From: Glutamicibacter sp. JL.03c
Lineage (GTDB): Bacteria; Actinomycetota; Actinomycetes; Actinomycetales; Micrococcaceae
Direction: 5' to 3'
Assembly: GCF_025854375.1 (NCBI RefSeq)
Contig: NZ_CP107575.1
Coordinates: 682,001-746,000, forward strand
DNA length: 64,000 bases
Shown here: one piece after another, positions 1 through 64,000 of the stretch
Numbering within the stretch: position 1 is the first letter of the stretch
Layout of the letters: each line of letters starts with the position of its first letter
The notes under the pieces: generated by a model
Databases searched by the model: none
What the model was told of the DNA's origin: nothing
What the model saw: the letters and a program-made list of their open reading frames with translations, nothing else
Position numbers and translations under genes: made by a program

Positions 1-45
1 TACTCGTTTGACTCGACCGGTGGTCAGCGAGGTGTCGTCGTGCAT
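1..45 (-). CDS. N-terminal start of a gene cut by the left edge
   Basis: An ATG on the minus strand at 45-43 opens a frame running off the window; the 15 visible residues are MHDDTSLTTGRVKRV. A GAAAGG Shine-Dalgarno-like sequence stands about six bases upstream, which makes this a believable start. Fifteen residues are too few to assign a family. Some actinobacterial GH38 alpha-mannosidases begin in a similar way, but that is only a weak impression. Confidence 0.4.
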   Translation of the reverse strand, partial: MHDDTSLTTGRVKRV

Positions 46-312
46 TGCAGCCTTTCGAAGGGCGGCACCCCGAAAATCAGCGGGGTGGTTCCCTGCTAGA
101 CTACCCAAATTCACTGATGAACAGCTATTTATTCGACATACGGGCGAGGTTTTCTGGCAGATGGCTTGAGACGGTAGCCGGCACCGCGGGTTTCTGGAAA
201 AATCACTGGAGCTTGGAGTCGGCCCATCAGGTAATCTATCCAAGATCCTCAAACCGGCAGACGGCGGCTGGCCTGCTGTCTGAGTTCCCTACGGAAAGGC
301 ACAACAGGTCTT
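46..312. other. Intergenic region between divergent genes
   Basis: This gap lies between the minus-strand gene at the left edge and the TetR regulator starting at 313, so it should hold both promoters and probably the regulator's operator. I could not pick out a convincing palindrome or promoter. Open frames here are short and have no recognisable product. Confidence 0.4.
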
Positions 313-885
313 ATGCGATCAGATGCTTTGCGACGACGAGAGACGATCCTGAGGACAGCACGAGAACTTTTCGCGCAGCATGGCGCCAATATTGCGATGG
401 ATCTCATTGCAGAGCGAAGCAGCGTAGGCATCGGGACCCTGTACCGCAACTTCGCTTCCCGCGCGGAGCTCGTTGAAGAAGTGACCGTCTCGACCTTGCA
501 GGAAATCCTGGACGCATCAACAGCGGCCGAGGCACGGCTGAACGAAGAACACGATGCGTGGACCGAGTATCTGGAGATCCTGGTCGGTTTGAACATCGGA
601 GCGCTGAGCGAAGCACTGGGTGCTGCTTTGCCATTGACGCTCAGCGATCGGGTGCTGGGCATTCAACGCGAGTGCGCGCGGGCGGTCAGCCGGGTTCTTG
701 ACTTGGCCAAGCGCCACGAACTGGTACGTGAAGATCTGAACGGTGTTGAGCTGGTGACCGCTATTGGCGCTGCCACTCGTCCCTTGCCGCGTGCATTCAG
801 AGACCAGGCTCCGCACCTTCAATCACGGTTGGTGCAACTCATGCTGGACGGTTTCAAGCCTCATGCCATGATGGCCAGCGCCTAG
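313..885 (+). CDS. TetR/AcrR family transcriptional regulator
   Basis: A 190-residue protein with the usual TetR layout. An N-terminal helix-turn-helix covers about residues 8-55 (RRETILRTARELFAQHG, then VGIGTLYRNFASRAELVEE, the recognition-helix pattern). A helical ligand-binding domain follows, with no family-specific signature that I can read. Such proteins are cytoplasmic dimers, usually repressors released by a small ligand. The neighbour downstream is an MFS transporter on the opposite strand and convergent with it, so the partner gene could equally be the divergent gene cut by the left edge. The target is unknown. Confidence 0.85.
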   Translation: MRSDALRRRETILRTARELFAQHGANIAMDLIAERSSVGIGTLYRNFASRAELVEEVTVSTLQEILDASTAAEARLNEEHDAWTEYLEILVGLNIGALSEALGAALPLTLSDRVLGIQRECARAVSRVLDLAKRHELVREDLNGVELVTAIGAATRPLPRAFRDQAPHLQSRLVQLMLDGFKPHAMMASA

Positions 886-1035
886 CGGTCGCAGCAGCTT
901 GGGCATCCAGTTCGCTCTAGGGCCAGAAGCGCACAAGGTCAAAGACGATGGAGAGCAGATCATCCCAGTGACGACGAAGCCAACTACGGTGCTTCTTGGC
1001 TCGCGAACGCTTCATGGTTCTCGACGTGGAGTCAT

Positions 1036-2373
1036 CTAGCCCAGTTCCCGGCCCTTGGTTTCGGGAGCAAATTTCGCCATGGCAATCATGGCGACGACAA
1101 CCAATACCGTGGCTCCGGTGAATAGCCCGGGCAGCCCGACCACTGGCCACAACGCGGCGAAAAGCAGCGGGCCGAAGCCCGCGGCAAAACGCGACATGGT
1201 CGAGGCCCAGCCGAATCCGCTGGCCCGCAGCTCCGTCGGATACAGCTCGGAAACGTAGGCATACAGCACCGGGATCGCGACCTGGACAACCACGCCGAAC
1301 ACCAGCACCCAAGCCACCGCCGTTGAGGGGACATCCAGGTTCAGCGCCACCAGAACCAGCACAAGGCCCGAGAGCGGGGCCGAGATCGCCAACAGCCATT
1401 TGCGTCCCACCCGCTCCACCAACAAGGCAGCGATGACCACGCCGAGCAGGCCCATCAAGGCCATCACGGCGGTAGCGAAGAAGGAGGCGGACTGGGCCAT
1501 GCCGGCTTCGGTCAAGATCGAGGGCAGCCAGGTCAGCGCCAGGTAGTACACCAGCAATACGGTGACGAACAGCAGCCAGCTGGTGGCGGTGATCTTCCAC
1601 GAGTAGCGCCACAGCGCCACGACCTGCTCCCACCAGCGTGCCGGGCGCTGGGCGACAGGCTGCTCGATGACGTAATCGCGCGGCGTGGCCCCGGTGCGCT
1701 GCACCAGCTGGTCAATGACGGCTCGCGCTTGCTCTTCCCGGCCCTTCGCCGCCAGATACAGCGGGGATTCGCGCACCGAGCGCCGGATAAGGAACACCAT
1801 GAAGGCCGGAAGGATCATCACTGCCAGGATCAGGCGCCAGTTATCGGCGGTGGCCATGACCCACCCCGAAACGAAGAAGGACAGCGCGGCGCCCACCGGC
1901 CACCAGCCGTCCATGGCGGTGAGCACGCGGCCGCGGAGTTTGGCCGGGGTGAATTCGCCCACCAGGGCGTAGTCCACGGGAATGCAGCCGCCCAATCCGA
2001 TGCCAGCGAGAAAACGGAAGGCGACAAAGAAGCCGAAGTTCGGCGAAAGCGCACCCAAGACGGTGAACACCGCGAACATCAGCAGGGTCAGGCTGAAGGC
2101 GTTCTTGCGGCCGAACCGGTCAGCGATTCCGCCCCAGAGGAACGCGCCCAGGGCCATGCCCACCAGGTTGGAGGTGCCCAGCAGTGCCGCGGTGGGGCGA
2201 TCCAGCCCCCATTCCTGGGCTACCAGCGGGATCAGGGCCCCGTTCAGCGTCACGTCCCAGGCATCGAACATGAATCCAAGGCCGCCAATGATGAAGATGG
2301 CGCCCTGGACCTTCCACTTGAAGGGGAGTTCTTGCACGACGGTCGTGCCCGAGGTCGGGGGTGCAGAAGACAC
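1036..2373 (-). CDS. MFS transporter, sugar-porter-like
   Basis: A 445-residue integral membrane protein of the major facilitator superfamily with about 12 hydrophobic segments. Between TM2 and TM3 lies the MFS signature (GIADRFGRKN), repeated in the second half (VERVGRKW). The C terminus FAPETKGRELG matches the PETKG motif typical of sugar porter and related proton symporters. The likely start is the GTG at 2373, with GAAAGG upstream. The substrate cannot be read from sequence; related proteins carry sugars, aromatic acids or metabolites. It stands alone, convergent with the TetR gene. Confidence 0.85.
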   Translation of the reverse strand: MSSAPPTSGTTVVQELPFKWKVQGAIFIIGGLGFMFDAWDVTLNGALIPLVAQEWGLDRPTAALLGTSNLVGMALGAFLWGGIADRFGRKNAFSLTLLMFAVFTVLGALSPNFGFFVAFRFLAGIGLGGCIPVDYALVGEFTPAKLRGRVLTAMDGWWPVGAALSFFVSGWVMATADNWRLILAVMILPAFMVFLIRRSVRESPLYLAAKGREEQARAVIDQLVQRTGATPRDYVIEQPVAQRPARWWEQVVALWRYSWKITATSWLLFVTVLLVYYLALTWLPSILTEAGMAQSASFFATAVMALMGLLGVVIAALLVERVGRKWLLAISAPLSGLVLVLVALNLDVPSTAVAWVLVFGVVVQVAIPVLYAYVSELYPTELRASGFGWASTMSRFAAGFGPLLFAALWPVVGLPGLFTGATVLVVVAMIAMAKFAPETKGRELG

Positions 2374-2523
2374 GGTGCGGCGCCTTTCTCAGTGCGAGCG
2401 AAAAGTAGTGTGTACCGCGTCGAAGCATAACCGAAAAGCAATCCCAGTCCCCAGCTCTCTACGCTTCTTTGCTTGCCACGTCAAGGCCTGTTGTCATCGC
2501 GAGCCAGGGAGTAATCTCTGGGC

Positions 2524-3300
2524 ATGGGAGTAGATTGGGCCGCTCTCGAAGAGGCGATACGGGTGACCGCCCTTCGGCACGCGGCGGAAGTGATAACTGG
2601 ACACCCGGACCAAGACTTCTATGCCATAGCCCTGCATGGGGTCAGCACGGAGGAAAGCGAAAGCATCGCCATGCCGTTGCTCGCGCTGAATTCGGTCCAG
2701 GCCCTGGAAAGAGACCGTGCTACGGCTTCGCGCGAAGAATTGGTGGAACGCGGCGAGGACGCCGACGAACCAGCTGATTACGAGGACCGCCCGGATGCCC
2801 GGGTGGATAGTCCGCTGGAATCCGAAGAAGTCACATTGGAAGAAGACTCCATCGTGATTTCCGATACTGACGACGAGGATGCCGACGAGGAAGACCAGGA
2901 AGATATCGACGAGGATGATCTTGACCAGGTTCTTGCCTCGCTCGAAGAAGGCCTGGAGGCCGATGACGCCGAAAGCTTCTACTCGGATAAGTGGGAGCCC
3001 AGCGATTGGCACTGGTCAGCTATTGATTTATGCGAGGATCCGGCGGCAACGCTGTGGTCCGATGCGATGACCGATCTTGCTTCACGCGAGGGCTGGGAAC
3101 CGACCATCAAGCGCTACTATGGCACGCTGGTGGCCGTGGCGAACTCGTTGCGCGAAGAGCTGCAGCAACGCACCACCGCCGATCTGGTTTGCTACGTCGC
3201 CGATGAGGAGCATGCCGAGAAGCTTTTGCGGCTTTGCCTGACTGACCAGCAGCTTTCCAAGTACTTCCCGCAGCTCTCCGCGCTCGTTGAAGGGGAATGA
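2524..3300 (+). CDS. DUF4303-family protein with an acidic insert
   Basis: A 258-residue soluble protein of unknown function. The N-terminal part (about 1-70, with YAIALHGVSTEES) and C-terminal part (about 155-258, with SAIDLCEDPAATLWSDAMT and a helical end) look like the two halves of a DUF4303 domain. Between them, roughly residues 75-150 are extremely rich in Asp and Glu (for example DTDDEDADEEDQEDIDEDD). This probably forms a disordered acidic linker that accounts for the extra length over the roughly 180 residues I expect for the family. It sits just upstream of purH with a gap of about 100 bp, but nothing shows a functional link. Confidence 0.7.
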   Translation: MGVDWAALEEAIRVTALRHAAEVITGHPDQDFYAIALHGVSTEESESIAMPLLALNSVQALERDRATASREELVERGEDADEPADYEDRPDARVDSPLESEEVTLEEDSIVISDTDDEDADEEDQEDIDEDDLDQVLASLEEGLEADDAESFYSDKWEPSDWHWSAIDLCEDPAATLWSDAMTDLASREGWEPTIKRYYGTLVAVANSLREELQQRTTADLVCYVADEEHAEKLLRLCLTDQQLSKYFPQLSALVEGE

Positions 3301-3397
3301 CACGAACTGAAAAATCGGGCAAGGCCTTGGATAGAATGAGGGCGGTGGCCTGTGTGCCGCCCGCCCCATTCATTCTCACCGCCGGGAGAAAAATTTC

Positions 3398-5068
3398 GTG
3401 AGTAAGACCGTCCTGGACAAAGTCGCCATCCGCCGCGCACTGATTTCCGTCTACGACAAGACCGGCCTGGAGGAGCTGGCCGCCGGACTGCACGCTGCAG
3501 GCGTCCAGCTGGTATCCACCGGTTCTACCGCCAAGAAGATCGCCGCTGCGGGAATTCCTGTGACCGAGGTCGAGCAGGTGACCGGTTCGCCTGAAATGCT
3601 CGACGGCCGCGTCAAGACCCTGCACCCGCGCATCCACGGCGGCATCCTTGCCGACCGCCGCGTTTCCGAGCACATGGACACCCTGTCCTCGATGGACATC
3701 GAGCAGATCGACCTGGTGGTCGTTAACCTCTACCCCTTCGTGCAGACCGTTGCTTCCGGCGCATCCCAGGATGAAGTTGTCGAGCAGATCGACATTGGCG
3801 GCCCCGCCATGGTCCGTTCGGCTGCCAAGAACCACGCAGCAGTATCGATCGTGGTCGACCCGGCCTTCTACTCGCAGGTGATCTCCGCGGCCTCAGATGG
3901 CGGCTTCGATCTGAAGACCCGCCAGCGCCTGGCCGCCAAGGCCTATGCCCACACCGCGGCCTATGACACCGCGGTCGCTTCGTGGACCGCCAGCCAGTTC
4001 CTCGATGAAGACGGCGACGGCGTCATCGACTGGCCAGCCTACGCAGGCGTTGCCCTGCAACGTTCAGCTGTCCTGCGTTACGGCGAAAACCCGCACCAGC
4101 AGGCAGCGCTTTATGTTGACGAAGCTGCTCCAGCCGGCATCGCCCAGGCTGATCAGCTGCACGGCAAGCCAATGAGCTACAACAACTACGTTGATGCCGA
4201 CGCTGCGCTGCGCGCTGCTTTTGATTTCGAGAAGCCAGCGGTGGCTGTGGTCAAGCACGCAAACCCTTGTGGTGTTGCGGTGGCTTCCGACGATGCCGCT
4301 GATCCGATCGCTGACGCGCACCGCAAGGCTCACGCGACCGACCCAGTGTCCGCATTTGGTGGCGTGATCGCCGCCAACCGCACGGTGACCAAGGAAATGG
4401 CCGAGACCGTCAAGGGCATCTTCACCGAGGTTGTCATCGCTCCGGACTTCGAGCCAGAAGCTGTTGAGATCCTCTCGGCTAAGAAGAACATCCGCTTGCT
4501 GGCCCTGCCAGAGGGCTATGGCCGGAACAAGAACGAATTCCGTCAGGTTTCCGGCGGCATGCTGGTTCAGGCCGGCGACAAGATTGACGCCGAGGGCGAC
4601 AAGCCGGAGAACTGGACCCTTGCCACGGGCGAAGCTGCCGATGCAGCGACCCTGGCTGATCTCGAATTCGCATGGAGCGCGGTACGTGCCGCCAAGTCCA
4701 ACGCGATCCTGCTGGCCAAGAATGGCGCGGCCACCGGTATCGGCATGGGCCAGGTCAACCGCATCGACTCCTGCAAGCTTGCCGTTGAGCGTGCTAACAC
4801 CCTCGGTGTGAAGGTCGAGTCCGGCGCAGATGCTGCCGGCGGTGCCGAGAATGCTGATGGCGCTGCTTCGGAGCAGCGTGCTGTAGGCTCCGTGGCTGCC
4901 TCGGATGCCTTCTTCCCATTCGCTGATGGCCTGCAGATCCTGATCGATGCCGGCGTCAAGGCTGTTGTGCAGCCTGGCGGTTCGGTGCGCGATGAGGAAG
5001 TCATCAAAGCTGCGAACGAAGCCGGCATCACGATGTACTTCACCGGTGCACGCCACTTCTTCCACTAG
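3398..5068 (+). CDS. purH: Bifunctional AICAR formyltransferase / IMP cyclohydrolase
   Basis: This enzyme carries out the last two steps of de novo purine synthesis: AICAR plus 10-formyl-THF gives FAICAR, which is then cyclised to IMP. The 556-residue protein has the N-terminal MGS-like IMP cyclohydrolase domain (STGSTAKKI, then [20 protein letters not shown]) and the C-terminal formyltransferase domain ([34 protein letters not shown]). An Ala/Glu/Gly-rich insert at about residues 475-500 is a lineage-type expansion. The start is the GTG at 3398 with GGGAGA upstream. A strong terminator follows. It shares 10-formyl-THF supply with fhs, purU and folD elsewhere in the window. Confidence 0.97.
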
Positions 5069-5086
5069 GAATTAGCAGCGCTTTCC

Positions 5087-5130
5087 AGCCACGATCCACG
5101 CGGGTTTTTCGCGTGGATCGTGGCTGTTTT
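5087..5130 (+). terminator. Rho-independent terminator after purH
   Basis: A perfect 16-bp stem (5087-5102 with 5110-5125, starting AGCCACGATCC) closes a T-rich loop and is followed by GTTTT. It ends the purH transcript. Confidence 0.9.
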
Positions 5131-5239
5131 CGTTGGCCAAGCGGAAGGCGAGAGAGCCCTTGCCGCGCAGGCCGGAGACGTCCTGTGACGGTCTCGAACT
5201 GCTTCGAGGGCGAAGGTGTGAAACGCGCGAAACATAAAA

Positions 5240-5250
5240 TTGTTCAACAA
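5240..5250. promoter_or_regulatory. Probable GntR operator 1 (TTGTTCAACAA)
   Basis: A perfect palindrome TTGTTCAACAA about 95 bp upstream of the NRAMP gene. The same sequence occurs at 5264-5274 and before pxpA at 13731-13741. The TTGT-N3-ACAA form fits operators of FadR-type GntR regulators such as the one at 8837-9514. Confidence 0.7.
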
Positions 5251-5260
5251 CATCTTGCCA

Positions 5261-5277
5261 AGGTTGTTCAACAACCT
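5261..5277. promoter_or_regulatory. Probable GntR operator 2 (extended palindrome)
   Basis: AGGTTGTTCAACAACCT is a perfect 17-bp palindrome whose core equals operator 1. The centres of the two sites are 24 bp apart, a little over two helical turns, which would let two dimers bind on nearly the same face. Confidence 0.72.
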
Positions 5278-5305
5278 GTAATGTCTTGTGCGTTACATTG
5301 ATTCT

Positions 5306-5319
5306 GTGACAGCTGTCAC
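5306..5319. promoter_or_regulatory. 14-bp palindrome before the NRAMP gene
   Basis: GTGACAGCTGTCAC is a perfect palindrome 24 bp before the ATG at 5343. It is unrelated in sequence to the TTGTTCAACAA sites, so it could be the binding site of a second regulator or part of a 5'-UTR hairpin. Confidence 0.4.
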
Positions 5320-5342
5320 CACTATCGCATTGGAACGTCACC

Positions 5343-6563
5343 ATGGCACTTCCTGAGTCAAAGACTGAAATGAGCCCCAAGGCGCGGCGCACCGCCCTGC
5401 TGGGAGCCATGTTCTTGATGGCCACCAGCGCCATCGGTCCCGGATTCATCACCCAGACCACCGAATTTACGGTACAAATCGGCGCGGCCTTCGCTTTCGC
5501 CATCGTTGTCTCGATCCTCGTCGACATCGCGGTGCAGCTGAACGTCTGGCGCGTCATCGGTGTCACCGGGATGCGCGCCCAGGAACTTGGCAACAAGGTG
5601 CTGCCGGGAGTGGGCTGGTTCCTGGCGGTCCTCGTCTTCATCGGCGGCATGGTCTTCAATATCGGCAATATCGCCGGCACCGGACTTGGCGTCAATGCGA
5701 TGCTCGGTGTGGATGCCAAAATCGGTGGTGCGATTTCTGCCGTCATCGCCATCCTGATCTTCCTGTCCAAGAAAGCCGGCATAGCCCTGGACCGTATCGT
5801 GGTGCTTCTCGGAGCCATCATGATCCTGTTGATGCTCTACGTAGCCATCGTTGCCGCACCACCTGTGGGCGAGGCGCTGAAGAACGTCGTACTGCCAGAG
5901 CAGATCGACTTCCTGATCATCACCACCCTGATCGGCGGCACCGTCGGAGGCTACATCACCTACGCCGGCGCGCACCGCATGATCGACTCCGGCACCAGCG
6001 GCATCGATCACGTCAAGTCGATTTCCAACATCTCGATCTTGGCCATCATCGTCACTGGCGTCATGCGCGTGCTCTTGTTCCTGGCGATTCTCGGCGTGGT
6101 CGCCGGTGGCGTGGCGCTGGTCAGTGACAACAAGGCTGCAGAGGCCTTCGGCCACGCAGCCGGGCCAATTGGCATCCGTGCCTTCGGCATCATTCTCTGG
6201 GCCGCGGCGCTGACCAGCGTCATCGGTGCCGCCTACACCTCGGTTTCGTTTGTCACCAAGCGGACCACCTCGGAACGCACCCGGAACCTGATCACCGTCG
6301 CCTTCATCGCAGTCTGCGGTGTCATCTACCTGCTCCTGGGCAAGGCACCAGCGACCTTGCTGATCTTCGCTGGCGCATTCAACGGGCTGATCCTGCCTGT
6401 CGGTTTCGCCGTATTGCTGTGGGTTGCCTGGCGCCGCCGGGACCTCATGGGTGGCTACAAGTACCCCAAGTTCCTGCTCCTCGTGGGCGTGCTGGCATGG
6501 CTTTTGAGCGTCTTCCTCGGATGGAATTCGCTGGCTGGCCTGGCTGCGCTCTGGCAGGGCTAA
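5343..6563 (+). CDS. NRAMP-related transporter of the 5-oxoproline cluster (YcsG-like)
   Basis: A 406-residue membrane protein with about 11 hydrophobic segments. It belongs to the divergent NRAMP branch (B. subtilis YcsG type) found next to pxp genes. The first motif reads SAIGPGFITQ where true metal-carrying NRAMPs have DPGN, and the MPH motif is absent, so divalent-metal transport is doubtful. Uptake of 5-oxoproline or a related compound is an inference from context. The stop is 12 bp from the hydro-lyase gene, so the two form an operon. Two TTGTTCAACAA palindromes precede it. Confidence 0.8.
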   Translation: MALPESKTEMSPKARRTALLGAMFLMATSAIGPGFITQTTEFTVQIGAAFAFAIVVSILVDIAVQLNVWRVIGVTGMRAQELGNKVLPGVGWFLAVLVFIGGMVFNIGNIAGTGLGVNAMLGVDAKIGGAISAVIAILIFLSKKAGIALDRIVVLLGAIMILLMLYVAIVAAPPVGEALKNVVLPEQIDFLIITTLIGGTVGGYITYAGAHRMIDSGTSGIDHVKSISNISILAIIVTGVMRVLLFLAILGVVAGGVALVSDNKAAEAFGHAAGPIGIRAFGIILWAAALTSVIGAAYTSVSFVTKRTTSERTRNLITVAFIAVCGVIYLLLGKAPATLLIFAGAFNGLILPVGFAVLLWVAWRRRDLMGGYKYPKFLLLVGVLAWLLSVFLGWNSLAGLAALWQG

Positions 6564-6575
6564 GGCGGCAGGAGA

Positions 6576-7391
6576 ATGGAGAAGATCAAGGACCTGGACC
6601 TGGACTTGGGCCAGCGGGCCAAGTTATCACCGAGCCAAGCTCGCGAGTTCTTCCGCCAGGGGCAGGTGCTGCCCACCGCGGGAATCAGCGCAGGGTACGC
6701 GCAAGCGAACCTGATGATCGTGCCGCGAGAGCTGGCCTTTGACGTTTTGCTCTTCGCTCAGCGCAATCCCAAGTCCTGTCCGGTCCTCGGCGTGCTCGAA
6801 GCCGGCGAAGTGTCCGGTGAACTGCTGGCTGGCGGCGACATCAGGACCGATGTCCCGAAGTATGTGGTGTATGAAAATGGCATCAAGGTCGCCGAGCCGA
6901 CCGACCTGTCCGAGTACTGGCGCGATGATCTGGTCACTTTCATCATCGGCTGTTCGTTCACCTTCGAATCAGCCCTGATGGATAACGGAATATCGGTTGC
7001 CCACATTGACCAGGGCGTCAATGTTCCGATGTACAAGACCACCAAGCGCAGCACCACGGCCGGCGCCATCTCCGGGCCCATGGTGGTTTCGATGCGTCCG
7101 ATACCGGCGTCGCAGGTGGCTGATGCAGTCCGGATTACCTCGAGGTATCCGGCGGTGCATGGTGCACCGGTGCATATCGGCAATCCGGAAGAGCTGGGAA
7201 TCACTGACTTGTCGAAGCCGGACTTTGGCGACGCCGTCGAGATTCCAGAAGGCAGCGTTCCGGTGTTCTGGGCCTGTGGCGTCACGCCGCAGGCAGCCGT
7301 GGTGGAGTCCAAGCCGACGCTTGCCATCGGGCATGCTCCGGGCCACATGCTGATCACCGACATCAAGGATTCGCAGTACCAGGTGCCATAG
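6576..7391 (+). CDS. DUF1445 putative hydro-lyase (YcsI-like)
   Basis: A 271-residue soluble protein of the DUF1445 family, called putative hydro-lyase and related to one domain of the mammalian D-glutamate cyclase that interconverts D-glutamate and 5-oxo-D-proline. The family motif [11 protein letters not shown] is present near residue 230, as are [16 protein letters not shown] and [15 protein letters not shown]. The ATG at 6576 has AGGAG just ahead and lies 12 bp after the transporter. Context with pxp-type genes points to 5-oxoproline or D-glutamate metabolism; the exact reaction in bacteria is not shown by sequence. Confidence 0.85.
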
Positions 7392-7393
7392 CT

Positions 7394-7446
7394 AAAAGTG
7401 CTGCGGTGTTCCTCCCGGCAGGGAGGAAGACCGCAGCACTTTTTGC
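7394..7446. terminator. Bidirectional terminator between hydro-lyase and deaminase
   Basis: A perfect 14-bp stem (7394-7407 with 7430-7443, AAAAGTGCTGCGGT) with a smaller inner CCTCCC/GGGAGG stem is flanked by A and T tracts. It can end transcripts from both convergent genes. Confidence 0.9.
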
Positions 7447-7460
7447 ACCGCAAGAATTCT

Positions 7461-8450
7461 CTAGCGCCGGTTCACCCAAGCTTCGACTTCCGCCAGGCGT
7501 TCGCGCTTCGCGGAGTCGCTGATGAATGACGACTCAAAAGAGTTGCGGGCCAATTGCGCCAACTGCTCGGTGCTGAAGTTGAACGACTCCATGAGGGAAG
7601 CGAAGTTGGCGTCCATGTAGCCGCCGAAATACGCCGGATCATCCGAGTGCACCGAAACCTTCAGGCCCGCTCCAAGCATGGCTGGCAATGGGTGATCGGC
7701 CATGGTGTCCACGGCACGCAAACGGATATTCGACAGCGGGCAAACGGTCAGCGGCATCTGTTCAGCAACAAGCCGTTGCACCAGCTTTTCATCATCCAAA
7801 CAACGGATGCCGTGGTCCACGCGCTCGACCTTCAATAGATCCAAAGCCTGCCAAATGTAGTCAGCAGGGCCTTCTTCGCCGGCGTGGGCGACCACGTGCA
7901 AACCGTTGTCGCGGGCCAAGTCGAAGACGTCAACAAAGAGTTCTGGAGGGAACCCCAGCTCGGAGGAATCCAGGCCAATGCCGTCGATATCGTGCTTCTC
8001 AGCGATCATCAGGCGCAAAAGCTCCAGTGCTTCGCTGGCCGGCGCATGGCGCCAGAAGCAGGCGATGAGCTTGTGCGAAATTCCCCAGCGATCCTGGGCT
8101 TCGTTCAACGCGTCACGAATGCCTGCGATGATATCGCGCAGATCCAAGCCTCGCTCCACGTGGGCCTGCGGGTCGAAGAACAATTCCACGTGGCGCACTC
8201 CGGATGAGTGCGCCCGCTGCAAGTAGGCCATGGTGATTTCGTGGAAGTCCTCGCGGGTGCGCAACACCAGCATGTTGGCATAGAACAGGTCCAGGAATGA
8301 CTGCAGGTTGCTGAACTCGTACTGTGCCCGCAATTCATCGATTGAACCATAGGGAAGCTCAATCGAATGCTTTGCGGCCAGGGACATGATCATCTCCGGT
8401 TCAAGGGTGCCTTCGAGATGGATATGCAATTCGGCAACGGGCAAGTTCAC
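7461..8450 (-). CDS. Adenine deaminase / adenosine deaminase
   Basis: A 329-residue TIM-barrel zinc hydrolase of the adenosine/adenine deaminase family. The metal and catalytic motifs are all present: HIHLEG at residues 9-14, HAGEEG in the middle and HSDDPAYFGGY near the end. The motifs FFDPQAHVERG and HSDDPAYFGG resemble the yeast Aah1-type adenine deaminases more than classical adenosine deaminases (which usually read SLNTDDP). I therefore favour adenine to hypoxanthine conversion in purine salvage. The start is a GTG at 8450 with AAAGG upstream. It is a single gene ending at the shared terminator. Confidence 0.85.
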   Translation of the reverse strand: MNLPVAELHIHLEGTLEPEMIMSLAAKHSIELPYGSIDELRAQYEFSNLQSFLDLFYANMLVLRTREDFHEITMAYLQRAHSSGVRHVELFFDPQAHVERGLDLRDIIAGIRDALNEAQDRWGISHKLIACFWRHAPASEALELLRLMIAEKHDIDGIGLDSSELGFPPELFVDVFDLARDNGLHVVAHAGEEGPADYIWQALDLLKVERVDHGIRCLDDEKLVQRLVAEQMPLTVCPLSNIRLRAVDTMADHPLPAMLGAGLKVSVHSDDPAYFGGYMDANFASLMESFNFSTEQLAQLARNSFESSFISDSAKRERLAEVEAWVNRR

Positions 8451-8836
8451 GGGGCGGAACCTTTCTGCAACAGCTATCGGCGTGGGTTCACTGGTCTAAC
8501 CAGGAACGAGCAAGATTGCCTTAAACCATACGCTGACAGGCTAAGGGCCTGCGGCTCGACTCTTCGGCAGCGCCGCTGGTCTGCCAAGTGAAAGGCACCG
8601 GGTTTCACCATCAAACCCTAGGCAGGAGACCGATCCAGGGACGGTCGTCGGGGAAGACCTAGAATAGCGGAAATTCAGCAATCTGGTTCGTCATTTGGCG
8701 CTGCAGCTGCCAGGCCTCAGCAGAATGCTGTGACGATGATGCGCGGTACCAACTGGCACCCGCGCGACTCCGACGCCGATGCAGCCGGTGAGACGGAAAT
8801 CGCAAGACTTCCGCTGCGGAGCACGGCAGGGCGTCG
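8451..8836. other. Intergenic region, deaminase to GntR gene
   Basis: About 386 bp with no supportable gene. It should hold the promoter of the leftward deaminase gene and the 3' end of the leftward GntR transcript. Apart from the palindrome at 8491-8503 I see no conserved RNA structure. Confidence 0.4.
8491..8503. promoter_or_regulatory. Palindrome upstream of the deaminase gene
   Basis: CTGGTCTAACCAG has 5-bp perfect arms around a 3-bp centre and lies 41-53 bp upstream of the deaminase start. It could be an operator; the regulator is unknown. Confidence 0.3.
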
Positions 8837-9514
8837 TCATGCCGATGCGGCGTCGATGTGCTCCAACAGCTCGGCCTCCGCCTTGTCCAAATACGAGCGC
8901 ATGGCAGTGGCGGCTTCAGCCCGTTTGCCCTCGCCCAGGAGCTTGACCAGTTGCGCATTCTGCTCGACATAGTGCGAGTGGAAGTCCGGGGCATCGCTCA
9001 TGGCATGGAAGACCAATCGCATTCGTGCCAGCACCCGACCCATGAGCTCCTGGACCAGCGAGCTGTCCGAGGAACGGACCAGCTCCTGGTGGAACGCCTG
9101 GTTGGCATTCGCCATTCGCGGGATGTCGCCGGCAGCCAAGCCGGCGCGAGCTTCATCGATGATCTGGCTCAGCTGTTCCACATCCAGCTCGGGACCCCAG
9201 GCCAGGCAGGCCGGCTCGATCGTGCGTCGCACCGCGTAGATCTCGCGCACGTCATCCGCGTCAGGAGAAGCGACAAATACCCCGCGGTTGGGAATTCTTG
9301 TAATGATCAATTCGCTGTCCAGCAGCGTGAAGCTTTCACGCAAGGTATTGCGTGAAAGCCCGAGCGACTCCGCGAGTGACTGTTCCGATAGCTTGTCGCC
9401 AGGAAGCAACTCGCCTTCGGCAATGCGAGTGCGCAATAGGTTCGCGGCCCAAACGCTGCTGTGCGCGTGGGGTGCTTTGCCCGGAAGCGCGGAGACACTG
9501 CTGCTGGAGTTCAT
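8837..9514 (-). CDS. GntR-family regulator (FadR subfamily)
   Basis: A 225-residue protein. The N-terminal winged helix (about residues 20-85) has LRTRIAEGELLPGDKLSEQSLAESLGLSRNTLRESF, the classical GntR recognition pattern. The C-terminal helical FCD domain covers about 90-220, with EIYAVRRTIEPACL and repeated His/Asp positions that often bind a metal and an organic acid. It is the last gene of the leftward pxpA-pxpBC-carboxylase run, 52 bp behind the carboxylase stop. It is the obvious candidate to bind the TTGTTCAACAA palindromes upstream of pxpA and of the NRAMP gene; this is inference from form and position. Confidence 0.9.
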   Translation of the reverse strand: MNSSSSVSALPGKAPHAHSSVWAANLLRTRIAEGELLPGDKLSEQSLAESLGLSRNTLRESFTLLDSELIITRIPNRGVFVASPDADDVREIYAVRRTIEPACLAWGPELDVEQLSQIIDEARAGLAAGDIPRMANANQAFHQELVRSSDSSLVQELMGRVLARMRLVFHAMSDAPDFHSHYVEQNAQLVKLLGEGKRAEAATAMRSYLDKAEAELLEHIDAASA

Positions 9515-9566
9515 TAGTCCAATTTATCCCAACTCATCGCGTGAGTAGGAACAGCCGACGATTCGG

Positions 9567-11306
9567 CTACTGGATGTTGCCCAGTGCGTCGGAACGACGT
9601 ACGGCTGCGCCAACGTCGATGCTTGCCGCAGTGAAAACCCCATCCCGGTGCGCGGCGACCGCTGACTCCATCTTCATGGCTTCCACCACGGCGATCGTTT
9701 GCCCCTGGGAGACAGCCGCGCCGTCTTCTACAGCGAAACGCACCAAGTTGCCATCCATCGGGCTCAGAACGGCGGCGGCATCCTGTTCCGCGTTTTCCTT
9801 GGATTCCGTTGCCTGGCCCGAGCCTGCGCCCGATGGGTTGCGCAATGCGTTGGTCAGGGCCGCAGGCAGGCCAAGCTGCACCGCCCTGCCATCAAGCTCA
9901 ATCGTGATCGTTTCCCGGCTGGTATCCACCTGGTCAAGATCCATGTCGTCGCTGGCCTCGACTTCATTGAGGAATTCATCCTCGATCCACGTGGTGTAGA
10001 CCTTCAGTTGTTCGCCATTAAAATCTTCATGCTCGATCACCGCGCGGTGGAACGGCAGAACGGTGGGGACGCCGGCAATCGTGAGCTCATCCAGGGCCAA
10101 GCGTGCACGGCGCAAGGCCTGGGCACGGTCTGCACCGTGCACAATGAGTTTCGCGATCATCGAGTCGTAGAACGGCGGAATCACTGATCCGCTGCGGACG
10201 CCGGAATCAATACGCACCCCGGCCCCGGTTGGGGCCTCGAATCGCTCGACCGCGCCAGGTGCCGGCAGGAAGCCGCGGGCTGGATCCTCGGCATTGATCC
10301 GGAATTCAAAGGCATGGCCCTGGGGCGTGGGGTCCTCGGTGAGGGACAGCGGAAGGCCGTCAGCGATGCGGAACTGCTCCGCCACCAGATCCACGCCGGC
10401 CGTCTCTTCGGTGATCGGGTGTTCCACCTGCAGGCGGGTGTTGACCTCCAGGAAGGAGATGAGTCCATCCTGGGCGACAAGGTACTCGACGGTGCCCGCT
10501 CCGACGTAGCCGGCTTCCCTGCAGATCGCCTTGGCGGATTCATGGATGCGGGTTCGCTGCTCGTCGCTGAGGAACGGGGCAGGGGCTTCTTCCACCAGCT
10601 TCTGATGACGACGCTGCAGCGAGCAATCGCGGGTGCCGACAACCACAATGTTGCCGTGGGTATCGGCCAAGACCTGGGCCTCGACGTGGCGCGGCTTGGA
10701 GAGGAAACGCTCCACAAAGCATTCGCCGCGGCCGAAGGCCACCGTGGCTTCGCGGGTGGCTGATTCGAAGGCTTCGGTGATCTCATCGAGCGAGTGCGCG
10801 ATCTTGATGCCGCGTCCGCCACCGCCAAAGGCAGCCTTGATAGCAACCGGCACACCATGCTCTTCGGCGAAGGCCTGCACCTCGGCAGCATTCTCGGCAG
10901 GGCCATCGGTGCCTGGAGCCAAGGGGGCGCCTGCGCGCACGGCGATCTGCCGAGCCGTGACCTTATTGCCCAGATCCTCGATGGCCTGTGGTGATGGCCC
11001 GATCCACTTCATTCCCGCATCGATGACCGCCCGGGCGAAGTCGGCGTTCTCGGACAGGAAGCCGTAGCCCGGGTGGACCGCGTCAGCCCCGGAGCGCTGG
11101 GCGATATCGATGATCTTTTCGATATCCAGGTAGGTGTCAGCACCGGTCGAGCCATGCAACGGGTAGGCTTCGTCGGCACGCTTCACGTGCAAGGCATCGG
11201 CATCGGGGTCGGAGTAGATGGCGACGGAAGCGATGTTTGCGTCCGTGGCGGCCCGGGCAATGCGGACTGCAATTTCGCCGCGGTTGGCGATGAGAACCCT
11301 TTTCAT
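9567..11306 (-). CDS. Biotin carboxylase fused to biotin carboxyl carrier domain
   Basis: A 579-residue acyl-CoA-carboxylase-type alpha chain. In order: biotin carboxylase N domain ([17 protein letters not shown]), ATP-grasp domain ([47 protein letters not shown]), biotin carboxylase C domain, linker, and a biotinyl domain with VEAMKMES; Lys545 would carry biotin. No carboxyltransferase lies nearby. In many bacteria such a gene sits with pxpABC, as here, 15 bp after the merged pxpBC. Its role in 5-oxoproline use, or as an unrelated acyl-CoA carboxylase subunit, is not settled by sequence. Confidence 0.9.
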
Positions 11307-11321
11307 GACAATCCTAAGAAC

Positions 11322-12920
11322 TTACGTGGCCGGCTGAACGGCGGGGGACTGGAGGACAAATCGAATCTTGCTTCCCGGGGGAAGCTGGGCGGCGGCACTG
11401 AGGTCTTCGGCGATGACCGTGGCGATCACCGGGTAGCCGCCGGTGACCGGATGATCAGCGAGGAACAGCACCGGAAGGCCGGAGGGTGGTACCTGCAGGG
11501 AGCCCCTGGCCACCCCCTCGCTGGATAATTCGCCGGAGAGGATGCGCTCCAGCCGCTGCTCCCCGGTAGACAGGCGGATGCCCACGCGATTGGACTCGCT
11601 GGTGACGTCCCAGAGCTGATCGGCCAGTTGCCGCAAGCCTTGGGGGCCAAACCACTCGGTGCGGGGCCCTGCCATGATCCTGAGCCGGTAGATGCCCTGT
11701 TCATCTGGAACCGGCAGCGTGCTCGGCTGGGGATTGCCGACAATATGCCCGATGCTCGGCTGCTTGACCGGAATGACGGATCCGGGAACCAGTGGATCCG
11801 GTCCGAGGCCCGAGAGCGTATCGGTAGACAATGAACCGAGCACCGGGCTGAGCGTGATCTCGCCACGCACCGCAAGATAGCTGCGCAGTCCTTGGCCGAC
11901 GGGCTCCATGCTCAGGCGCTCGCCGTGGAGCAACGCAAAAGGCGCGTTGCTGGCCACCTGCCGTTCGGTGCGGTGCTGGTCATCCGGGGCCGGGGTGATC
12001 CACAGCTGCGCCTGTGCTCCGGTATGCGCCAGAACCTGGTCTTCGCACGCTTCCACCGTGATGCGGCTGCCGAGATTCTCGATCACCGCGTGTCCGGCCG
12101 GGTTGCCGACAAGGCGGTTGGCCTGGGAATAAGCGGCGGGGTCCGCTGCACCAGCCACGCCGACTCCCAGATTCCCGTAGCCGATGCGTCCGGCATCCTG
12201 GAGCAGGGATTGCAGGCCGGCATCGATGATCTTCAGCCCGCCGCTGTGTGCCTGCTCTGGCTCTTCGTCTCGTGCAGCGGGCGCCTGGCTTACCGACAAC
12301 CTCTCAGTAGCCGGGATGAACTGCACAGTATCTTGTGGCTGGATCAATGCAGGATTTTCGCGATGCAGGTCCCACATTTGCAGGTCGGTATGCCCAATCA
12401 GCTGCCAGCCGCCGGGGGATTGGCGGGGATACACGGCGGAGTATTCGCCGGCAAGGGCTACCGCCCCGGCGGGCACCTTGGTCCGGGGGCTGTCCCTGCG
12501 CGGGACGTTCAGTTTCTGGTTTTCGCCGAGAAGATAGGCGAAGCCTGGGGCGAAGCCTCCGAAGACGGCGCGCCATTTCTGGGTGGCATGGACGCTGATG
12601 ACCGCTTCGATGCTCATGCCAGCCAGTTCGGCGACCGCTGCAAGATCTTCGCCGTCGTAGTGGACGGGGACTTCCACGAGCTTGCCCGCGGCGTGGATGG
12701 CCGAAGCCACTTCAAGTTCCGGCAGCGCTGCCATGGCGCGTTCGGCGTTCTGTCCCGAATCGAACTTCAGCAGCACCGTCTGCGCGGCGGCGAGCAGATC
12801 GCGCTGGCCGGGCAGGGGAGCGGCTTCCAGCGTCGCGTTCAGCGCCAGGACCGCGTCGAGCGAATCGAGGTCGACGAGCAGGTCATGGGATCCTGCCCGG
12901 TGGATGGCGCGGATGCTCAC
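11322..12920 (-). CDS. pxpBC: 5-oxoprolinase subunits B and C in one protein
   Basis: A 532-residue protein joining two families usually encoded separately. Residues about 1-215 are the KipI/PxpB domain ([47 protein letters not shown]). Residues about 228-525 are the KipA/PxpC domain ([27 protein letters not shown]). With PxpA it hydrolyses 5-oxo-L-proline to L-glutamate using ATP. The start overlaps the pxpA stop by 4 bp, implying translational coupling. The fusion fixes the 1:1 stoichiometry of B and C. Confidence 0.93.
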
Positions 12921-13675
12921 ACGAAGCTCCGGATCTGCACTCCGGCACTTTCCAATCCGTTGCGTACGGCGCGAGCCATGGCAACAGCACCCGCGGTGTC
13001 ACCATGAAGGCAGATGCTCTCGGCGGGCATGGTGATGGTGCTGCCATCGACGGCGACGATGGTGCCTTCGGTGGCCAGCCGGATCATGTTGGCGGTGACC
13101 GCCTCGGCATCGTGCAGCACCGCATTGGCTTCGCGGCGCGATACCAGCGTGCCGTCGGGGTTGTAGTTGCGGTCGGCAAAAGCTTCGGCAACTGGGCGCA
13201 GCCCGGCGGCCTCGGCCTTGCGCAGGGCGAGCGAGCCAGGCAAAAGCAAGACCGGAAGGTCCGTGCCGAAGGCCTTGATGGCATCGATGACGGCTTGGGC
13301 GTGGACTTCGTGGTGCACGATGGTGTTGTAGAGGGCGCCATGGGGCTTGACGTACTTGATTTCACCGCCGGCGTTGCGAGCGAGCGCCTGCAGTGCGCCG
13401 AGCTGGTACAGGACATCGTCAGCCAGCTCGGTAGCCGAGCAATCCAGGAATCGACGGCCGAAGCCGGCCAGATCCCGGTAGCCAACATGCGCGCCGATGG
13501 TGACGTTCGCGCTGACGGCATCGCGGCAGGTTTGTGCGATGGTGCTCGGGTCGCCTGCGTGGAAACCGCAAGCGATATTTGCCGAGGAGACCGAGGCGAA
13601 GATGGCGGCGTCATCGCCCATTTTCCAGTTGCCGAAGGACTCTCCGACGTCCGAATTCAAGTCGATGTATGGCAT
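12917..13675 (-). CDS. pxpA: 5-oxoprolinase subunit A (LamB/YcsF family)
   Basis: A 252-residue protein of the LamB/YcsF family. Hallmarks are [11 protein letters not shown] at residues 5-15, [13 protein letters not shown] around 30-45, [15 protein letters not shown] around 77-91, VKPHGALYN around 118-126 and [11 protein letters not shown] near the end. PxpA is the cytoplasmic subunit that works with PxpB/PxpC in ATP-dependent 5-oxoproline cleavage to glutamate. It is the first gene of the leftward run pxpA-pxpBC-carboxylase-gntR, with a TTGTTCAACAA palindrome 56-66 bp upstream of its start. Confidence 0.95.
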
Positions 13676-13729
13676 TGTGACCCCCGTCTCGTGAACATGT
13701 CTTGGTAAAAGAATGCCCTACTTTCGATA

Positions 13730-13742
13730 ATTGTTCAACAAT
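13730..13742. promoter_or_regulatory. Probable GntR operator upstream of pxpA
   Basis: ATTGTTCAACAAT, a perfect 13-bp palindrome, contains the same 11-bp core found twice before the NRAMP gene 8 kb away. Its place 55-67 bp upstream of the pxpA start fits a promoter-overlapping operator. Confidence 0.75.
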
Positions 13743-13785
13743 CTGGGAAAGGTTTCGAAAGATTCCAAGACTTGCGCGGCTTTGC

Positions 13786-15471
13786 CTAGGACAGGCCTAC
13801 GGCTTTCCCTTCCGCGTCGACATCCATGCGCAAAGCAGCCGGGACTTTTGGCAGGCCCGGCATCGTGGTCAGCGCTCCGGTAATGGCAACAATGAAGCCA
13901 GCTCCTGTTTTGGGAATCAGTTCGCGGATCTGCAGCCTGAATCCACTCGGAGCGCCCAGCAGCTGGGGATCATCAGAGAAGGAATACTGCGTTTTCGCAA
14001 TGCAGACCGGCAGGCGGTCCCAGCCATTGGCGTGGATCTGCTCCAGCATGCGGTGGGCCTTGACCGAATACTCAACGCCCTCGCCTCCGTAGATCTCTCG
14101 CGCGAGGGCCAGGATCTTCTCTTCAACTGTTTGATCAAACGAGTACAGGTAGTCAAAATCGGCAGGCGACTCGATGGCCCGCAGCACTGCCTCGGCCAGC
14201 GCCCCGGCCCCTGCACCGCCTTGGCCCCAGACATCCGCTACCGCGCACGCGATGCCATTCTCGGCAGCCCAGTCGGTGACAACTTTGAGCTCGGCCTGGG
14301 TATCCTTGGCGAATTGATTGATGCCGATGACCGGCGGGATGCCGAATTTCTTGATGATCGCGGCATGGCGGGCGAGGTTTGGCAATCCGGCGTGCACGGC
14401 ATCGACGTTCTCTGCTCCCAGCTCTTCCTTGGATACTCCACCGTGCATTTTCAGCGCACGAATCGTCGCGGTGATGACCACGGCGGCCGGGGCGCAGTCG
14501 GCATAGCGGGCCTTGATGTCCATGAACTTTTCGGCCCCGAGGTCGGTGCCAAAGCCTGCTTCGGTCACCACGATGTCAGCCAGCGATCGAGCGGTGTTGG
14601 TGGCAATGGCGGAATTGCAGCCGTGGGCAATGTTGGCAAACGGCCCGCCATGGATCAACGCGGGGGTTCCTGCAATGCTCTGGACGAGATTTGGCTTGAT
14701 GGCATCCTTGAGCAATAAGGCCAATGCCCCTGCAGCTCCCAGATCATCGACTGTCACCGGCTCTTTCGAGTAGGAGTAACCGATGGTCATGCGTCCGAGC
14801 CGGTCACGCAAATCCTCAGGCCCGGTGGCCAGGCAGAAGACCGCCATGACTTCCGAGGCGGCGGTGATCTCGAATCCGGTTTCGCGGGGAACCCCGTCGG
14901 TGGATCCGCCCAGGCCGATCACCACCGTGCGCAAGGCGCGGTCATTCATGTCCAGGACGCGCTTGAAGGTAATGCGTTGCGGGTCGATGCCCAGCAGATT
15001 TCCGTGATGCAGGTGATTGTCCACCAGCGCCATGAGCAAGTTATTGGCGCTGGTGATGGCGTGGAAGTCCCCGGTGAAATGCAGGTTGATTTCGTCCATG
15101 GGCAGTACTTGCGACTGGCCTCCGCCCGTGGCCCCGCCCTTCATGCCGAAGCTGGGGCCAACGGAGGGCTCGCGCAGGGCGATCATTGTCTTCGCCCCGG
15201 TGGCGGCCAAGGCATCGGCCAGGCCTACCACCATGGTGGTTTTCCCTTCTCCTGCAGGAGTCGGGGACATCCCGCTGACCAGAACCACCTGCCCGCGGCG
15301 TGCGCCATTTCCCGGCAGCCGCGAAGGATCAACCTTGGCCTTGTAGCGGCCGTAGGGTTCCACCGCGCTCTCGGGGATCCCCGCGGCCGCCGCAATTTCC
15401 GAAATGGGCTTGAGCACTGTTCGCGAGGCGATCGCTAGATCGCTCATGTCGGCTTCTGGCGACGTTGCCAT
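13786..15471 (-). CDS. fhs: Formate--tetrahydrofolate ligase
   Basis: Makes 10-formyl-THF from formate, THF and ATP, feeding purine synthesis. The protein is 561 residues from the ATG at 15471, chosen because AGAGGA stands six bases ahead; a longer in-frame start at 15528 lacks a ribosome site. The P-loop TPAGEGKTT lies at about residues 70-78, followed by REPSVGPSFGMKGGATGGG and the folate-site region LHFTGDFHAITSANNL. Length matches the family (about 555-560). It is a single gene between pxpA and the drug exporter. Confidence 0.97.
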   Translation of the reverse strand: MATSPEADMSDLAIASRTVLKPISEIAAAAGIPESAVEPYGRYKAKVDPSRLPGNGARRGQVVLVSGMSPTPAGEGKTTMVVGLADALAATGAKTMIALREPSVGPSFGMKGGATGGGQSQVLPMDEINLHFTGDFHAITSANNLLMALVDNHLHHGNLLGIDPQRITFKRVLDMNDRALRTVVIGLGGSTDGVPRETGFEITAASEVMAVFCLATGPEDLRDRLGRMTIGYSYSKEPVTVDDLGAAGALALLLKDAIKPNLVQSIAGTPALIHGGPFANIAHGCNSAIATNTARSLADIVVTEAGFGTDLGAEKFMDIKARYADCAPAAVVITATIRALKMHGGVSKEELGAENVDAVHAGLPNLARHAAIIKKFGIPPVIGINQFAKDTQAELKVVTDWAAENGIACAVADVWGQGGAGAGALAEAVLRAIESPADFDYLYSFDQTVEEKILALAREIYGGEGVEYSVKAHRMLEQIHANGWDRLPVCIAKTQYSFSDDPQLLGAPSGFRLQIRELIPKTGAGFIVAITGALTTMPGLPKVPAALRMDVDAEGKAVGLS

Positions 15472-15630
15472 GCTGCGTCCTCTCTGCTGGCTCCGGAGAA
15501 TCCGGGGTGCTGAGGAAGACCAAGGCATGCGGTATTCCTCGATGTGCCTTCAAGCTACCATCAGGGACTGCGCTACCCGGGCAACATGGCCCGCGCCTCG
15601 CACGACATGATGCCCCAAGACCAAGGACTC

Positions 15631-17097
15631 CTATCGACGCTGTGCCGGTGCCGAACCCTTGATTGACCAGGCGAAGAAGATCCCGATCGTGGTCAGCACA
15701 GCTCCAATCAGGAACGCAACGTGAGCACCCGAGAACAGGGCTTCCGCGGTTCCGGAGCCAGCTCCGATTCTCGACGTCGAGACAACAGACATCACCGTGA
15801 CGAAGATGGTGGTGCCGATAGCGCCGGCTAGTTGCTGTCCGGTGTTGAAAATGGCTGAACCGTGGCCGAAGAGCCGTGGTTCCAGCGTAGCCATGGCTGA
15901 GGACATCAACCCGGTCATCAGCAAGGCCAAGCCGATGGAGAAGACGATGTGGGTAATCATGAACATCCACAATTCGGTCTCGGCGCTGATCGTCGTATAC
16001 AGCCACTGGCCCGCGGCGAGCATGATGGCGCCGGGGATCAGGACCGGGCGAGGGCCGTGCTTGTCGTAGACGCGCCCGAAAATTGGCGAGACGATCGCCT
16101 GGGCCACTCCGCCAGGAAGCAGCATCATGCCGATCTTCAATGAATCAATGCCCTTGCCCGATTCCAGCAAGAGCGGAACGATCATCAACGACCCCAGCAT
16201 GGTTCCAAAAGCGATCATGATCATGATGATCGAGAAGGTGAATCCACGTGCGCTGAACGCGGAGAGGTTGAGCAGCTCGCGGCCTTGGCCGGTCAGCGAC
16301 AACTGGCGCTTGATGAAAATCGCCAGCGATACCAGGCCAATGGCAAAGCTGATAATGGTCAATGCCGGGTTGGTCGAGGCGTGCTCGATGCTGGAAATGC
16401 CGTACACCAGGAAGCCGAAAGCCAGCGCCGAGAGTGCAACCGACGCGGCATCCACACGGATACTGCGCGCGCTGGATGGGACCTTGAAGAAAATGATGCC
16501 CAGCACCAGGACCACCGCCGCGATAGGGAGCATCATCGCAAAGATGTAGTGCCATCCCAAGGCATGCACTACGGCACCTGAAACGGTGGGGCCGATGGCC
16601 GGTCCCACGCCAATGACGATGGAGTTCAAGCCCATGATGGTGCCGCGCTTGTGGACTGGCACCAGCGTGAGCGTCGTGGTCATGAGCAGTGGAAGGATGA
16701 TGGCGGTTCCCAGAGCCTGAATGATGCGAGCCAGGAGCAGGAAGACGAAGCTCGGCGCAATCACCGCGATGACCGTGCCCACCAGGAAGCTGATGATGGC
16801 GAACATGAAGAGCGAACGGTGGTTGAAGCGCTGCAGCAAAAATCCGGTGGTTGGGATGACGACCGACATGGTCAGCAAGAAGCCGGTGGTGAGCCACTGG
16901 CCGGTCGCCGCGGTGATGCTCATATCGGCCATGATTCCCGGCAGTGCCACGGTCAGCACTGTTTCGTTCAGGATCATCATGAAGGCTGCCAAGGCTAGCG
17001 CCGCAATGATTCCGGTGAGCTGCTTGGTGCTGAGCGCCGCTTGAGGCGCAGGTGGTGGTGAAGCATGGACCTCTGTTTTTGTGGGTTCTGACGTCAC
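15631..17097 (-). CDS. DHA2-family (EmrB/QacA type) multidrug exporter
   Basis: A 488-residue MFS protein with about 14 hydrophobic segments. ALPGIMADMSITAATGQWLTT near TM1 and the motif C-like GVGPAIGPTVSGAVV in TM5 mark 14-TM drug:proton antiporters. I place the start at the GTG at 17097 (AGGA just ahead). The longer in-frame start at 17151 would put the palindromic operator elements inside the coding region. A divergent TetR regulator follows at 17244 with palindromes between them, the usual arrangement of a drug-inducible exporter. Substrates cannot be predicted. Confidence 0.9.
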   Translation of the reverse strand: MTSEPTKTEVHASPPPAPQAALSTKQLTGIIAALALAAFMMILNETVLTVALPGIMADMSITAATGQWLTTGFLLTMSVVIPTTGFLLQRFNHRSLFMFAIISFLVGTVIAVIAPSFVFLLLARIIQALGTAIILPLLMTTTLTLVPVHKRGTIMGLNSIVIGVGPAIGPTVSGAVVHALGWHYIFAMMLPIAAVVLVLGIIFFKVPSSARSIRVDAASVALSALAFGFLVYGISSIEHASTNPALTIISFAIGLVSLAIFIKRQLSLTGQGRELLNLSAFSARGFTFSIIMIMIAFGTMLGSLMIVPLLLESGKGIDSLKIGMMLLPGGVAQAIVSPIFGRVYDKHGPRPVLIPGAIMLAAGQWLYTTISAETELWMFMITHIVFSIGLALLMTGLMSSAMATLEPRLFGHGSAIFNTGQQLAGAIGTTIFVTVMSVVSTSRIGAGSGTAEALFSGAHVAFLIGAVLTTIGIFFAWSIKGSAPAQRR

Positions 17098-17123
17098 TTT
17101 TCCTCTTTCTTGGAGTTCTCGAC

Positions 17124-17148
17124 TGTCAAATAGTGGCATAGAGTGACA
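17124..17148. promoter_or_regulatory. Second TGTCA/TGACA inverted repeat
   Basis: TGTCA (17124-17128) and TGACA (17144-17148) form an inverted repeat with a 15-bp spacer, 27-51 bp upstream of the exporter start. The half-sites are the same as in the perfect palindrome at 17166-17182, so the TetR protein may bind both; the long spacer makes this one weaker. Confidence 0.4.
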
Positions 17149-17165
17149 CAATTTCGTAAGAGAAA

Positions 17166-17182
17166 CTGTCAGAGTGTGACAG
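17166..17182. promoter_or_regulatory. TetR operator candidate between exporter and regulator
   Basis: CTGTCAGAGTGTGACAG is a palindrome with perfect 6-bp arms and a 5-bp centre, midway between the divergent exporter and TetR genes. That is the place and size expected for the operator of the adjacent regulator. Confidence 0.72.
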
Positions 17183-17243
17183 GAAACTACTTTCCTTCCC
17201 GCTTATGAGACGATCGCTAGAAGCTACAGCTATGGAGGACTGC

Positions 17244-17843
17244 ATGGGGATACGGGATCAGCGCAAGGCAGAGACCTCGCGCAAGATTCAAGCGGCTGCT
17301 TTGGATCTTGTTGAAGAGCTCGGGCTGGAGTCCACCACCGTGGCGCGCATTGCGCAGCGCGTTGGCATTTCTGATCGAACGTTCTTCCGTTATTTCGATT
17401 CCAAGGAATCGGCCATTGTTCCTGGTCAGGGTGAGCTGGCCGCGGCCCTGACAGGTCTCGAATTTCCCCAGGGCGCTGCGCCCTCGGAGGTATTCCAGGT
17501 TCTATTGCAGGGGTGCAGGGAGCATTTGCATGCAGAGGTTGAGCAGCATGAGTACCGCCGGGTGACCAGGCTGATGTTCTCTGATCCCAAGCTCCTGTTG
17601 ATCGCCACTAGCAGGGAACAGGAGCTCGTCGTAGAGCTGGGCCGGTCGCTGGCTGAGCGTGGGGTCGTTTCGCAGATTCAGGCGTCATTGATCGCCGAGA
17701 TGGTCGCGTCAACCTGGCGTGTTGCCTGGAAGTGCTTCACCCAGGCCGAAAGGGCTGGCAGTGCTGCTGCGCCTTCGGAATACTTCGAGCAGGCGGTTCA
17801 TGAGATGGTGCAGATTTCCTCTATCGGCACCCCGGGACCCTGA
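17244..17843 (+). CDS. TetR-family regulator of the DHA2 exporter
   Basis: A 199-residue protein from the ATG at 17244, preferred because GGAGG lies five bases upstream; longer starts at 17205 and 17232 are possible. The helix-turn-helix (about residues 7-55) reads RKIQAAALDLVEELGLESTTVARIAQRVGISDRTFFRYFDSKE. The ligand domain has the MftR-like ending typical of actinobacterial regulators (STWRVAWKCFTQAE). It is divergent from the exporter and most likely represses it, and itself, through the palindrome at 17166-17182. Confidence 0.88.
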   Translation: MGIRDQRKAETSRKIQAAALDLVEELGLESTTVARIAQRVGISDRTFFRYFDSKESAIVPGQGELAAALTGLEFPQGAAPSEVFQVLLQGCREHLHAEVEQHEYRRVTRLMFSDPKLLLIATSREQELVVELGRSLAERGVVSQIQASLIAEMVASTWRVAWKCFTQAERAGSAAAPSEYFEQAVHEMVQISSIGTPGP

Positions 17844-17891
17844 GCAGCATGTAAAACGAGATTGAGTTATGGCAGATTAACTTAAATGTGA

Positions 17892-20285
<2,394 letters not shown>

Positions 20286-20298
20286 TCCTTACAGCTAA

Positions 20299-20340
20299 GC
20301 CACTGGCCCCAATCCATTTGAGGATTGGGGCCAGTGCTTT
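20299..20340 (+). terminator. Terminator after isocitrate dehydrogenase
   Basis: A perfect 15-bp stem (20301-20315, CACTGGCCCCAATCC, with 20322-20336) closes a 6-base loop and is followed by a short CTTTA tract. It lies between two convergent genes and may act in both directions. Confidence 0.85.
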
Positions 20341-20370
20341 AGATTCTGGAATTGTTGCCCAAAGTAGATG

Positions 20371-21333
20371 TCAAGACTGCGCGAACGTGGCGGTGACGCC
20401 CGGCTGCGAATTTCTAGATGCTCGTTCCAGGAATGCGGAAACTACAAGCTGGTCTTGTTCAGGGTTCCTTACGATTTTTCCTTTGCGATGCTTGAAATCT
20501 CGATAGTCGATGATGACCAGATTGATACCGTGCTTGGGAACTTCTTGGGCCTTTCTGGCATCGTAGATTTTCCTTTGCTCTCCACGGAATATTCCTGTAG
20601 CCGTGATCTTTGAGTCGAAAAAAGGAACAGGTTCCGAATGCTGCTTTTCGTGGTATTCGACGATCAGCTGGTGTTCTTCCCAATAACCATCTACCGGCAG
20701 CTTTGACTGCTTGCCTGACTTCTTGGTTGGGTCGCCGAGGAGCCACGGGAACGTCTTCTGTTGTTCGTACTGCGATCCGAGATATTGGGCGCACAACATG
20801 AGCACGTAGTGTTCGTCCCGTTTCGGGAATTCTGCCTGTTCAACGCTCGTAGGAGTGTAAGCAGGCGGATGGCTGATTCTTCTCTTGCTTCCCCAACCAA
20901 TTTCCCAACCATCTGTATCGTCAAAGTAGTCCGCGTAGGCTACTGGCAGATCAGCAAGGGTGTTTACCTGGGAAGCCAGCTGCGCGTACCAGTGAACGTA
21001 TTCCCCGTTTCCTGTTTGGCTCAAGGCGGTTCGTTGCAGCGACGGCATGCCTTCAAGTATTGCTTCAGCAACACTCACGTGACTGACGTCTTCGGGGAAC
21101 TGAAAGTGGTTGTTGAAGATGTTTCGGTCGGCAGTTGAATAGAGGCAGGACTCTTTGGCCATATATGGCCCGCCATAGGGTTCGGATTTGTCCCATTCAT
21201 TGACGTTGAAAATGACAATTCGCCATGCCGAGCCCGACGCGTTGATGCCGGGCAAGATCCTTACACCCGCATATCCGAGACGATGCAGAAGCCGAACGGC
21301 CTCAATTATTCTGATGGGTAGTAGTGATTCCAT
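20371..21333 (-). CDS. Uncharacterised protein with nuclease-like C-terminal domain
   Basis: A 320-residue protein that I do not recognise by name. The C-terminal third has the pattern of a restriction-endonuclease-like fold: LPVDGYW (Asp215), LIVEYHEKQH (Glu226, Glu229, Lys230, His232), then GEQRKIYDARKAQEVPKHG and a final strand NLVIIDYRDF. This resembles Vsr-like or EYxxxQH nucleases. The first 200 residues match nothing I know. AAGGAG lies about 14 bases before the ATG, a long spacing. Base composition is AT-richer than neighbouring core genes, suggesting transfer. It is divergent from the RNase H-fold gene at 21588. Confidence 0.6.
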   Translation of the reverse strand: MESLLPIRIIEAVRLLHRLGYAGVRILPGINASGSAWRIVIFNVNEWDKSEPYGGPYMAKESCLYSTADRNIFNNHFQFPEDVSHVSVAEAILEGMPSLQRTALSQTGNGEYVHWYAQLASQVNTLADLPVAYADYFDDTDGWEIGWGSKRRISHPPAYTPTSVEQAEFPKRDEHYVLMLCAQYLGSQYEQQKTFPWLLGDPTKKSGKQSKLPVDGYWEEHQLIVEYHEKQHSEPVPFFDSKITATGIFRGEQRKIYDARKAQEVPKHGINLVIIDYRDFKHRKGKIVRNPEQDQLVVSAFLERASRNSQPGVTATFAQS

Positions 21334-21587
21334 AATTCTGGTTGGAACTCCTTGCCGTGATGCCGGTTTTCAAGGTACATATTCTCACGAACAATGGACA
21401 ATTTGAGCTGCAGATATATTCGTGAATACGAGATACTGGATATCCGAAGCGGATTTATGCTGAGCGGACCATCCGAAGAAAGTAACTATTTGATTAAGCA
21501 ATGCATTATTTAACGCGCGGGAAACCAATTTATGGGATGTTGTCAGTATTATCGTGCTCAAGTCTTTCGGTAATGCAAGGAGGAATG

Positions 21588-22616
21588 ATGTCTGCCCATT
21601 TCCCGGGGTCTCAAATCTCCATTGTTCTCGAGCCTGATGGCGTGCGGAGGTTTGCCGCGGCAGAACGACAGGCGCATCCGGCCCGCATCCTCGCTGTTGT
21701 CGATCGCGTGCCCTATACCCGTGATCCCTCGGGAGCGAAGCATGCCTACGTGCCTTTTTCGGCCGCTGTGGTGCTCGATGGGCATTTGGCCCAACGCAGC
21801 GAACGGGGCCTGCATTTCGACTTCGCGGTAACTCTGTGCGACGCCAAACACCGTCCCGTGATTACGCTCTCCGGGGCATGCAGAAGCGGTGACTTGGGGC
21901 CAGCTATTCTTGATTCAATCGCCCAATTCGCTGGTACGAGTCGAATCTCCAGTCCGGCGTCCATAGATCTTCTGGCTTCAAATCGAGATGGTTTAGGGCT
22001 GGCTGAATTGTCGAGCAATCCCGTATTTTGCGTGAACCCGACGTGGCTTTTCGGAATCAATCTAGAAGAAGCCATGAAGGCCAACCAGAATGCATTGGCG
22101 CCACGCGTCGAGGCCTATCGTTCGCTCGCATCTGTCGTTGCCTATACGGATGGTTCGTTGCCGCATCACGGGCGAGACCGCGGGGCAGGCGCCATGGTGA
22201 CCATGCAGGGTCATTGGGCATCTCAGATTTCTCCGAAGAGTTTCGCGCGTAGTCCGATAATGGCCGAGGCGACTGGCGCATTATTAGCTTTGCATTACAC
22301 TCCTGTTGATTCCGACCTTGTCATTTTCAGCGACAGCCGAGCCTTGGTGAACTCCATAAACGACATCGTGCGTGGGAGGCCGTATTCCAGGCAGGCGCAT
22401 CATGTGGCGATCGACGTGGCCATGGCACGACGCCGAGGAAGCACCCGGGCAGTCTGGGTGCGAGGGCACAATGGAAATTGCTATAACGAGGCCGCGGATC
22501 GGCTGGCGGTGCTCATGGCACGCCATTTCAATGCCGGGATTGATCCAGCCCAGACTCATTCGCTGATGCAAAAGATCATTGAGGAAGTGCTTGCGGAGCC
22601 CGCGCTGGCCGTTTGA
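21588..22616 (+). CDS. RNase H-fold protein with an extra N-terminal domain
   Basis: A 342-residue protein. The C-terminal half (about residues 182-310) is an RNase HI-like domain with all acidic catalytic positions: YTDGS (Asp188), AEATGAL (Glu227), FSDSRAL (Asp249) and GHNGNCYNEAADRLA (His294, Asp304). It should cut RNA in RNA-DNA hybrids. Residues 1-170 form a separate domain that I do not recognise, unlike the small N-terminal hybrid-binding domain of some RNases H. The start at 21588 is chosen for the AAGGAGG sequence just ahead; ATG 21585 is in frame as well. Confidence 0.75.
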   Translation: MSAHFPGSQISIVLEPDGVRRFAAAERQAHPARILAVVDRVPYTRDPSGAKHAYVPFSAAVVLDGHLAQRSERGLHFDFAVTLCDAKHRPVITLSGACRSGDLGPAILDSIAQFAGTSRISSPASIDLLASNRDGLGLAELSSNPVFCVNPTWLFGINLEEAMKANQNALAPRVEAYRSLASVVAYTDGSLPHHGRDRGAGAMVTMQGHWASQISPKSFARSPIMAEATGALLALHYTPVDSDLVIFSDSRALVNSINDIVRGRPYSRQAHHVAIDVAMARRRGSTRAVWVRGHNGNCYNEAADRLAVLMARHFNAGIDPAQTHSLMQKIIEEVLAEPALAV

Positions 22617-22648
22617 TGTGTCGTTCTTTGGGCCAAGATCCTAAATGT

Positions 22649-24181
22649 CTACAGTCCGCGACCTGCTTCCCAGAGGTTGTCGGCGGTGCCGGTCAGCAAG
22701 GCGTTGAGCGATACGGCCTGCGCATCGGTGAACGAAGCAATGTAATCCACGATGGCCCGTGACTGGCCCAGGCGCTGCACCTCGTCCGGTCCGGCCTGGC
22801 GGAACAGCTCAGGGGACAGATCGCGCAGGTTCCTGTATTCCTCGGTGGCGGCTTCGACCGAATCGAGCAACCGGCGCGGGGCGCGTCCGGCATCATCGGG
22901 ATCATTGAGCCAGTTGTGGAACCCTTCGGCCAGCGAGCGGATGATCCGGGTCTGCCCGCGCTGGTACACGGCCAAGTCCGGGCGCTCTAGCACGAAACGC
23001 GCGTGGACGAATTTCAGCACGATGACATCATGCCAGGCCTCATCGCCCAAGCGGACGTGGCCACTGCGTACGGTGGGGGTCTGCTCTACGGTCACCGAGG
23101 TCTGGAGCCGCTCGATCCACCGGCGGGTGAATGCGGTGACCGCGCGATCCGCTTCCAGTCCGCCGTCGTAGGGGACTGCCAGCAGCCCGTCGACCAGGTC
23201 ATGGCCCATCCGTTCCACGGACTCCCGGAATGCCTGCGCATCGGCGATCCATGGATCCTTGGCCAGTGCCCGCCGCCAGGTCTGTTCCAAGGCGTGCCCA
23301 GGGCGTCGGGCATCGATGTCGGCTTGCTTCAGCTGTGCCAGAGCCTGGGAATGCTCCAGCCAGGCGCGCAATTCCGCCGAAACGCTGGTGTACTGGAGCA
23401 CCCCGGCGCGGTAGAAGTCGTCCAAGTCGTGCACCGCATAGGCAATGTCATCGGCGATGTCCATGACCGAGCTCTCGAGGGTCTGCTGGTGCTGGCCGAT
23501 GTTGGGGAACACCGAGAGCACATCGGCCATCTCGTGGGCATCGACATCGTAGGCCGAATACTTCAATGCCCCTGCCGCCGGGTCGGTCCCCACGCCGCGG
23601 GGCAGCATCTCCGGGGCCAGTGGGGCCAGAGCGCGCCATTCATTGCGGGTCCATGGGTATTTCAGGACGGCGGCGCGCACCGCGCGGGTGAGGTTCATGC
23701 CGCGGGCGGTGGCATCACAGCTGTCCAGCGCGGTGAGGATCCGGAAGGTCTGGGCGTTGCCCTCGAATCCGTCGGGCAGGTTCAGCGTTCCCCGGGCCAC
23801 GCGGTCCAGCTCCAGCTCGCCGAGATGGCCGAAAGGCGGGTGTCCTAGGTCGTGGGCCGCCGCGGCGGCCTGCACGACCACCGGATCGCAGCCACCTAAG
23901 TAATCGACAAGTCGCCTAGTTGATTCATCGGCGTTACGCAGCCGGATGGCGATGGAGCGGGCTACCGCCGAGACCTTCAGCGAGTGGGTCAGCCGGTTGT
24001 GCACCAGGGTGCCGGAGCCTGCCTGCGGGATCACCTGGGTGACCGAGGACAAGCGGGAGAAATAGGGGGAGAAGCGGATGCGCTCGATATCGATGCGGAA
24101 TTCGTCCTCATCGTTCAGGCTCGGCTCGGCAATGGCGCGTTCTCGCCCGCCGCTTTGGTGTGTCTTTGCCCTGTATTCCAT
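22649..24181 (-). CDS. dgt: Deoxyguanosinetriphosphate triphosphohydrolase (dGTPase)
   Basis: A 510-residue HD-domain protein that splits dNTPs, classically dGTP, into deoxynucleoside and triphosphate. Metal-binding residues are in HNRLTHSLKV (His66) and AAAHDLGHPPFGHLGE (His110, Asp111), with the later Asp in DIADDIAYAVHDLDDF. Length and order match actinobacterial dGTPases. It is an ordinary chromosomal gene, although dGTPase activity can also limit phage replication. Confidence 0.93.
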   Translation of the reverse strand: MEYRAKTHQSGGRERAIAEPSLNDEDEFRIDIERIRFSPYFSRLSSVTQVIPQAGSGTLVHNRLTHSLKVSAVARSIAIRLRNADESTRRLVDYLGGCDPVVVQAAAAAHDLGHPPFGHLGELELDRVARGTLNLPDGFEGNAQTFRILTALDSCDATARGMNLTRAVRAAVLKYPWTRNEWRALAPLAPEMLPRGVGTDPAAGALKYSAYDVDAHEMADVLSVFPNIGQHQQTLESSVMDIADDIAYAVHDLDDFYRAGVLQYTSVSAELRAWLEHSQALAQLKQADIDARRPGHALEQTWRRALAKDPWIADAQAFRESVERMGHDLVDGLLAVPYDGGLEADRAVTAFTRRWIERLQTSVTVEQTPTVRSGHVRLGDEAWHDVIVLKFVHARFVLERPDLAVYQRGQTRIIRSLAEGFHNWLNDPDDAGRAPRRLLDSVEAATEEYRNLRDLSPELFRQAGPDEVQRLGQSRAIVDYIASFTDAQAVSLNALLTGTADNLWEAGRGL

Positions 24182-24221
24182 GGTAGAAACCAGCCTAGGG
24201 GATCAACGGCCCAGCGCCGCG

Positions 24222-25142
24222 TCAATTGATGATTTGGTTGTCGAGTTCTTCACCGTGTGCCAAGGCGATGACCTGGTTGACTGCCAGCTCGGAGACCAAC
24301 GAGATGAACTGTCCAGTGTCTCCGGCCATGTGCGGGGTGATGATGCAATTCGGTGCGCTCCATAGTGCGTGGTCTGCCGGCAACGGCTCAGGATCGGTGA
24401 CATCCAAAGCCGCATGCAGCCTGCCGGATTGCAGCTCGGGCAACAGGGCTTCGGTGTCGACGATGGGCCCGCGCCCCACATTGACCAGCAGCGCTCCGTC
24501 CTTCATTGCCGAGAGGAATTCGGCATCGATAAGCTGCTCGGTTTCCCGGGTATGCGGCAGGGCAACAATCACCACATCGGCAGTTGGAAGAAAAGCCCGG
24601 AGCCGCTCGAGAGAATAAATGGGGTAGCCCTGCTCATGGACTCGTTCCGTGCGGGCAAACGATGATAGCTCAGCAGGTTTGAAGGGCAGCAACCGCGAGC
24701 GGATTTCGCTGCCGACTCCACCAGCACCGAGAAGCAACACCTTGGACCCATGCAACGAGCTGGTCCACGTCCTGGTCCACTGCCGTTCGCGCTGCTGCCG
24801 TCCGACCTGCGGCAGCTGGCGCAGGGATGCCAGGACCAGGGCGAGGCAGTGTTCTGCAGTGGCGTCTTCCACGGCGCCCTTGGAATTGGTCAATGACACT
24901 TGTTCAGGAAGGTGTTCCAGAACCCACTCGTATCCGATGGAGAGCAGGTGGACATGCTTCAGCCCCTTGATTCGTGAGACTCTTGAACGTAGTTGAGGGT
25001 TGCTCGGACGTTCGGTAACCAGCACGTCGGCATCAGGCGCATCTTGGGTGTCATTGTCGATGTGCCAGAGGATTGGTTCGATTCCCGGAAGCTGCAGTTG
25101 GTCGACGAGATCCTGCCAGGGGAGCAATACACGTAATGCCAT
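24222..25142 (-). CDS. D-isomer-specific 2-hydroxyacid dehydrogenase
   Basis: A 306-residue NAD(P)-dependent oxidoreductase from the ATG at 25142 (MALRVLLPWQ; AAAGGA upstream). The Rossmann fold carries LLLGAGGVGSEI around residue 135. The catalytic Arg is in VNVGRGPIVD and the His in ITPHMAGD near residue 270. These features define the D-2-hydroxyacid dehydrogenase family (phosphoglycerate, glyoxylate or hydroxypyruvate reductases). The substrate cannot be assigned. The gene stands alone, 40 bp behind dgt. Confidence 0.88.
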   Translation of the reverse strand: MALRVLLPWQDLVDQLQLPGIEPILWHIDNDTQDAPDADVLVTERPSNPQLRSRVSRIKGLKHVHLLSIGYEWVLEHLPEQVSLTNSKGAVEDATAEHCLALVLASLRQLPQVGRQQRERQWTRTWTSSLHGSKVLLLGAGGVGSEIRSRLLPFKPAELSSFARTERVHEQGYPIYSLERLRAFLPTADVVIVALPHTRETEQLIDAEFLSAMKDGALLVNVGRGPIVDTEALLPELQSGRLHAALDVTDPEPLPADHALWSAPNCIITPHMAGDTGQFISLVSELAVNQVIALAHGEELDNQIIN

Positions 25143-25274
25143 AAAACGAATGTCCTTTCGGGTGCTATGACTATTGTGTCCGTTGACTGGTAGCGATGAA
25201 AAATCTGGTGACTGGCCCATTGCTCAGCATCAGTTATTCCAGATTGCAGATCAAATAACTATTAGGCTGAACCC

Positions 25275-25508
25275 ATGACTCACAAAGGGATAGTCGGAAC
25301 CACCGCGCTAATGGCCCTTGGCTGTACGGTGTTTGTCCTTGGTCTCGCCGCGCTATTCTTCGACCCGCTGGTCGGCGCGCTGTTGGCGCTCGCCGGCGCG
25401 GTACTGGTCAGCGGTGGTGTGATCACCGAGGCGTTGAACAGGACGCGGGAGGCGTCCGCCGTACTGCAAAACAGCAGCGAAGAAGAAATTCCTGCAATCG
25501 ATTCGTAG
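25275..25508 (+). CDS. Small membrane protein of unknown function
   Basis: A 77-residue protein with two hydrophobic segments (about residues 8-28 and 32-52) joined by a short Asp/Pro turn, then a charged C-terminal tail (TREASAVLQNSSEEEIPAIDS). Codon use is GC-rich like core genes. No family recognised. Confidence 0.6.
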   Translation: MTHKGIVGTTALMALGCTVFVLGLAALFFDPLVGALLALAGAVLVSGGVITEALNRTREASAVLQNSSEEEIPAIDS

Positions 25509-25749
25509 AAGACCGCCGAGCTCTACCGTCTCCGAGGCGGCGGCTACTTCAGATGCAAGTGGAAGGCTGGCAAATCTCTGACAAGAAGTCACTTAATTAC
25601 GACGTTGTGGCCAACGGGATCTGCAGTAGCCTTGTGGCTGGGGCAGCGAACGTCGCTTCCCCTAGATTGGTCCCAGGGCAATATCATCGAGAACCAAGGA
25701 ATGGAATAGTCAGGCTTCTTAGAGAACCGTATTGGCATAGGTATGGTGA
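25509..25749. other. Gene-free stretch at the left edge of the accessory region
   Basis: About 240 bp with no convincing gene. Base composition drops from here on. An open frame at 25553-25942 is antisense to the GNAT-like gene and is not supported. Confidence 0.4.
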
Positions 25750-26364
25750 TTACCTAAGGGCATCAATAATGCTGAGCGGTACCGGTGGGAAGAGATCAGG
25801 GGCTGTCAACCGTTCAGCCAGGACAAACATGAATTTAGAATCTACATCGAACTCGTTAAATTCGAATCCTGCCTCAGCCCAGAACGAAGAGAGTTTTTCG
25901 ACAGCCTTCCGGCGTGTGACTGTGTCCAGCCGATTCGCGTAGAACGGAGAAGGATCCAGTACGGCGACGGCCTCTGGAGCAAGATCAGTAAGAGCTCGGA
26001 CCGCATTGATAACAAGGTACAGTCCAAGCTTTTGCCCACGGATACTGTCATCAAGGGTTACAGAGGGAATGTAGACCATACCTACACCGTTGGTCATTTC
26101 AACTATTGAGGCAGCGAAGTTCGCAGCCGCTAGAGTTTCAACCGAGACTTCATCTGCGCAATTGAGAAAAGAAGCTGCGGAATGCCCATAGGGAACCACT
26201 AATAATTGAGCATGCCCCATTGACTTTATGCGTCCTCGGGTTTCATGGAACAAGACGAGGTGAGCGGTGTGTCCTCTAGCCCCGACTTCATAACCTGAAG
26301 GTGCCTCAGTGCTCAACTCGATTGTCCAGTAATAATCCTCTGAATCAACCTGATCATTTTTCAT
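25750..26364 (-). CDS. GNAT-like protein of unknown function
   Basis: A 204-residue protein. The segment VYIPSVTLDDSIRGQKLGLYLVINAVRAL (about residues 97-125) has the beta4-alpha3 form of GNAT acetyltransferases with a near-canonical acetyl-CoA loop (R-G-Q-K-L-G). KLSSFWAEAGFE near residue 165 resembles the usual late GNAT motif. The substrate is unknown. It is AT-richer than core genes and sits immediately before the type I restriction operon, on the opposite strand. Confidence 0.55.
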   Translation of the reverse strand: MKNDQVDSEDYYWTIELSTEAPSGYEVGARGHTAHLVLFHETRGRIKSMGHAQLLVVPYGHSAASFLNCADEVSVETLAAANFAASIVEMTNGVGMVYIPSVTLDDSIRGQKLGLYLVINAVRALTDLAPEAVAVLDPSPFYANRLDTVTRRKAVEKLSSFWAEAGFEFNEFDVDSKFMFVLAERLTAPDLFPPVPLSIIDALR

Positions 26365-26914
26365 AGGATCATCATGGCATCGTTCTCCGACTATTGAGCT
26401 CCATATGGGAACTTCAAGCCAGAGTGCGTTGACAGCTATGAACGATGTCGGCGCGGTGGTGCCTTTTTGCTACGCACAATCGCAATCCGTTGCTGGTTTT
26501 CTCGTCGTCAACCGTTCAGGTACTCCAGATAACGACTTTTTTCGGGGAACATTGAGTAGTCATAATCCATGGAAACTATCACCATGGCTCTTTGGACTGA
26601 GCCCGAGAAAGAGTAATTCCAGTCGTGAGAAACGTGCCCTGCCCAAAGCCTGATCTCATCATAGTGCGCCAAGGATAGCTCCGTCCGCATGACTATCCGT
26701 TACGGAACCGGAGCGCAAAAGGATTTCGTACTATTCTGCAGGTTTCTCTATGAAGCCAGCTCCACACTGATTCTTCGAAGCATCGCGTATGACAATTTCT
26801 GTGGCATCGGTCGTCGTCGGTGATTCGCGGTCACGAAACCTAATAAGTGGCCAGCCCGTCGATAGAATGAAGCAAATCGCTCATGTCGCTCGTTTATCAG
26901 GAGAATTGCTCGTC
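26365..26914. other. Region upstream of the type I restriction operon
   Basis: About 550 bp of AT-richer sequence with only short open frames on both strands and no recognisable product. It must contain the hsdM promoter. The hsdM frame is open further upstream to 26789, but that part does not look like HsdM. Confidence 0.4.
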
Positions 26915-28921
26915 TTGTCTGTCCTCTCAAGCTTTGTCTGGAGCGTTGCCGACACGCTTCGCGGACCCTACTCGGAGGCCGAGTACGGCTCGGTCATCCT
27001 TCCATTCACCGTGCTGCGCCGCTTGGAGTGCGTCATGGAGCCACACCGCGAAGCCATGGCTGAGATCGTCGAGAAATACGACGGCGAGCAGCAGCGCCGG
27101 ACTCACCTGAAGATCCACACTCGCAGCCAGGACAACGCGGGACTGTCCTTCTGGACGACCAGCGACTACACACTCAAGAAGGCGCTGCAGGACCCGGACA
27201 ACCTAGCTGCCAATCTCATCGACTACGTCGGCGGCTTCTCTGCGAACCTGGACGTGTTCAAGTCTTTCGACTTCGAGAACGTCATCCGTACGCTCGACAC
27301 GCGCGACCGGCTGGCCCAGGCGGTCCGCCACTTCGAGAAGATCGATATGTCCCCGGAGACCGTGTCGAATGCCGACATGGGAGATCTGTTCGAGAACCTC
27401 ATCTACCGTTTCGCCGAGTCCGCCAACGACGGCGCAGGTCAGTTCTACACGCCTCGCGACGTGGTGCGCCTGTTGGTCGATCTGATCTATGACGAGGACA
27501 CCAACGCACTGCGCGAGCGCGGCACCGTGCGGTCGATCTATGATCCGACGGTAGGCACCGGCGGTATGCTCACGGTCGCTGACGAGCACCTGCATGAACT
27601 CAACCCAGGTGCTTCCACGGCGCTGTTCGGCCAGGAGATCAATCCCCGCACCTACGCCATTTGCAAGGCTGACCTGCTCATCAAGGGCCAGGATCCGACC
27701 AACGTCCGCCAGGGCGACACACTCGTTGTGGACCGCTTCAAGGACCTGCGCTTCGACTATGTGCTATCTAACCCACCCTTCGGCACTGACTGGAAGGCAG
27801 TCGAGTCGGATGTAAAGAACGAGCATGTGCGTGGGGGACAGGGCCGCTTCGCGCCGGGGCTGCCCGCCGTCGGTGATGCAGCCATGTTGTTCCTGCTCCA
27901 CGTCGCGTCAAAGATGCGTGATGTGGACGAGACCGGTCGCGGCGGCAAGGCTGGTATCGTGCTGAACGGCTCGCCGCTGTTTAACGGCGGTGCGGGGTCG
28001 GGCCCGTCGGAGATCCGCGGCCACATGCTGGAGAACGACCTCGTCGAAGCGATCGTCGCATTACCGAACGATATGTTCTACAACACCGGCATCGCCACTT
28101 ACCTGTGGATCCTGACTAACGCCAAGCCCGTCGAACGCAAGGGAAAGATCCAACTTATCGACGCTTCCGGACTGGGCACGAGGTTACGCAAATCCATCGG
28201 CTCCAAACGCCTCGAGATCTCAGACGAGAACCGTGATCGCATTGTGAACGCCTTTGCCGGTTTGCAAAACGAGGACGACGAAGTGAAAGTGCCGGTGAAG
28301 GAATTCTCCAACCGTGACTTCGCCTACTGGACTGTCACCGTTGAACGTCCGCTCCAGTTGCGCTTCCAGTGCACGCCGGAGACGATCAGCGCCGTGGCCG
28401 AGCACAAGAAGCTTGGACGGGTAGACGGACTTGTAGAAGCGCTTGAGGCGTTCGGCGACGAGGCATATATGAACCGCGAGAAGTTCAACAATGCGATCGG
28501 CAAGCACCTCGATGACCATGGTGTCAGCCTCTCGACGGCTCTTCGCAAGGCTCTGTGGCAGACGACCGGCGTCCACGATGTGATGGCCGAGTACTGCCGC
28601 GTCGCCACTGGCAAGAACAAGGGCGAGATCGAGCCCGACCCTGCACTTCGCGATTCTGAGAACGTGCCGTTCGGTTGGGACGGCCAACCGAAGACGCACG
28701 AAGCCTTGAAGGAGACCGTCCAAGCGTACTTCGATGCCGAGGTGAAGCCCCACGTCGAGGATGCCTGGATCGACTGGAACAAGACCAAGACGGGCTACGA
28801 GATTCCGTTCACGCGATACTTCTACACCTATGAGCCGCCCCGCCCGTTGGCGGAGATTGACTCCGACTTAGAACGGGTCGCCGGTGAGATCATGGAGCTG
28901 CTGCGTGAGGTCGAGTCGTGA
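26915..28921 (+). CDS. hsdM: Type I restriction-modification DNA methyltransferase subunit
   Basis: An N6-adenine methyltransferase, the M subunit of a type I system. The 668-residue protein from the TTG at 26915 begins LSVLSSFVWSVADTLRGPY, matching the usual HsdM N terminus; AGGAGA lies ten bases ahead. The frame is open to 26789, but the extra 42 residues are unlike the family. The SAM-binding motif DPTVGTGGM lies at about 210 and the catalytic NPPF at 286-289. QFYTPRDVVRLLVDL is the typical lead-in to motif I. It overlaps hsdS by 4 bp. Confidence 0.95.
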   Translation: MSVLSSFVWSVADTLRGPYSEAEYGSVILPFTVLRRLECVMEPHREAMAEIVEKYDGEQQRRTHLKIHTRSQDNAGLSFWTTSDYTLKKALQDPDNLAANLIDYVGGFSANLDVFKSFDFENVIRTLDTRDRLAQAVRHFEKIDMSPETVSNADMGDLFENLIYRFAESANDGAGQFYTPRDVVRLLVDLIYDEDTNALRERGTVRSIYDPTVGTGGMLTVADEHLHELNPGASTALFGQEINPRTYAICKADLLIKGQDPTNVRQGDTLVVDRFKDLRFDYVLSNPPFGTDWKAVESDVKNEHVRGGQGRFAPGLPAVGDAAMLFLLHVASKMRDVDETGRGGKAGIVLNGSPLFNGGAGSGPSEIRGHMLENDLVEAIVALPNDMFYNTGIATYLWILTNAKPVERKGKIQLIDASGLGTRLRKSIGSKRLEISDENRDRIVNAFAGLQNEDDEVKVPVKEFSNRDFAYWTVTVERPLQLRFQCTPETISAVAEHKKLGRVDGLVEALEAFGDEAYMNREKFNNAIGKHLDDHGVSLSTALRKALWQTTGVHDVMAEYCRVATGKNKGEIEPDPALRDSENVPFGWDGQPKTHEALKETVQAYFDAEVKPHVEDAWIDWNKTKTGYEIPFTRYFYTYEPPRPLAEIDSDLERVAGEIMELLREVES

Positions 28922-30099
28922 TGCGCTTCGGACACGCCGTTGACAGGATTGACGAACGGATTCCTGGGATCGTTCTTCCTTTGATGTCAGTGTCGCAATC
29001 GCGAGGAGTCATCCGACGGAGTGAGCTGACGGACAAACCACACAGAGCAGATTCTCTTGATGTATACAAGGTATGCAGGCGTGATGACATTGTGTTCAAC
29101 AAAATGAGCATTCGGTCAGGCGCAATGGGCGTAGCAGGAGAAGACGGTCTCGTAACGTATCACTATGAGGTGATGCGTCCCCGTGATTGGGTAGACTCCC
29201 GATTTATTGCTTACCTTATGAAATCAAACTGGTTTACTGGGGAGCTGATCAAACGCGAAAGAGGGATCGGCGCAGGCGGCAAAGGGAATGTACGGACAAC
29301 GGAAGTTCCGTTCTCGGTCTTGAAGACGATCGACTCATATATCCCCGAGACCGACGAGCAGCGCGCCATCGCTGACTACTTGGACCAAGAGACGACCCAG
29401 ATCGACGTGCTCGTGGCCACGCAAGAGGAGCTGATCAGGTTGCTGCGGGAGAGACAGGCCGCCATTGCAGACGCTGAATTCCAACGGACCGAGGGCAAAC
29501 GTACGATGACTGTTAGGCAGACGCTGGTGCCCCTCGCGCGACGATCGGTCCCGGGAACAGGCGTCGTGACTGCGTACCGGGACGGCGTCGTCACGCTGCG
29601 CACCAACCGCCGGGCCGATGGGTACACGATGTCGGCCGCAGAGGCAGGATACCAAGGAGTTATCCCTGGGGACATTGTTTTCCATGCCCTCGACGGTTTT
29701 GCCGGCGCAGTCGGTATCGCCGACAGTGAGGGCCAATGCTCACCTGTTTACCATGTCTGTTCACCTCGGTATGACGACGATGCGGAGTACCTCTCGCTCC
29801 TCATCAGGTATATGGGCACGTCGGGATTCCTCAGCTCCCAGGCCCCCAGTACACGACAGCGGAGCGTCGACTTCCGGAACTGGGGAACCTTTGCGCGCGT
29901 GCCGTTGGTGCTTCCGACTGTCGAGCACCAGAAGTCATTCGTTGAGGAGTATCGCCAACAGACCACTCAGATCGACACGTTGATCGCCAAAGCCGAAGAA
30001 CACATCGCTCTCGCCAAGGAGCGCCGCTCAGCGCTGATCACCGCCGCCGTCACTGGGCAATTCGACGTACGCGCCGCCAAGAAGGGGGCCCGGGTCTAA
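28918..30099 (+). CDS. hsdS: Type I restriction-modification specificity subunit
   Basis: A 393-residue DNA-recognition subunit with two target recognition domains (about residues 1-140 and 185-340). Each is followed by a conserved helical repeat: PETDEQRAIADYLDQETTQIDVL after the first, and LPTVEHQKSFVEEYRQQTTQIDTL after the second, ending in ALITAAVTGQFDV. The start overlaps the hsdM stop (GTG at 28918 or ATG at 28921). The first domain begins a few residues shorter than some relatives, probably without effect. The DNA target cannot be predicted. Confidence 0.95.
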   Translation: MMRFGHAVDRIDERIPGIVLPLMSVSQSRGVIRRSELTDKPHRADSLDVYKVCRRDDIVFNKMSIRSGAMGVAGEDGLVTYHYEVMRPRDWVDSRFIAYLMKSNWFTGELIKRERGIGAGGKGNVRTTEVPFSVLKTIDSYIPETDEQRAIADYLDQETTQIDVLVATQEELIRLLRERQAAIADAEFQRTEGKRTMTVRQTLVPLARRSVPGTGVVTAYRDGVVTLRTNRRADGYTMSAAEAGYQGVIPGDIVFHALDGFAGAVGIADSEGQCSPVYHVCSPRYDDDAEYLSLLIRYMGTSGFLSSQAPSTRQRSVDFRNWGTFARVPLVLPTVEHQKSFVEEYRQQTTQIDTLIAKAEEHIALAKERRSALITAAVTGQFDVRAAKKGARV

Positions 30100-33000
30100 T
30101 GGCATCACCAGACGGAACACGCGAGGAAGCTTTCGAGACCGAGATTGCCGAGCACCTGGCCGCGAATGGCTGGGAATACAGCATGACCGATGAAGGCTAC
30201 GACGTCGATCGGGCGATCTGGACCGATGACGTTCACTGGTGGCTGAGCGAGACCCAGCCCGAGGAATACGCCAAGGTTGTGCGCGTCGGAACTGGTGCCG
30301 AAGCCGCCGACCGCGAAGCGCTACTCAACTCCCTCGTGTCCCGTCTGGATACACCCATGAGCTCGGGCGGAGGCACACTGAACGTACTGCGCCGCAAGTT
30401 CTCCCACACCCGGGGTGCGACAGCGCATCTGCGCATGTGCCAGTTTAAGCCGGCCACGTCACTGAATCGCGAGGTCAATGAGCACTATCGCAAGGTGCGC
30501 CTGCGTGTGGTGCGTCAGGTGCACTTTTCGCCGAAGCGAGGCGACTCGCGCTCCATCGACTTGGTGTTCTTCGTCAACGGCATTCCAGCGGCGACGTGCG
30601 AGCTGAAGTCGTTCTTCAAGCAAGAATGGCGCAACGCCGTCACCCAGTACCGCAAGGACCGCAGCCCGGCCGGTCAACCGCTGCTAGGCTTCGGCACCCG
30701 TGCGCTCGTGCACTTCGCCGTGGACGACGACCAAGTGCATATGACGACCAAGCTCAACGGGGAGAAGACCTACTTCCTGCCGTTCAACCGCGGACACGAC
30801 GACACCGGAGCCTCGGGCAACCCCGCGAATCCGAATGGAGCCGCCACCTCGTACCTGTGGGAGCAGGTGCTCCATCGAGACAACTGGCTGGCTATCCTCG
30901 GTTCGCAGATGTTCTTGAAGGACGAGACCCATGAGGATCCTGCCACCGGCCGGATCAAGCATTCCACCGCGCTGATGTTCCCGCGCTATCACCAATGGCG
31001 CGCGGTGACGAAGTTGGTTGACTCCATCAGCCTTGAGGGACCCGGACAGCGGTACTTGATTGAGCACTCAGCGGGGTCGGGCAAGACCAACACCATCGCC
31101 TGGACGGCGCACAGGCTGGCCCGCCTGCACGACCAGTCGAACCAGAAGACCTTCGACAAGGTCCTGATTGTCTCCGATCGCCGTGTACTGGACAAACAGC
31201 TGCAACAGGCCGTCGAGCAGGTCGACGACACCGTCGGCACCGTCTCAGTCATCGATTCTGCGGCCGTGCGCCGTTCCGGCGGTTCAAAATCACGAGCGTT
31301 GCTGGATGCTTTGACCGGTTCGGCGCTGATCATCGTCGTCACGATCCAGACTTTCCCGTTCGTGAAGGGACTGCTGGATACGACGCTGGGTGACAAGAAC
31401 TTCGCGGTGATCATCGACGAGGCCCACACCTCGCAGTCCGGTAAGACCGCCGCTGACCTGAAGAAAGTCCTCACAAGCGGGGGAGAACTCACTGATGATG
31501 AGGAACTCGACAGCCAAGACGTCATCAACCAGGTGGTGGAGGCCGACCTCGCCCGTGAGCAGAAGATCGCTGCCGAAACAGCTGCCCGTGCCGGTTCGCG
31601 CAACGTCTCGCTGTTGGCATTCACCGCGACACCCAAACACAAGACGAAGATGCTGTTTGGCCGGATGAACGACGATGGCACGCCCGTGTCCTTCGACGTC
31701 TACTCGATGCGTCAGGCAATCGAGGAGGAATTCATCCTCGACGTACTACGTGGCTACCAGACCTACAAGACCGCCTTCGAGATCGAGCAGACTGATGACA
31801 AGGGGATTATCACCAGCATCACCGCTGGGGCAGACGACCCGCTGGTGGACTCCAAAGCCGCCACGCGACAGATCATGCGCTTCGCCAAGCTGCATCCGAC
31901 GAACGTGGGGCAGAAGGTCGATGTCATCGTCGAGCACTTCCGCGCGAACGTCGCCCACCTGCTCGACGGGCATGCCAAGGCCATGGTCGTCACCGACTCC
32001 CGCCAGGCCGCCGTGCGCTACAAGATCGAGACTGACAAGTATCTGGCCCAGAAGGGATACGGCTATCAGTCCATCGTCGCGTTCAGCGACAAGATCAGCG
32101 ACGAGGAGTACGACCTCACCGACGCCACCGAGGCGACCATGAACCCGGGGCTCAGTTCCGATCTGGCGCGCGAATTCGGCCGGCCGGAGTACCGGCTGAT
32201 GCTCGTGGCCGACAAGTTCCAGACGGGCTTCGATCAGCCGCTGCTGTGCGCGATGTACGTCGACAAGAAGCTGCCCGACGTCCACGCGGTCCAGACGCTG
32301 TCCCGGCTGAACAGGACGTACCGTGCGCCGTCGGGGGAGAAGAAGGAACGGACGTTCGTGCTCGACTTCGTCAATGATCCGCAGGACATCCGCAATGCGT
32401 TCCTGCAGTACTACTCCGAGGCGCATGTCGAGACGGCCACCGATCCGAACCTCGTGCATAAATTGGCAACCAAGTTGTCCCAGCCGCGTATCTACACGCA
32501 GGCTGACGTGGAGCGGTATGCGAAGGCTTGGTGGGTGCGTACCCAGTCCCACAGTGCGTTGACCGCGGCGGTAACTCCGGCACGCGACGAGTGTGTGGCC
32601 CGGTGGGCTGATGCTTCTGAACGAGATGACACCCAGGCTCTCGATGAGCTGCGCACGTTCAAGAAGGATTGCGGTTCGTTCGTCCGCCTGTACGACTTCA
32701 TGTCTCAGGTCGTCGACTACGGCACTAGCGATCTGGAAAAACTCGCTGAGTTCCTGCGCCAGCTCACTAGGTTATTGCCATCCGACGATGCTATTGCCTC
32801 GGTGGATGTTTCCGGACTTGAGCTGCGCAAGGTCCGGCAAATCGACCGGGGCAAGGCCGACATCGGTCTATCCGGTGACTTAGACACCCCGGTGCTCCCC
32901 GGGATCTCCGGAGTCGGTTCGCATGTCTCCCGGCAAAACCCGCAGCAGGAACTGCTCTCGGACATCGTGGCCAGGATCAATGCGCTGTTCGGCGCGGAGT

Positions 33001-33302
33001 TTGCCGATCCGCAGATCCAGGGTTTCGTGATCGCCGCAGCCGGCATGGCCGAGGAAGATCCACGCATCGCCGACCAGATCGACCACAACGCTCTCGACCA
33101 GTTCATGGCGTCGCCTGAACTGCGAGAGACGCTCATGGATGCTGCGGTGCTGAACGAAGGAGCCTTCGGAAAGCTTACCGGTGCGCTAACTGGCCAGAAC
33201 GAGCGCGCAGAAGAGTTTATCCGATTGATAGGTCGCTACCTCTACCGGACACGTCGCTTTAGAACTGAGAATTCTGAAAGCGACGGGAATCAAGCATTAT
33301 GA
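30099..33302 (+). CDS. hsdR: Type I restriction endonuclease subunit R
   Basis: A 1067-residue motor and nuclease subunit. The PD-(D/E)XK nuclease core is near the N terminus: RSIDLVFFVNG (Asp154) and ATCELK (Glu168, Lys170). The SF2 translocase follows, with Walker A HSAGSGKT (323-330), DEAH in VIIDEAHTSQSG, FTATPKHKT (motif III) and QTLSRLNRTYR (motif VI). The C-terminal helical part contacts HsdM. The ATG overlaps the hsdS stop by one base (TAATG). All three subunits look intact, so the system is probably active. Confidence 0.96.
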   Translation: MASPDGTREEAFETEIAEHLAANGWEYSMTDEGYDVDRAIWTDDVHWWLSETQPEEYAKVVRVGTGAEAADREALLNSLVSRLDTPMSSGGGTLNVLRRKFSHTRGATAHLRMCQFKPATSLNREVNEHYRKVRLRVVRQVHFSPKRGDSRSIDLVFFVNGIPAATCELKSFFKQEWRNAVTQYRKDRSPAGQPLLGFGTRALVHFAVDDDQVHMTTKLNGEKTYFLPFNRGHDDTGASGNPANPNGAATSYLWEQVLHRDNWLAILGSQMFLKDETHEDPATGRIKHSTALMFPRYHQWRAVTKLVDSISLEGPGQRYLIEHSAGSGKTNTIAWTAHRLARLHDQSNQKTFDKVLIVSDRRVLDKQLQQAVEQVDDTVGTVSVIDSAAVRRSGGSKSRALLDALTGSALIIVVTIQTFPFVKGLLDTTLGDKNFAVIIDEAHTSQSGKTAADLKKVLTSGGELTDDEELDSQDVINQVVEADLAREQKIAAETAARAGSRNVSLLAFTATPKHKTKMLFGRMNDDGTPVSFDVYSMRQAIEEEFILDVLRGYQTYKTAFEIEQTDDKGIITSITAGADDPLVDSKAATRQIMRFAKLHPTNVGQKVDVIVEHFRANVAHLLDGHAKAMVVTDSRQAAVRYKIETDKYLAQKGYGYQSIVAFSDKISDEEYDLTDATEATMNPGLSSDLAREFGRPEYRLMLVADKFQTGFDQPLLCAMYVDKKLPDVHAVQTLSRLNRTYRAPSGEKKERTFVLDFVNDPQDIRNAFLQYYSEAHVETATDPNLVHKLATKLSQPRIYTQADVERYAKAWWVRTQSHSALTAAVTPARDECVARWADASERDDTQALDELRTFKKDCGSFVRLYDFMSQVVDYGTSDLEKLAEFLRQLTRLLPSDDAIASVDVSGLELRKVRQIDRGKADIGLSGDLDTPVLPGISGVGSHVSRQNPQQELLSDIVARINALFGAEFADPQIQGFVIAAAGMAEEDPRIADQIDHNALDQFMASPELRETLMDAAVLNEGAFGKLTGALTGQNERAEEFIRLIGRYLYRTRRFRTENSESDGNQAL

Positions 33303-33370
33303 GTCAACCACAGCGAGCAGCCTGGCGGGCGATCCTGAATTATAGTTCCTGTTAATCGGGATGAAGCAGC

Positions 33371-34156
33371 ATGAGACGTCTTGCAACTTATGAATTACAA
33401 GATAAGTTGCCGATACAACTAAACCTCAGTCGATACCTTGAATCTTGTTGTCACATGAACGAATTAGGCTCTACAGCGTCGATGATGCGGCATACTAAGT
33501 TTGTGCAGAATTCTAAGTTAGTAGTCGATGATATTAAGAGTGGCCTTTCCCATCTCGATTCTTCGACATTCACGAACCTCCACATTCTGGACAGGCTTCC
33601 AGCAATATTCAACTCCAGACAAGAGTACGCAAATTGGCGAGCGCAAGTTGCCGAAGGGTTGGGAGTGGACCCTCTAAACGTGGTTATAGTTGGGAGCACT
33701 TCTGTTGGCATCAGTTTGTCTCCTAACCCCGCCAAATTTATGAGACCCTTTCACAGTGAGTCTGACGTAGATCTGGCTGTGGTTAGCTCACGACATTTCG
33801 ACGAGGCCTGGAGATGGCTTCGAAATCTTGGCCCAGCAGAAAGTATTAATGCAACAGCAAAAGACACAGCAGACCTGTTAAAATGGCATAGAAGAAGCCT
33901 CGTTTTCGATGGGACAATCGCTACTGACAAGCTACTCCCATACTTGCCATTCGGAGCGCACTGGGCAAGCGTGTTGGGGCGAGCCGGTACACTTGCGCCG
34001 ACTCAAGACAGGGATGTCAAAGCGAGGATCTACCGAGATTTCGACTCTCTTCGTTCGTATCACCAGAGGAATGTCGAGAAGTTAATGCTTGAACATCAGG
34101 CACGAGAATTATCAGACGATCCAAGTACCCCGGCGTTAGCCGAGAAGGACGAGTGA
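33371..34156 (+). CDS. Pol-beta-type nucleotidyltransferase-fold protein
   Basis: A 261-residue protein. The segment VVIVGSTSVGISL, then SESDVDLAVVS gives the nucleotidyltransferase signature (Gly108-Ser109 and Asp132-x-Asp134). A third acidic residue is less clear, perhaps Asp187 in the FDGTIATDK region. It ends with a helical region. The stop is 4 bp before the next gene, so the two are coupled. Base composition is markedly AT-richer than hsdMSR. It is not a recognisable CBASS cyclase or MNT antitoxin; the role is unknown. The start is uncertain (33371, 33455 and 33482 are in frame). Confidence 0.65.
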   Translation: MRRLATYELQDKLPIQLNLSRYLESCCHMNELGSTASMMRHTKFVQNSKLVVDDIKSGLSHLDSSTFTNLHILDRLPAIFNSRQEYANWRAQVAEGLGVDPLNVVIVGSTSVGISLSPNPAKFMRPFHSESDVDLAVVSSRHFDEAWRWLRNLGPAESINATAKDTADLLKWHRRSLVFDGTIATDKLLPYLPFGAHWASVLGRAGTLAPTQDRDVKARIYRDFDSLRSYHQRNVEKLMLEHQARELSDDPSTPALAEKDE

Positions 34157-34160
34157 CATT

Positions 34161-35255
34161 ATGTCCATTCAGCAGTATTTCGGAGGGCAGCGTTTCCTTG
34201 AAGCAACAACTCATACCATTGCATGGTTTTGGAAAAGATACCATCAAAATGAGCTAGAACTTCAGCCTCCATTCCAAAGGAATCCTGTCTGGCAGGAGAA
34301 ACAGCAGGCATATCTCATTGACACGGTACTAAGGGGTTACCCGATCCCAGAACTTTACCTACAGACGGTTGTAGACGCCGTGGGGGAAGAAAAATACGTG
34401 GTTGTAGACGGGCAGCAGCGAATTCGCGCATGTATGGCTTTCTTAGCTGGAGAATTCGCCCTTGGAGATGACTCGGGTGCCTTGGCTGGATCATTTTTTG
34501 ACGAGCTCGAAGACGAACAAAAGAAGCAGATATTCGAGTACAAATTTGTGGTACGTGAGTTACCACAACTTTCGGAACCTGAGATACGAGGTATCTTCGA
34601 GCGTCTGAACCGCAATAATGTTGCCTTAAATGCTCAGGAGATCCGTCATGCGACTTACTGGGGCGAATTCATCTCGACCATGAAGGAGATTAGCCAAGAT
34701 GAATTCTGGGTGACTTCCGGGGTATTCACTAGTAACGATATTCGTCGCATGCTTGATATTGAGTTTGTAAGTGAACTAGCGGTAGCTCACCTATACGGTC
34801 TTCAAAATAAGAAAGCTTCTCTTGACAAATATTACAAAAATTTTGAATCAGAGTTTCCGGACCGTCGGGAAATTGAGAAGATTTTCAGAATAGTTCTAGG
34901 GGAACTGGGGCAAATATTAAAGTGGCCGACACGGACCCGATGGAGCAAGAAGACGGACTTTTACACTCTATTTCTTGTAATGGCGAAACATGTGACAGCA
35001 ATGCCTTTTGATCGAGATTTGCGCCAAAATCTAACAGAAAAGCTTGAAATATTTTCCACGAACGTGGCCTCACACCTATCTGTTACCGATAATGATGATT
35101 CGAACAGCATAGAACAGGCATTGGGCTATTCCCGTGGTGTTCGGGCCTCCAGCGATTTGGGAAGTCGCAAGATTCGCAACGCTGCTTTGGAAAGTTACCT
35201 ATTCGGATTGCCTTATGAGCTCCCTGAAGTACTAGACGAGGACGAGAACGCCTAG
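34161..35255 (+). CDS. DUF262 (GmrS-like) protein
   Basis: A 364-residue protein of the DUF262 family, whose N-terminal ParB/Srx-like fold occurs in GmrSD-type restriction enzymes and other defence proteins. Markers are LQPPFQRNPVW (about 34-44), YVVVDGQQRIRACMAFL (Asp83-Gly-Gln-Gln-Arg87) and FERLNRNNVALNAQEIR (about 150-166). There is no HNH (DUF1524) domain at the C terminus, so it is not a full GmrSD. It follows the nucleotidyltransferase gene by 4 bp and ends 45 bp before the first IS end. Probably part of a two-gene accessory module. Confidence 0.8.
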   Translation: MSIQQYFGGQRFLEATTHTIAWFWKRYHQNELELQPPFQRNPVWQEKQQAYLIDTVLRGYPIPELYLQTVVDAVGEEKYVVVDGQQRIRACMAFLAGEFALGDDSGALAGSFFDELEDEQKKQIFEYKFVVRELPQLSEPEIRGIFERLNRNNVALNAQEIRHATYWGEFISTMKEISQDEFWVTSGVFTSNDIRRMLDIEFVSELAVAHLYGLQNKKASLDKYYKNFESEFPDRREIEKIFRIVLGELGQILKWPTRTRWSKKTDFYTLFLVMAKHVTAMPFDRDLRQNLTEKLEIFSTNVASHLSVTDNDDSNSIEQALGYSRGVRASSDLGSRKIRNAALESYLFGLPYELPEVLDEDENA

Positions 35256-35292
35256 TCTCGATGCTTCATGAGGTGCCTCGATAAAACTTCGC

Positions 35293-35344
35293 ATAACCTG
35301 GCTCTTCGGGTTATAGCGTCGTGACCCGAAAATAAGCTCGGGTC
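35293..35344 (+). terminator. Two hairpins behind the DUF262 gene
   Basis: ATAACC/GGTTAT (35293-35298 with 35309-35314) and GACCCGA/TCGGGTC (35323-35329 with 35338-35344) form two hairpins 40-90 bp after the stop. They overlap the ISL3-type end starting at 35300 and lack a T-tract, so the terminator role is uncertain. Confidence 0.3.
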
Positions 35345-35841
35345 GCAGTCCTCTGTGAGGATGAGTATTGTCCAGACATGCACCAATATGGAACTATAAG
35401 CCATGTTCAACGGATACCGGGCCAAACGACGCTGCGTCTATACTTCTGTACCCCACCGACCACCGCGCCTCACCGCTTCCCATGAAGTCGCCGGACGACA
35501 AGTTCTAATCGAGCCGGTCGCCACCAAAGCAGCCTGCCCCTCCTGCAAGGTACTGACCGCGAGGATCCGAACCACGCCGGCGCACCGGGTCAAGGACCTG
35601 TCAGCCGGCGACGACGATCTGCAAGTCTTGGTCTGGAAGCGGCGCATGGCCTGCCAAGAACCGGTATCCGAGAACGGCGTTCCTTCGTGGAAACCACTGA
35701 CCGGCTGCCCCTTTGCGGCAGGCCTACCACCAGGCCCGCCCAACAACGGGTGAACGAAATGAGCTACGAGCTGCGTCCGCTCACTCTGGCGGCTTCCGCA
35801 CGCGGAATGTCTTGGCCTACCGAGATGGCCAGGATGAACAC
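35300..35841 (+). mobile_element. Truncated ISL3-family element (left copy)
   Basis: It starts with GGCTCTTCGGGTTATAGCG. The end of the right ISL3 copy (38925, read leftwards) reads GGCTCTTCGATTTTTAGCG, so this looks like the outer end of an ISL3-type element. The body holds only the first part of a transposase and stops where the IS3-like end begins at about 35842. Confidence 0.6.
35403..35840 (+). pseudogene. ISL3 transposase, N-terminal remnant
   Basis: The first 80 residues carry the ISL3 zinc-finger region (ACPSCKVLTARIRTTPAHRVKDL, VWKRRMAC). After a frameshift near 35740, homology continues as NEMSYELRPLTLAASARGMSW, matching the right copy. The catalytic part is missing. It cannot be functional. 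Confidence 0.75.
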
Positions 35842-36105
35842 TGAATCGCACCGGGTTTAATAGAGGCAAGGAAATTGGAAAAGGAACACTTCTCTCTTGC
35901 CGATCAAATGCACCGATGAACTTAAGACCCGCGCCGTGGACCTCGTGATCCACGCGCTGGCCGATCCAAGCACAGCGAACGGCGCCATCAGCCGCGTGGC
36001 CAAGGAGCTGGGCCTGAGCAGTGAAACGCTGCGCACTTGGGTGCGCAACTACAAGAACAGCGGCGCGATGACGCTGGCCCAGTCCATTGTCCTGGAAGCT
36101 GATAA
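35842..36105 (+). mobile_element. Truncated IS3-family element
   Basis: It begins with TGAATCGCACCGGGTTTAAT, the kind of end seen on actinobacterial IS3 elements, followed by the first half of OrfA. Everything after about 36105 is unlike IS3 and is taken up by the upstream region of the IS110 element. Confidence 0.6.
35897..36105 (+). pseudogene. IS3 OrfA remnant
   Basis: Residues 1-69 (PIKCTDELKTRAVDLVI, then RVAKELGLSSETLRTWV) are the helix-turn-helix of an IS3 OrfA. The frame stays open to 36187, but the last 27 residues are unrelated. OrfB, the DDE transposase, is absent. Confidence 0.7.
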
Positions 36106-36189
36106 GCGGCTCTTCAAAGTAAGCGTGGCGCAGGATGCTCAGCAGGGCCGTAGCCCCGCCGTGTACAACAGTATCTGTGAGACTTGAGG

Positions 36190-36471
36190 TGGCTGGTCTG
36201 GGACTAGCTGGCAGGATAGGAACCAGCCGCCCCACCCTGGATGTGACTCAAACAATATCTGACCTGTCACAGTGTCATGCTTCGGACTTGTCCATCTAAC
36301 TGGGGTGGGTCGGCCGGGACCAAGCCGGCCCGCCACGGTAGCTTCATCAGAAGAATGTCCACCCCCAACTAGAGGGTGTGACCCATCACAGTACTGTTCC
36401 GTAGTGACCTTTACCCGGACTGGTGCCGGCCGTTCACGGCCGACCGAGAAAATCCAGGAAAGGAAACTACG
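36190..36471 (+). ncRNA. Candidate bridge RNA region of the IS110 element
   Basis: The roughly 280 bp before the IS110 transposase has no reading frame of its own but several stable hairpins: GGCTGGT/ACCAGCC (36191-36197 with 36222-36228), GGCCGG/CCGGCC (36312-36317 with 36325-36330) and CGGCCG/CGGCCG (36427-36432 with 36437-36442). IS110-family elements are known to encode a structured bridge (seeker) RNA in this flank. The assignment rests on position and structure only; exact ends are unknown. Confidence 0.4.
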
Positions 36472-37560
36472 GTGACCGCACAACCTATCGTCGCGCATTG
36501 CCACCCATTTGTCGTGGGTGTCGACACGCACGCACGAAATCATGTTTACGCCACCATCGATTCCAGCAACGGCGCCCTGCTCGATACCCAGTCGTTTCCA
36601 GTGAGCAGTACCGGCATCAACCGGGCCGTCAACTGGGTCGCCCGACGCACCCAAGGCGCAGCAGACACGCTCTGGGTCATTGAAGGAGCTGCCACGTACG
36701 GAGCGATCCTTGCCGGCACCGTTGCCGCCCACGGATTCCCCGTCACCGAGGCACCACGCATGAGCAAAAAGCAGAACCGCGGCGTAGGAAAAACCGATGC
36801 CTTGGACGCCCAGCGACTGGCCAGGGCCTCTCTCCCGCTGCCGGTAGACAAATTGCGCCATCCGCGGCTGCATGAAGGAATTCGGCAAGGTCTGCGCATC
36901 CTCGTCACGGCACGCAGCTCGATGGCGAAAGACCGCACCAGGTCGGTCAACGCCTTGAACGCTTTGGTGCGCTGCAACGCCCTGGGGATCGACGCCCGCA
37001 AGAAGCTGACCGGTAGCCAAATCACCGAGGTCAGCCGGTGGCGGGAACGGGAAAAAGAACTGTCGCTGAGGATTGCACGCGCCGAAGCGGTGCGACTGGC
37101 CAAGCATATTCTGGACTTGGATCAGCATCTGACGGCCAATGAGCAGCAGTTGGATGAACTGGTTAGGGTCAGCGAAGCGGCGCCGTTGTTGGGTGAGATC
37201 GGCTTCAAGGCAATCACGGCAGCGAAGTGTTTCGTCGCGTGGTCCCATGAAGGGCGAGTGCGTGATGAGGCGGCGTTTGCCTGCTTGGCTGGGGTGAATC
37301 CGATTCCTGCGTCATCGGGGAACACAACCCGCTATCGAATTAATCGAGGCGGTGATCGGTCATTGAATTCTGCCCTGCATATGGCTGCGATCACGCGCAT
37401 GACCTATGACGAGGAGACGCTAATTTACGTTGAGAAGCGCCGGACTGAAGGCAAGAGCAATCGGGAGATCCGCAGATGCATCAAGCGTTATCTGGCCCGT
37501 CGAATTTTCAAGATCTTCAGTATTTCAGCACAGATCGATGAGGTTCCGGTTGCGGCTTGA
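36472..37560 (+). CDS. IS110-family transposase (DEDD recombinase)
   Basis: A 362-residue protein with the two IS110 domains. The N-terminal RuvC-like DEDD domain has VVGVDTHARNHVYATID, VIEGAATYG and RGVGKTDALDAQRLARA. The C-terminal domain (Transposase_20, about 215-330) ends in FACLAGVNPIPASSGNTTRYRINRGGDRSLNSALHM, which holds the conserved Ser. It appears full length, hence probably active. No terminal inverted repeats were seen, as usual for the family. It is the only intact transposase of the IS pile-up. Confidence 0.93.
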   Translation: MTAQPIVAHCHPFVVGVDTHARNHVYATIDSSNGALLDTQSFPVSSTGINRAVNWVARRTQGAADTLWVIEGAATYGAILAGTVAAHGFPVTEAPRMSKKQNRGVGKTDALDAQRLARASLPLPVDKLRHPRLHEGIRQGLRILVTARSSMAKDRTRSVNALNALVRCNALGIDARKKLTGSQITEVSRWREREKELSLRIARAEAVRLAKHILDLDQHLTANEQQLDELVRVSEAAPLLGEIGFKAITAAKCFVAWSHEGRVRDEAAFACLAGVNPIPASSGNTTRYRINRGGDRSLNSALHMAAITRMTYDEETLIYVEKRRTEGKSNREIRRCIKRYLARRIFKIFSISAQIDEVPVAA

Positions 37561-38925
37561 CAGACATGGAAGAGTCCGAAGCCGGTAATGACCATGATTC
37601 CGATAACCCCGGCCAGTGCGTTTCAGGTCCTTCGCCGTCAGATTAGACGCCTCGATCCGTGCGTTCGTCAGCCTCGTTCGCACGAACACCAGCAGTTCGC
37701 TGCGCCACGCACTCAACGTCCTGAACAGTGATTTCGCCTCGACCATTTTTATTGCTCGCACCGACTTCTCCAGCACCGCCCACCTGGCCTGGAACTCATG
37801 AACATCCGTGGCCCGCAGCAGGTCCCTCACGTGTTCCTTGATCCCATAGACCACTGGCGAGTTCGGGATCAGTTTCAAGGATCAATTTGAGGCGCTCCAC
37901 TTGCTTGATCGACAGGTTCTCCAGATTGCAGGTCAATAATTTCCGGTACTTATACGCCGGAACCGTGATCCTGCCGCGGCGCTCGTGCACCTCGTGGGAG
38001 CGCCGGCGGCGCACCTGGGTGATCATCAGGTTCGCCCGCTGGATCACATGGAAATGATCCACGCTGATCTTCGCCTTAAGCAGGGTTTCCCGCACCGTCT
38101 TGCGGAACTGTGAAGACATGTCGATCGCCACGACCTGCACCGGCTGACGCCAGTACCGCAGCCGGGCCTTCAGCCATTTCTTCACCGCCGCACCGCGGCA
38201 CCCATCCACGATATCCAGGATCTTCCCCGTATCCAGGTCGGTGAACACGATGGACCACGGCTCGATCCGCACTACTTTTCCGCTACGGCCTCGCGCGTAG
38301 CAGACCTTGCGGAAACAGCGTTCGTCGATGCCGAGGCGGCGGATGAACATGCTGTCCACGTCCCCGACCAGTTCGCCGACGGTGGTCAGACGGGCCATGA
38401 CCGAAGGCCATGAGACTGAGTGCGCGGCAGCGACCCGGGACATGGCACGCGGCTCGTAGCTCATCTCCTCCACGAGCCGTTGGAGAGCCTGGCGCTGATC
38501 CGTGCGCGGACTGGCAGCTGGTCGGTGGTTTGTGCGAAGGACCGCCGTTCGCAAGCCTGCTCTTGGCAGGCCATGCGCCGCTTGCGAACCAGGACTTGCA
38601 GGCCATCACCGCCGGCTGGCAGGTCCTTGCCCCGGTGCACTGGCCTGGCCTGGATCCGGGTGGTCAGCACGCCACAGGAAGGCCAGGCAGCTTCGGTCGA
38701 TATCGGTTCGACAAGTACTTGTCGCCCGGAAGATTCGTGAGTGGCAGAGATGACGCGGTAGTCGGTGAGGTTCAACAGAATCGACGCAGCATCGATTGGC
38801 CCGGTCTACTTGAACACGGCTCGTAGTTCCTTGCAGATGAATTTATTTTAGTCGACATCCATCTTCGCAGAGGAGCTGCGAGCCTTACTTATGTTGGGAT
38901 CACCACGCTAAAAATCGAAGAGCCG
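37561..38925 (-). mobile_element. Degenerate ISL3-family element (right copy)
   Basis: This copy runs leftwards from an end at 38925 (reading GGCTCTTCGATTTTTAGCG on the minus strand) to about 37567, where IS110 cuts off its C-terminal end. It is inverted relative to the left ISL3 remnant. Confidence 0.65.
37567..38775 (-). pseudogene. ISL3-family transposase, frameshifted
   Basis: The protein is spread over three frames. The N-terminal zinc-finger part is at 38775-about 38500 (AWPSCGVLTTRI, KRRMACQE). The central DDE part is at 38554-37880 (GIDERCFRKVCYARGRSGK, VVAIDMSSQFRKTV, VDHFHVIQRANLMI). The C-terminal part is at 37878-37567 (NARIEASNLTAKDLKRTGRGY). Two frameshifts and the truncated end make it inactive. 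Confidence 0.85.
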
Positions 38926-39133
38926 GTATAGCCTCTGTCGCTAGTGACTCATTCCATTCGACGTCTGTTGAAGTTATTTTCACTCGCCCAAGGGACTACC
39001 TCCCGAGCACACGGACAAAGTAGTACCGCGCCAGGCGCAGCGGGCCAGCCTGCATGGTACGTTCGCTATGCAGCTGAGGAAAAAGAGTAACTAGTACCGG
39101 CGTGGAACGGAAATAACCCGCTCGCGAGAATGA

Positions 39134-42100
39134 TCAATCGTTGCGGGAAGGTATGCGTTGCCAGCCGGGCGCCAGAGTCTGGACGTCCTTCCCCGGAATC
39201 CAGGTGCGGACTTGAGACCGGACGAGAGCTCCGGGATAATATGTGCTCCAACCTATTTCTCGGTATACATCCTTTCCCGTGTTTTCGACCCAGATCAATG
39301 ACTTTTGCTCAGTGGTCAGCCAGGTCTGCAGGAAATCCTTTTCCATTAGGAGCTCGTTCTGGCCGACGTCGATCGAATGCCGTAGAACCGCGATGAGCCG
39401 GCCGCTTGTATCGGTCCATCCGTTGCGACCGTTCCAATGGAGAGCACCTGGTGTGGCGCCAAAGAACTCAGGAGCCGGAGCATCAAACGAGATTGTTTCG
39501 AGGTTGCCTGGGGCATACTCGTTCTCGCCGCGAAGCTCCCAGATTGCTGGGCGTGTCGGAACACTCAGTGGGTTTGTCCACTCATAATCGACTACATGCA
39601 ACGTTTCACCGTGGTGGTGTCCGAACGGGAACTCGCCGACGTACCCGTTGTAGCTCATTGGGAGCCGGGACATGTCAAGATCGTTGATCAAGTCCTGTTT
39701 TTCAAGCTCTCCATGGGCGATGGAAAGATCGTCGGTACTCACGAAGTGGGCGTAGAGATTTGACCAGACGGTGTGGGTCCGCTTGTTATTGTCGTCAATG
39801 AGATCCCAAGTGTATGACCCCGATAGAACGATGAAGGGGATCCCGTCCCGTTCGGCAGAAGTGATGTCGATGGTAGGCAGATCAGAGTCATCGGCCACCC
39901 AACTGGCATCAGTTCTTCCGTTCTTTGCATTCCAGTTATAGGCCGGCACCCAGAGTCGGGGTGCATCGCTCGCGGGTTCGAATTCGGTAACTGTCGGGTC
40001 AACTTGCCGGAGGATAGAGGAATCGGGCCCGGGAACGGCTGGCGCTGGGGGTTCCCAAGATTTTTTGGACTTGGGCGCGTGGTCGGATAGGTGGCCGATG
40101 AGGCGGTTGAGTGCGATCCATTGGTACTTTTTGCCGATTCGCTCGATCCACTTTGGCTTGGCACGACCTGGTCCGTACTTTCCCAACACGTAGCCATCGA
40201 AGCCTGAATGTAGGTCGGGGCGGTAACCGAGCCGGATGATCTCCGCGACCACCCATCGTGCGCCAGCTGCGGCATCGATCTCCGGACGGTCAAGAAGTTC
40301 GTGCTTGAGCTTGTAGACGAAGAAGTCGTCGATTGTGGTGGAGTACACGACCTTCGGGTAGTCGCGATTGTCATAGCGGGCAATATCCTCCTCCGTAGGC
40401 CAAGTCAGAGGCCAATCACTGCTGTAAGGAGGGCGAAACTTGTCAGCTGTTACATCTGCGGAGAGCGCTTTGCGATCGTGCGCTGCTTCGAGAATGGATC
40501 GGGCGGCATCGCGAACGGCGGCATTTGAAGTAAGACCTGCGGTAGGGGTGAAGAACTTTTCCCACACGACACTGGCTGCTGCGGCCCAATCCACACCACT
40601 ACCTGTGGCTAAGAGTGCCGAGTAGACGACCGAAAGAGCTCGTTCGACAACCCATTCGTCGTCGACTACGCAGAATTGTTCGAGCAGAGTAGCGGCCTGA
40701 TCGGGGTGACGAGCCAGTAAGCGGGCTGCGGCGATTGTGGCTGGCTCACGAACGCGTCGGTCAGTAGCACTCGTCGCCCACAGCAATGTGTTGACCCACA
40801 AGCGTGTCGTCTCCGCGCCGACAGCATCGAGCGGTTTCTCGCTCGCCCAGCGGATCAGGCGGTCGACCGCTCCGCTTGTGCCGTGACTTGTGTGCAGCCA
40901 CCCAGCGAGGAATTGATCTCTCGACGCCATAGTGAGGCTGCTGAGGAACTTATAGAGGAAGTCGGCATTGAGTGGATGACTGGGGCGTGCTGCAAGCCTG
41001 AACAGCATCGTGAGGCCTGCGTCGAAGGTCTCACTTCGGTGCAGAGCATTGGTAATAATGCTTCCCGTATCGAGAGTAATGGAAGATGTGGAACGCCATG
41101 CTATGCCTGCGATGATGGCAGCGTCGCGCTTGGGGATGTCGGGAATTTCCTCAGCGAAGGCTGTCAACTCGATACCGAAGCGTTCGGCGATTACGACCGA
41201 TGTGGCTTCGAGGAGGCCGACATCGATGGTCGAGCCGAGACCGATGATCTGCCCGAGGCGGCCGGAGAGTTGGGCACGAATGCCATTTATGTCGCGCACT
41301 TGAGCGAGCGCGTCTGAGACGATCAGGTGGTGGCCGATGCGCTCGAATGCAATGGTGATGATGTCGGTGCCATAAGGACTGCTATCGGGGATGACGTCTT
41401 CTTCGACTAGGCCCTGTGCGATGAGTCCATCGAGCAGTGATTTCTCGGCGCTGTTGGCGGACCAGATCGGGCTCAGTTCGGCTTGGGCGGCGACTCGGGT
41501 GAGAGGGGCTCCGTCTTGGTTTGCGATTGCGCTTGCCAAAGAGTGCATAGAACGGTGGACGATCTGGTCGGATACCGAGGCGTCGACGCGATTACTAATA
41601 GTTTCGTTCGCGTGCCCGAGGACCATTTTGGCGAGCTCACCCAGCCCCATGTTGGCTTGGTCTAGCGAGAGTCGGCCATCGGATTGTAAAGCTTCGCAGA
41701 CCAACCGGAGGTAGAGCGGGTTATCGAACTCACCGTGGATCGGCGGCGATGTCGGAGGTTCGAGACCGTAGTACGTGGCATAGTCGCTGACCGCCTCGAA
41801 CTCGACACCCTCGAAACCTGTGTGCTCGAACCGAGGAATAGACAAGCCTGGAGGGACTACTTGAGTGACGTAATGGGTGCGTGCAGTCAGCAGCAGTCGA
41901 ATATGTGGGTATCTGGTGATGATGGAGACAAGACGAGCGAGATTGTCCCGCCAAACGGATCGAGGACGGGTTTCGTTGAGCGCATCGATGACGAGGAGGG
42001 TGGGTGCTCCTGTGGCGCGCGCACTTTGATCAAGAAGAGCGATCGTCTCTTCGCTAGTCAGATCTGCCGGCATTTGAAGAACGTCGCGGAGATGTGTGAG

Positions 42101-43303
42101 CGGGTCGTTGTCATTGAACCAGCGACCGTGCATCATGACGCTAGGCAGACCTCTCTGCAGGCGGTAGTCGACGACATCGAGGGCGAGGTAGGTCTTGCCT
42201 ATGCCGGCGGGCCCGGTCATTAGCGCTACTTGAGAGTTGGCGAGTGTACCGAGGGGGCTGATGAGGAGCTTGGCGGCAGTTTCGAGTTTGCCGTCCAAAG
42301 CACGGAGAGCGTCGACGGCTTCCGCAGGAAAACGTACAAAGTATTCGCTCTGGTACTGCCTCCAACTAGGTGTGTCCCAATCCTCATGCGTGGCATTCAT
42401 CTGTGCGGTCTCGGCAGCCTCCTGCTCTCTGACCACAGCTATTGTGTCGGTTAGCGCCGTACCGAGAGTTCGATACTCACCTTCGGTTCGTGCACGCTCC
42501 CAATTTTTGAGGGCCTGGATGACGGCCGTGGCAGCGTCAAGCACGGTGCCTAGATCAGCGGCCGTTGCATCGGTTCGGGCGTGTTGCAGACGTTTTGATA
42601 CTTCCGAGAGCTCATCGACCTGTTCCAGGACGGCATCCCACCAATCATCATCGGAACATAGTGCAGCGATGTTCTGAGACGCAGGAACGTTTACGTTCAG
42701 CTCTGGCATATATCGCGGGCTGGCGGCGTTGGTTGCGTCTTGCAATCGGTCCATCCACCACTGGTGGGAGAGCACGTCGGCGTCGAACCAATACCTCCGT
42801 TGGGCACCGGAATTGTCTAACCGAGCTAGGCGCGTGGCTGTGTTTGACGCCCATTCAAACTCGAATACGACGGTCATCTCCCGATCGGACGCCATCGTCT
42901 GCCAATTATTGAGCCAACCATCAGAGTCGTTTATTTTCTCCAGTAACGATTTCCCTTTGCCGCTTGTGCGTCCGGTCGGGTCACAAGGGATCGCGATGGT
43001 GTACTTTGTTAGATTCGGATGGTTGGTGAGAGCTGCCCTCACGGAGGCATCGAGTTGCGATTTGTCGACATCGGCGTGGTGAGTCCAATACTTCGCTTGC
43101 CAGCCATGCTCGGTGCCGTCGGGAAGGGTCCAGTAGCATTCGACGCCTCCATCACCCCCGGCTCCGTGAAGGGACGCGAAGTTCGCGTCTGCATGCGGAG
43201 GCTCTTGCGCAACCAGCTCGCAGATGAATTGTTCGTACCCATCTCGCTTACCGCCCGGGCCCAGCGAGCGCACGCGTGAATAGTCTATATCTGGAATGTT
43301 CAT
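39134..43303 (-). CDS. STAND NTPase with nuclease-like N terminus (Avs-like)
   Basis: A 1389-residue protein. Residues about 40-110 form a restriction-endonuclease-like domain (GAGGDGGVE with Asp51 and Glu55; GWQAKYW with Gln69-x-Lys71), the layout of Mrr-type nucleases. A P-loop NTPase of the STAND/NACHT kind follows: Walker A TGPAGIGKT (363-371), Walker B LLVIDALNE (436-444). The rest (about 600-1389) is helical, with a beta-rich C-terminal region. This order (nuclease effector, STAND switch, long sensor) is that of Avs anti-phage proteins, in which the sensor recognises a phage protein. GAGGAG stands before the ATG. It is a single gene. Confidence 0.8.
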   Translation of the reverse strand: MNIPDIDYSRVRSLGPGGKRDGYEQFICELVAQEPPHADANFASLHGAGGDGGVECYWTLPDGTEHGWQAKYWTHHADVDKSQLDASVRAALTNHPNLTKYTIAIPCDPTGRTSGKGKSLLEKINDSDGWLNNWQTMASDREMTVVFEFEWASNTATRLARLDNSGAQRRYWFDADVLSHQWWMDRLQDATNAASPRYMPELNVNVPASQNIAALCSDDDWWDAVLEQVDELSEVSKRLQHARTDATAADLGTVLDAATAVIQALKNWERARTEGEYRTLGTALTDTIAVVREQEAAETAQMNATHEDWDTPSWRQYQSEYFVRFPAEAVDALRALDGKLETAAKLLISPLGTLANSQVALMTGPAGIGKTYLALDVVDYRLQRGLPSVMMHGRWFNDNDPLTHLRDVLQMPADLTSEETIALLDQSARATGAPTLLVIDALNETRPRSVWRDNLARLVSIITRYPHIRLLLTARTHYVTQVVPPGLSIPRFEHTGFEGVEFEAVSDYATYYGLEPPTSPPIHGEFDNPLYLRLVCEALQSDGRLSLDQANMGLGELAKMVLGHANETISNRVDASVSDQIVHRSMHSLASAIANQDGAPLTRVAAQAELSPIWSANSAEKSLLDGLIAQGLVEEDVIPDSSPYGTDIITIAFERIGHHLIVSDALAQVRDINGIRAQLSGRLGQIIGLGSTIDVGLLEATSVVIAERFGIELTAFAEEIPDIPKRDAAIIAGIAWRSTSSITLDTGSIITNALHRSETFDAGLTMLFRLAARPSHPLNADFLYKFLSSLTMASRDQFLAGWLHTSHGTSGAVDRLIRWASEKPLDAVGAETTRLWVNTLLWATSATDRRVREPATIAAARLLARHPDQAATLLEQFCVVDDEWVVERALSVVYSALLATGSGVDWAAAASVVWEKFFTPTAGLTSNAAVRDAARSILEAAHDRKALSADVTADKFRPPYSSDWPLTWPTEEDIARYDNRDYPKVVYSTTIDDFFVYKLKHELLDRPEIDAAAGARWVVAEIIRLGYRPDLHSGFDGYVLGKYGPGRAKPKWIERIGKKYQWIALNRLIGHLSDHAPKSKKSWEPPAPAVPGPDSSILRQVDPTVTEFEPASDAPRLWVPAYNWNAKNGRTDASWVADDSDLPTIDITSAERDGIPFIVLSGSYTWDLIDDNNKRTHTVWSNLYAHFVSTDDLSIAHGELEKQDLINDLDMSRLPMSYNGYVGEFPFGHHHGETLHVVDYEWTNPLSVPTRPAIWELRGENEYAPGNLETISFDAPAPEFFGATPGALHWNGRNGWTDTSGRLIAVLRHSIDVGQNELLMEKDFLQTWLTTEQKSLIWVENTGKDVYREIGWSTYYPGALVRSQVRTWIPGKDVQTLAPGWQRIPSRND

Positions 43304-44009
43304 GCGGACTCCTCACGGACTTGGTGATCATTGATCAATGCCAAGGACAGGTAGGTAAGTGATTGACAGGGACCCACTCGAATAAGTAACCCCAATAATT
43401 AATACTAAGCCCTAGTCTCAGCATTCAGTATCCAATTAAATTTTGAATTTCAATAATCTGGCTGAGAATGCTTTCTTAAAAGATGCCGCGCAGTTTTGGG
43501 GCCGTGGAGCGCTGCTGGACCCACCTAGCTGCATGTCGCATTCGACGAAGGGCTGTATCGCTCGGCCGGTGGACTCTGTGGATTCTCCATCCCAACCCGT
43601 TCCTCGATTTCGCGGCGCACGCAAGAGCACACGTGGTCGCAGTTTACTTCACGAGTGGCCAACTTGGTCCGGGCATGTGTCAAGGTAAAGCTGTCGAAGT
43701 ATCTGATTGCGACGAGCTCAGACTCCTCTATTTCCCGCATTGAGCAAATGTATGACGACAGCCTGCTCTCACGAGCGCACGCTGGCCTCCGGCGACAGAG
43801 CCTAAAGGAAAAACGAGTATCTCCGGTACGCGCAAAACGATGGCACTGAGGACGTGGTCAGTAGCCAACTGACCTTGTCCTGCAATTGCAGTGATCACCG
43901 CAACCCACTGGTACAAGCGGAACTTAGCTTTGAAATCTTCTCTGAGCTGCCAGGGCGCGGTCATTCTGGCTTCAGACGCGGACGACGACTAGCGCGTTGT
44001 GCCGGTGCC
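43304..44009. other. Gene-poor stretch upstream of the STAND gene
   Basis: About 700 bp. The first part should hold the promoter of the leftward STAND gene. Several short frames on both strands (up to 86 codons) show no recognisable protein. It borders decayed gene pieces and is probably degraded sequence. Confidence 0.4.
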
Positions 44010-44358
44010 AGTGCTGAGGGTAGCCAAATCAATATCGCGGCGGGAATGGTGTCATGCCGCAGTTGGTGCTGGCAATCAGCTTGTCAGCACCTACATTTTC
44101 GAGTGCGTTTCGCAGGGTCTGGGGTGCTTCCTCCGCACTCTCCACAATGTCATTGGCCACGTCGATCGCGCCGAGAATCACTTGCTTGCCGCGGACCAAT
44201 GAAATGACCTCAAGCGGAACATTCGAGTGATGGGACTCCAGCGAAACGGTATCGATGGCGGAAGCTTGCAATAGAGGGAAGGACTTCTCGTACTGGCGCC
44301 ACTGTGCGCCCAAGGTGACTTTCCAATCGTTGTTCGCCTTGAAGGCGTAGCCAAAGGA
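44010..44358 (-). pseudogene. Relic of a second mesD (methionine synthase) gene
   Basis: The minus strand encodes FGYAFKANNDWKVTLGAQWRQY and on through TVSLESHHSNVPLEV to IASTNCGMTPFP, closely like residues about 215-319 of the intact mesD at 48691-49731. N- and C-terminal parts are missing and the frame breaks near 44029. The difference from the intact copy is large enough that this is not a recent duplication. Confidence 0.85.
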
Positions 44359-44775
44359 TCATTGGTTGCATTGCATAAAATATTCATTCTGTCTGTTTCT
44401 GATACGCGCGTTCCAGAAGTCCGCCTGATTTGGGTTTTCAGTATCGACTAGGCGCCTCGGGTGCATTCTCAGTTGTGAGGCTAACGCATCGGCCAGTGCA
44501 GTAATTTTCTGAGGCCAGGGTAAGGTTTTTCGTCCTGGCGTGTAGCCCTGGAGGAAAGCAGTATCGTCGCTTTTGCGCCGAAACGCATCTATCCACTCGA
44601 TACAAGGAGCTTCGGGTATTGCCTGCTTGACCGTGAGCGATGTCGGGGAGTGTGTTCTCTTCTTAGCGCATGGTAGCCAGACGTCGTCGCTGGTTTCCTC
44701 GTTCGCGTCGAACCACGTACGACAATCTAAGACGACGGGAAGGACGAGAATGTCACTAGGTTCCGTGGGTTTCAT
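44359..44775 (-). pseudogene. Diverged YdeI/OmpD-associated family gene
   Basis: A 138-codon frame whose order matches YdeI-like proteins: WFDANEETSDDVWLPCAKK, then PCIEWIDAFRRKSDDTAFLQGYTPGRKTLPWPQK, then LRMHP. Several normally conserved residues are altered (PxRR has become PGRK, GWID has become EWID), and the C terminus runs into the mesD relic at 44358. I think it is a decaying gene. The function of the family is poorly known (bacteriocin or peptide resistance has been suggested). Confidence 0.5.
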
Positions 44776-44934
44776 TTCCTCGTGAACGTGCGAAGAGCGA
44801 AAATGCGCAAGGTATTTGCATGACCCCTAGCGCATAATAGAGGAATTTTTACGTTTTGAGAAAGTGCCAGATAATCGGAAAATTATTTTGTCTTGTAGTA
44901 AATTAGCGAATCCATTTATTTGATCATCAAACAT

Positions 44935-44941
44935 CGTCGCA
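44935..44941 (+). repeat. 7-bp target duplication, left
   Basis: CGTCGCA directly abuts the left end (TGTTTAGCAG) of the IS481-like element. The same seven bases directly follow the right end at 46760-46766, showing transposition into a CGTCGCA target. Confidence 0.85.
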
Positions 44942-45058
44942 TGTTTAGCAGAGGTATTTGGTATCACCTGTGCGCGCATCGGATGTGAAATCTCGTCACT
45001 TCGTAGACACTGAAACTCATCGCTTCGTGGACAGTGGATCTCAATACTTTGTATGTCC
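44942..45058 (+). repeat. Long left terminal inverted repeat
   Basis: It matches the reverse complement of 46643-46759 with scattered differences over about 115 bp, including the shared block TGTGAAATCTCGTCACTTCG. Confidence 0.85.
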
Positions 45059-45128
45059 TGTCTCAAGACTTTGTGGACACACGATCTCATAAGATCGTGG
45101 ACACGATGTCTCCTACCCTCGTGGACAT
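44999..45128 (+). repeat. Array of six 24-bp units in the left IS end
   Basis: CTTCGTAGACAC (44999), CTTCGTGGACAG (45023), CTTTGTATGTCC (45047), CTTTGTGGACAC (45069), GATCGTGGACAC (45093) and CCTCGTGGACAT (45117) start 24, 24, 22, 24 and 24 bp apart. The spacers share a CTC(A/C) core. They look like repeated transposase-binding sites. The right end has two clear and one weak copy in inverse orientation (46643-46702). Confidence 0.75.
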
Positions 45129-45160
45129 TCGAGACGTGATTTTCAGGCACGCTCATTTCC

Positions 45161-46601
45161 ATGCCTAACGCACTCTCTCCAGGCCTGCGCGCGATGATCA
45201 TCAGTTTCGATCCGACACCACCCGATGCCCTGACGGTCAGCGAATTCTGCAAGACCCAGAAAATCTCGCGAAGTATCTTCTACCGCATCCGCGAACGAGC
45301 CAGCCAAGAATCAGCCGGCGCGCTCCACCCACGTTCCACGGCCCCAAAGTTGCCTTCCAGACGCTACGGTCCCGACGTGATCAACGAATTGGTCAGGATC
45401 CGCAAAGAACTCAAGAAGGACGGCTAGGACAACGGACCGAAGACCATCCATTACGAAGCGACCATCCTGGACGAATTCCCTGGCGGCCAGATCCCGTCCG
45501 TCGCGACCATTGCCAGGCTGCTTTGTCGGGCATGTTGAACGAAGTCCCCGCAAACGCCCAAAATCCTCCTACGTCCCCTTCGTGCGCTCTGCTGCCATGG
45601 CACTGTGGCAACTCGACGCGTTCGAGTACAGAACCCTCTCCGACCAGGTGGTGACCGTCTACCAGCTCATCGACGATGCGACCCGATTCGATGTGGGCTC
45701 CAACGCGTATTCACGCCACGAGAACAGCGGCGATGCGCAACAGGTGCTCGCACGTGCCATCAGTGAATACGGGCCGCCCAAGGAAGTTCTCAGCGATAAC
45801 TCCAAGGCGTTCAACCAGCTTCGCGGCGGAACCATCGGCATCGTGGAAGCCTATCTGGCGTCACAGGGAAGCATGCCGATCACGGGGTTGCCGGGCAGGC
45901 CGACAACTCAGGGCAAGAATGAACGTTCGCACCAGACCCTACAGCAGTTCCTCAAAGCAAACAGGCCGCAAAATCTTGCCGACGTGCAGAAGCTGCTTCG
46001 ACGCTACCGCGAGCACTACAACCAGCGCCGCCCCCATCAATCCCTGAACCAGGCAACCCCGCAGAAGGCCTGGGAGCTGTTGGAGCACACACCGGCTACC
46101 GAGCCGATACCGATGGTGGTGCTGGAAGCCAAGGCTGCTGAATACCTGATGAAGCGCCGACTCGGCGGCGCGGCGGCGAACCGCGCTGACCTAGTCGTTT
46201 CGAAAACCGGCGACATCCTGAAGAAGCTCACGAAGCAGCACGAGCCTGACATGGACCGGGAAAGCCATCAACTACTGGTGCGGGTCAATAAGGACAACTG
46301 CCAAGCCTATTATCGGGGCAAGCAGATCTCACTGCCGCAGACCTATGCCGACCGGCAGTTCCTGAGGACCATCACCGACGACGAATTCATCTTGTCGGAC
46401 CCCGATCCTGCGGAAGTGGTGTTGAGCTTCCCGTTGCCGATGGTGGCATTGCGCGTTCATCAGCGGTTTGTGTCCTCGTACTCGATCAGGGGAATTCACT
46501 TGGCGAACCCGACAAAACAGTGGATCCGGAAGGCCGCCGAATACCAAGCCCAGTACGAGGCGCGGGAAGAAGGCATGCCAGAGGTATTTGATTATCGGTA
46601 G
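45161..46601 (+). pseudogene. IS481-family transposase, broken
   Basis: The N-terminal helix-turn-helix part (LTVSEFCKTQKISRSIFYRI) runs from 45161 to an in-frame TAG at 45425-45427. Beyond it the same frame continues (DNGPKTIHYEATILDEFPGGQIPSVATIARLL) until a frameshift near 45525 moves to the frame that stays open to 46601. The DDE core is intact there: LWQLDAFEY (Asp), LSDNSKAF (Asp) and QGKNERSHQTL (Glu). A C-terminal domain of about 170 residues follows. As it stands the protein cannot be made whole. Confidence 0.85.
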
Positions 46602-46642
46602 TTAGCTGTCGCCGGCGGCGCTCGAAGGGGAGCCGCCGGTAG

Positions 46643-46759
46643 CTGTGTATAAAGTATTGAGATCCACTGTCCACGAAGCCATGAGTTTCAGTGTCTACGA
46701 AGTGACGAGATTTCACACCGTTTCGGTACACAGGTGCTACCAAATACCACTGCTAAACA
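46643..46759 (-). repeat. Long right terminal inverted repeat
   Basis: The inverse partner of 44942-45058, carrying CTGTCCACGAAG (46667) and GTGTCTACGAAG (46691), 24 bp apart, plus a weaker unit at 46643. Confidence 0.85.
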
Positions 46760-46766
46760 CGTCGCA
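46760..46766 (+). repeat. 7-bp target duplication, right
   Basis: CGTCGCA directly after CTGCTAAACA, identical to 44935-44941. Confidence 0.85.
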
Positions 46767-46851
46767 GACCAGAGTCACTCTTGTGGAACTTTCTGACGCC
46801 TTTCAGATTGGCCTGCTCGTAGCGATTCGCACTTCATGAAGCAGGAAGATT

Positions 46852-48084
46852 TTGAAATCTAAAATTTGTGCCACCGTACTCTCTACGGCTCTAGCCTCAG
46901 GTCTTCTATTGACCGGAGCCGCAGCGCAAGCTATTGAAGCTATTGACGATGTTCTCGTCGTTGAAGAAACGGTAGTGGCGTCTCCGGATGCAGAAGTGTC
47001 GGTCAAAAATCTGGCGGAGCCTGCTGCCGTCGACAGTGCCGCTGCGCAGTCGCCGTCGGTGACTTGGGCCGAAACTGAAACTTCCTCGGAGTCTGCCGTA
47101 GGGGATTCCTCCGTTGATGTTGCGCCGCTAGTGGAAGAGGCACCGGCTCCATCTGTCGAGTCCTCACTTGAAACTGTCGAGTCTGAAGTAGAAGTGTCCC
47201 AGGAGGCTGTAGTTTCCGAGCCGGCCGCAGAGGAAACACTGGCATCACCAACTGAGGTGCAGAAAGCACCGGAGCCGGCGACTCCGGTAACCAAGTGTGC
47301 GGCGCCTACATCTCCTGAGCCTACGAAGGCATCATCAACCTCCTTCGGGGTCGTATCTATTGACGATCGCTGGGACGAAATTGATGCGCTGTTACCGGAA
47401 GGCACCGAAAAATGGAGTGACACTCAGTGGGAAGAATTTGATAATTCCGAAGCCGGGCAAGAATACAACCGGCGGGTCGAGGAGCTATTAGCCGAAGAGT
47501 TTTCGGCTGACGATGATTATGAATTAACTGAGGAAGAGCGGGCGTTCTGGGATACCATTCTCAATGCGCTCCCATAGGATAGCTTCGAATGGGACGACGC
47601 TCAGTGGGAAGCGTACTTCCGCAGCGATGCTGGTCATTATCTGGTTGCTCAGTTCTTGTCATTGATCGCCGACTACATCGAAACCGACGAGGATGCCGCG
47701 GACTTCAAAGAATTCCTCGAAGAAGTCTATGCCAACGACCCTGAGCAGCTCGCGTACTACCTTGAACTGTATCTAGGTATCACCCCGGAGACCTCGGGTG
47801 GTTCAACCCACGGATCTGAGACGGTGAACGAGCCTGTCGCCTCGGAAAGTTCGAGCCCGGTGGGCAAAGCAGAGATCAAGCCTGCCGGTTCAATCGGTAA
47901 GACGATTGTCAGCAAGGCCAAAGCGGCGAAGAAGCCAGCATCAACCGTTGTTGCCTCTTCCGCAGAATCACCAGTTCTTGCGGACACCGGCTTTGAAGGC
48001 GCTTGGACCGCCGGGCTTGGCGGGCTACTAGCCGTTGGAGGCACCGTCATTGTGGCACGCTCCCGCAAGACCTCGGCGAAGTAG
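46852..48084 (+). pseudogene. Cell-wall surface protein with in-frame stop
   Basis: One continuous frame of 410 sense and nonsense codons is interrupted by a TAG at 47575-47577 (codon 242). It starts at a TTG (46852) with GGAAG ahead. Residues 1-26 are a signal peptide (KSKICATVLSTALASGLLLTG, then AAAQA). Then come an acidic Ala/Pro/Glu/Val-rich stalk and two W-x-D-x-QWE repeats, one on each side of the stop (KWSDTQWEEF and EWDDAQWEAY). The C terminus has a sorting signal: VLADTG, a hydrophobic stretch and SRKTSAK, an LAxTG type for a class E sortase. Without readthrough the product would be secreted but not anchored. Confidence 0.8.
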
Positions 48085-48099
48085 TCCACACACAGATTA

Positions 48100-48150
48100 A
48101 ATAGCTGACGCTGGGGATCACCTGTTGGTGGTTCCCAGCGTCAGCTATTG
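48100..48150. terminator. Bidirectional terminator, surface protein / flavin reductase
   Basis: A 16-bp perfect stem (48100-48115, AATAGCTGACGCTGGG, with 48134-48149), extended inward by GATCACC/GGTGGTT, lies between two convergent genes. Confidence 0.88.
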
Positions 48151-48155
48151 GTGTA

Positions 48156-48704
48156 TTAGTGTCCCAAATGCGAGCCAGCATTCAGGTGATGCCACGAACG
48201 GTTATGGTAAACCAACGCGTCACCAAGCTCGCCTGGTTGGGCGTCTCGTGCAATGTGTGACTGCAGACCGCGGGCCACAATGACCGTTGAAGTCCCTGCC
48301 TGGATGCGCTCTACAACCTCACACCGTACCCAAGCACGGACGTCATCAAAGACCGTTTCACCGGTGCTCAAATGAGTCCACGTCTGGTCCTGAGCAAATC
48401 GATCCACACCGCTGGTAGCGCCCAACTTAGCCAGCTCAATGTCATGCACATCCAAGGAATGAACGACTACAGTTTCGGCGCGAGAGAGTACGTCAGAGGC
48501 TGAAGAGAGTGCCGAAATCGAGAAAACCAGCAACGGTGGATCAACGCTGATCGAAGCCACCGATGTTGCAGTCAGGACTACCGGCCCGTCGCCTGCATCA
48601 GCAGTAATGACGCTAACTCCACCGGGGTGCCCACGAAAGACTGCTTTGAAGTCTTCTGCGGGCAGGGAATCGGTGGCTTCAATCGTGACTTTAGACGCTG
48701 GCAC
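48156..48704 (-). CDS. Flavin reductase-domain protein of the mes operon
   Basis: A 182-residue FMN-binding split-barrel protein of the flavin reductase family (FRGHPGGVSVITADAGDGPVVLTATSVASISVDPPLLVFSIS). I place the start at the GTG at 48704, seven bases after AGGAG; TTG codons at 48707 and 48710 are closer to it. It overlaps the 3' end of mesD by 14 bp. It probably supplies reduced flavin, fitting the oxygen requirement reported for MesD/MesX; this link is inference. Confidence 0.88.
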   Translation of the reverse strand: MPASKVTIEATDSLPAEDFKAVFRGHPGGVSVITADAGDGPVVLTATSVASISVDPPLLVFSISALSSASDVLSRAETVVVHSLDVHDIELAKLGATSGVDRFAQDQTWTHLSTGETVFDDVRAWVRCEVVERIQAGTSTVIVARGLQSHIARDAQPGELGDALVYHNRSWHHLNAGSHLGH

Positions 48705-49731
48705 CAACAAGCTCCTCGCGCAGTATGGACGCTCCGGCGCTCAGTGCGCTGAGTTTGGCCAGTGCTACCTTGCGTGGGAATGGTGCCATGCCACAGTTGG
48801 TGCTGGCAATCAGCTTGTCTGCATCCACAAATTCCAGCGCCTTACGCAGGGTTGATGCGACCTCTTCTGGGGTCTCCACGGTTTCGCTGGCCACGTCGAT
48901 AGCACCGAGCATGACCTTCTTGCCGCGGACCATCTCAACAACTTCGATGGGCACGTTCGAGTGGTGGGATTCTAACGAGACGGTGTCGATGGTGGACGCC
49001 TGCAACAGTGGGAAGGACTTCTCATAGTGACGCCACTGCGCACCCAAGGTAGCCTTCCAATCATTGTTGGCCTTGATGCCGTAACCGAAGCAAATGTGGG
49101 CAACAGTTTCTGCCTTGAGTCCTTCGCACGCACGCTCCAGAGCAGCGATGCCCCAATCGGCAACCTCGTCAAAGAAGACGTTGAAGGCTGGCTCATCAAA
49201 CTGGATGACATCCACGCCGGCTGCTTCGAGTTCCCTGGCTTCCTGGTTCAGGATGGTGGCAAACTCCCATGCGAGCTTTTCGCGACTCTGGTAGTGAGCA
49301 TCATACAAAGTATCAACCATGGTCATCGGGCCAGGCAGAGTCCACTTGATGGGCTTGTCGGTAAATGTGCGAAGGGCCTTGGCATCCTCAACAAATACTG
49401 GTTTTTGGCGCTCTACAGCACCCACCACTGTTGGCACGCTGGCATCGTAGCGATTTCGAATGCGTATGGTTTCACGCTTTTCGAAATCAACACCGCTCAG
49501 GTGCTCAATGAACGTGGTGACGAAGTGCTGACGAGTCTGTTCACCGTCGCTGATGATGTCAATGCCACGCTGGGTCTGTTCCAGTACCGCCGCACGCATC
49601 GCGTCGTGTTTTCCTTCAGCCAGTTCGGAGCCCGAGAGTTTCCAATCGGACCAGAGGACCTCGGGCTGGGCCAGCCATGAAGGCTTGGGCAGGCTGCCGA
49701 CAATTGACGTGGGGATAAGCGGGGAAGTCAT
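48691..49731 (-). CDS. mesD: Core methionine synthase MesD
   Basis: A 346-residue protein equal to the C-terminal catalytic half of cobalamin-independent methionine synthase, without the N-terminal folate half. Zinc ligands match MetE: His212-x-Cys214 (AHICFGYG), Glu254 (SLESHHSN) and Cys313 (STNCGMAPF). Directly upstream is a DUF1852 gene (mesX), the pairing that defines MesD/MesX folate-independent methionine synthases, which need oxygen and whose methyl donor is, to my knowledge, not settled. A partial second copy lies at 44010-44358. Confidence 0.9.
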   Translation of the reverse strand: MTSPLIPTSIVGSLPKPSWLAQPEVLWSDWKLSGSELAEGKHDAMRAAVLEQTQRGIDIISDGEQTRQHFVTTFIEHLSGVDFEKRETIRIRNRYDASVPTVVGAVERQKPVFVEDAKALRTFTDKPIKWTLPGPMTMVDTLYDAHYQSREKLAWEFATILNQEARELEAAGVDVIQFDEPAFNVFFDEVADWGIAALERACEGLKAETVAHICFGYGIKANNDWKATLGAQWRHYEKSFPLLQASTIDTVSLESHHSNVPIEVVEMVRGKKVMLGAIDVASETVETPEEVASTLRKALEFVDADKLIASTNCGMAPFPRKVALAKLSALSAGASILREELVGASV

Positions 49732-49749
49732 AAGTTATCTTTCGGATTC

Positions 49750-50742
49750 TTAGGCGACAGGAGTCGGGTAGGAAGAAGACCACTGATCGAGCAGTTGGCG
49801 ATTCGGGATGATGAAATGCTCTTCGGTGAACTTGCCTTGGATCTTGCCCAACTGAGTTCGTTCTTCGCGGTCATAGAAGACGCGGGTGGGGGAGAAGTCC
49901 TTGGCACCCAAGCTCGGGTGGTACACCGCGGGAGCCGCCGAATTGGCGTTGTAGATTTCCGGGCGGTAGATCTTCTGGAATGTCTCCATGGTGCTGATAA
50001 GGCTGATCAGCTGAAGGTTCGTGTAATCGTTGAGCAGGTCGCCGCGGAAGTAGAAAGCCAATGGCGCAACGGCGCCCGGCGGCATGAAGTAGCGCACGCT
50101 CAAGCCCATTTTTCCGAAGTACGCGTCGGTCAATGAATTTTCATCTTGCTGGTATTCCAAACCGAGCACCGGATGGCTGTTACCGGTGCGGAAATAGGTC
50201 TTGGAAGTCGAGACGCTGATGCAGACCACCGGCAGCTGGGCAAAACGTTCACGGTATGCCTGTGAGTTCAAGAAATGTTGGAAGAGCTGTCCGTGGAGAT
50301 CGCCAAAATCTTCTGGGAGCACCGGAGCTCCACTGTCATTACAAGATGCTGGGAGCACCACGCTGAAGTCGTAATCGCGGACATAAGAAGAGAAATTATT
50401 GCCGACCATACCTTGGGAGCGAGTGCCGGTGAGTTTATCCACGATCGTGGTTTCAAGCACTTCTAAAAGTGGAAATTGCTGACCGGTATTATCGGCGGAA
50501 AAATGCACATTTGCTGAAATGATTTCCAATTCCAGCTCATAACGGTTGCCCTGAGGATTGTCCCAGTGAGCCAAGGAATTGAAACGACGGTTGATCATCG
50601 TCAGGGCATTGCGAAGGTTCTCTTCGCGGCGCTCACCGCGTGCCAAATTGGCGAAGTTTGTCGTGGTGCGAGAATTCGCCGAAGGAGAGTAATTCTCGTC
50701 GAATCTTGTGGTGCTAATACTGAAATTTAATGCGTCTGCCAT
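49750..50742 (-). CDS. mesX: MesX, DUF1852 partner of methionine synthase
   Basis: A 330-residue DUF1852 protein from the ATG at 50742 (MADALNFSISTTRFDENYSPS). Family-typical stretches are NFANLARGERREENLRNALTMINRRFN and GLEYQQDENSLTDAYFGKMGLSVRYFMPPGAVAPLAFYFRGDLLNDYTNLQL. DUF1852 proteins are required by MesD for methionine synthesis; the chemistry is unknown. The stop is 18 bp before mesD, making a mesX-mesD-flavin reductase operon. The divergent LysR gene is the likely regulator. Confidence 0.9.
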   Translation of the reverse strand: MADALNFSISTTRFDENYSPSANSRTTTNFANLARGERREENLRNALTMINRRFNSLAHWDNPQGNRYELELEIISANVHFSADNTGQQFPLLEVLETTIVDKLTGTRSQGMVGNNFSSYVRDYDFSVVLPASCNDSGAPVLPEDFGDLHGQLFQHFLNSQAYRERFAQLPVVCISVSTSKTYFRTGNSHPVLGLEYQQDENSLTDAYFGKMGLSVRYFMPPGAVAPLAFYFRGDLLNDYTNLQLISLISTMETFQKIYRPEIYNANSAAPAVYHPSLGAKDFSPTRVFYDREERTQLGKIQGKFTEEHFIIPNRQLLDQWSSSYPTPVA

Positions 50743-50811
50743 GATGGCCAATCTGTATTTGGGAGGCCTGGGCAGGCCGAGGGGATGTCGTTGCGTCAAT
50801 CATGCAGGGTG

Positions 50812-50862
50812 ATTCTTGATATCAGGTAACTCGATATAACTATGGATTCATATAGACTCTGG
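50812..50862. promoter_or_regulatory. LysR binding region between mesX and its regulator
   Basis: The AT-rich gap holds imperfect dyads such as ATATGAATCCATAGTTATAT (minus-strand reading, about 50832-50851) and GATATC-GGTAACTC-GATATA. These are of the T-N11-A kind bound by LysR-type regulators, and lie just before the LysR start at 50865. Confidence 0.45.
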
Positions 50863-50864
50863 CT

Positions 50865-51806
50865 ATGGTGCAGGGAACAAATGGCTTGACACTGCAGCAG
50901 CTGCGCTATTTCGTGGCGGTAGCCTCCGAGGGCTCCATCTCGGCTGCCGCCGACTTGATTTACGTCGCGCAACCCAGCATGTCGGCGGCGATGAAGGAGC
51001 TCGAATCACGGGTGGGGCGCACCTTGCTGGTGCGCTCGGCCAGGGGAGTGACGCTCACCGCCGAAGGCGCAGAATTCCTTGGCTATGCCCGCCAGGTCCT
51101 GGAGCAGGTGGAGCTGCTGGAGCACCGCTACCTAGGCCGGCCCTCCGCCAGGCGGCTGCTGGGCGTCTCCACCCAGCACTACTCATTTTCCGTGGATGCC
51201 TTTGTCCGGATGGTCCAGGCCAGCGGGGCCGAGGAGTACCAGTTTTCGCTCCGCGAGACGCGCACCGAGGAAATCATCGAGGACGTGCGCACCCTGCGCA
51301 GCGACATCGGGATCCTGTACCGCAACGACTTCAACCGGAAGGTCATCGACAAGCTGCTGCGCGAATCCCGGCTGGTCTTCCACCCGCTGTTCCTGGCTGA
51401 TCCGCACATCTTCATCTCGCGCAGCAACCCGCTGGCTACCCGGGACCAGGTCACACTCGAAGACCTCGAAGACCTGCCGCGGCTGACCTTCGACCAGGGC
51501 GCGAACAATTCCTTCTACTTCGCCGAGGAAGTGCTCTCCACGCGCTCCAGCCAACGCGAAATCCAGGTTTCGGACCGCGCCACCATCTTCAACCTCATGA
51601 TCGGCCTGGGCGGGTACACGATTTCCACCGGCATCATCAGCGACGAGCTTGATCCCTCCATCGTTGCCATCCCGCTGGCGATCGAAGAGAGCATCGAGAT
51701 CGGCTGGATCGACCACGCCGCGATCCCGCTCACCGACCAGGCCCAGCGCTACCTGCAAGAAGTCCGCGCCGTGGTGGCCAGCTTCGGGGTGGAAGTGCTC
51801 GGCTGA
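50865..51806 (+). CDS. LysR-family regulator divergent from mesX
   Basis: A 313-residue LysR-type regulator. The winged helix-turn-helix (about residues 8-67) reads LTLQQLRYFVAVASEGSISAAADLIYVAQPSMSAAMKELESRVGRTLLVR. The effector domain (about 95-305) has the usual two lobes. Overlapping divergent promoters with mesX suggest that it controls methionine-synthase expression, with a sulfur amino acid or its precursor as the possible ligand (inference). Confidence 0.88.
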   Translation: MVQGTNGLTLQQLRYFVAVASEGSISAAADLIYVAQPSMSAAMKELESRVGRTLLVRSARGVTLTAEGAEFLGYARQVLEQVELLEHRYLGRPSARRLLGVSTQHYSFSVDAFVRMVQASGAEEYQFSLRETRTEEIIEDVRTLRSDIGILYRNDFNRKVIDKLLRESRLVFHPLFLADPHIFISRSNPLATRDQVTLEDLEDLPRLTFDQGANNSFYFAEEVLSTRSSQREIQVSDRATIFNLMIGLGGYTISTGIISDELDPSIVAIPLAIEESIEIGWIDHAAIPLTDQAQRYLQEVRAVVASFGVEVLG

Positions 51807-52041
51807 GCCGCCCACGGCGTAACTCCCGGTCATCGAGCACCTCTCCATCGTCATAAACTTCGGCAAAAACCTTGAAATCACGCAGGTCCTGTTCAATTCA
51901 CCGCGTCATAAAGTGGCGCCAGCCACCGCGTCATCATGACAACTTGGCGACATATGAAGCGTGGTGGCCTTGTATGAAGCCAACCGCCCGATAGCGCTTG
52001 CACGCTTTGGGAGCCATGCCCAACCATGGAAGAACAACAAA

Positions 52042-52126
52042 CCATCAAGAGCGACTAAGAGATCTGGCTCGTTGACGTCGCAGCAACCATCGGGAAACCG
52101 AAAGGTGCTAATGCCAGGAACGATGG
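52042..52126 (+). ncRNA. SAM riboswitch (SAM-I/SAM-IV superfamily) before metY
   Basis: The region has the S-box core: ATCAAGAG near the start, GCAACC (52083-52088), AAAGGTGCTAATGCCAG (52101-52117), a closing stem CCATC/GATGG (52042-52046 with 52122-52126) and an inner stem CTGGC/GCCAG (52064-52068 with 52113-52117). The distinct P4 hairpin of classical SAM-I seems absent. It lies 90 bp before metY, so S-adenosylmethionine should shut off metY-metB. A GCGC-TTTC-GCGC hairpin at about 52139-52150 may belong to the expression platform. Confidence 0.85.
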
Positions 52127-52215
52127 AGCAGTTCCGAACGCGCTTTCGCGCTGTGCTTCGTGTTGCCACACGACGCCAATCGGTGCACTCCCTCGCAGAG
52201 AATCGAGGAGGAGCC

Positions 52216-53517
52216 ATGAGCCAAGGAACCGATGCGGTCCACGCAGGATACCGCCCCAGCGGAGACTTCCGCCCAATGCTGCCGCCACTGCACAATTCCG
52301 CAGCCTACCAATTCCAGTCGCACGCCGAAGCGATCGAAAAGTTCGCGCTGCGCCAGGCCGGCTTTACCTACTCACGCACCGGCAACCCCACCGTCTCGAT
52401 CCTCGAACAGCGCGTGGCAGCACTGGAAGGTGGAGCCCACGCGGTAGCCACCGCCACCGGCCAGTCCGCGGTTGCGTTGTCTTTGCTGGCGCTGACCCAG
52501 GGACCTAAGCACATCGTGGCTTCCTCCTCGCTCTACGGCGGCACCGTGGATCTGTTCACCGACACCTTCGCCGACTTTGGCATCCGCATCAGCTTTGTGG
52601 ATCAGGCCGATCCTTTGGCTTGGGCACAGGCCATCGAGGAAGACACCCGCGCATTTTTCTTGGAATCGGTCTCCAACCCGCTGTGCACAGTGGCCGATCT
52701 TCCCGCCATCTCGGCCATCGCCCACGAACACAACATCCCGGTGGTCGTGGATAACACCCTGGCCACCCCGCTGAACGTACGCCCGCTGGACTTCGGAGCC
52801 GACATCGTGGTCCACTCGGCCACCAAGGGCCTGGCCGGACACGGCTCGGTTTTGGGCGGGATCGTTGTGGATTCGGGGAAGTTCGACTTCTCCGACACCG
52901 CGCGCTGGCCGCAAATCGCAGCCCCACGAGTGCGACTGAACAATACTTCGCTGTTTGAACGCCACGGGTCGGCTGCCTACGCGATGCTGGTCCGCTCCAA
53001 ATTCCTGCACGATCTGGGTCCAACCCTGGCCCCGGCCAGCGCCCAGGGCATCCTGGCCGGCATCGAAACCCTGCCGGTACGCGCCGCCCACGTGCAGCGC
53101 AGCGTCACCACCCTGATCGAGAAGCTCTCTGCTCACCCGGGCATCGCGGCCATCCACCACCCGTCGCTGCCCACCCACCCGAGCCACGAGCTGGCCGCCA
53201 AGATCACACCCAAGGGCACCGGCTGCGTGGTGGCCATCGAACTGGCGCACCCTACGTTGGTTTCCCCGGTGATCGATGGGCTCAAGCTGATCTCGCTGGC
53301 CGCCAATGTGGGGGATACCCGCACCATGATTTCGCACCCGGCGACCATGACGCACTGCCGACTCTCGGCTTCCCAGCTGGCCGACGCCGGCCTGAACACT
53401 TCAACCCTGCGCCTCTCGGTTGGCCTGGAAGACCCGGCCGACCTGCTCGCAGATCTCACCCAGGCCCTGGATCTGGCATTGGACCAGGCCCTGGCCCCGC
53501 AAACCCAAGGAGCATGA
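52216..53517 (+). CDS. metY: O-acetylhomoserine sulfhydrylase
   Basis: A 433-residue PLP enzyme of the Cys/Met metabolism family that makes homocysteine from O-acetylhomoserine and sulfide. The start at 52216 follows GAGGAG; the frame is open to 51961, but that part overlaps the riboswitch. The PLP lysine is Lys204 in VVHSATKGLAGHGSVLGG. FESVSNP-type FLESVSNPLCTVADL and VVDNTLATPLNVRPLDFGAD are typical of sulfhydrylases. It is controlled by the SAM riboswitch upstream and followed, after one base, by metB. Confidence 0.92.
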   Translation: MSQGTDAVHAGYRPSGDFRPMLPPLHNSAAYQFQSHAEAIEKFALRQAGFTYSRTGNPTVSILEQRVAALEGGAHAVATATGQSAVALSLLALTQGPKHIVASSSLYGGTVDLFTDTFADFGIRISFVDQADPLAWAQAIEEDTRAFFLESVSNPLCTVADLPAISAIAHEHNIPVVVDNTLATPLNVRPLDFGADIVVHSATKGLAGHGSVLGGIVVDSGKFDFSDTARWPQIAAPRVRLNNTSLFERHGSAAYAMLVRSKFLHDLGPTLAPASAQGILAGIETLPVRAAHVQRSVTTLIEKLSAHPGIAAIHHPSLPTHPSHELAAKITPKGTGCVVAIELAHPTLVSPVIDGLKLISLAANVGDTRTMISHPATMTHCRLSASQLADAGLNTSTLRLSVGLEDPADLLADLTQALDLALDQALAPQTQGA

Positions 53518-53518
53518 G

Positions 53519-54742
53519 ATGACTGGCTTCAACACCCAGGCCGTGCACGCCGGCCAGCACAAGGACCCGCACACCGGCGCCGTGGTCCCGCCAATCTACC
53601 AGACCAGCACCTTCATCCAGGACGGCATCAACGTGCTGCGCTCCGGGCATGAATACTCCCGCGGCTCGAATCCCACCCGCGACGGGTTCCAGGACCAGCT
53701 CACCGCGCTGGAACACGGTGCAGCTGGCTTCGCCTTCGCCTCCGGCATCGCCGCCGAAGACGCACTGCTGCGTGCGGTGCTCGAACCGGGCGACCACATC
53801 ATCCTCGGGGCCGACGGCTACGGCGGCACCAACCGGTTGATCTCCAAGCTGCACAGCAAATGGGGCATCACCTCCTCGGCGGTGGACATCACCAGCCTGG
53901 ATTCGGTGCGTGCCGCGGTGCGCCCGAACACCGCGCTGCTCTGGGTGGAGACCCCCTCCAATCCGCTGCTGGGCATCGCAGATCTGGCCGGATGGGCTGC
54001 CATCGCCCGCGAACACGGCGCCCTGCTGGTCGTGGATAATACCTTCGCCACTCCTTACCTGCAGCGCCCGCTGGATTTTGGCGCCCATGCGGTGGTCCAC
54101 TCCACCACCAAGTACATCGGCGGGCACTCCGATGTGCTCGGCGGCGCGGTGATCGTGGCCGACCATCACTTCCGCGGCCAAACCCTGACCGAAGCGGTGG
54201 GCTACCAGCAGTTCGCCGGGGGAGCGGTGGCCGGACCGCAGGATTCCTACCTGGCTGCCCGCGGGCTGAAGACCCTGGGCCTGCGCATGGAACGCCACTG
54301 TGCTTCCGCGGATAAACTGGCCCGCTGGCTTGACGCTCAGCCCGAGGTCACCCGGGTCTACTACCCGGGCCTGGAATCCCACCCGGGCCACGAGCTGGCA
54401 GCCCGACAGCAGCGCGGTTTTGGCGGGATCGTCTCGCTGGCCCTGGAAGACGAGGCCGCCGCCCGCGCCTTCGCCCAATCCATGGAGTACTTCCAGCTCT
54501 CGGTCTCACTGGGCGGGGTGGAATCCCTGGTCTGCTACCCGCGCGAAATGACCCACGCCTCGCTGATCGGCACCGAGCTGGAAATCCCGGCCAATCTGGT
54601 CCGCCTCTCGGTGGGCATCGAAGAGGTCGAAGATCTGATCGCCGATCTTCAGCGCGGGCTGGCCGCGGCGCGTGCTGCTTCGGCACCGTCCGTTCAACCG
54701 GCCACCTCTACCGTGCGTGAAAAGGCCCTGGAAAACGCCTGA
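53519..54742 (+). CDS. metB: Cystathionine gamma-synthase/lyase-type enzyme
   Basis: A 407-residue PLP enzyme of the same family as the gene before it. The start at 53519 overlaps no other frame of interest and has AAGGAG ahead. Lys198 in VVHSTTKYIGGHSDVLGG binds PLP; SRGSNPTRDGFQDQLTALEHG and EYFQLSVSLGGVESLVCYP are cystathionine gamma-synthase/lyase hallmarks. The operon with metY under a SAM riboswitch favours the synthase role (trans-sulfuration towards methionine), but gamma-lyase activity cannot be excluded. Confidence 0.88.
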   Translation: MTGFNTQAVHAGQHKDPHTGAVVPPIYQTSTFIQDGINVLRSGHEYSRGSNPTRDGFQDQLTALEHGAAGFAFASGIAAEDALLRAVLEPGDHIILGADGYGGTNRLISKLHSKWGITSSAVDITSLDSVRAAVRPNTALLWVETPSNPLLGIADLAGWAAIAREHGALLVVDNTFATPYLQRPLDFGAHAVVHSTTKYIGGHSDVLGGAVIVADHHFRGQTLTEAVGYQQFAGGAVAGPQDSYLAARGLKTLGLRMERHCASADKLARWLDAQPEVTRVYYPGLESHPGHELAARQQRGFGGIVSLALEDEAAARAFAQSMEYFQLSVSLGGVESLVCYPREMTHASLIGTELEIPANLVRLSVGIEEVEDLIADLQRGLAAARAASAPSVQPATSTVREKALENA

Positions 54743-54774
54743 TCGTTTCGAACCGCGATTATCGGGCGGCGTGC

Positions 54775-54806
54775 CCCTTCCCCAAAGGATAGTAGTTGGG
54801 GAAGGG
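54775..54806 (+). promoter_or_regulatory. Hairpin covering the AraC ribosome site
   Basis: CCCTTCCCC (54775-54783) and GGGGAAGGG (54798-54806) form a 9-bp perfect stem. The right arm holds the purine-rich ribosome site of the ATG at 54814. It may be a metB terminator without T-tract, a translational lock, or both. Confidence 0.45.
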
Positions 54807-54813
54807 TGGGTAC

Positions 54814-55683
54814 ATGATCGGAATTCTCAATCGGCTCATCGAGCAAATCGAGGCGAATCTGCGCGAGCAGATCAACCTCGCTGAGCTGGTGCGCGCCGAA
54901 GGCACCACCGAATACCACGTGCGACGGATGTTTTCCTCGCTGGCCGGCATGCCGGTCTCCGAGTACATTCGCCGGCGCCGCATGACCCAGGCCGCCGCGG
55001 ACCTGCTCACAGGCGAGGACCTGCTGAGCATTGCGGTCCGCTACGGGTACGGTTCGGCCGAGGCCTTCGGCCGGGCGTTCCGGCAGGTCCATGGCGCGTC
55101 CGTGGCCGAAATCCGCGAGAATGGCGGCCCCCTTCGAAGCCAGCCAATCATCAGGTTCAGCCTGAACGTCGAAGGGAAACGCCCCATGGATGCACGAATA
55201 ACGCAACGAGAAAATTTCCAGCTCATCGGATACGCCGCACGCGTCCCGCTGATTCATCAGGGGGCCAACCCGCACATCCAAGCCCACATAGCCTCCATCC
55301 CGGTGGCCGAACATGCCCGGCTCAAGGCTCTGTCGGCCGCCGAACCGGCCGGGCTGCTGCAGGTCAGCGACCAGGTCGATGCGGACTACCGCGAAGGCAG
55401 CGAGCTGACCTACCTGCACGCGGTCGCGGTGCCAGCCGACGCCCCGGTGCCCGAGGACCTGGATTCCATCCAGGTTCCCGCCGGGGCCTGGGCGGTATTC
55501 AGCGTGTCGGGCCCCTACCCGGCGGCGCTGCAGGAGCTCTGGGCCTCCACGGCCACCGCGTGGTTCCCGTCCAATCCGTGGCGTTTGCGTCCCGGCCCGT
55601 CCATTGCCGCCGTGCTCGATCGGGCCGCTGATTTCAGCACCGCGACCTGCGAGCTCTGGCTGCCGGTGGAAGCCGACCGCTAG
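54814..55683 (+). CDS. AraC-type regulator with GyrI-like effector domain
   Basis: A 289-residue protein from the ATG at 54814. The N-terminal AraC double helix-turn-helix (about 1-100) has EYHVRRMFSSLAGMPVSEYIRRRRM and RYGYGSAEAFGRAFRQVHG. The C-terminal GyrI/Rob-type effector domain (about 125-289) begins RITQRENFQLIGYAARVPL and contains GAWAVFSVSGPYPAALQELW. This layout is that of Rob- or BltR-like ligand-sensing activators. No target gene is evident nearby. Confidence 0.9.
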   Translation: MIGILNRLIEQIEANLREQINLAELVRAEGTTEYHVRRMFSSLAGMPVSEYIRRRRMTQAAADLLTGEDLLSIAVRYGYGSAEAFGRAFRQVHGASVAEIRENGGPLRSQPIIRFSLNVEGKRPMDARITQRENFQLIGYAARVPLIHQGANPHIQAHIASIPVAEHARLKALSAAEPAGLLQVSDQVDADYREGSELTYLHAVAVPADAPVPEDLDSIQVPAGAWAVFSVSGPYPAALQELWASTATAWFPSNPWRLRPGPSIAAVLDRAADFSTATCELWLPVEADR

Positions 55684-55734
55684 CCTTATCCACACCTCGT
55701 AATTGCTTGCCCTGCGTAGTATTTTGCGTGGGGC

Positions 55735-57396
55735 ATGCTCGTTTCCATGGACACAGCGCAGGCACTGAAGAATCTGGCTGAGGCGAACACACTGATCGCC
55801 TCCGCCACTGCCGTGTTCTCCGGCGATCTTCCCGCCGGCCACGCCGCCTACTTCGCGCTGCTCACCGAAGAACTAGGCCAACAGCTCACCCGCGCACAAA
55901 TTGAGGCAGCCCACGCGGTCCGCTGCACCGGCGCCCACAAACTCGACCAACAATCCTTCCAAGCCATCGCCGATGCCGGCACCAACCCCACGCTCGAGCA
56001 GATCGAGGCCGCAGCCGGTCACACCACCGCCGGACGCACCCACTTTAGTAGTGCCTCCGGGTTGCTGCAGGACTGGTTAGATATTCCACGGGTCACCGCT
56101 TCATCCCGACTGATCCAAGCCGACTGCTTGATTGGCGGGGTGAATGAGGCAGGCCAGCCCATCGCCCCGTGGTTGCCTCAGCTCGCCGAACAATTCATGG
56201 ATCCTGACGTCGACCCACGCCCGGTCGCTGCTACGGCCACGAAACTGCATTCCGCCCGCAAAGATCTGGGCGAGGGCAAAGCCGGGCGTAAAAAGAAAGA
56301 ACAACTCCAAGCCGACGCACTGGCTTTCCTGCGCACCGACCCGAAGTCCGCACGCAAACACATTAACGCGCTCATAGCCGAGGTGAAATCCGGCGAACGC
56401 CCGATCAAGGCCCTGCTTGAGTGCATCGGAATTTTTAGACGCGGCCTGCGCCAAGGCCTGGTCGAATATGTGCTGCGCTTACTTCCTTCTCAGGCGGCTT
56501 TTATCGAGGCCTACCTCGCCAAGATGGACAATCCGGCTACCGTGGCCGGTAACCGCGAGCACTTGAAGGACGCCGAAGCTCATTTCACCGGGGAACCGGG
56601 GAGCGACTGGGACGATGAGGAGTCGATGCCCGACTGGGCCAAGGGCGGGAACCGTTCTGGACCCGCCGAGCCGGAGCAATCAGCACCACCGGAAACATCG
56701 CCAAGTTCGCCGAAACCGGATGAACACAAACCGTGGGAAGACATAAAGCCCGAACGCCGCCGGCTACTGGGACTGCTAACTCTGTTGATGGGAAGTTCAC
56801 CCACAGGTTCCGGTATATCATCACCGCCCGCAGCGCAGGTCAGCATCGTGTTGAACTGGGAAAAGATGCAACAGCAGTTCAAGGACTTTGCTGTCACTTC
56901 CAGCGGATTGCCCCTCACCCCCGGTGAAGCACGAGCCGCACTCTGTACCGCCGGCGTTTACCCGCTGGTACTCAATGGCACTTCTCTGCCCCTGGACCTT
57001 GGCCGAACCCAACGGCTCTTCTCCAAGGCGCAGGGCCGGGCGATCCGCGCCGCCTATCGGGGCTGCTCCTACCCGGGCTGCAGCATGCCTGCGCAGCGGT
57101 GCGAACTCGACCATCTGGACCCGTGGGAGAAAGGCGGTCGCACCGATATCGCCTCGGCGGACCTGAACTGCCCGATCCACCACATCGCCCGGCACTGCTC
57201 GCTGTTCCGGACGGTCAAGATCCCTGGCAGCCGGCCGCTGGTGCTGCTGTCCCCGGAACTCGACCCGGAACAGAAGCTACGCGCTAATACCTATTTCATG
57301 ACGCCGAACGAGGCGCTGGCCGCCGAAACCTTGGCCGAACAGATGACCGCGCGGTGGCGGGCAGGTCAGCTGGAATTGGAATTCGCCGCGGCTTAG
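55735..57396 (+). CDS. DUF222 / HNH endonuclease-domain protein (13E12 type)
   Basis: A 553-residue protein of the actinobacterial 13E12 repeat family. Residues about 10-370 carry the DUF222 domain, with a low-complexity Pro/Ser/Glu linker around 290-340. The HNH motif is at about 445-495: CSYPGCSMPAQRCELDHLDPWEKGG, then ADLNCPIHHIARH, with zinc-binding Cys pairs partly kept. Such genes are multicopy in actinobacteria and their function is unknown. It overlaps the convergent carbonic-anhydrase-like gene by 4 bp. ATG 55747 is an alternative start. Confidence 0.9.
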   Translation: MLVSMDTAQALKNLAEANTLIASATAVFSGDLPAGHAAYFALLTEELGQQLTRAQIEAAHAVRCTGAHKLDQQSFQAIADAGTNPTLEQIEAAAGHTTAGRTHFSSASGLLQDWLDIPRVTASSRLIQADCLIGGVNEAGQPIAPWLPQLAEQFMDPDVDPRPVAATATKLHSARKDLGEGKAGRKKKEQLQADALAFLRTDPKSARKHINALIAEVKSGERPIKALLECIGIFRRGLRQGLVEYVLRLLPSQAAFIEAYLAKMDNPATVAGNREHLKDAEAHFTGEPGSDWDDEESMPDWAKGGNRSGPAEPEQSAPPETSPSSPKPDEHKPWEDIKPERRRLLGLLTLLMGSSPTGSGISSPPAAQVSIVLNWEKMQQQFKDFAVTSSGLPLTPGEARAALCTAGVYPLVLNGTSLPLDLGRTQRLFSKAQGRAIRAAYRGCSYPGCSMPAQRCELDHLDPWEKGGRTDIASADLNCPIHHIARHCSLFRTVKIPGSRPLVLLSPELDPEQKLRANTYFMTPNEALAAETLAEQMTARWRAGQLELEFAAA

Positions 57397-57911
57397 GAGT
57401 TGGCCGCAAGGTGCTTGGCGGACAGCTCCAGGTAATGCTCGGCGTTGACGTTCAACCCTGCAACCTCTTCATCGCTGAGTTCACGGCGCACCTTGGCCGG
57501 AACGCCGGCCACCAGCGAGCGCGGCGGGACCTGCGTGCCTTCCAGGACCAGTGCGCCGGCAGCCACGAGCGACTGCTCGCCAATCACCGCGCCATTCATG
57601 ATGGTCGCGCTCATCCCCACCAGGCAGCCATCGCCCACGGTGGCGCCGTGCACCACCGCCGAGTGTCCGACGGATACGCCCGCGCCCAGCGTGCAGGGGT
57701 AACCGGCATCCGCGTGGAGCACCACGTTGTCCTGCAAGTTGGTGCCTTCGCCCACGCGAATCGGTGCGGAATCCCCGCGCACCGAGACCCCGTAGAAGGC
57801 GCTGGCCCGCGTCTCCAGCACCACGTCCCCGCTCAGCACGGCGGTGGGGGCGACAAAAACGTTCTCGGCGACCTGCGGGGTCGACCCGTCAATGGTAATA
57901 ATGTGGCTCAT
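57393..57911 (-). CDS. Gamma carbonic anhydrase-family protein
   Basis: A 172-residue left-handed beta-helix protein made of hexapeptide repeats (VFVAPTAVLSGDVVL and on). The three zinc histidines of the gamma carbonic anhydrase family are present in VVLHADAGYPC, VGHSAVVHG. Relatives form trimers; many (YrdA, PaaY type) have thioesterase or unclear activity. The start is the ATG at 57911 or the GTG at 57920. Confidence 0.88.
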   Translation of the reverse strand: MSHIITIDGSTPQVAENVFVAPTAVLSGDVVLETRASAFYGVSVRGDSAPIRVGEGTNLQDNVVLHADAGYPCTLGAGVSVGHSAVVHGATVGDGCLVGMSATIMNGAVIGEQSLVAAGALVLEGTQVPPRSLVAGVPAKVRRELSDEEVAGLNVNAEHYLELSAKHLAANS

Positions 57912-57948
57912 GCCACCCACTCTAATTGCCGCGGGGGCGCGGTGCGAG

Positions 57949-58791
57949 TTACGAGAAGACGATGGTCCGCTGGCCGTCGAGCATCACGCGATGCTCGGCA
58001 TGCCACTGCACGGCACGGGTCAGCGTGCGACCCTCCACGCTGCGTCCCAGCTCCACCAGCTGCTCGGCGGTGCGGGTGTGCGAAACATGGGTGACTTCCT
58101 GGTCGATGATCGGGCCCTCATCCAGATCCGCGGTCACATAGTGCGCGGTGGCGCCGATCAGCTTCACGCCACGCGCATAGGCCTGGTGATAAGGCTTGGC
58201 ACCCTTGAACGACGGCAAGAAGGAGTGGTGGATGTTGATGACGCGGCCTTCCATCCGCTCGCACAGCGAGTCGGAGAGGATCTGCATGTAGCGGGCGAGC
58301 ACCACCAGTTCGATGTCGTAGTCTTCGGCGAGCTTGAGCAGCTCCGCCTCGGCCTGCGGCTTGTTCTCTTTGGTCACCGGCAGGTGCACGAAGTCGACCC
58401 CGTAGAACTCTGCCATCGGCTTCAGGTCCAGGTGGTTGGAGACGATCACCGGCACCTCGATGGCTAGGGTCCCGGCTCGCTGGGCGAAGAGCAGGTCGTT
58501 GAGCGCATGCCCGGCCTTGGAACACATGATCATGGTGCGCACGCGATCGCCCGCGTCGGCTACTTTCAGCGACATCGCGAACTGGTCGCGGATCGGGGCC
58601 AGCGACGCGCGGGCCTGCTCCAGCGACTGCTCGGTCTCAACCTCGATGCGCATGAAGAACGTGCCAGTCTCAGGGGAGAGGAACTGCTGGGACTCGGTGA
58701 TATTGCAACCGGCACCCAAAAGACCTCCCGAAATGGCGTGGACAATGCCGGGGCGGTCGATGCAAGACAGGGTGACGATGTACTGGTTCAT
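57949..58791 (-). CDS. purU: Formyltetrahydrofolate deformylase
   Basis: A 280-residue enzyme that splits 10-formyl-THF into formate and THF. The N-terminal ACT domain (about 1-80: YIVTLSCIDRPGIVHAISGGL) is regulatory. The C-terminal formyltransferase-fold domain (about 90-280) has VINIHHSFLPSFKGAKPYHQAYARGVKLIGATAHYV and DLDEGPIIDQE, with the catalytic Asn, His and Asp. The ATG at 58791 is preferred over 58818. With fhs, folD and purH it balances one-carbon pools. Confidence 0.95.
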   Translation of the reverse strand: MNQYIVTLSCIDRPGIVHAISGGLLGAGCNITESQQFLSPETGTFFMRIEVETEQSLEQARASLAPIRDQFAMSLKVADAGDRVRTMIMCSKAGHALNDLLFAQRAGTLAIEVPVIVSNHLDLKPMAEFYGVDFVHLPVTKENKPQAEAELLKLAEDYDIELVVLARYMQILSDSLCERMEGRVINIHHSFLPSFKGAKPYHQAYARGVKLIGATAHYVTADLDEGPIIDQEVTHVSHTRTAEQLVELGRSVEGRTLTRAVQWHAEHRVMLDGQRTIVFS

Positions 58792-58838
58792 GGATTCTAA
58801 GTTAGCGCCCGCCAGCAATTTTCCACCAATTCAGTGAG

Positions 58839-59894
58839 CTACGTTGCGTTAACGAGCGAGAGGTACTTCGCCGCTGTCAGCGCGGCCTTTCGGCCCGCCC
58901 GCGTAGCCCCGAGCGTGGAGGCCGACGCCCCGTAGCCGACAAAAAAGATCCCGGGCATCGTGGTGCTCACCCCGTCCTCGTCCATGAGGATGCCGCCGGA
59001 CTCGGTGTGCAGCTTGAGCTCGCGCAGGTGGCGGTGGGCATGGCGGAAACCAGTCGCCCAGAGAATCGCGTCGATATTTTCCCGCGAACCATCGGTGAAA
59101 ACCACCGCGTCGGATTCCAAATGCGCAATCTTCCCGCGCGAGATCAGTGCGCCGGAAGCGATGCCTGCGCGCATCTTGTCATTCAACAGCAAGCCGGTGG
59201 TGCCCACTACCGACTTGGGAGGCAACCCGGCGCGGGTTCGCTCGTTGACTTGGCGCTCCACATCCAGGCCCCATTCGGCCCCGGTGAACTCCCGCCAATC
59301 GGGCGCTCGCCGGGTGGACCAGAGGGTGTCGATCCCGGCCTCGCGCAATTGCACGATGAATTGCGTGGCGCTGGCCCCGGCCCCGACCACCAGCACTCGC
59401 TTCCCTTCAAACTGTGCGGGGGAAATGAACCCGTTGGTATGCACCTGCAGTCCGTCAAAGTGCCCGGGGTAGACCGGCCAGAACGGATTGGTCCAGGTCC
59501 CGGTAGCGTTGATAATACTGCGCGCGGTGTAGATCTGATCGGCGTGCACTTCGAAGTGCTCATCCACCCGCCGCACCGAGGTGACCGTGACCGAATGCCG
59601 TACGGGCAGTGCGAACTTTCGCTCATACTCGCCGTAGTACTCCTTAACTACCTGCGAGGCAGGCCGAGAAGAGTCCTGCACTTCCAACGGAAAATCCGGC
59701 AACGGGTGGATATGGTGGGTGGCGCCCAGGGTCAGGGAGTCCCAGCGGTTCTGCCACGCGCCACCGGGTCCGGGATTCGCATCGAGCACCAGGAAGTCCA
59801 CGCCGCGCCTGGCCAGATGGTAGGCCGCGGAGAGGCCAGCCTGCCCGGCGCCGATCACAATTGTCGAGTACACATACAAGGTAACCGAGCGCAC
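58839..59894 (-). CDS. FAD-dependent monooxygenase-like oxidoreductase
   Basis: A 351-residue two-dinucleotide-binding protein. FAD site: TIVIGAGQAGLSAAYHLARRG near the N terminus. NADPH site: VLVVGAGASATQFIVQL around residue 170. IINATGTWTNPFWPVYPG and ILWATGFRHAHRHL are typical of the flavin monooxygenase/Trk-like group. The substrate is unknown. The start (GTG 59894) is only 36 bp from the folD riboswitch on the other strand, so the promoters overlap; GTG 59873 is a shorter choice. Confidence 0.85.
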   Translation of the reverse strand: MRSVTLYVYSTIVIGAGQAGLSAAYHLARRGVDFLVLDANPGPGGAWQNRWDSLTLGATHHIHPLPDFPLEVQDSSRPASQVVKEYYGEYERKFALPVRHSVTVTSVRRVDEHFEVHADQIYTARSIINATGTWTNPFWPVYPGHFDGLQVHTNGFISPAQFEGKRVLVVGAGASATQFIVQLREAGIDTLWSTRRAPDWREFTGAEWGLDVERQVNERTRAGLPPKSVVGTTGLLLNDKMRAGIASGALISRGKIAHLESDAVVFTDGSRENIDAILWATGFRHAHRHLRELKLHTESGGILMDEDGVSTTMPGIFFVGYGASASTLGATRAGRKAALTAAKYLSLVNAT

Positions 59895-59923
59895 TGCGCT
59901 CTCATTCCCGCAACGATTTTCGC

Positions 59924-59929
59924 TACACT
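59924..59929 (+). promoter_or_regulatory. -10 element of folD
   Basis: TACACT directly before the riboswitch, at the right distance for transcription to begin at about 59936. No clear -35 box. Confidence 0.45.
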
Positions 59930-59930
59930 G

Positions 59931-60003
59931 GAACGCGTGACTGGCGTTAGGTGGGTAACCACCGGGGAGCTAATCGTGCGAGCCGCGCGCCTGGGTTTGC
60001 ACA
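59931..60003 (+). ncRNA. ZTP riboswitch (pfl motif) before folD
   Basis: All conserved blocks are present in order: CGTGACTGGCG (59935-59945), the stem GGTGG/CCACC with CCGGGGAGC (59950-59970), and CGCGCCTGGG (59986-59995). ZTP/ZMP accumulate when 10-formyl-THF is short; binding turns on folate one-carbon genes. That matches folD directly downstream, and purH, whose substrate is ZMP, in the same genome. Confidence 0.93.
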
Positions 60004-60043
60004 CCACCCGCCTTGGCAACGAGGCGCCAACGGAAGGATACGC

Positions 60044-60910
60044 GTGAGCGCACGCATTCTCGACGGAAAGGCCACCGCGGCCACCATCAAGCAGGAACTT
60101 GCTGAACGCGTGGCCAAGCTGAAGGCTGAAGGTCACAGCACCGGGTTGGGCACCATTCTGGTCGGCACCGATCCAGGCTCCGCATGGTACGTCGGCGGCA
60201 AGCACAAGGACTGCGCCGAGGTGGGCATCGAATCCATCCGCGTGGACCTGCCCGAGGAAACCACCCAGGACGAGCTGCTCGCCAAGGTCCGCGAGCTCAA
60301 CGAAAACCCGGCCTGCACCGGCTACATCGTGCAGCTGCCCCTGCCTAAGCACATCGATCAGGACGTCATCCTGGAGGCGATGGATCCTGCCAAGGACGCC
60401 GACGGCCTGCACCCGATGAACCTTGGCCGCCTAGTGGCCAACGTGAACCGCCCGATGGCTTCCCCGCTGCCATGCACCCCGCTGGGTTGCGTGGACCTGC
60501 TGGCCCGCCACGATATCGACCTGAATGGCAAGCACGTGCTGGTGCTCGGCCGCGGCGTGACCATCGGCCGCCCGGTCGGCCTGCTGCTCACCCGCCGCAG
60601 CGTGAACGCCACGGTCACCCTGGCGCACACCGGCACCACCAATCTTCCAGAACTGCTCGCCCAGGCCGATGTCATCATCGCCGCCGCCGGCGTGCCGCAC
60701 ATTGTGAAGGCCGATGCGATCAAGCCCGGCGCGATCGTGCTCGACGTGGGAGTTTCCCGCGTGGATGGCAAGGTCACCGGCGATGTTGACCCGGCCGTGG
60801 CCGAGGTCGCTAGCTGGATCAGCCCGAACCCGGGCGGCGTGGGCCCGATGACCCGCGCCATGCTGCTGAACAACGTGGTCGAAGCCGCGGAGCGCAACGC
60901 CGCGAAGTAG
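60044..60910 (+). CDS. folD: Methylene-THF dehydrogenase / methenyl-THF cyclohydrolase
   Basis: A 288-residue bifunctional enzyme linking methylene-THF to 10-formyl-THF. The GTG start at 60044 follows GGAAGGA. Motifs: [14 protein letters not shown] (the usual catalytic Lys region), [42 protein letters not shown] (NADP site) and [18 protein letters not shown]. Its last 26 bases, stop and next 6 bases recur at 62919-62950, as if a mobile segment had inserted at the gene end while keeping it intact. Confidence 0.97.
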
Positions 60911-60916
60911 ACGCGA
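60885..60916 (+). repeat. Direct repeat at the folD 3' end (left)
   Basis: A 32-bp stretch covering the last codons and stop of folD. It recurs at 62919-62950 with one mismatch (CCGCGGAGCG versus CCGCAGAGCG), then 27 identical bases. It is a probable attachment-site copy. Confidence 0.85.
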
Positions 60917-60932
60917 TTGAGCTCAAACACCC

Positions 60933-60965
60933 ACGGCCTGCCATGATGGCAGGCCGTTGTTCTTA
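60933..60965 (+). terminator. Terminator after folD inside the insert
   Basis: A 12-bp perfect stem ACGGCCTGCCAT/ATGGCAGGCCGT (60933-60944 with 60946-60957) followed by TGTTCTT. It gives folD a terminator within the inserted segment. Confidence 0.75.
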
Positions 60966-61092
60966 TACGCCCAGCAGCGGCATTTACTAGGAGACATGAT
61001 TCCTCTGGACGCGAATTGGTTTTAAGGCCGTTCCGAAAGCATTTAGATTTGCGTTTCCCTAATCAGTGTTAGTGGTTTGTCAGGTTTAATAG

Positions 61093-62820
61093 GTGACGTC
61101 CTTTACTGTAAGTGTGTCGTTGGCTTTTCGCTTGGCTAATAAACGAATGATGGTTGGGTATCGTAATATCGGTCTCATGACTCAAATTGGCGAGGTGCCC
61201 ACACCTCTTGCTCAGTGGAATATTCCAGTGTTTACGGGTGGTTTCTGCAGCGTGCAGGTGAGTGCGGGAGAGGTGTTGACGATCCTCGGGGCGAATGGGT
61301 CGGGTAAATCGGCTCTGGCTTCGTGGATGCCGAGAAATTCGCAGGCAACGGCTATCCGGAGAGTGTTAGCGCAACGAAAACTGTGGTTTACTCAGTCGGG
61401 ACCCTCCATTACTCCGGCAGACCGGCAAACGCGATTTGCCCAAATCACGCATTGGGATCAGGAATTTAGTTCGCGCTATCTTGACCATAGTGATTCACAG
61501 CGTTCGGGGATTGCCTTGTTCGATATGCTAGCCAAGATCAATCAGGAGAACAGGGAACGCGTAGATCTGTATGAGGCGGGGTCGAGCACTGAAGATGTTA
61601 CCCGGAGGATGGGTCCACGCGTTCTCGACACGTTCAATACAGTGCTTCAAACTTCGGGCCTTGAAATTGAAATAGGCGTGGATTCTACGGAGAATTTTTT
61701 TGCGAAGCATCTCAATTCTGACGTGACATATCCGATTCATTTGATGTCCGATGGTGAGAAGAGCGCGCTATTGCTCGCCGCTGAAATTATTACTGCCCCG
61801 TCCGGGGTGACGTTTATTATCGATGAGCCGGAGAGACATCTACATCGAGCAATTTCCGATGAACTCATCAAGACCATTATTGCTACACGTAATGATTGTG
61901 CTTTTGTCGTGTTCACTCATGACCTGGACCTCGCCGCGAGCCTTTCTGAACAAAGAGGGAAGGTGCTAACCGTGTTTGGTGTGCGGTGGGAAGGGGAGCA
62001 AGCCATGCAGTGGGATCTGCATGAGATTGCACAGGACGACTCCTTGCCTGAAATCGCCCGACAGGCAATTCTTGGTGGGCGGAAGGAGATTCTCTTCATT
62101 GAAGGAGAAACGACGAGCCATGATCTGAGCCTTTACAAGGTGCTCTTCCCAGATTGGCTACTGGTGCCTAGCGGAGGATGCGATACGCTCATCCGGTCAG
62201 TGTCTGGCCTGCGGAATAGTGAGAGTTTCCATTGGGTCAGAGCACGCGGTTTGGTTGATGGGGACTGGCGGTCTGAGCAGGAAATTGAATCCTTATTTAG
62301 TCTTGGTATTCATGTTCTGCCAGTGAGCGAAATTGAGAACCTCTACTACACTTCGGAAGTGCTACAGGCAGTAGCAGAGCAACAAGCTTCGACGTTTGGC
62401 GACGATCCTCAGGTCAAAGTTGAGGAGGCCAAGAGTGCGGCCATGAAGGCGCTAGGAAAGAATGAGACGTTAGAAAGACTGACCGGACACCTTTCGAAAT
62501 CTGTGGTCGCGAGGAAACTAGTCGAGTACATGCCAGATGTGGTTGATGAGAACGCAATCGAGATCAACTTTGACTCGCCATTTCCACAAATTCTCAGGCA
62601 GATGAAGGATCATCTTACTGCTGGTGCGTATGACGAGCTGATCAAAGCGCTACCGATTCGTAACACCAGCATGAGAATTGAAATTGCTAGGCACCTCGGT
62701 TTTCAGAGTATCCAGGACTATGAAACTGCGGCCCTTCATCGCATCCGTAATTCTCCGCCGCTGCAAATCGACTTGCATATCCCCATCGAGAAACAGTCAG
62801 GTCGAGAGCCCTCTGGATAA
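61093..62820 (+). CDS. ATPase fused to TOPRIM/DUF4435 domain (merged PARIS-like)
   Basis: A 575-residue protein (numbered from GTG 61093; ATG 61177, possibly leaderless, is an alternative). An ABC/AAA15-type ATPase comes first: Walker A GANGSGKS (66-73), signature SDGEKS (219-224), Walker B FIIDEPE (241-247), His276 switch. A TOPRIM-like DUF4435 domain follows: FIEGE (Glu337, Glu339), GLVDGDW (Asp389, Asp391) and SEIENLY (413-418). These are the domains of AriA and AriB of the PARIS anti-phage system, here in one chain; OLD-family nucleases are the other comparison. It stands alone in a 2-kb insert at folD. Confidence 0.75.
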   Translation: MTSFTVSVSLAFRLANKRMMVGYRNIGLMTQIGEVPTPLAQWNIPVFTGGFCSVQVSAGEVLTILGANGSGKSALASWMPRNSQATAIRRVLAQRKLWFTQSGPSITPADRQTRFAQITHWDQEFSSRYLDHSDSQRSGIALFDMLAKINQENRERVDLYEAGSSTEDVTRRMGPRVLDTFNTVLQTSGLEIEIGVDSTENFFAKHLNSDVTYPIHLMSDGEKSALLLAAEIITAPSGVTFIIDEPERHLHRAISDELIKTIIATRNDCAFVVFTHDLDLAASLSEQRGKVLTVFGVRWEGEQAMQWDLHEIAQDDSLPEIARQAILGGRKEILFIEGETTSHDLSLYKVLFPDWLLVPSGGCDTLIRSVSGLRNSESFHWVRARGLVDGDWRSEQEIESLFSLGIHVLPVSEIENLYYTSEVLQAVAEQQASTFGDDPQVKVEEAKSAAMKALGKNETLERLTGHLSKSVVARKLVEYMPDVVDENAIEINFDSPFPQILRQMKDHLTAGAYDELIKALPIRNTSMRIEIARHLGFQSIQDYETAALHRIRNSPPLQIDLHIPIEKQSGREPSG

Positions 62821-62918
62821 ACCATACAGAGAACTCTAACGGGGTACGGTCCTAAGGAATTCTTGGTGCGGTGCGGTGGGATGAGAACCCGCATACCCGA
62901 TTGTGGTGTCCATTCAAT

Positions 62919-62950
62919 CCGCAGAGCGCAACGCCGCGAAGTAGACGCGA
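62919..62950 (+). repeat. Direct repeat of the folD 3' end (right)
   Basis: The second copy of 60885-60916. It is not preceded by other folD sequence, so it marks the far end of the insert. Confidence 0.85.
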
Positions 62951-62985
62951 AAAAACCGGCAGCCCAAGCGGGCTACCGGCTTTTT
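62951..62985. terminator. Bidirectional terminator, original folD terminator
   Basis: The stem CCGGCAGCCC/GGGCTACCGG (62956-62965 with 62970-62979, one mismatched pair) has an A-tract before and TTTTT after it. It serves the leftward transporter gene and would have followed folD directly before the insertion. Confidence 0.85.
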
Positions 62986-62999
62986 GATCCCTGCAGGTC

Positions 63000-64000
63000 C
63001 TATAGCGCGTCCTGCGGAACGGGCTGCGTCACGGCCCGCTTGTCGAAGACCAGCGCGCCAACTTCCTGCTCGGCCTGGTTGCCGATGCCCAAATCGATGC
63101 CGCTGCGATCACGCACCAGGCTGACCGCCGCCAGCGACACCGCGGTGAGCGCGAACAGGTACCAGCCGACCCCCGTGGTCCCGCCGGTGGCCTGCACCAG
63201 CGCGGTGGCGATCATCGGGGCGAACGCTCCACCCAGGATCGCGCCGAAGGCATAGGAGATGGAAACCCCGGAGAAGCGCACCGAAGCGGGGAAAAGCTCG
63301 GAGTACAGCGCCGCCTGCGGACCGTAGGAGAAGCCCAAGCCGATGGCGAATAGCGCGAACGCCACGTAGAGCAGCGGCAGGCTGGCGGTGTTGACCAGCC
63401 AGAACAGCGGGAAGATGCACAGCAGCTGGCTGATGAAGCCGACCTGGTAGGTGCGCTTGCGCCCGATCCTATCCGCCACGACCCCGGAGAGCAGGGTGAA
63501 GGCGAACCACATGACCGCGCCGAAGGACACCGCCAGCAGCACCTGCGTGCGGGTGAAGCCCACTGGCCCATTGGGATCCGTCATATATGCCTGCAGGAAA
63601 CCACCGGTGGTCATGTAGCCGGCGGCATTGTTGCCGGCGAAGATCAGCGCGGCAATCAGCACCAGCAGCCAGTGCTTCTTGAACAGCACCACGATCGGCA
63701 CGCGGGTCTGCGCCTTCTTCTGCGCGATCTCCTCGAAGACCGGGGATTCGTCCACCGAGCGGCGGATGAAGTAGCCCACCACGATCAGCACGAAGCTGAG
63801 CAGGAACGGCACACGCCAGCCCCAGGCCACGAACTGCTCGCCGGGGGAGATCACGCCGGTCATCAGCGCCATCATTCCCGAGGCCAGCAGCATGCCCAGC
63901 GGGACGCCGAGCTGCGGGTAGGCGCCGGCCCGCGCCCGGCGGCCCTTCGGGGCGTGCTCCACGGCCATCAGCACCGCGCCGCCCCATTCGCCGCCGGCGG
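63000..64000 (-). CDS. MHS-family transporter, cut by the right edge
   Basis: At least 333 residues of a major facilitator protein; the N terminus is beyond the window. The frame GEWGGAVLMAVEHAPKGRRARAG, then GWRVPFLLSFVLIVVGYFIRRSVDESPVFEE is characteristic of metabolite:H+ symporters (ShiA/ProP/KgtP type). Later MFS motifs include VADRIGRKRTYQVG and PQAALYSELFPASVRFSGVSISYAFGAILGG. About eight membrane segments are visible. The substrate (for example an aromatic acid, dicarboxylate or osmolyte) is unknown. Confidence 0.9.
   Translation of the reverse strand, partial: AGGEWGGAVLMAVEHAPKGRRARAGAYPQLGVPLGMLLASGMMALMTGVISPGEQFVAWGWRVPFLLSFVLIVVGYFIRRSVDESPVFEEIAQKKAQTRVPIVVLFKKHWLLVLIAALIFAGNNAAGYMTTGGFLQAYMTDPNGPVGFTRTQVLLAVSFGAVMWFAFTLLSGVVADRIGRKRTYQVGFISQLLCIFPLFWLVNTASLPLLYVAFALFAIGLGFSYGPQAALYSELFPASVRFSGVSISYAFGAILGGAFAPMIATALVQATGGTTGVGWYLFALTAVSLAAVSLVRDRSGIDLGIGNQAEQEVGALVFDKRAVTQPVPQDAL

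Follow-up and report, generated by a model that had tools for sequence, protein, structure and literature searches.

At the right-hand side of the window, by which we mean the whole 64,000-nucleotide stretch of DNA analysed here, an intact folD gene lies on the forward strand (60044..60910, GTG start); it was recognised from its translation, and orthologues are present in all 18 genomes of the genus that were compared. The 3' end of folD occurs twice. A 32-nt direct repeat, consisting of the final folD codons, the stop codon and six bases beyond, lies across the folD stop codon (left, attL-like copy, 60885..60916, +) and again, with one mismatch, 2,034 bp further on, start to start (right, attR-like copy, 62919..62950, +). 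The repeat finder extended the pair to 60882-60916 and 62916-62950, in which 33 of 35 nt are identical. The 27-nt exact core tops all exact repeats of the window, and the longest exact repeat in the Markov nulls (n = 30) never exceeded 17 nt, which rules out a chance origin of the folD-end repeat. At up to three mismatches, the core was found nowhere else in the same genome.

The runner-up among the exact repeats, 26 nt long, lies elsewhere in the window, within a 316-bp stretch that is 78% identical between 44042-44356 and 48776-49090. The former resembles a fragment of a MetE-like gene (48691-49731), no open reading frame of at least 150 aa covers it, and a transposase-like frame is found near it at 45510. 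The labels MetE-like and transposase-like, as well as MFS-type and SGNH-hydrolase-like below, were given from sequence.

The segment between the two repeats contains a single gene, ariAB (61177..62820, +). Between the left repeat and ariAB lie a terminator-like hairpin of 11 pairs (60933..60957, +) and, directly behind it, 82 bp left over from a group II intron's 5' end (60960..61041, +). The hairpin was flagged by a terminator scan, which found three such sites in the region versus 2.3 from shuffles, so that the flag by itself is weak; it bears some resemblance to the folD flanks native to two relatives, G009 and G017. The right repeat is followed by a second hairpin (62951..62985, +), whose imperfect stem was seen by eye and was not flagged by the terminator scan, and then by an MFS-type transporter gene on the opposite strand (63000..64000, -).

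The GC content of 500-base windows wholly inside the insert is 0.484-0.528, compared to 0.596-0.684 in windows clear of the insert at 56-64 kb. The sole Rfam match on the insert lies far under its gathering score. No inverted pair joining the insert ends was listed (at least 14 nt, 9-nt seed), arm-type repeats near the ends were not above chance (one direct pair versus 0.65 expected), and no integrase remnant was recognisable when the stop-free stretches at the insert ends were read by eye.

A first-pass annotation of this DNA had already described the one-mismatch repeat and its spacing, a preserved folD, and a lower-GC insert with an ATPase-TOPRIM/DUF4435 gene as its only gene. The repeat scan confirmed the coordinates and the identity of the repeat, the folD reading frame is intact to its stop at 60910, and the GC windows, the list of open reading frames and the PADLOC and Pfam matches given below all agree with this description of the insert.

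Empty folD sites in related genomes

The genus was represented by 18 genomes, one per species and including that of the window. The 27-nt core, at up to three mismatches, was found in six of them: in two copies in the window genome and in G012, which carries the same insert at folD, and in one copy in G006, G007, G008 and G009. In G006, G007 and G008, the single repeat is joined directly, as read by eye, to a hairpin homologous to that at 62951, indicating that the 62951 hairpin is folD's own terminator, displaced behind the insert. The hairpin at 60933-60957 has no counterpart in these three empty sites. The two further first-pass statements, that the insert brings its own terminator and that the apparent original folD terminator was left behind the second repeat, are thus borne out. 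G009 also has one repeat, but different DNA behind it. In the remaining 12 genomes, the folD end is too divergent for the core pattern.

Both repeats were never seen together in a core-containing genome that lacks the gene: the four genomes without ariAB have one copy each, and the two with ariAB have two. The right repeat starts abruptly within the folD end, and its match stops exactly where the empty sites enter the original terminator, as att recombination predicts. This arrangement supports a precise insertion at the 3' end of folD. A second independent insertion or a related element at the folD site was not found in what was searched.

In G009 (contig C3, L049 1393-3104), an SGNH-hydrolase-like gene, a 3' fragment of an MFS gene on the opposite strand and a folD fragment lie behind folD. 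The last of these is a second, divergent folD 3' fragment of 62 codons, about 1.5 kb downstream; the neighbourhood of folD is thus rearranged in G009.

ariAB as a putative fused PARIS-type defence gene

The ariAB product, of 547 aa, was identified by PADLOC, Pfam and motifs as a fusion of a PARIS-type AriA (ABC/AAA ATPase) to AriB (DUF4435/TOPRIM); its start at 61177 was picked from homologues within an open frame that begins at 61093. The PADLOC AriAB match has an E-value of 5.9e-66. PARIS has been defined as an AAA_15/AAA_21 ATPase together with DUF4435, with a score threshold of 27 for AAA_21 and DUF4435 (PMC9122126), and the ariAB product scores 45.4 bits for AAA_21 and 41.7 bits for DUF4435, both above the Pfam cut-off and within that definition. 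Single-gene PARIS fusions are on record in the literature (PMC9122126; PMC12409363).

In an alignment of eight AriAB proteins (the islet protein and those of G012, the second copy in the same genome, G260, G089, a Kocuria plasmid, an E. coli plasmid and G628), the motifs that we take to be the nucleotide-binding, signature and TOPRIM (Glu, DxD) motifs are kept throughout. A single-sequence structure model of AriAB was uninformative (mean pLDDT 37.6), and a sequence search of solved structures matched general ABC ATPases and UvrA, with no PARIS chain among the matches.

The islet protein and its G012 counterpart share 98% amino acid identity, and the G012 gene ends 11 codons sooner. The dN between the two is 0.011 compared to a dS of 0.10 (dN/dS near 0.11), indicating that ariAB is under purifying selection. 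By analogy with known PARIS systems, these results suggest that ariAB is a fused anti-phage defence gene that would confer immunity.

Of the 18 genomes of the genus, two have ariAB at the folD site, namely G012 and the window genome, and homologues at E <= 1e-30 occur in 4 of 395 family genomes; vertical inheritance of an ancestral ariAB was dismissed on these counts, and the gene is not syntenic throughout the genus. A class-wide search at E <= 1e-60 found it in 2 of 394 genomes (the window genome and G628), and a protein search of genome contigs returned MYb214 only. Homologues are present in 53 plasmid records, all below 60% identity, the two nearest by identity being from Rothia and Kocuria. 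Two phage records matched, both of one Oenococcus phage, at 30% identity, and an AriAB protein search of viral contigs gave none.

A second fused AriAB gene, 43% identical, is encoded in the same genome (G000:C1:3306876-3308450, - strand; L066, about 5877-7451). No direct repeats of at least 18 nt (12-nt seed) were found in 6-7 kb around the homologues of G260 and G089 or in 6 kb around this second copy, where a laxer scan with a shorter seed gave three weak pairs (75-89% identical). The idea that AriAB habitually forms a minimal repeat-flanked islet was rejected on these grounds.

A truncated group II intron inside the insert

The remnant at 60960..61041 is 73% identical over its 82 bp to a full intron in the same genome and is similarly close to introns of relatives. 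Intron matches were found in 7 of 395 family genomes, the window genome included, and are 58-69 bp long apart from the islet itself. Of six introns compared, four are 92-99% identical over about 1.96 kb, one is 74-75% identical over about that length, and the last matches over only about 365 bp. In the one full intron that was submitted to Rfam, that of G001, group II domains were recognised. At the loci that were read by eye, the introns likewise begin just behind hairpins. IIC introns are described as inserting at intrinsic terminators (PMC4424553), and from their place behind a terminator the present introns may be assigned to class C. At another locus of the window genome (L085, G000:C1:420400-425000), two 100% identical intron copies of 1,961 bp stand in direct tandem behind a hairpin.

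Aborted retrotransposition is expected to lose the 5' end of an intron. Since the stump keeps its 5' end, whereas the rest of about 1.96 kb is gone, DNA was probably deleted inside the insert after the arrival of the intron. The insert would therefore once have been larger, and an integrase could have left with the deletion. The right end of the insert has no significant match to the introns, and a group II intron with ariAB as its cargo was rejected for this reason.

Search for an integrase, a helper or a parent element

No tyrosine recombinase was found within 40 kb of folD, in contig coordinates, in any of the 18 genomes, three of which (G009, G011 and G017) have a contig end 13.5-28 kb from folD on one side. 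The nearest match lies about 45-52 kb from folD, in G002 and G009. The window genome has three tyrosine-recombinase matches, of which the nearest, a 471-aa frame, is about 185 kb off. A large serine recombinase model, with matches in 11 of the 18 genomes, had none in that of the window and, in the others, none close to folD. The first-pass annotation had noted that no integrase accompanies the insert; indeed, the insert holds a single gene and no integrase-family match is near folD on its contig. The resolvase-domain matches closest to folD are about 19 kb away, on the upstream side; five of the 18 genomes (G002, G007, G015, G008 and G001) have such matches, at distances of about 19-32 kb upstream.

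Among the family genomes, the left part of the insert, its own hairpin aside, matches only its G012 twin and introns. The right part, together with the repeat, has matches at E <= 0.1 in 50 of 295 family genomes; they comprise both islets, the folD ends of congeners and numerous short matches, 17-54 nt in length. Neither insert end matched plasmid or phage records at E values up to 1. The core and the folD end gave no matches in viral contigs, and a further viral-contig scan gave one 18-nt match in apparently unrelated viral coding DNA. Overall, no parental element or integrase using the folD site was found in the family genomes and the plasmid, phage and viral records searched. In the literature, folD was not met as an integration target; because the text search could not tell folD from fold, no claim is made that the site is unreported.

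A tract shared with a second species

The mean identity of the window genome is 87.9% to the empty-site genome G006 and 87.0% to G012, the tract described here included, with about 44-45 kb aligned in each case. In 1-kb windows where each of the two comparisons covered at least 300 bp, the identity to G012 exceeds that to G006 in five of five at 63-68 kb, compared to 5 of 38 elsewhere; the limits of the tract were set after the profile had been seen, and the Fisher value of 2.6e-4 is descriptive only. The tract runs from about the 3' end of folD to near 68.2 kb, past the end of the window; at that point about 2 kb are absent from G012. Besides the islet, the tract contains about 5 kb of further genes, and the identity profiles place the MFS-type gene within it. 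At 81-84 kb, the identity to G012 is also 93-95%, yet that to G006 is still higher there. The stretches of G012 and G006 that were compared extend no further than about 20 kb upstream of folD, and the window at 45-47 kb has no alignment to them.

The dS to G012 is 0.10 for ariAB, 0.20-0.22 for the MFS-type gene and 0.33-0.36 for folD. Of 20 other open reading frames outside the tract, 10 have values of 0.36-0.54 and the others range over 0.045-1.75; several frames in this list are probably antisense, including two other frames inside the tract (0.10 and 0.11). These results indicate that the islet most likely entered one of the two species as part of a homologous recombination tract. On this view, the two islet copies represent one insertion event, not two, and the presence of the islet in the second species, explained by a tract that includes neighbouring genes, does not call for excision and re-integration. 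Because divergence is lower in the islet than in the adjoining gene of the tract, there may have been more than one exchange.

Discussion

The reading that we favour, and consider probable, is that the islet is a relic of a larger integrative element, comparable to a cis-mobilizable element (CIME), which kept one selected defence gene and was later spread by homologous recombination. In a Glutamicibacter-like lineage, the 3' end of folD would once have received a larger element by site-specific recombination; since this element would have carried a copy of the folD end, folD would have been made whole again, with its original terminator displaced beyond the insert. Deletion, one instance of which ended inside a group II intron lodged behind the element's own terminator, would then have removed the recombination genes. 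What remained would be two att-like repeats and one gene under selection, the fused PARIS, in which, by analogy, the ATPase half may sense a phage-encoded trigger and the TOPRIM half may cut host tRNAs, stopping the infection. The relic would later have moved between species within a homologous tract of about 7 kb.

The main rival, which we hold rather unlikely, is that no integrase was ever involved: homologous recombination, or illegitimate recombination assisted by homology, would have brought in the end of a foreign folD allele along with a terminator and ariAB, leaving two folD ends. A recombination tract lies at this very locus, and the second folD 3' fragment about 1.5 kb downstream in G009 shows that folD ends do become duplicated. 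In addition, when the left flank of G012 was the query, G009 and G017 scored 52 and 49.5 with their native folD flanks, compared to 19.5-41.5 for 16 others (the islet twin, at 125.5, set aside). However, this lead was gone when the window's own left flank was used (G017 41.5, G009 41.0, the G012 right flank 40.5, G007 40.0), and hairpins inflate such scores, since shuffles do not keep palindromes; it is on account of this inflation that the allelic explanation is given no better standing. The borders of the right repeat, moreover, are those predicted for att recombination.

The first-pass annotation had suggested a minimal satellite moved by the recombinase of another element, and this suggestion gained no positive support. 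Two near-identical repeats, an intact gene, empty sites, the lack of an integrase of its own and the three tyrosine-recombinase matches in the genome, including the 471-aa frame about 185 kb away, are all what a still-mobile unit of two att sites and one defence gene, served in trans by another element's integrase, would present. Nevertheless, a single insertion event is documented, sharing between species was seen only inside a tract that includes neighbouring genes, the core lies nowhere else in the genome at up to three mismatches, the intron inside is truncated, and arm-type repeats are not above chance. The searches turned up neither a second insertion nor a related element or helper, the truncated intron suggests internal loss of DNA, and the homologous tract explains the second species. 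Such a satellite is therefore improbable, and we hold it very doubtful that the islet is still active as a single-gene defence unit with two att sites, cut out and put into folD by an integrase whose gene lies elsewhere in the cell; if true, the unit would be among the smallest mobile phage-defence elements. An origin as a transposon or retroelement, such as a group II intron bearing ariAB, could appeal to the intron 5' end directly preceding ariAB, but is hardly credible, given that the right end has no significant intron match, that no listed inverted pair joins the insert ends, and that a 32-bp duplication at the end of folD is expected of neither kind of element.

If the relic reading is correct, the islet provides a worked example of how a defence gene may outlast the mobile element that brought it, in which the empty site, the scar, the deletion marked by an intron and the recombination tract are all legible across a few species. 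It also makes the 3' end of folD a candidate insertion site in Glutamicibacter and illustrates that near-perfect att-like repeats around an islet need not mean present mobility. Current ideas on defence islands are unchanged by it.

Among known systems, the anatomy of the islet agrees with that of a CIME, a decayed ICE or IME that retains att sites and cargo, has lost its recombination genes and may be mobilised through accretion with an integrating element. Classical CIMEs of 1.2-13 kb are described in composite islands at gene 3' ends in Streptococcus salivarius (PMC7563491). Like these, the folD islet, at 2.0 kb, is flanked by two att-like repeats, whose att role is putative, at the 3' end of a gene; it holds cargo only, without recombination, conjugation or mobilisation genes, the nearest tyrosine recombinase being about 185 kb away, and its empty site is present elsewhere (G006, G007 and G008). 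Unlike them, it is not in tandem with an ICE or IME, and since the searches revealed no parent element, its membership of the class is incomplete. Its gene corresponds to the single-gene fusion form of PARIS (AriA/AriB), with an AAA_21-type ATPase fused to DUF4435/TOPRIM and intact motifs, but this putative system stands alone in a folD islet and not in a P4-like satellite hotspot. P4-like satellites carry the same defence family, PARIS (PMC9122126); in contrast to these phage satellites, the islet has no integrase, replication, packaging or interference genes and contains only the defence cargo. It also differs from a DNA transposon in that no terminal inverted pair was listed and its single gene is not a transposase.
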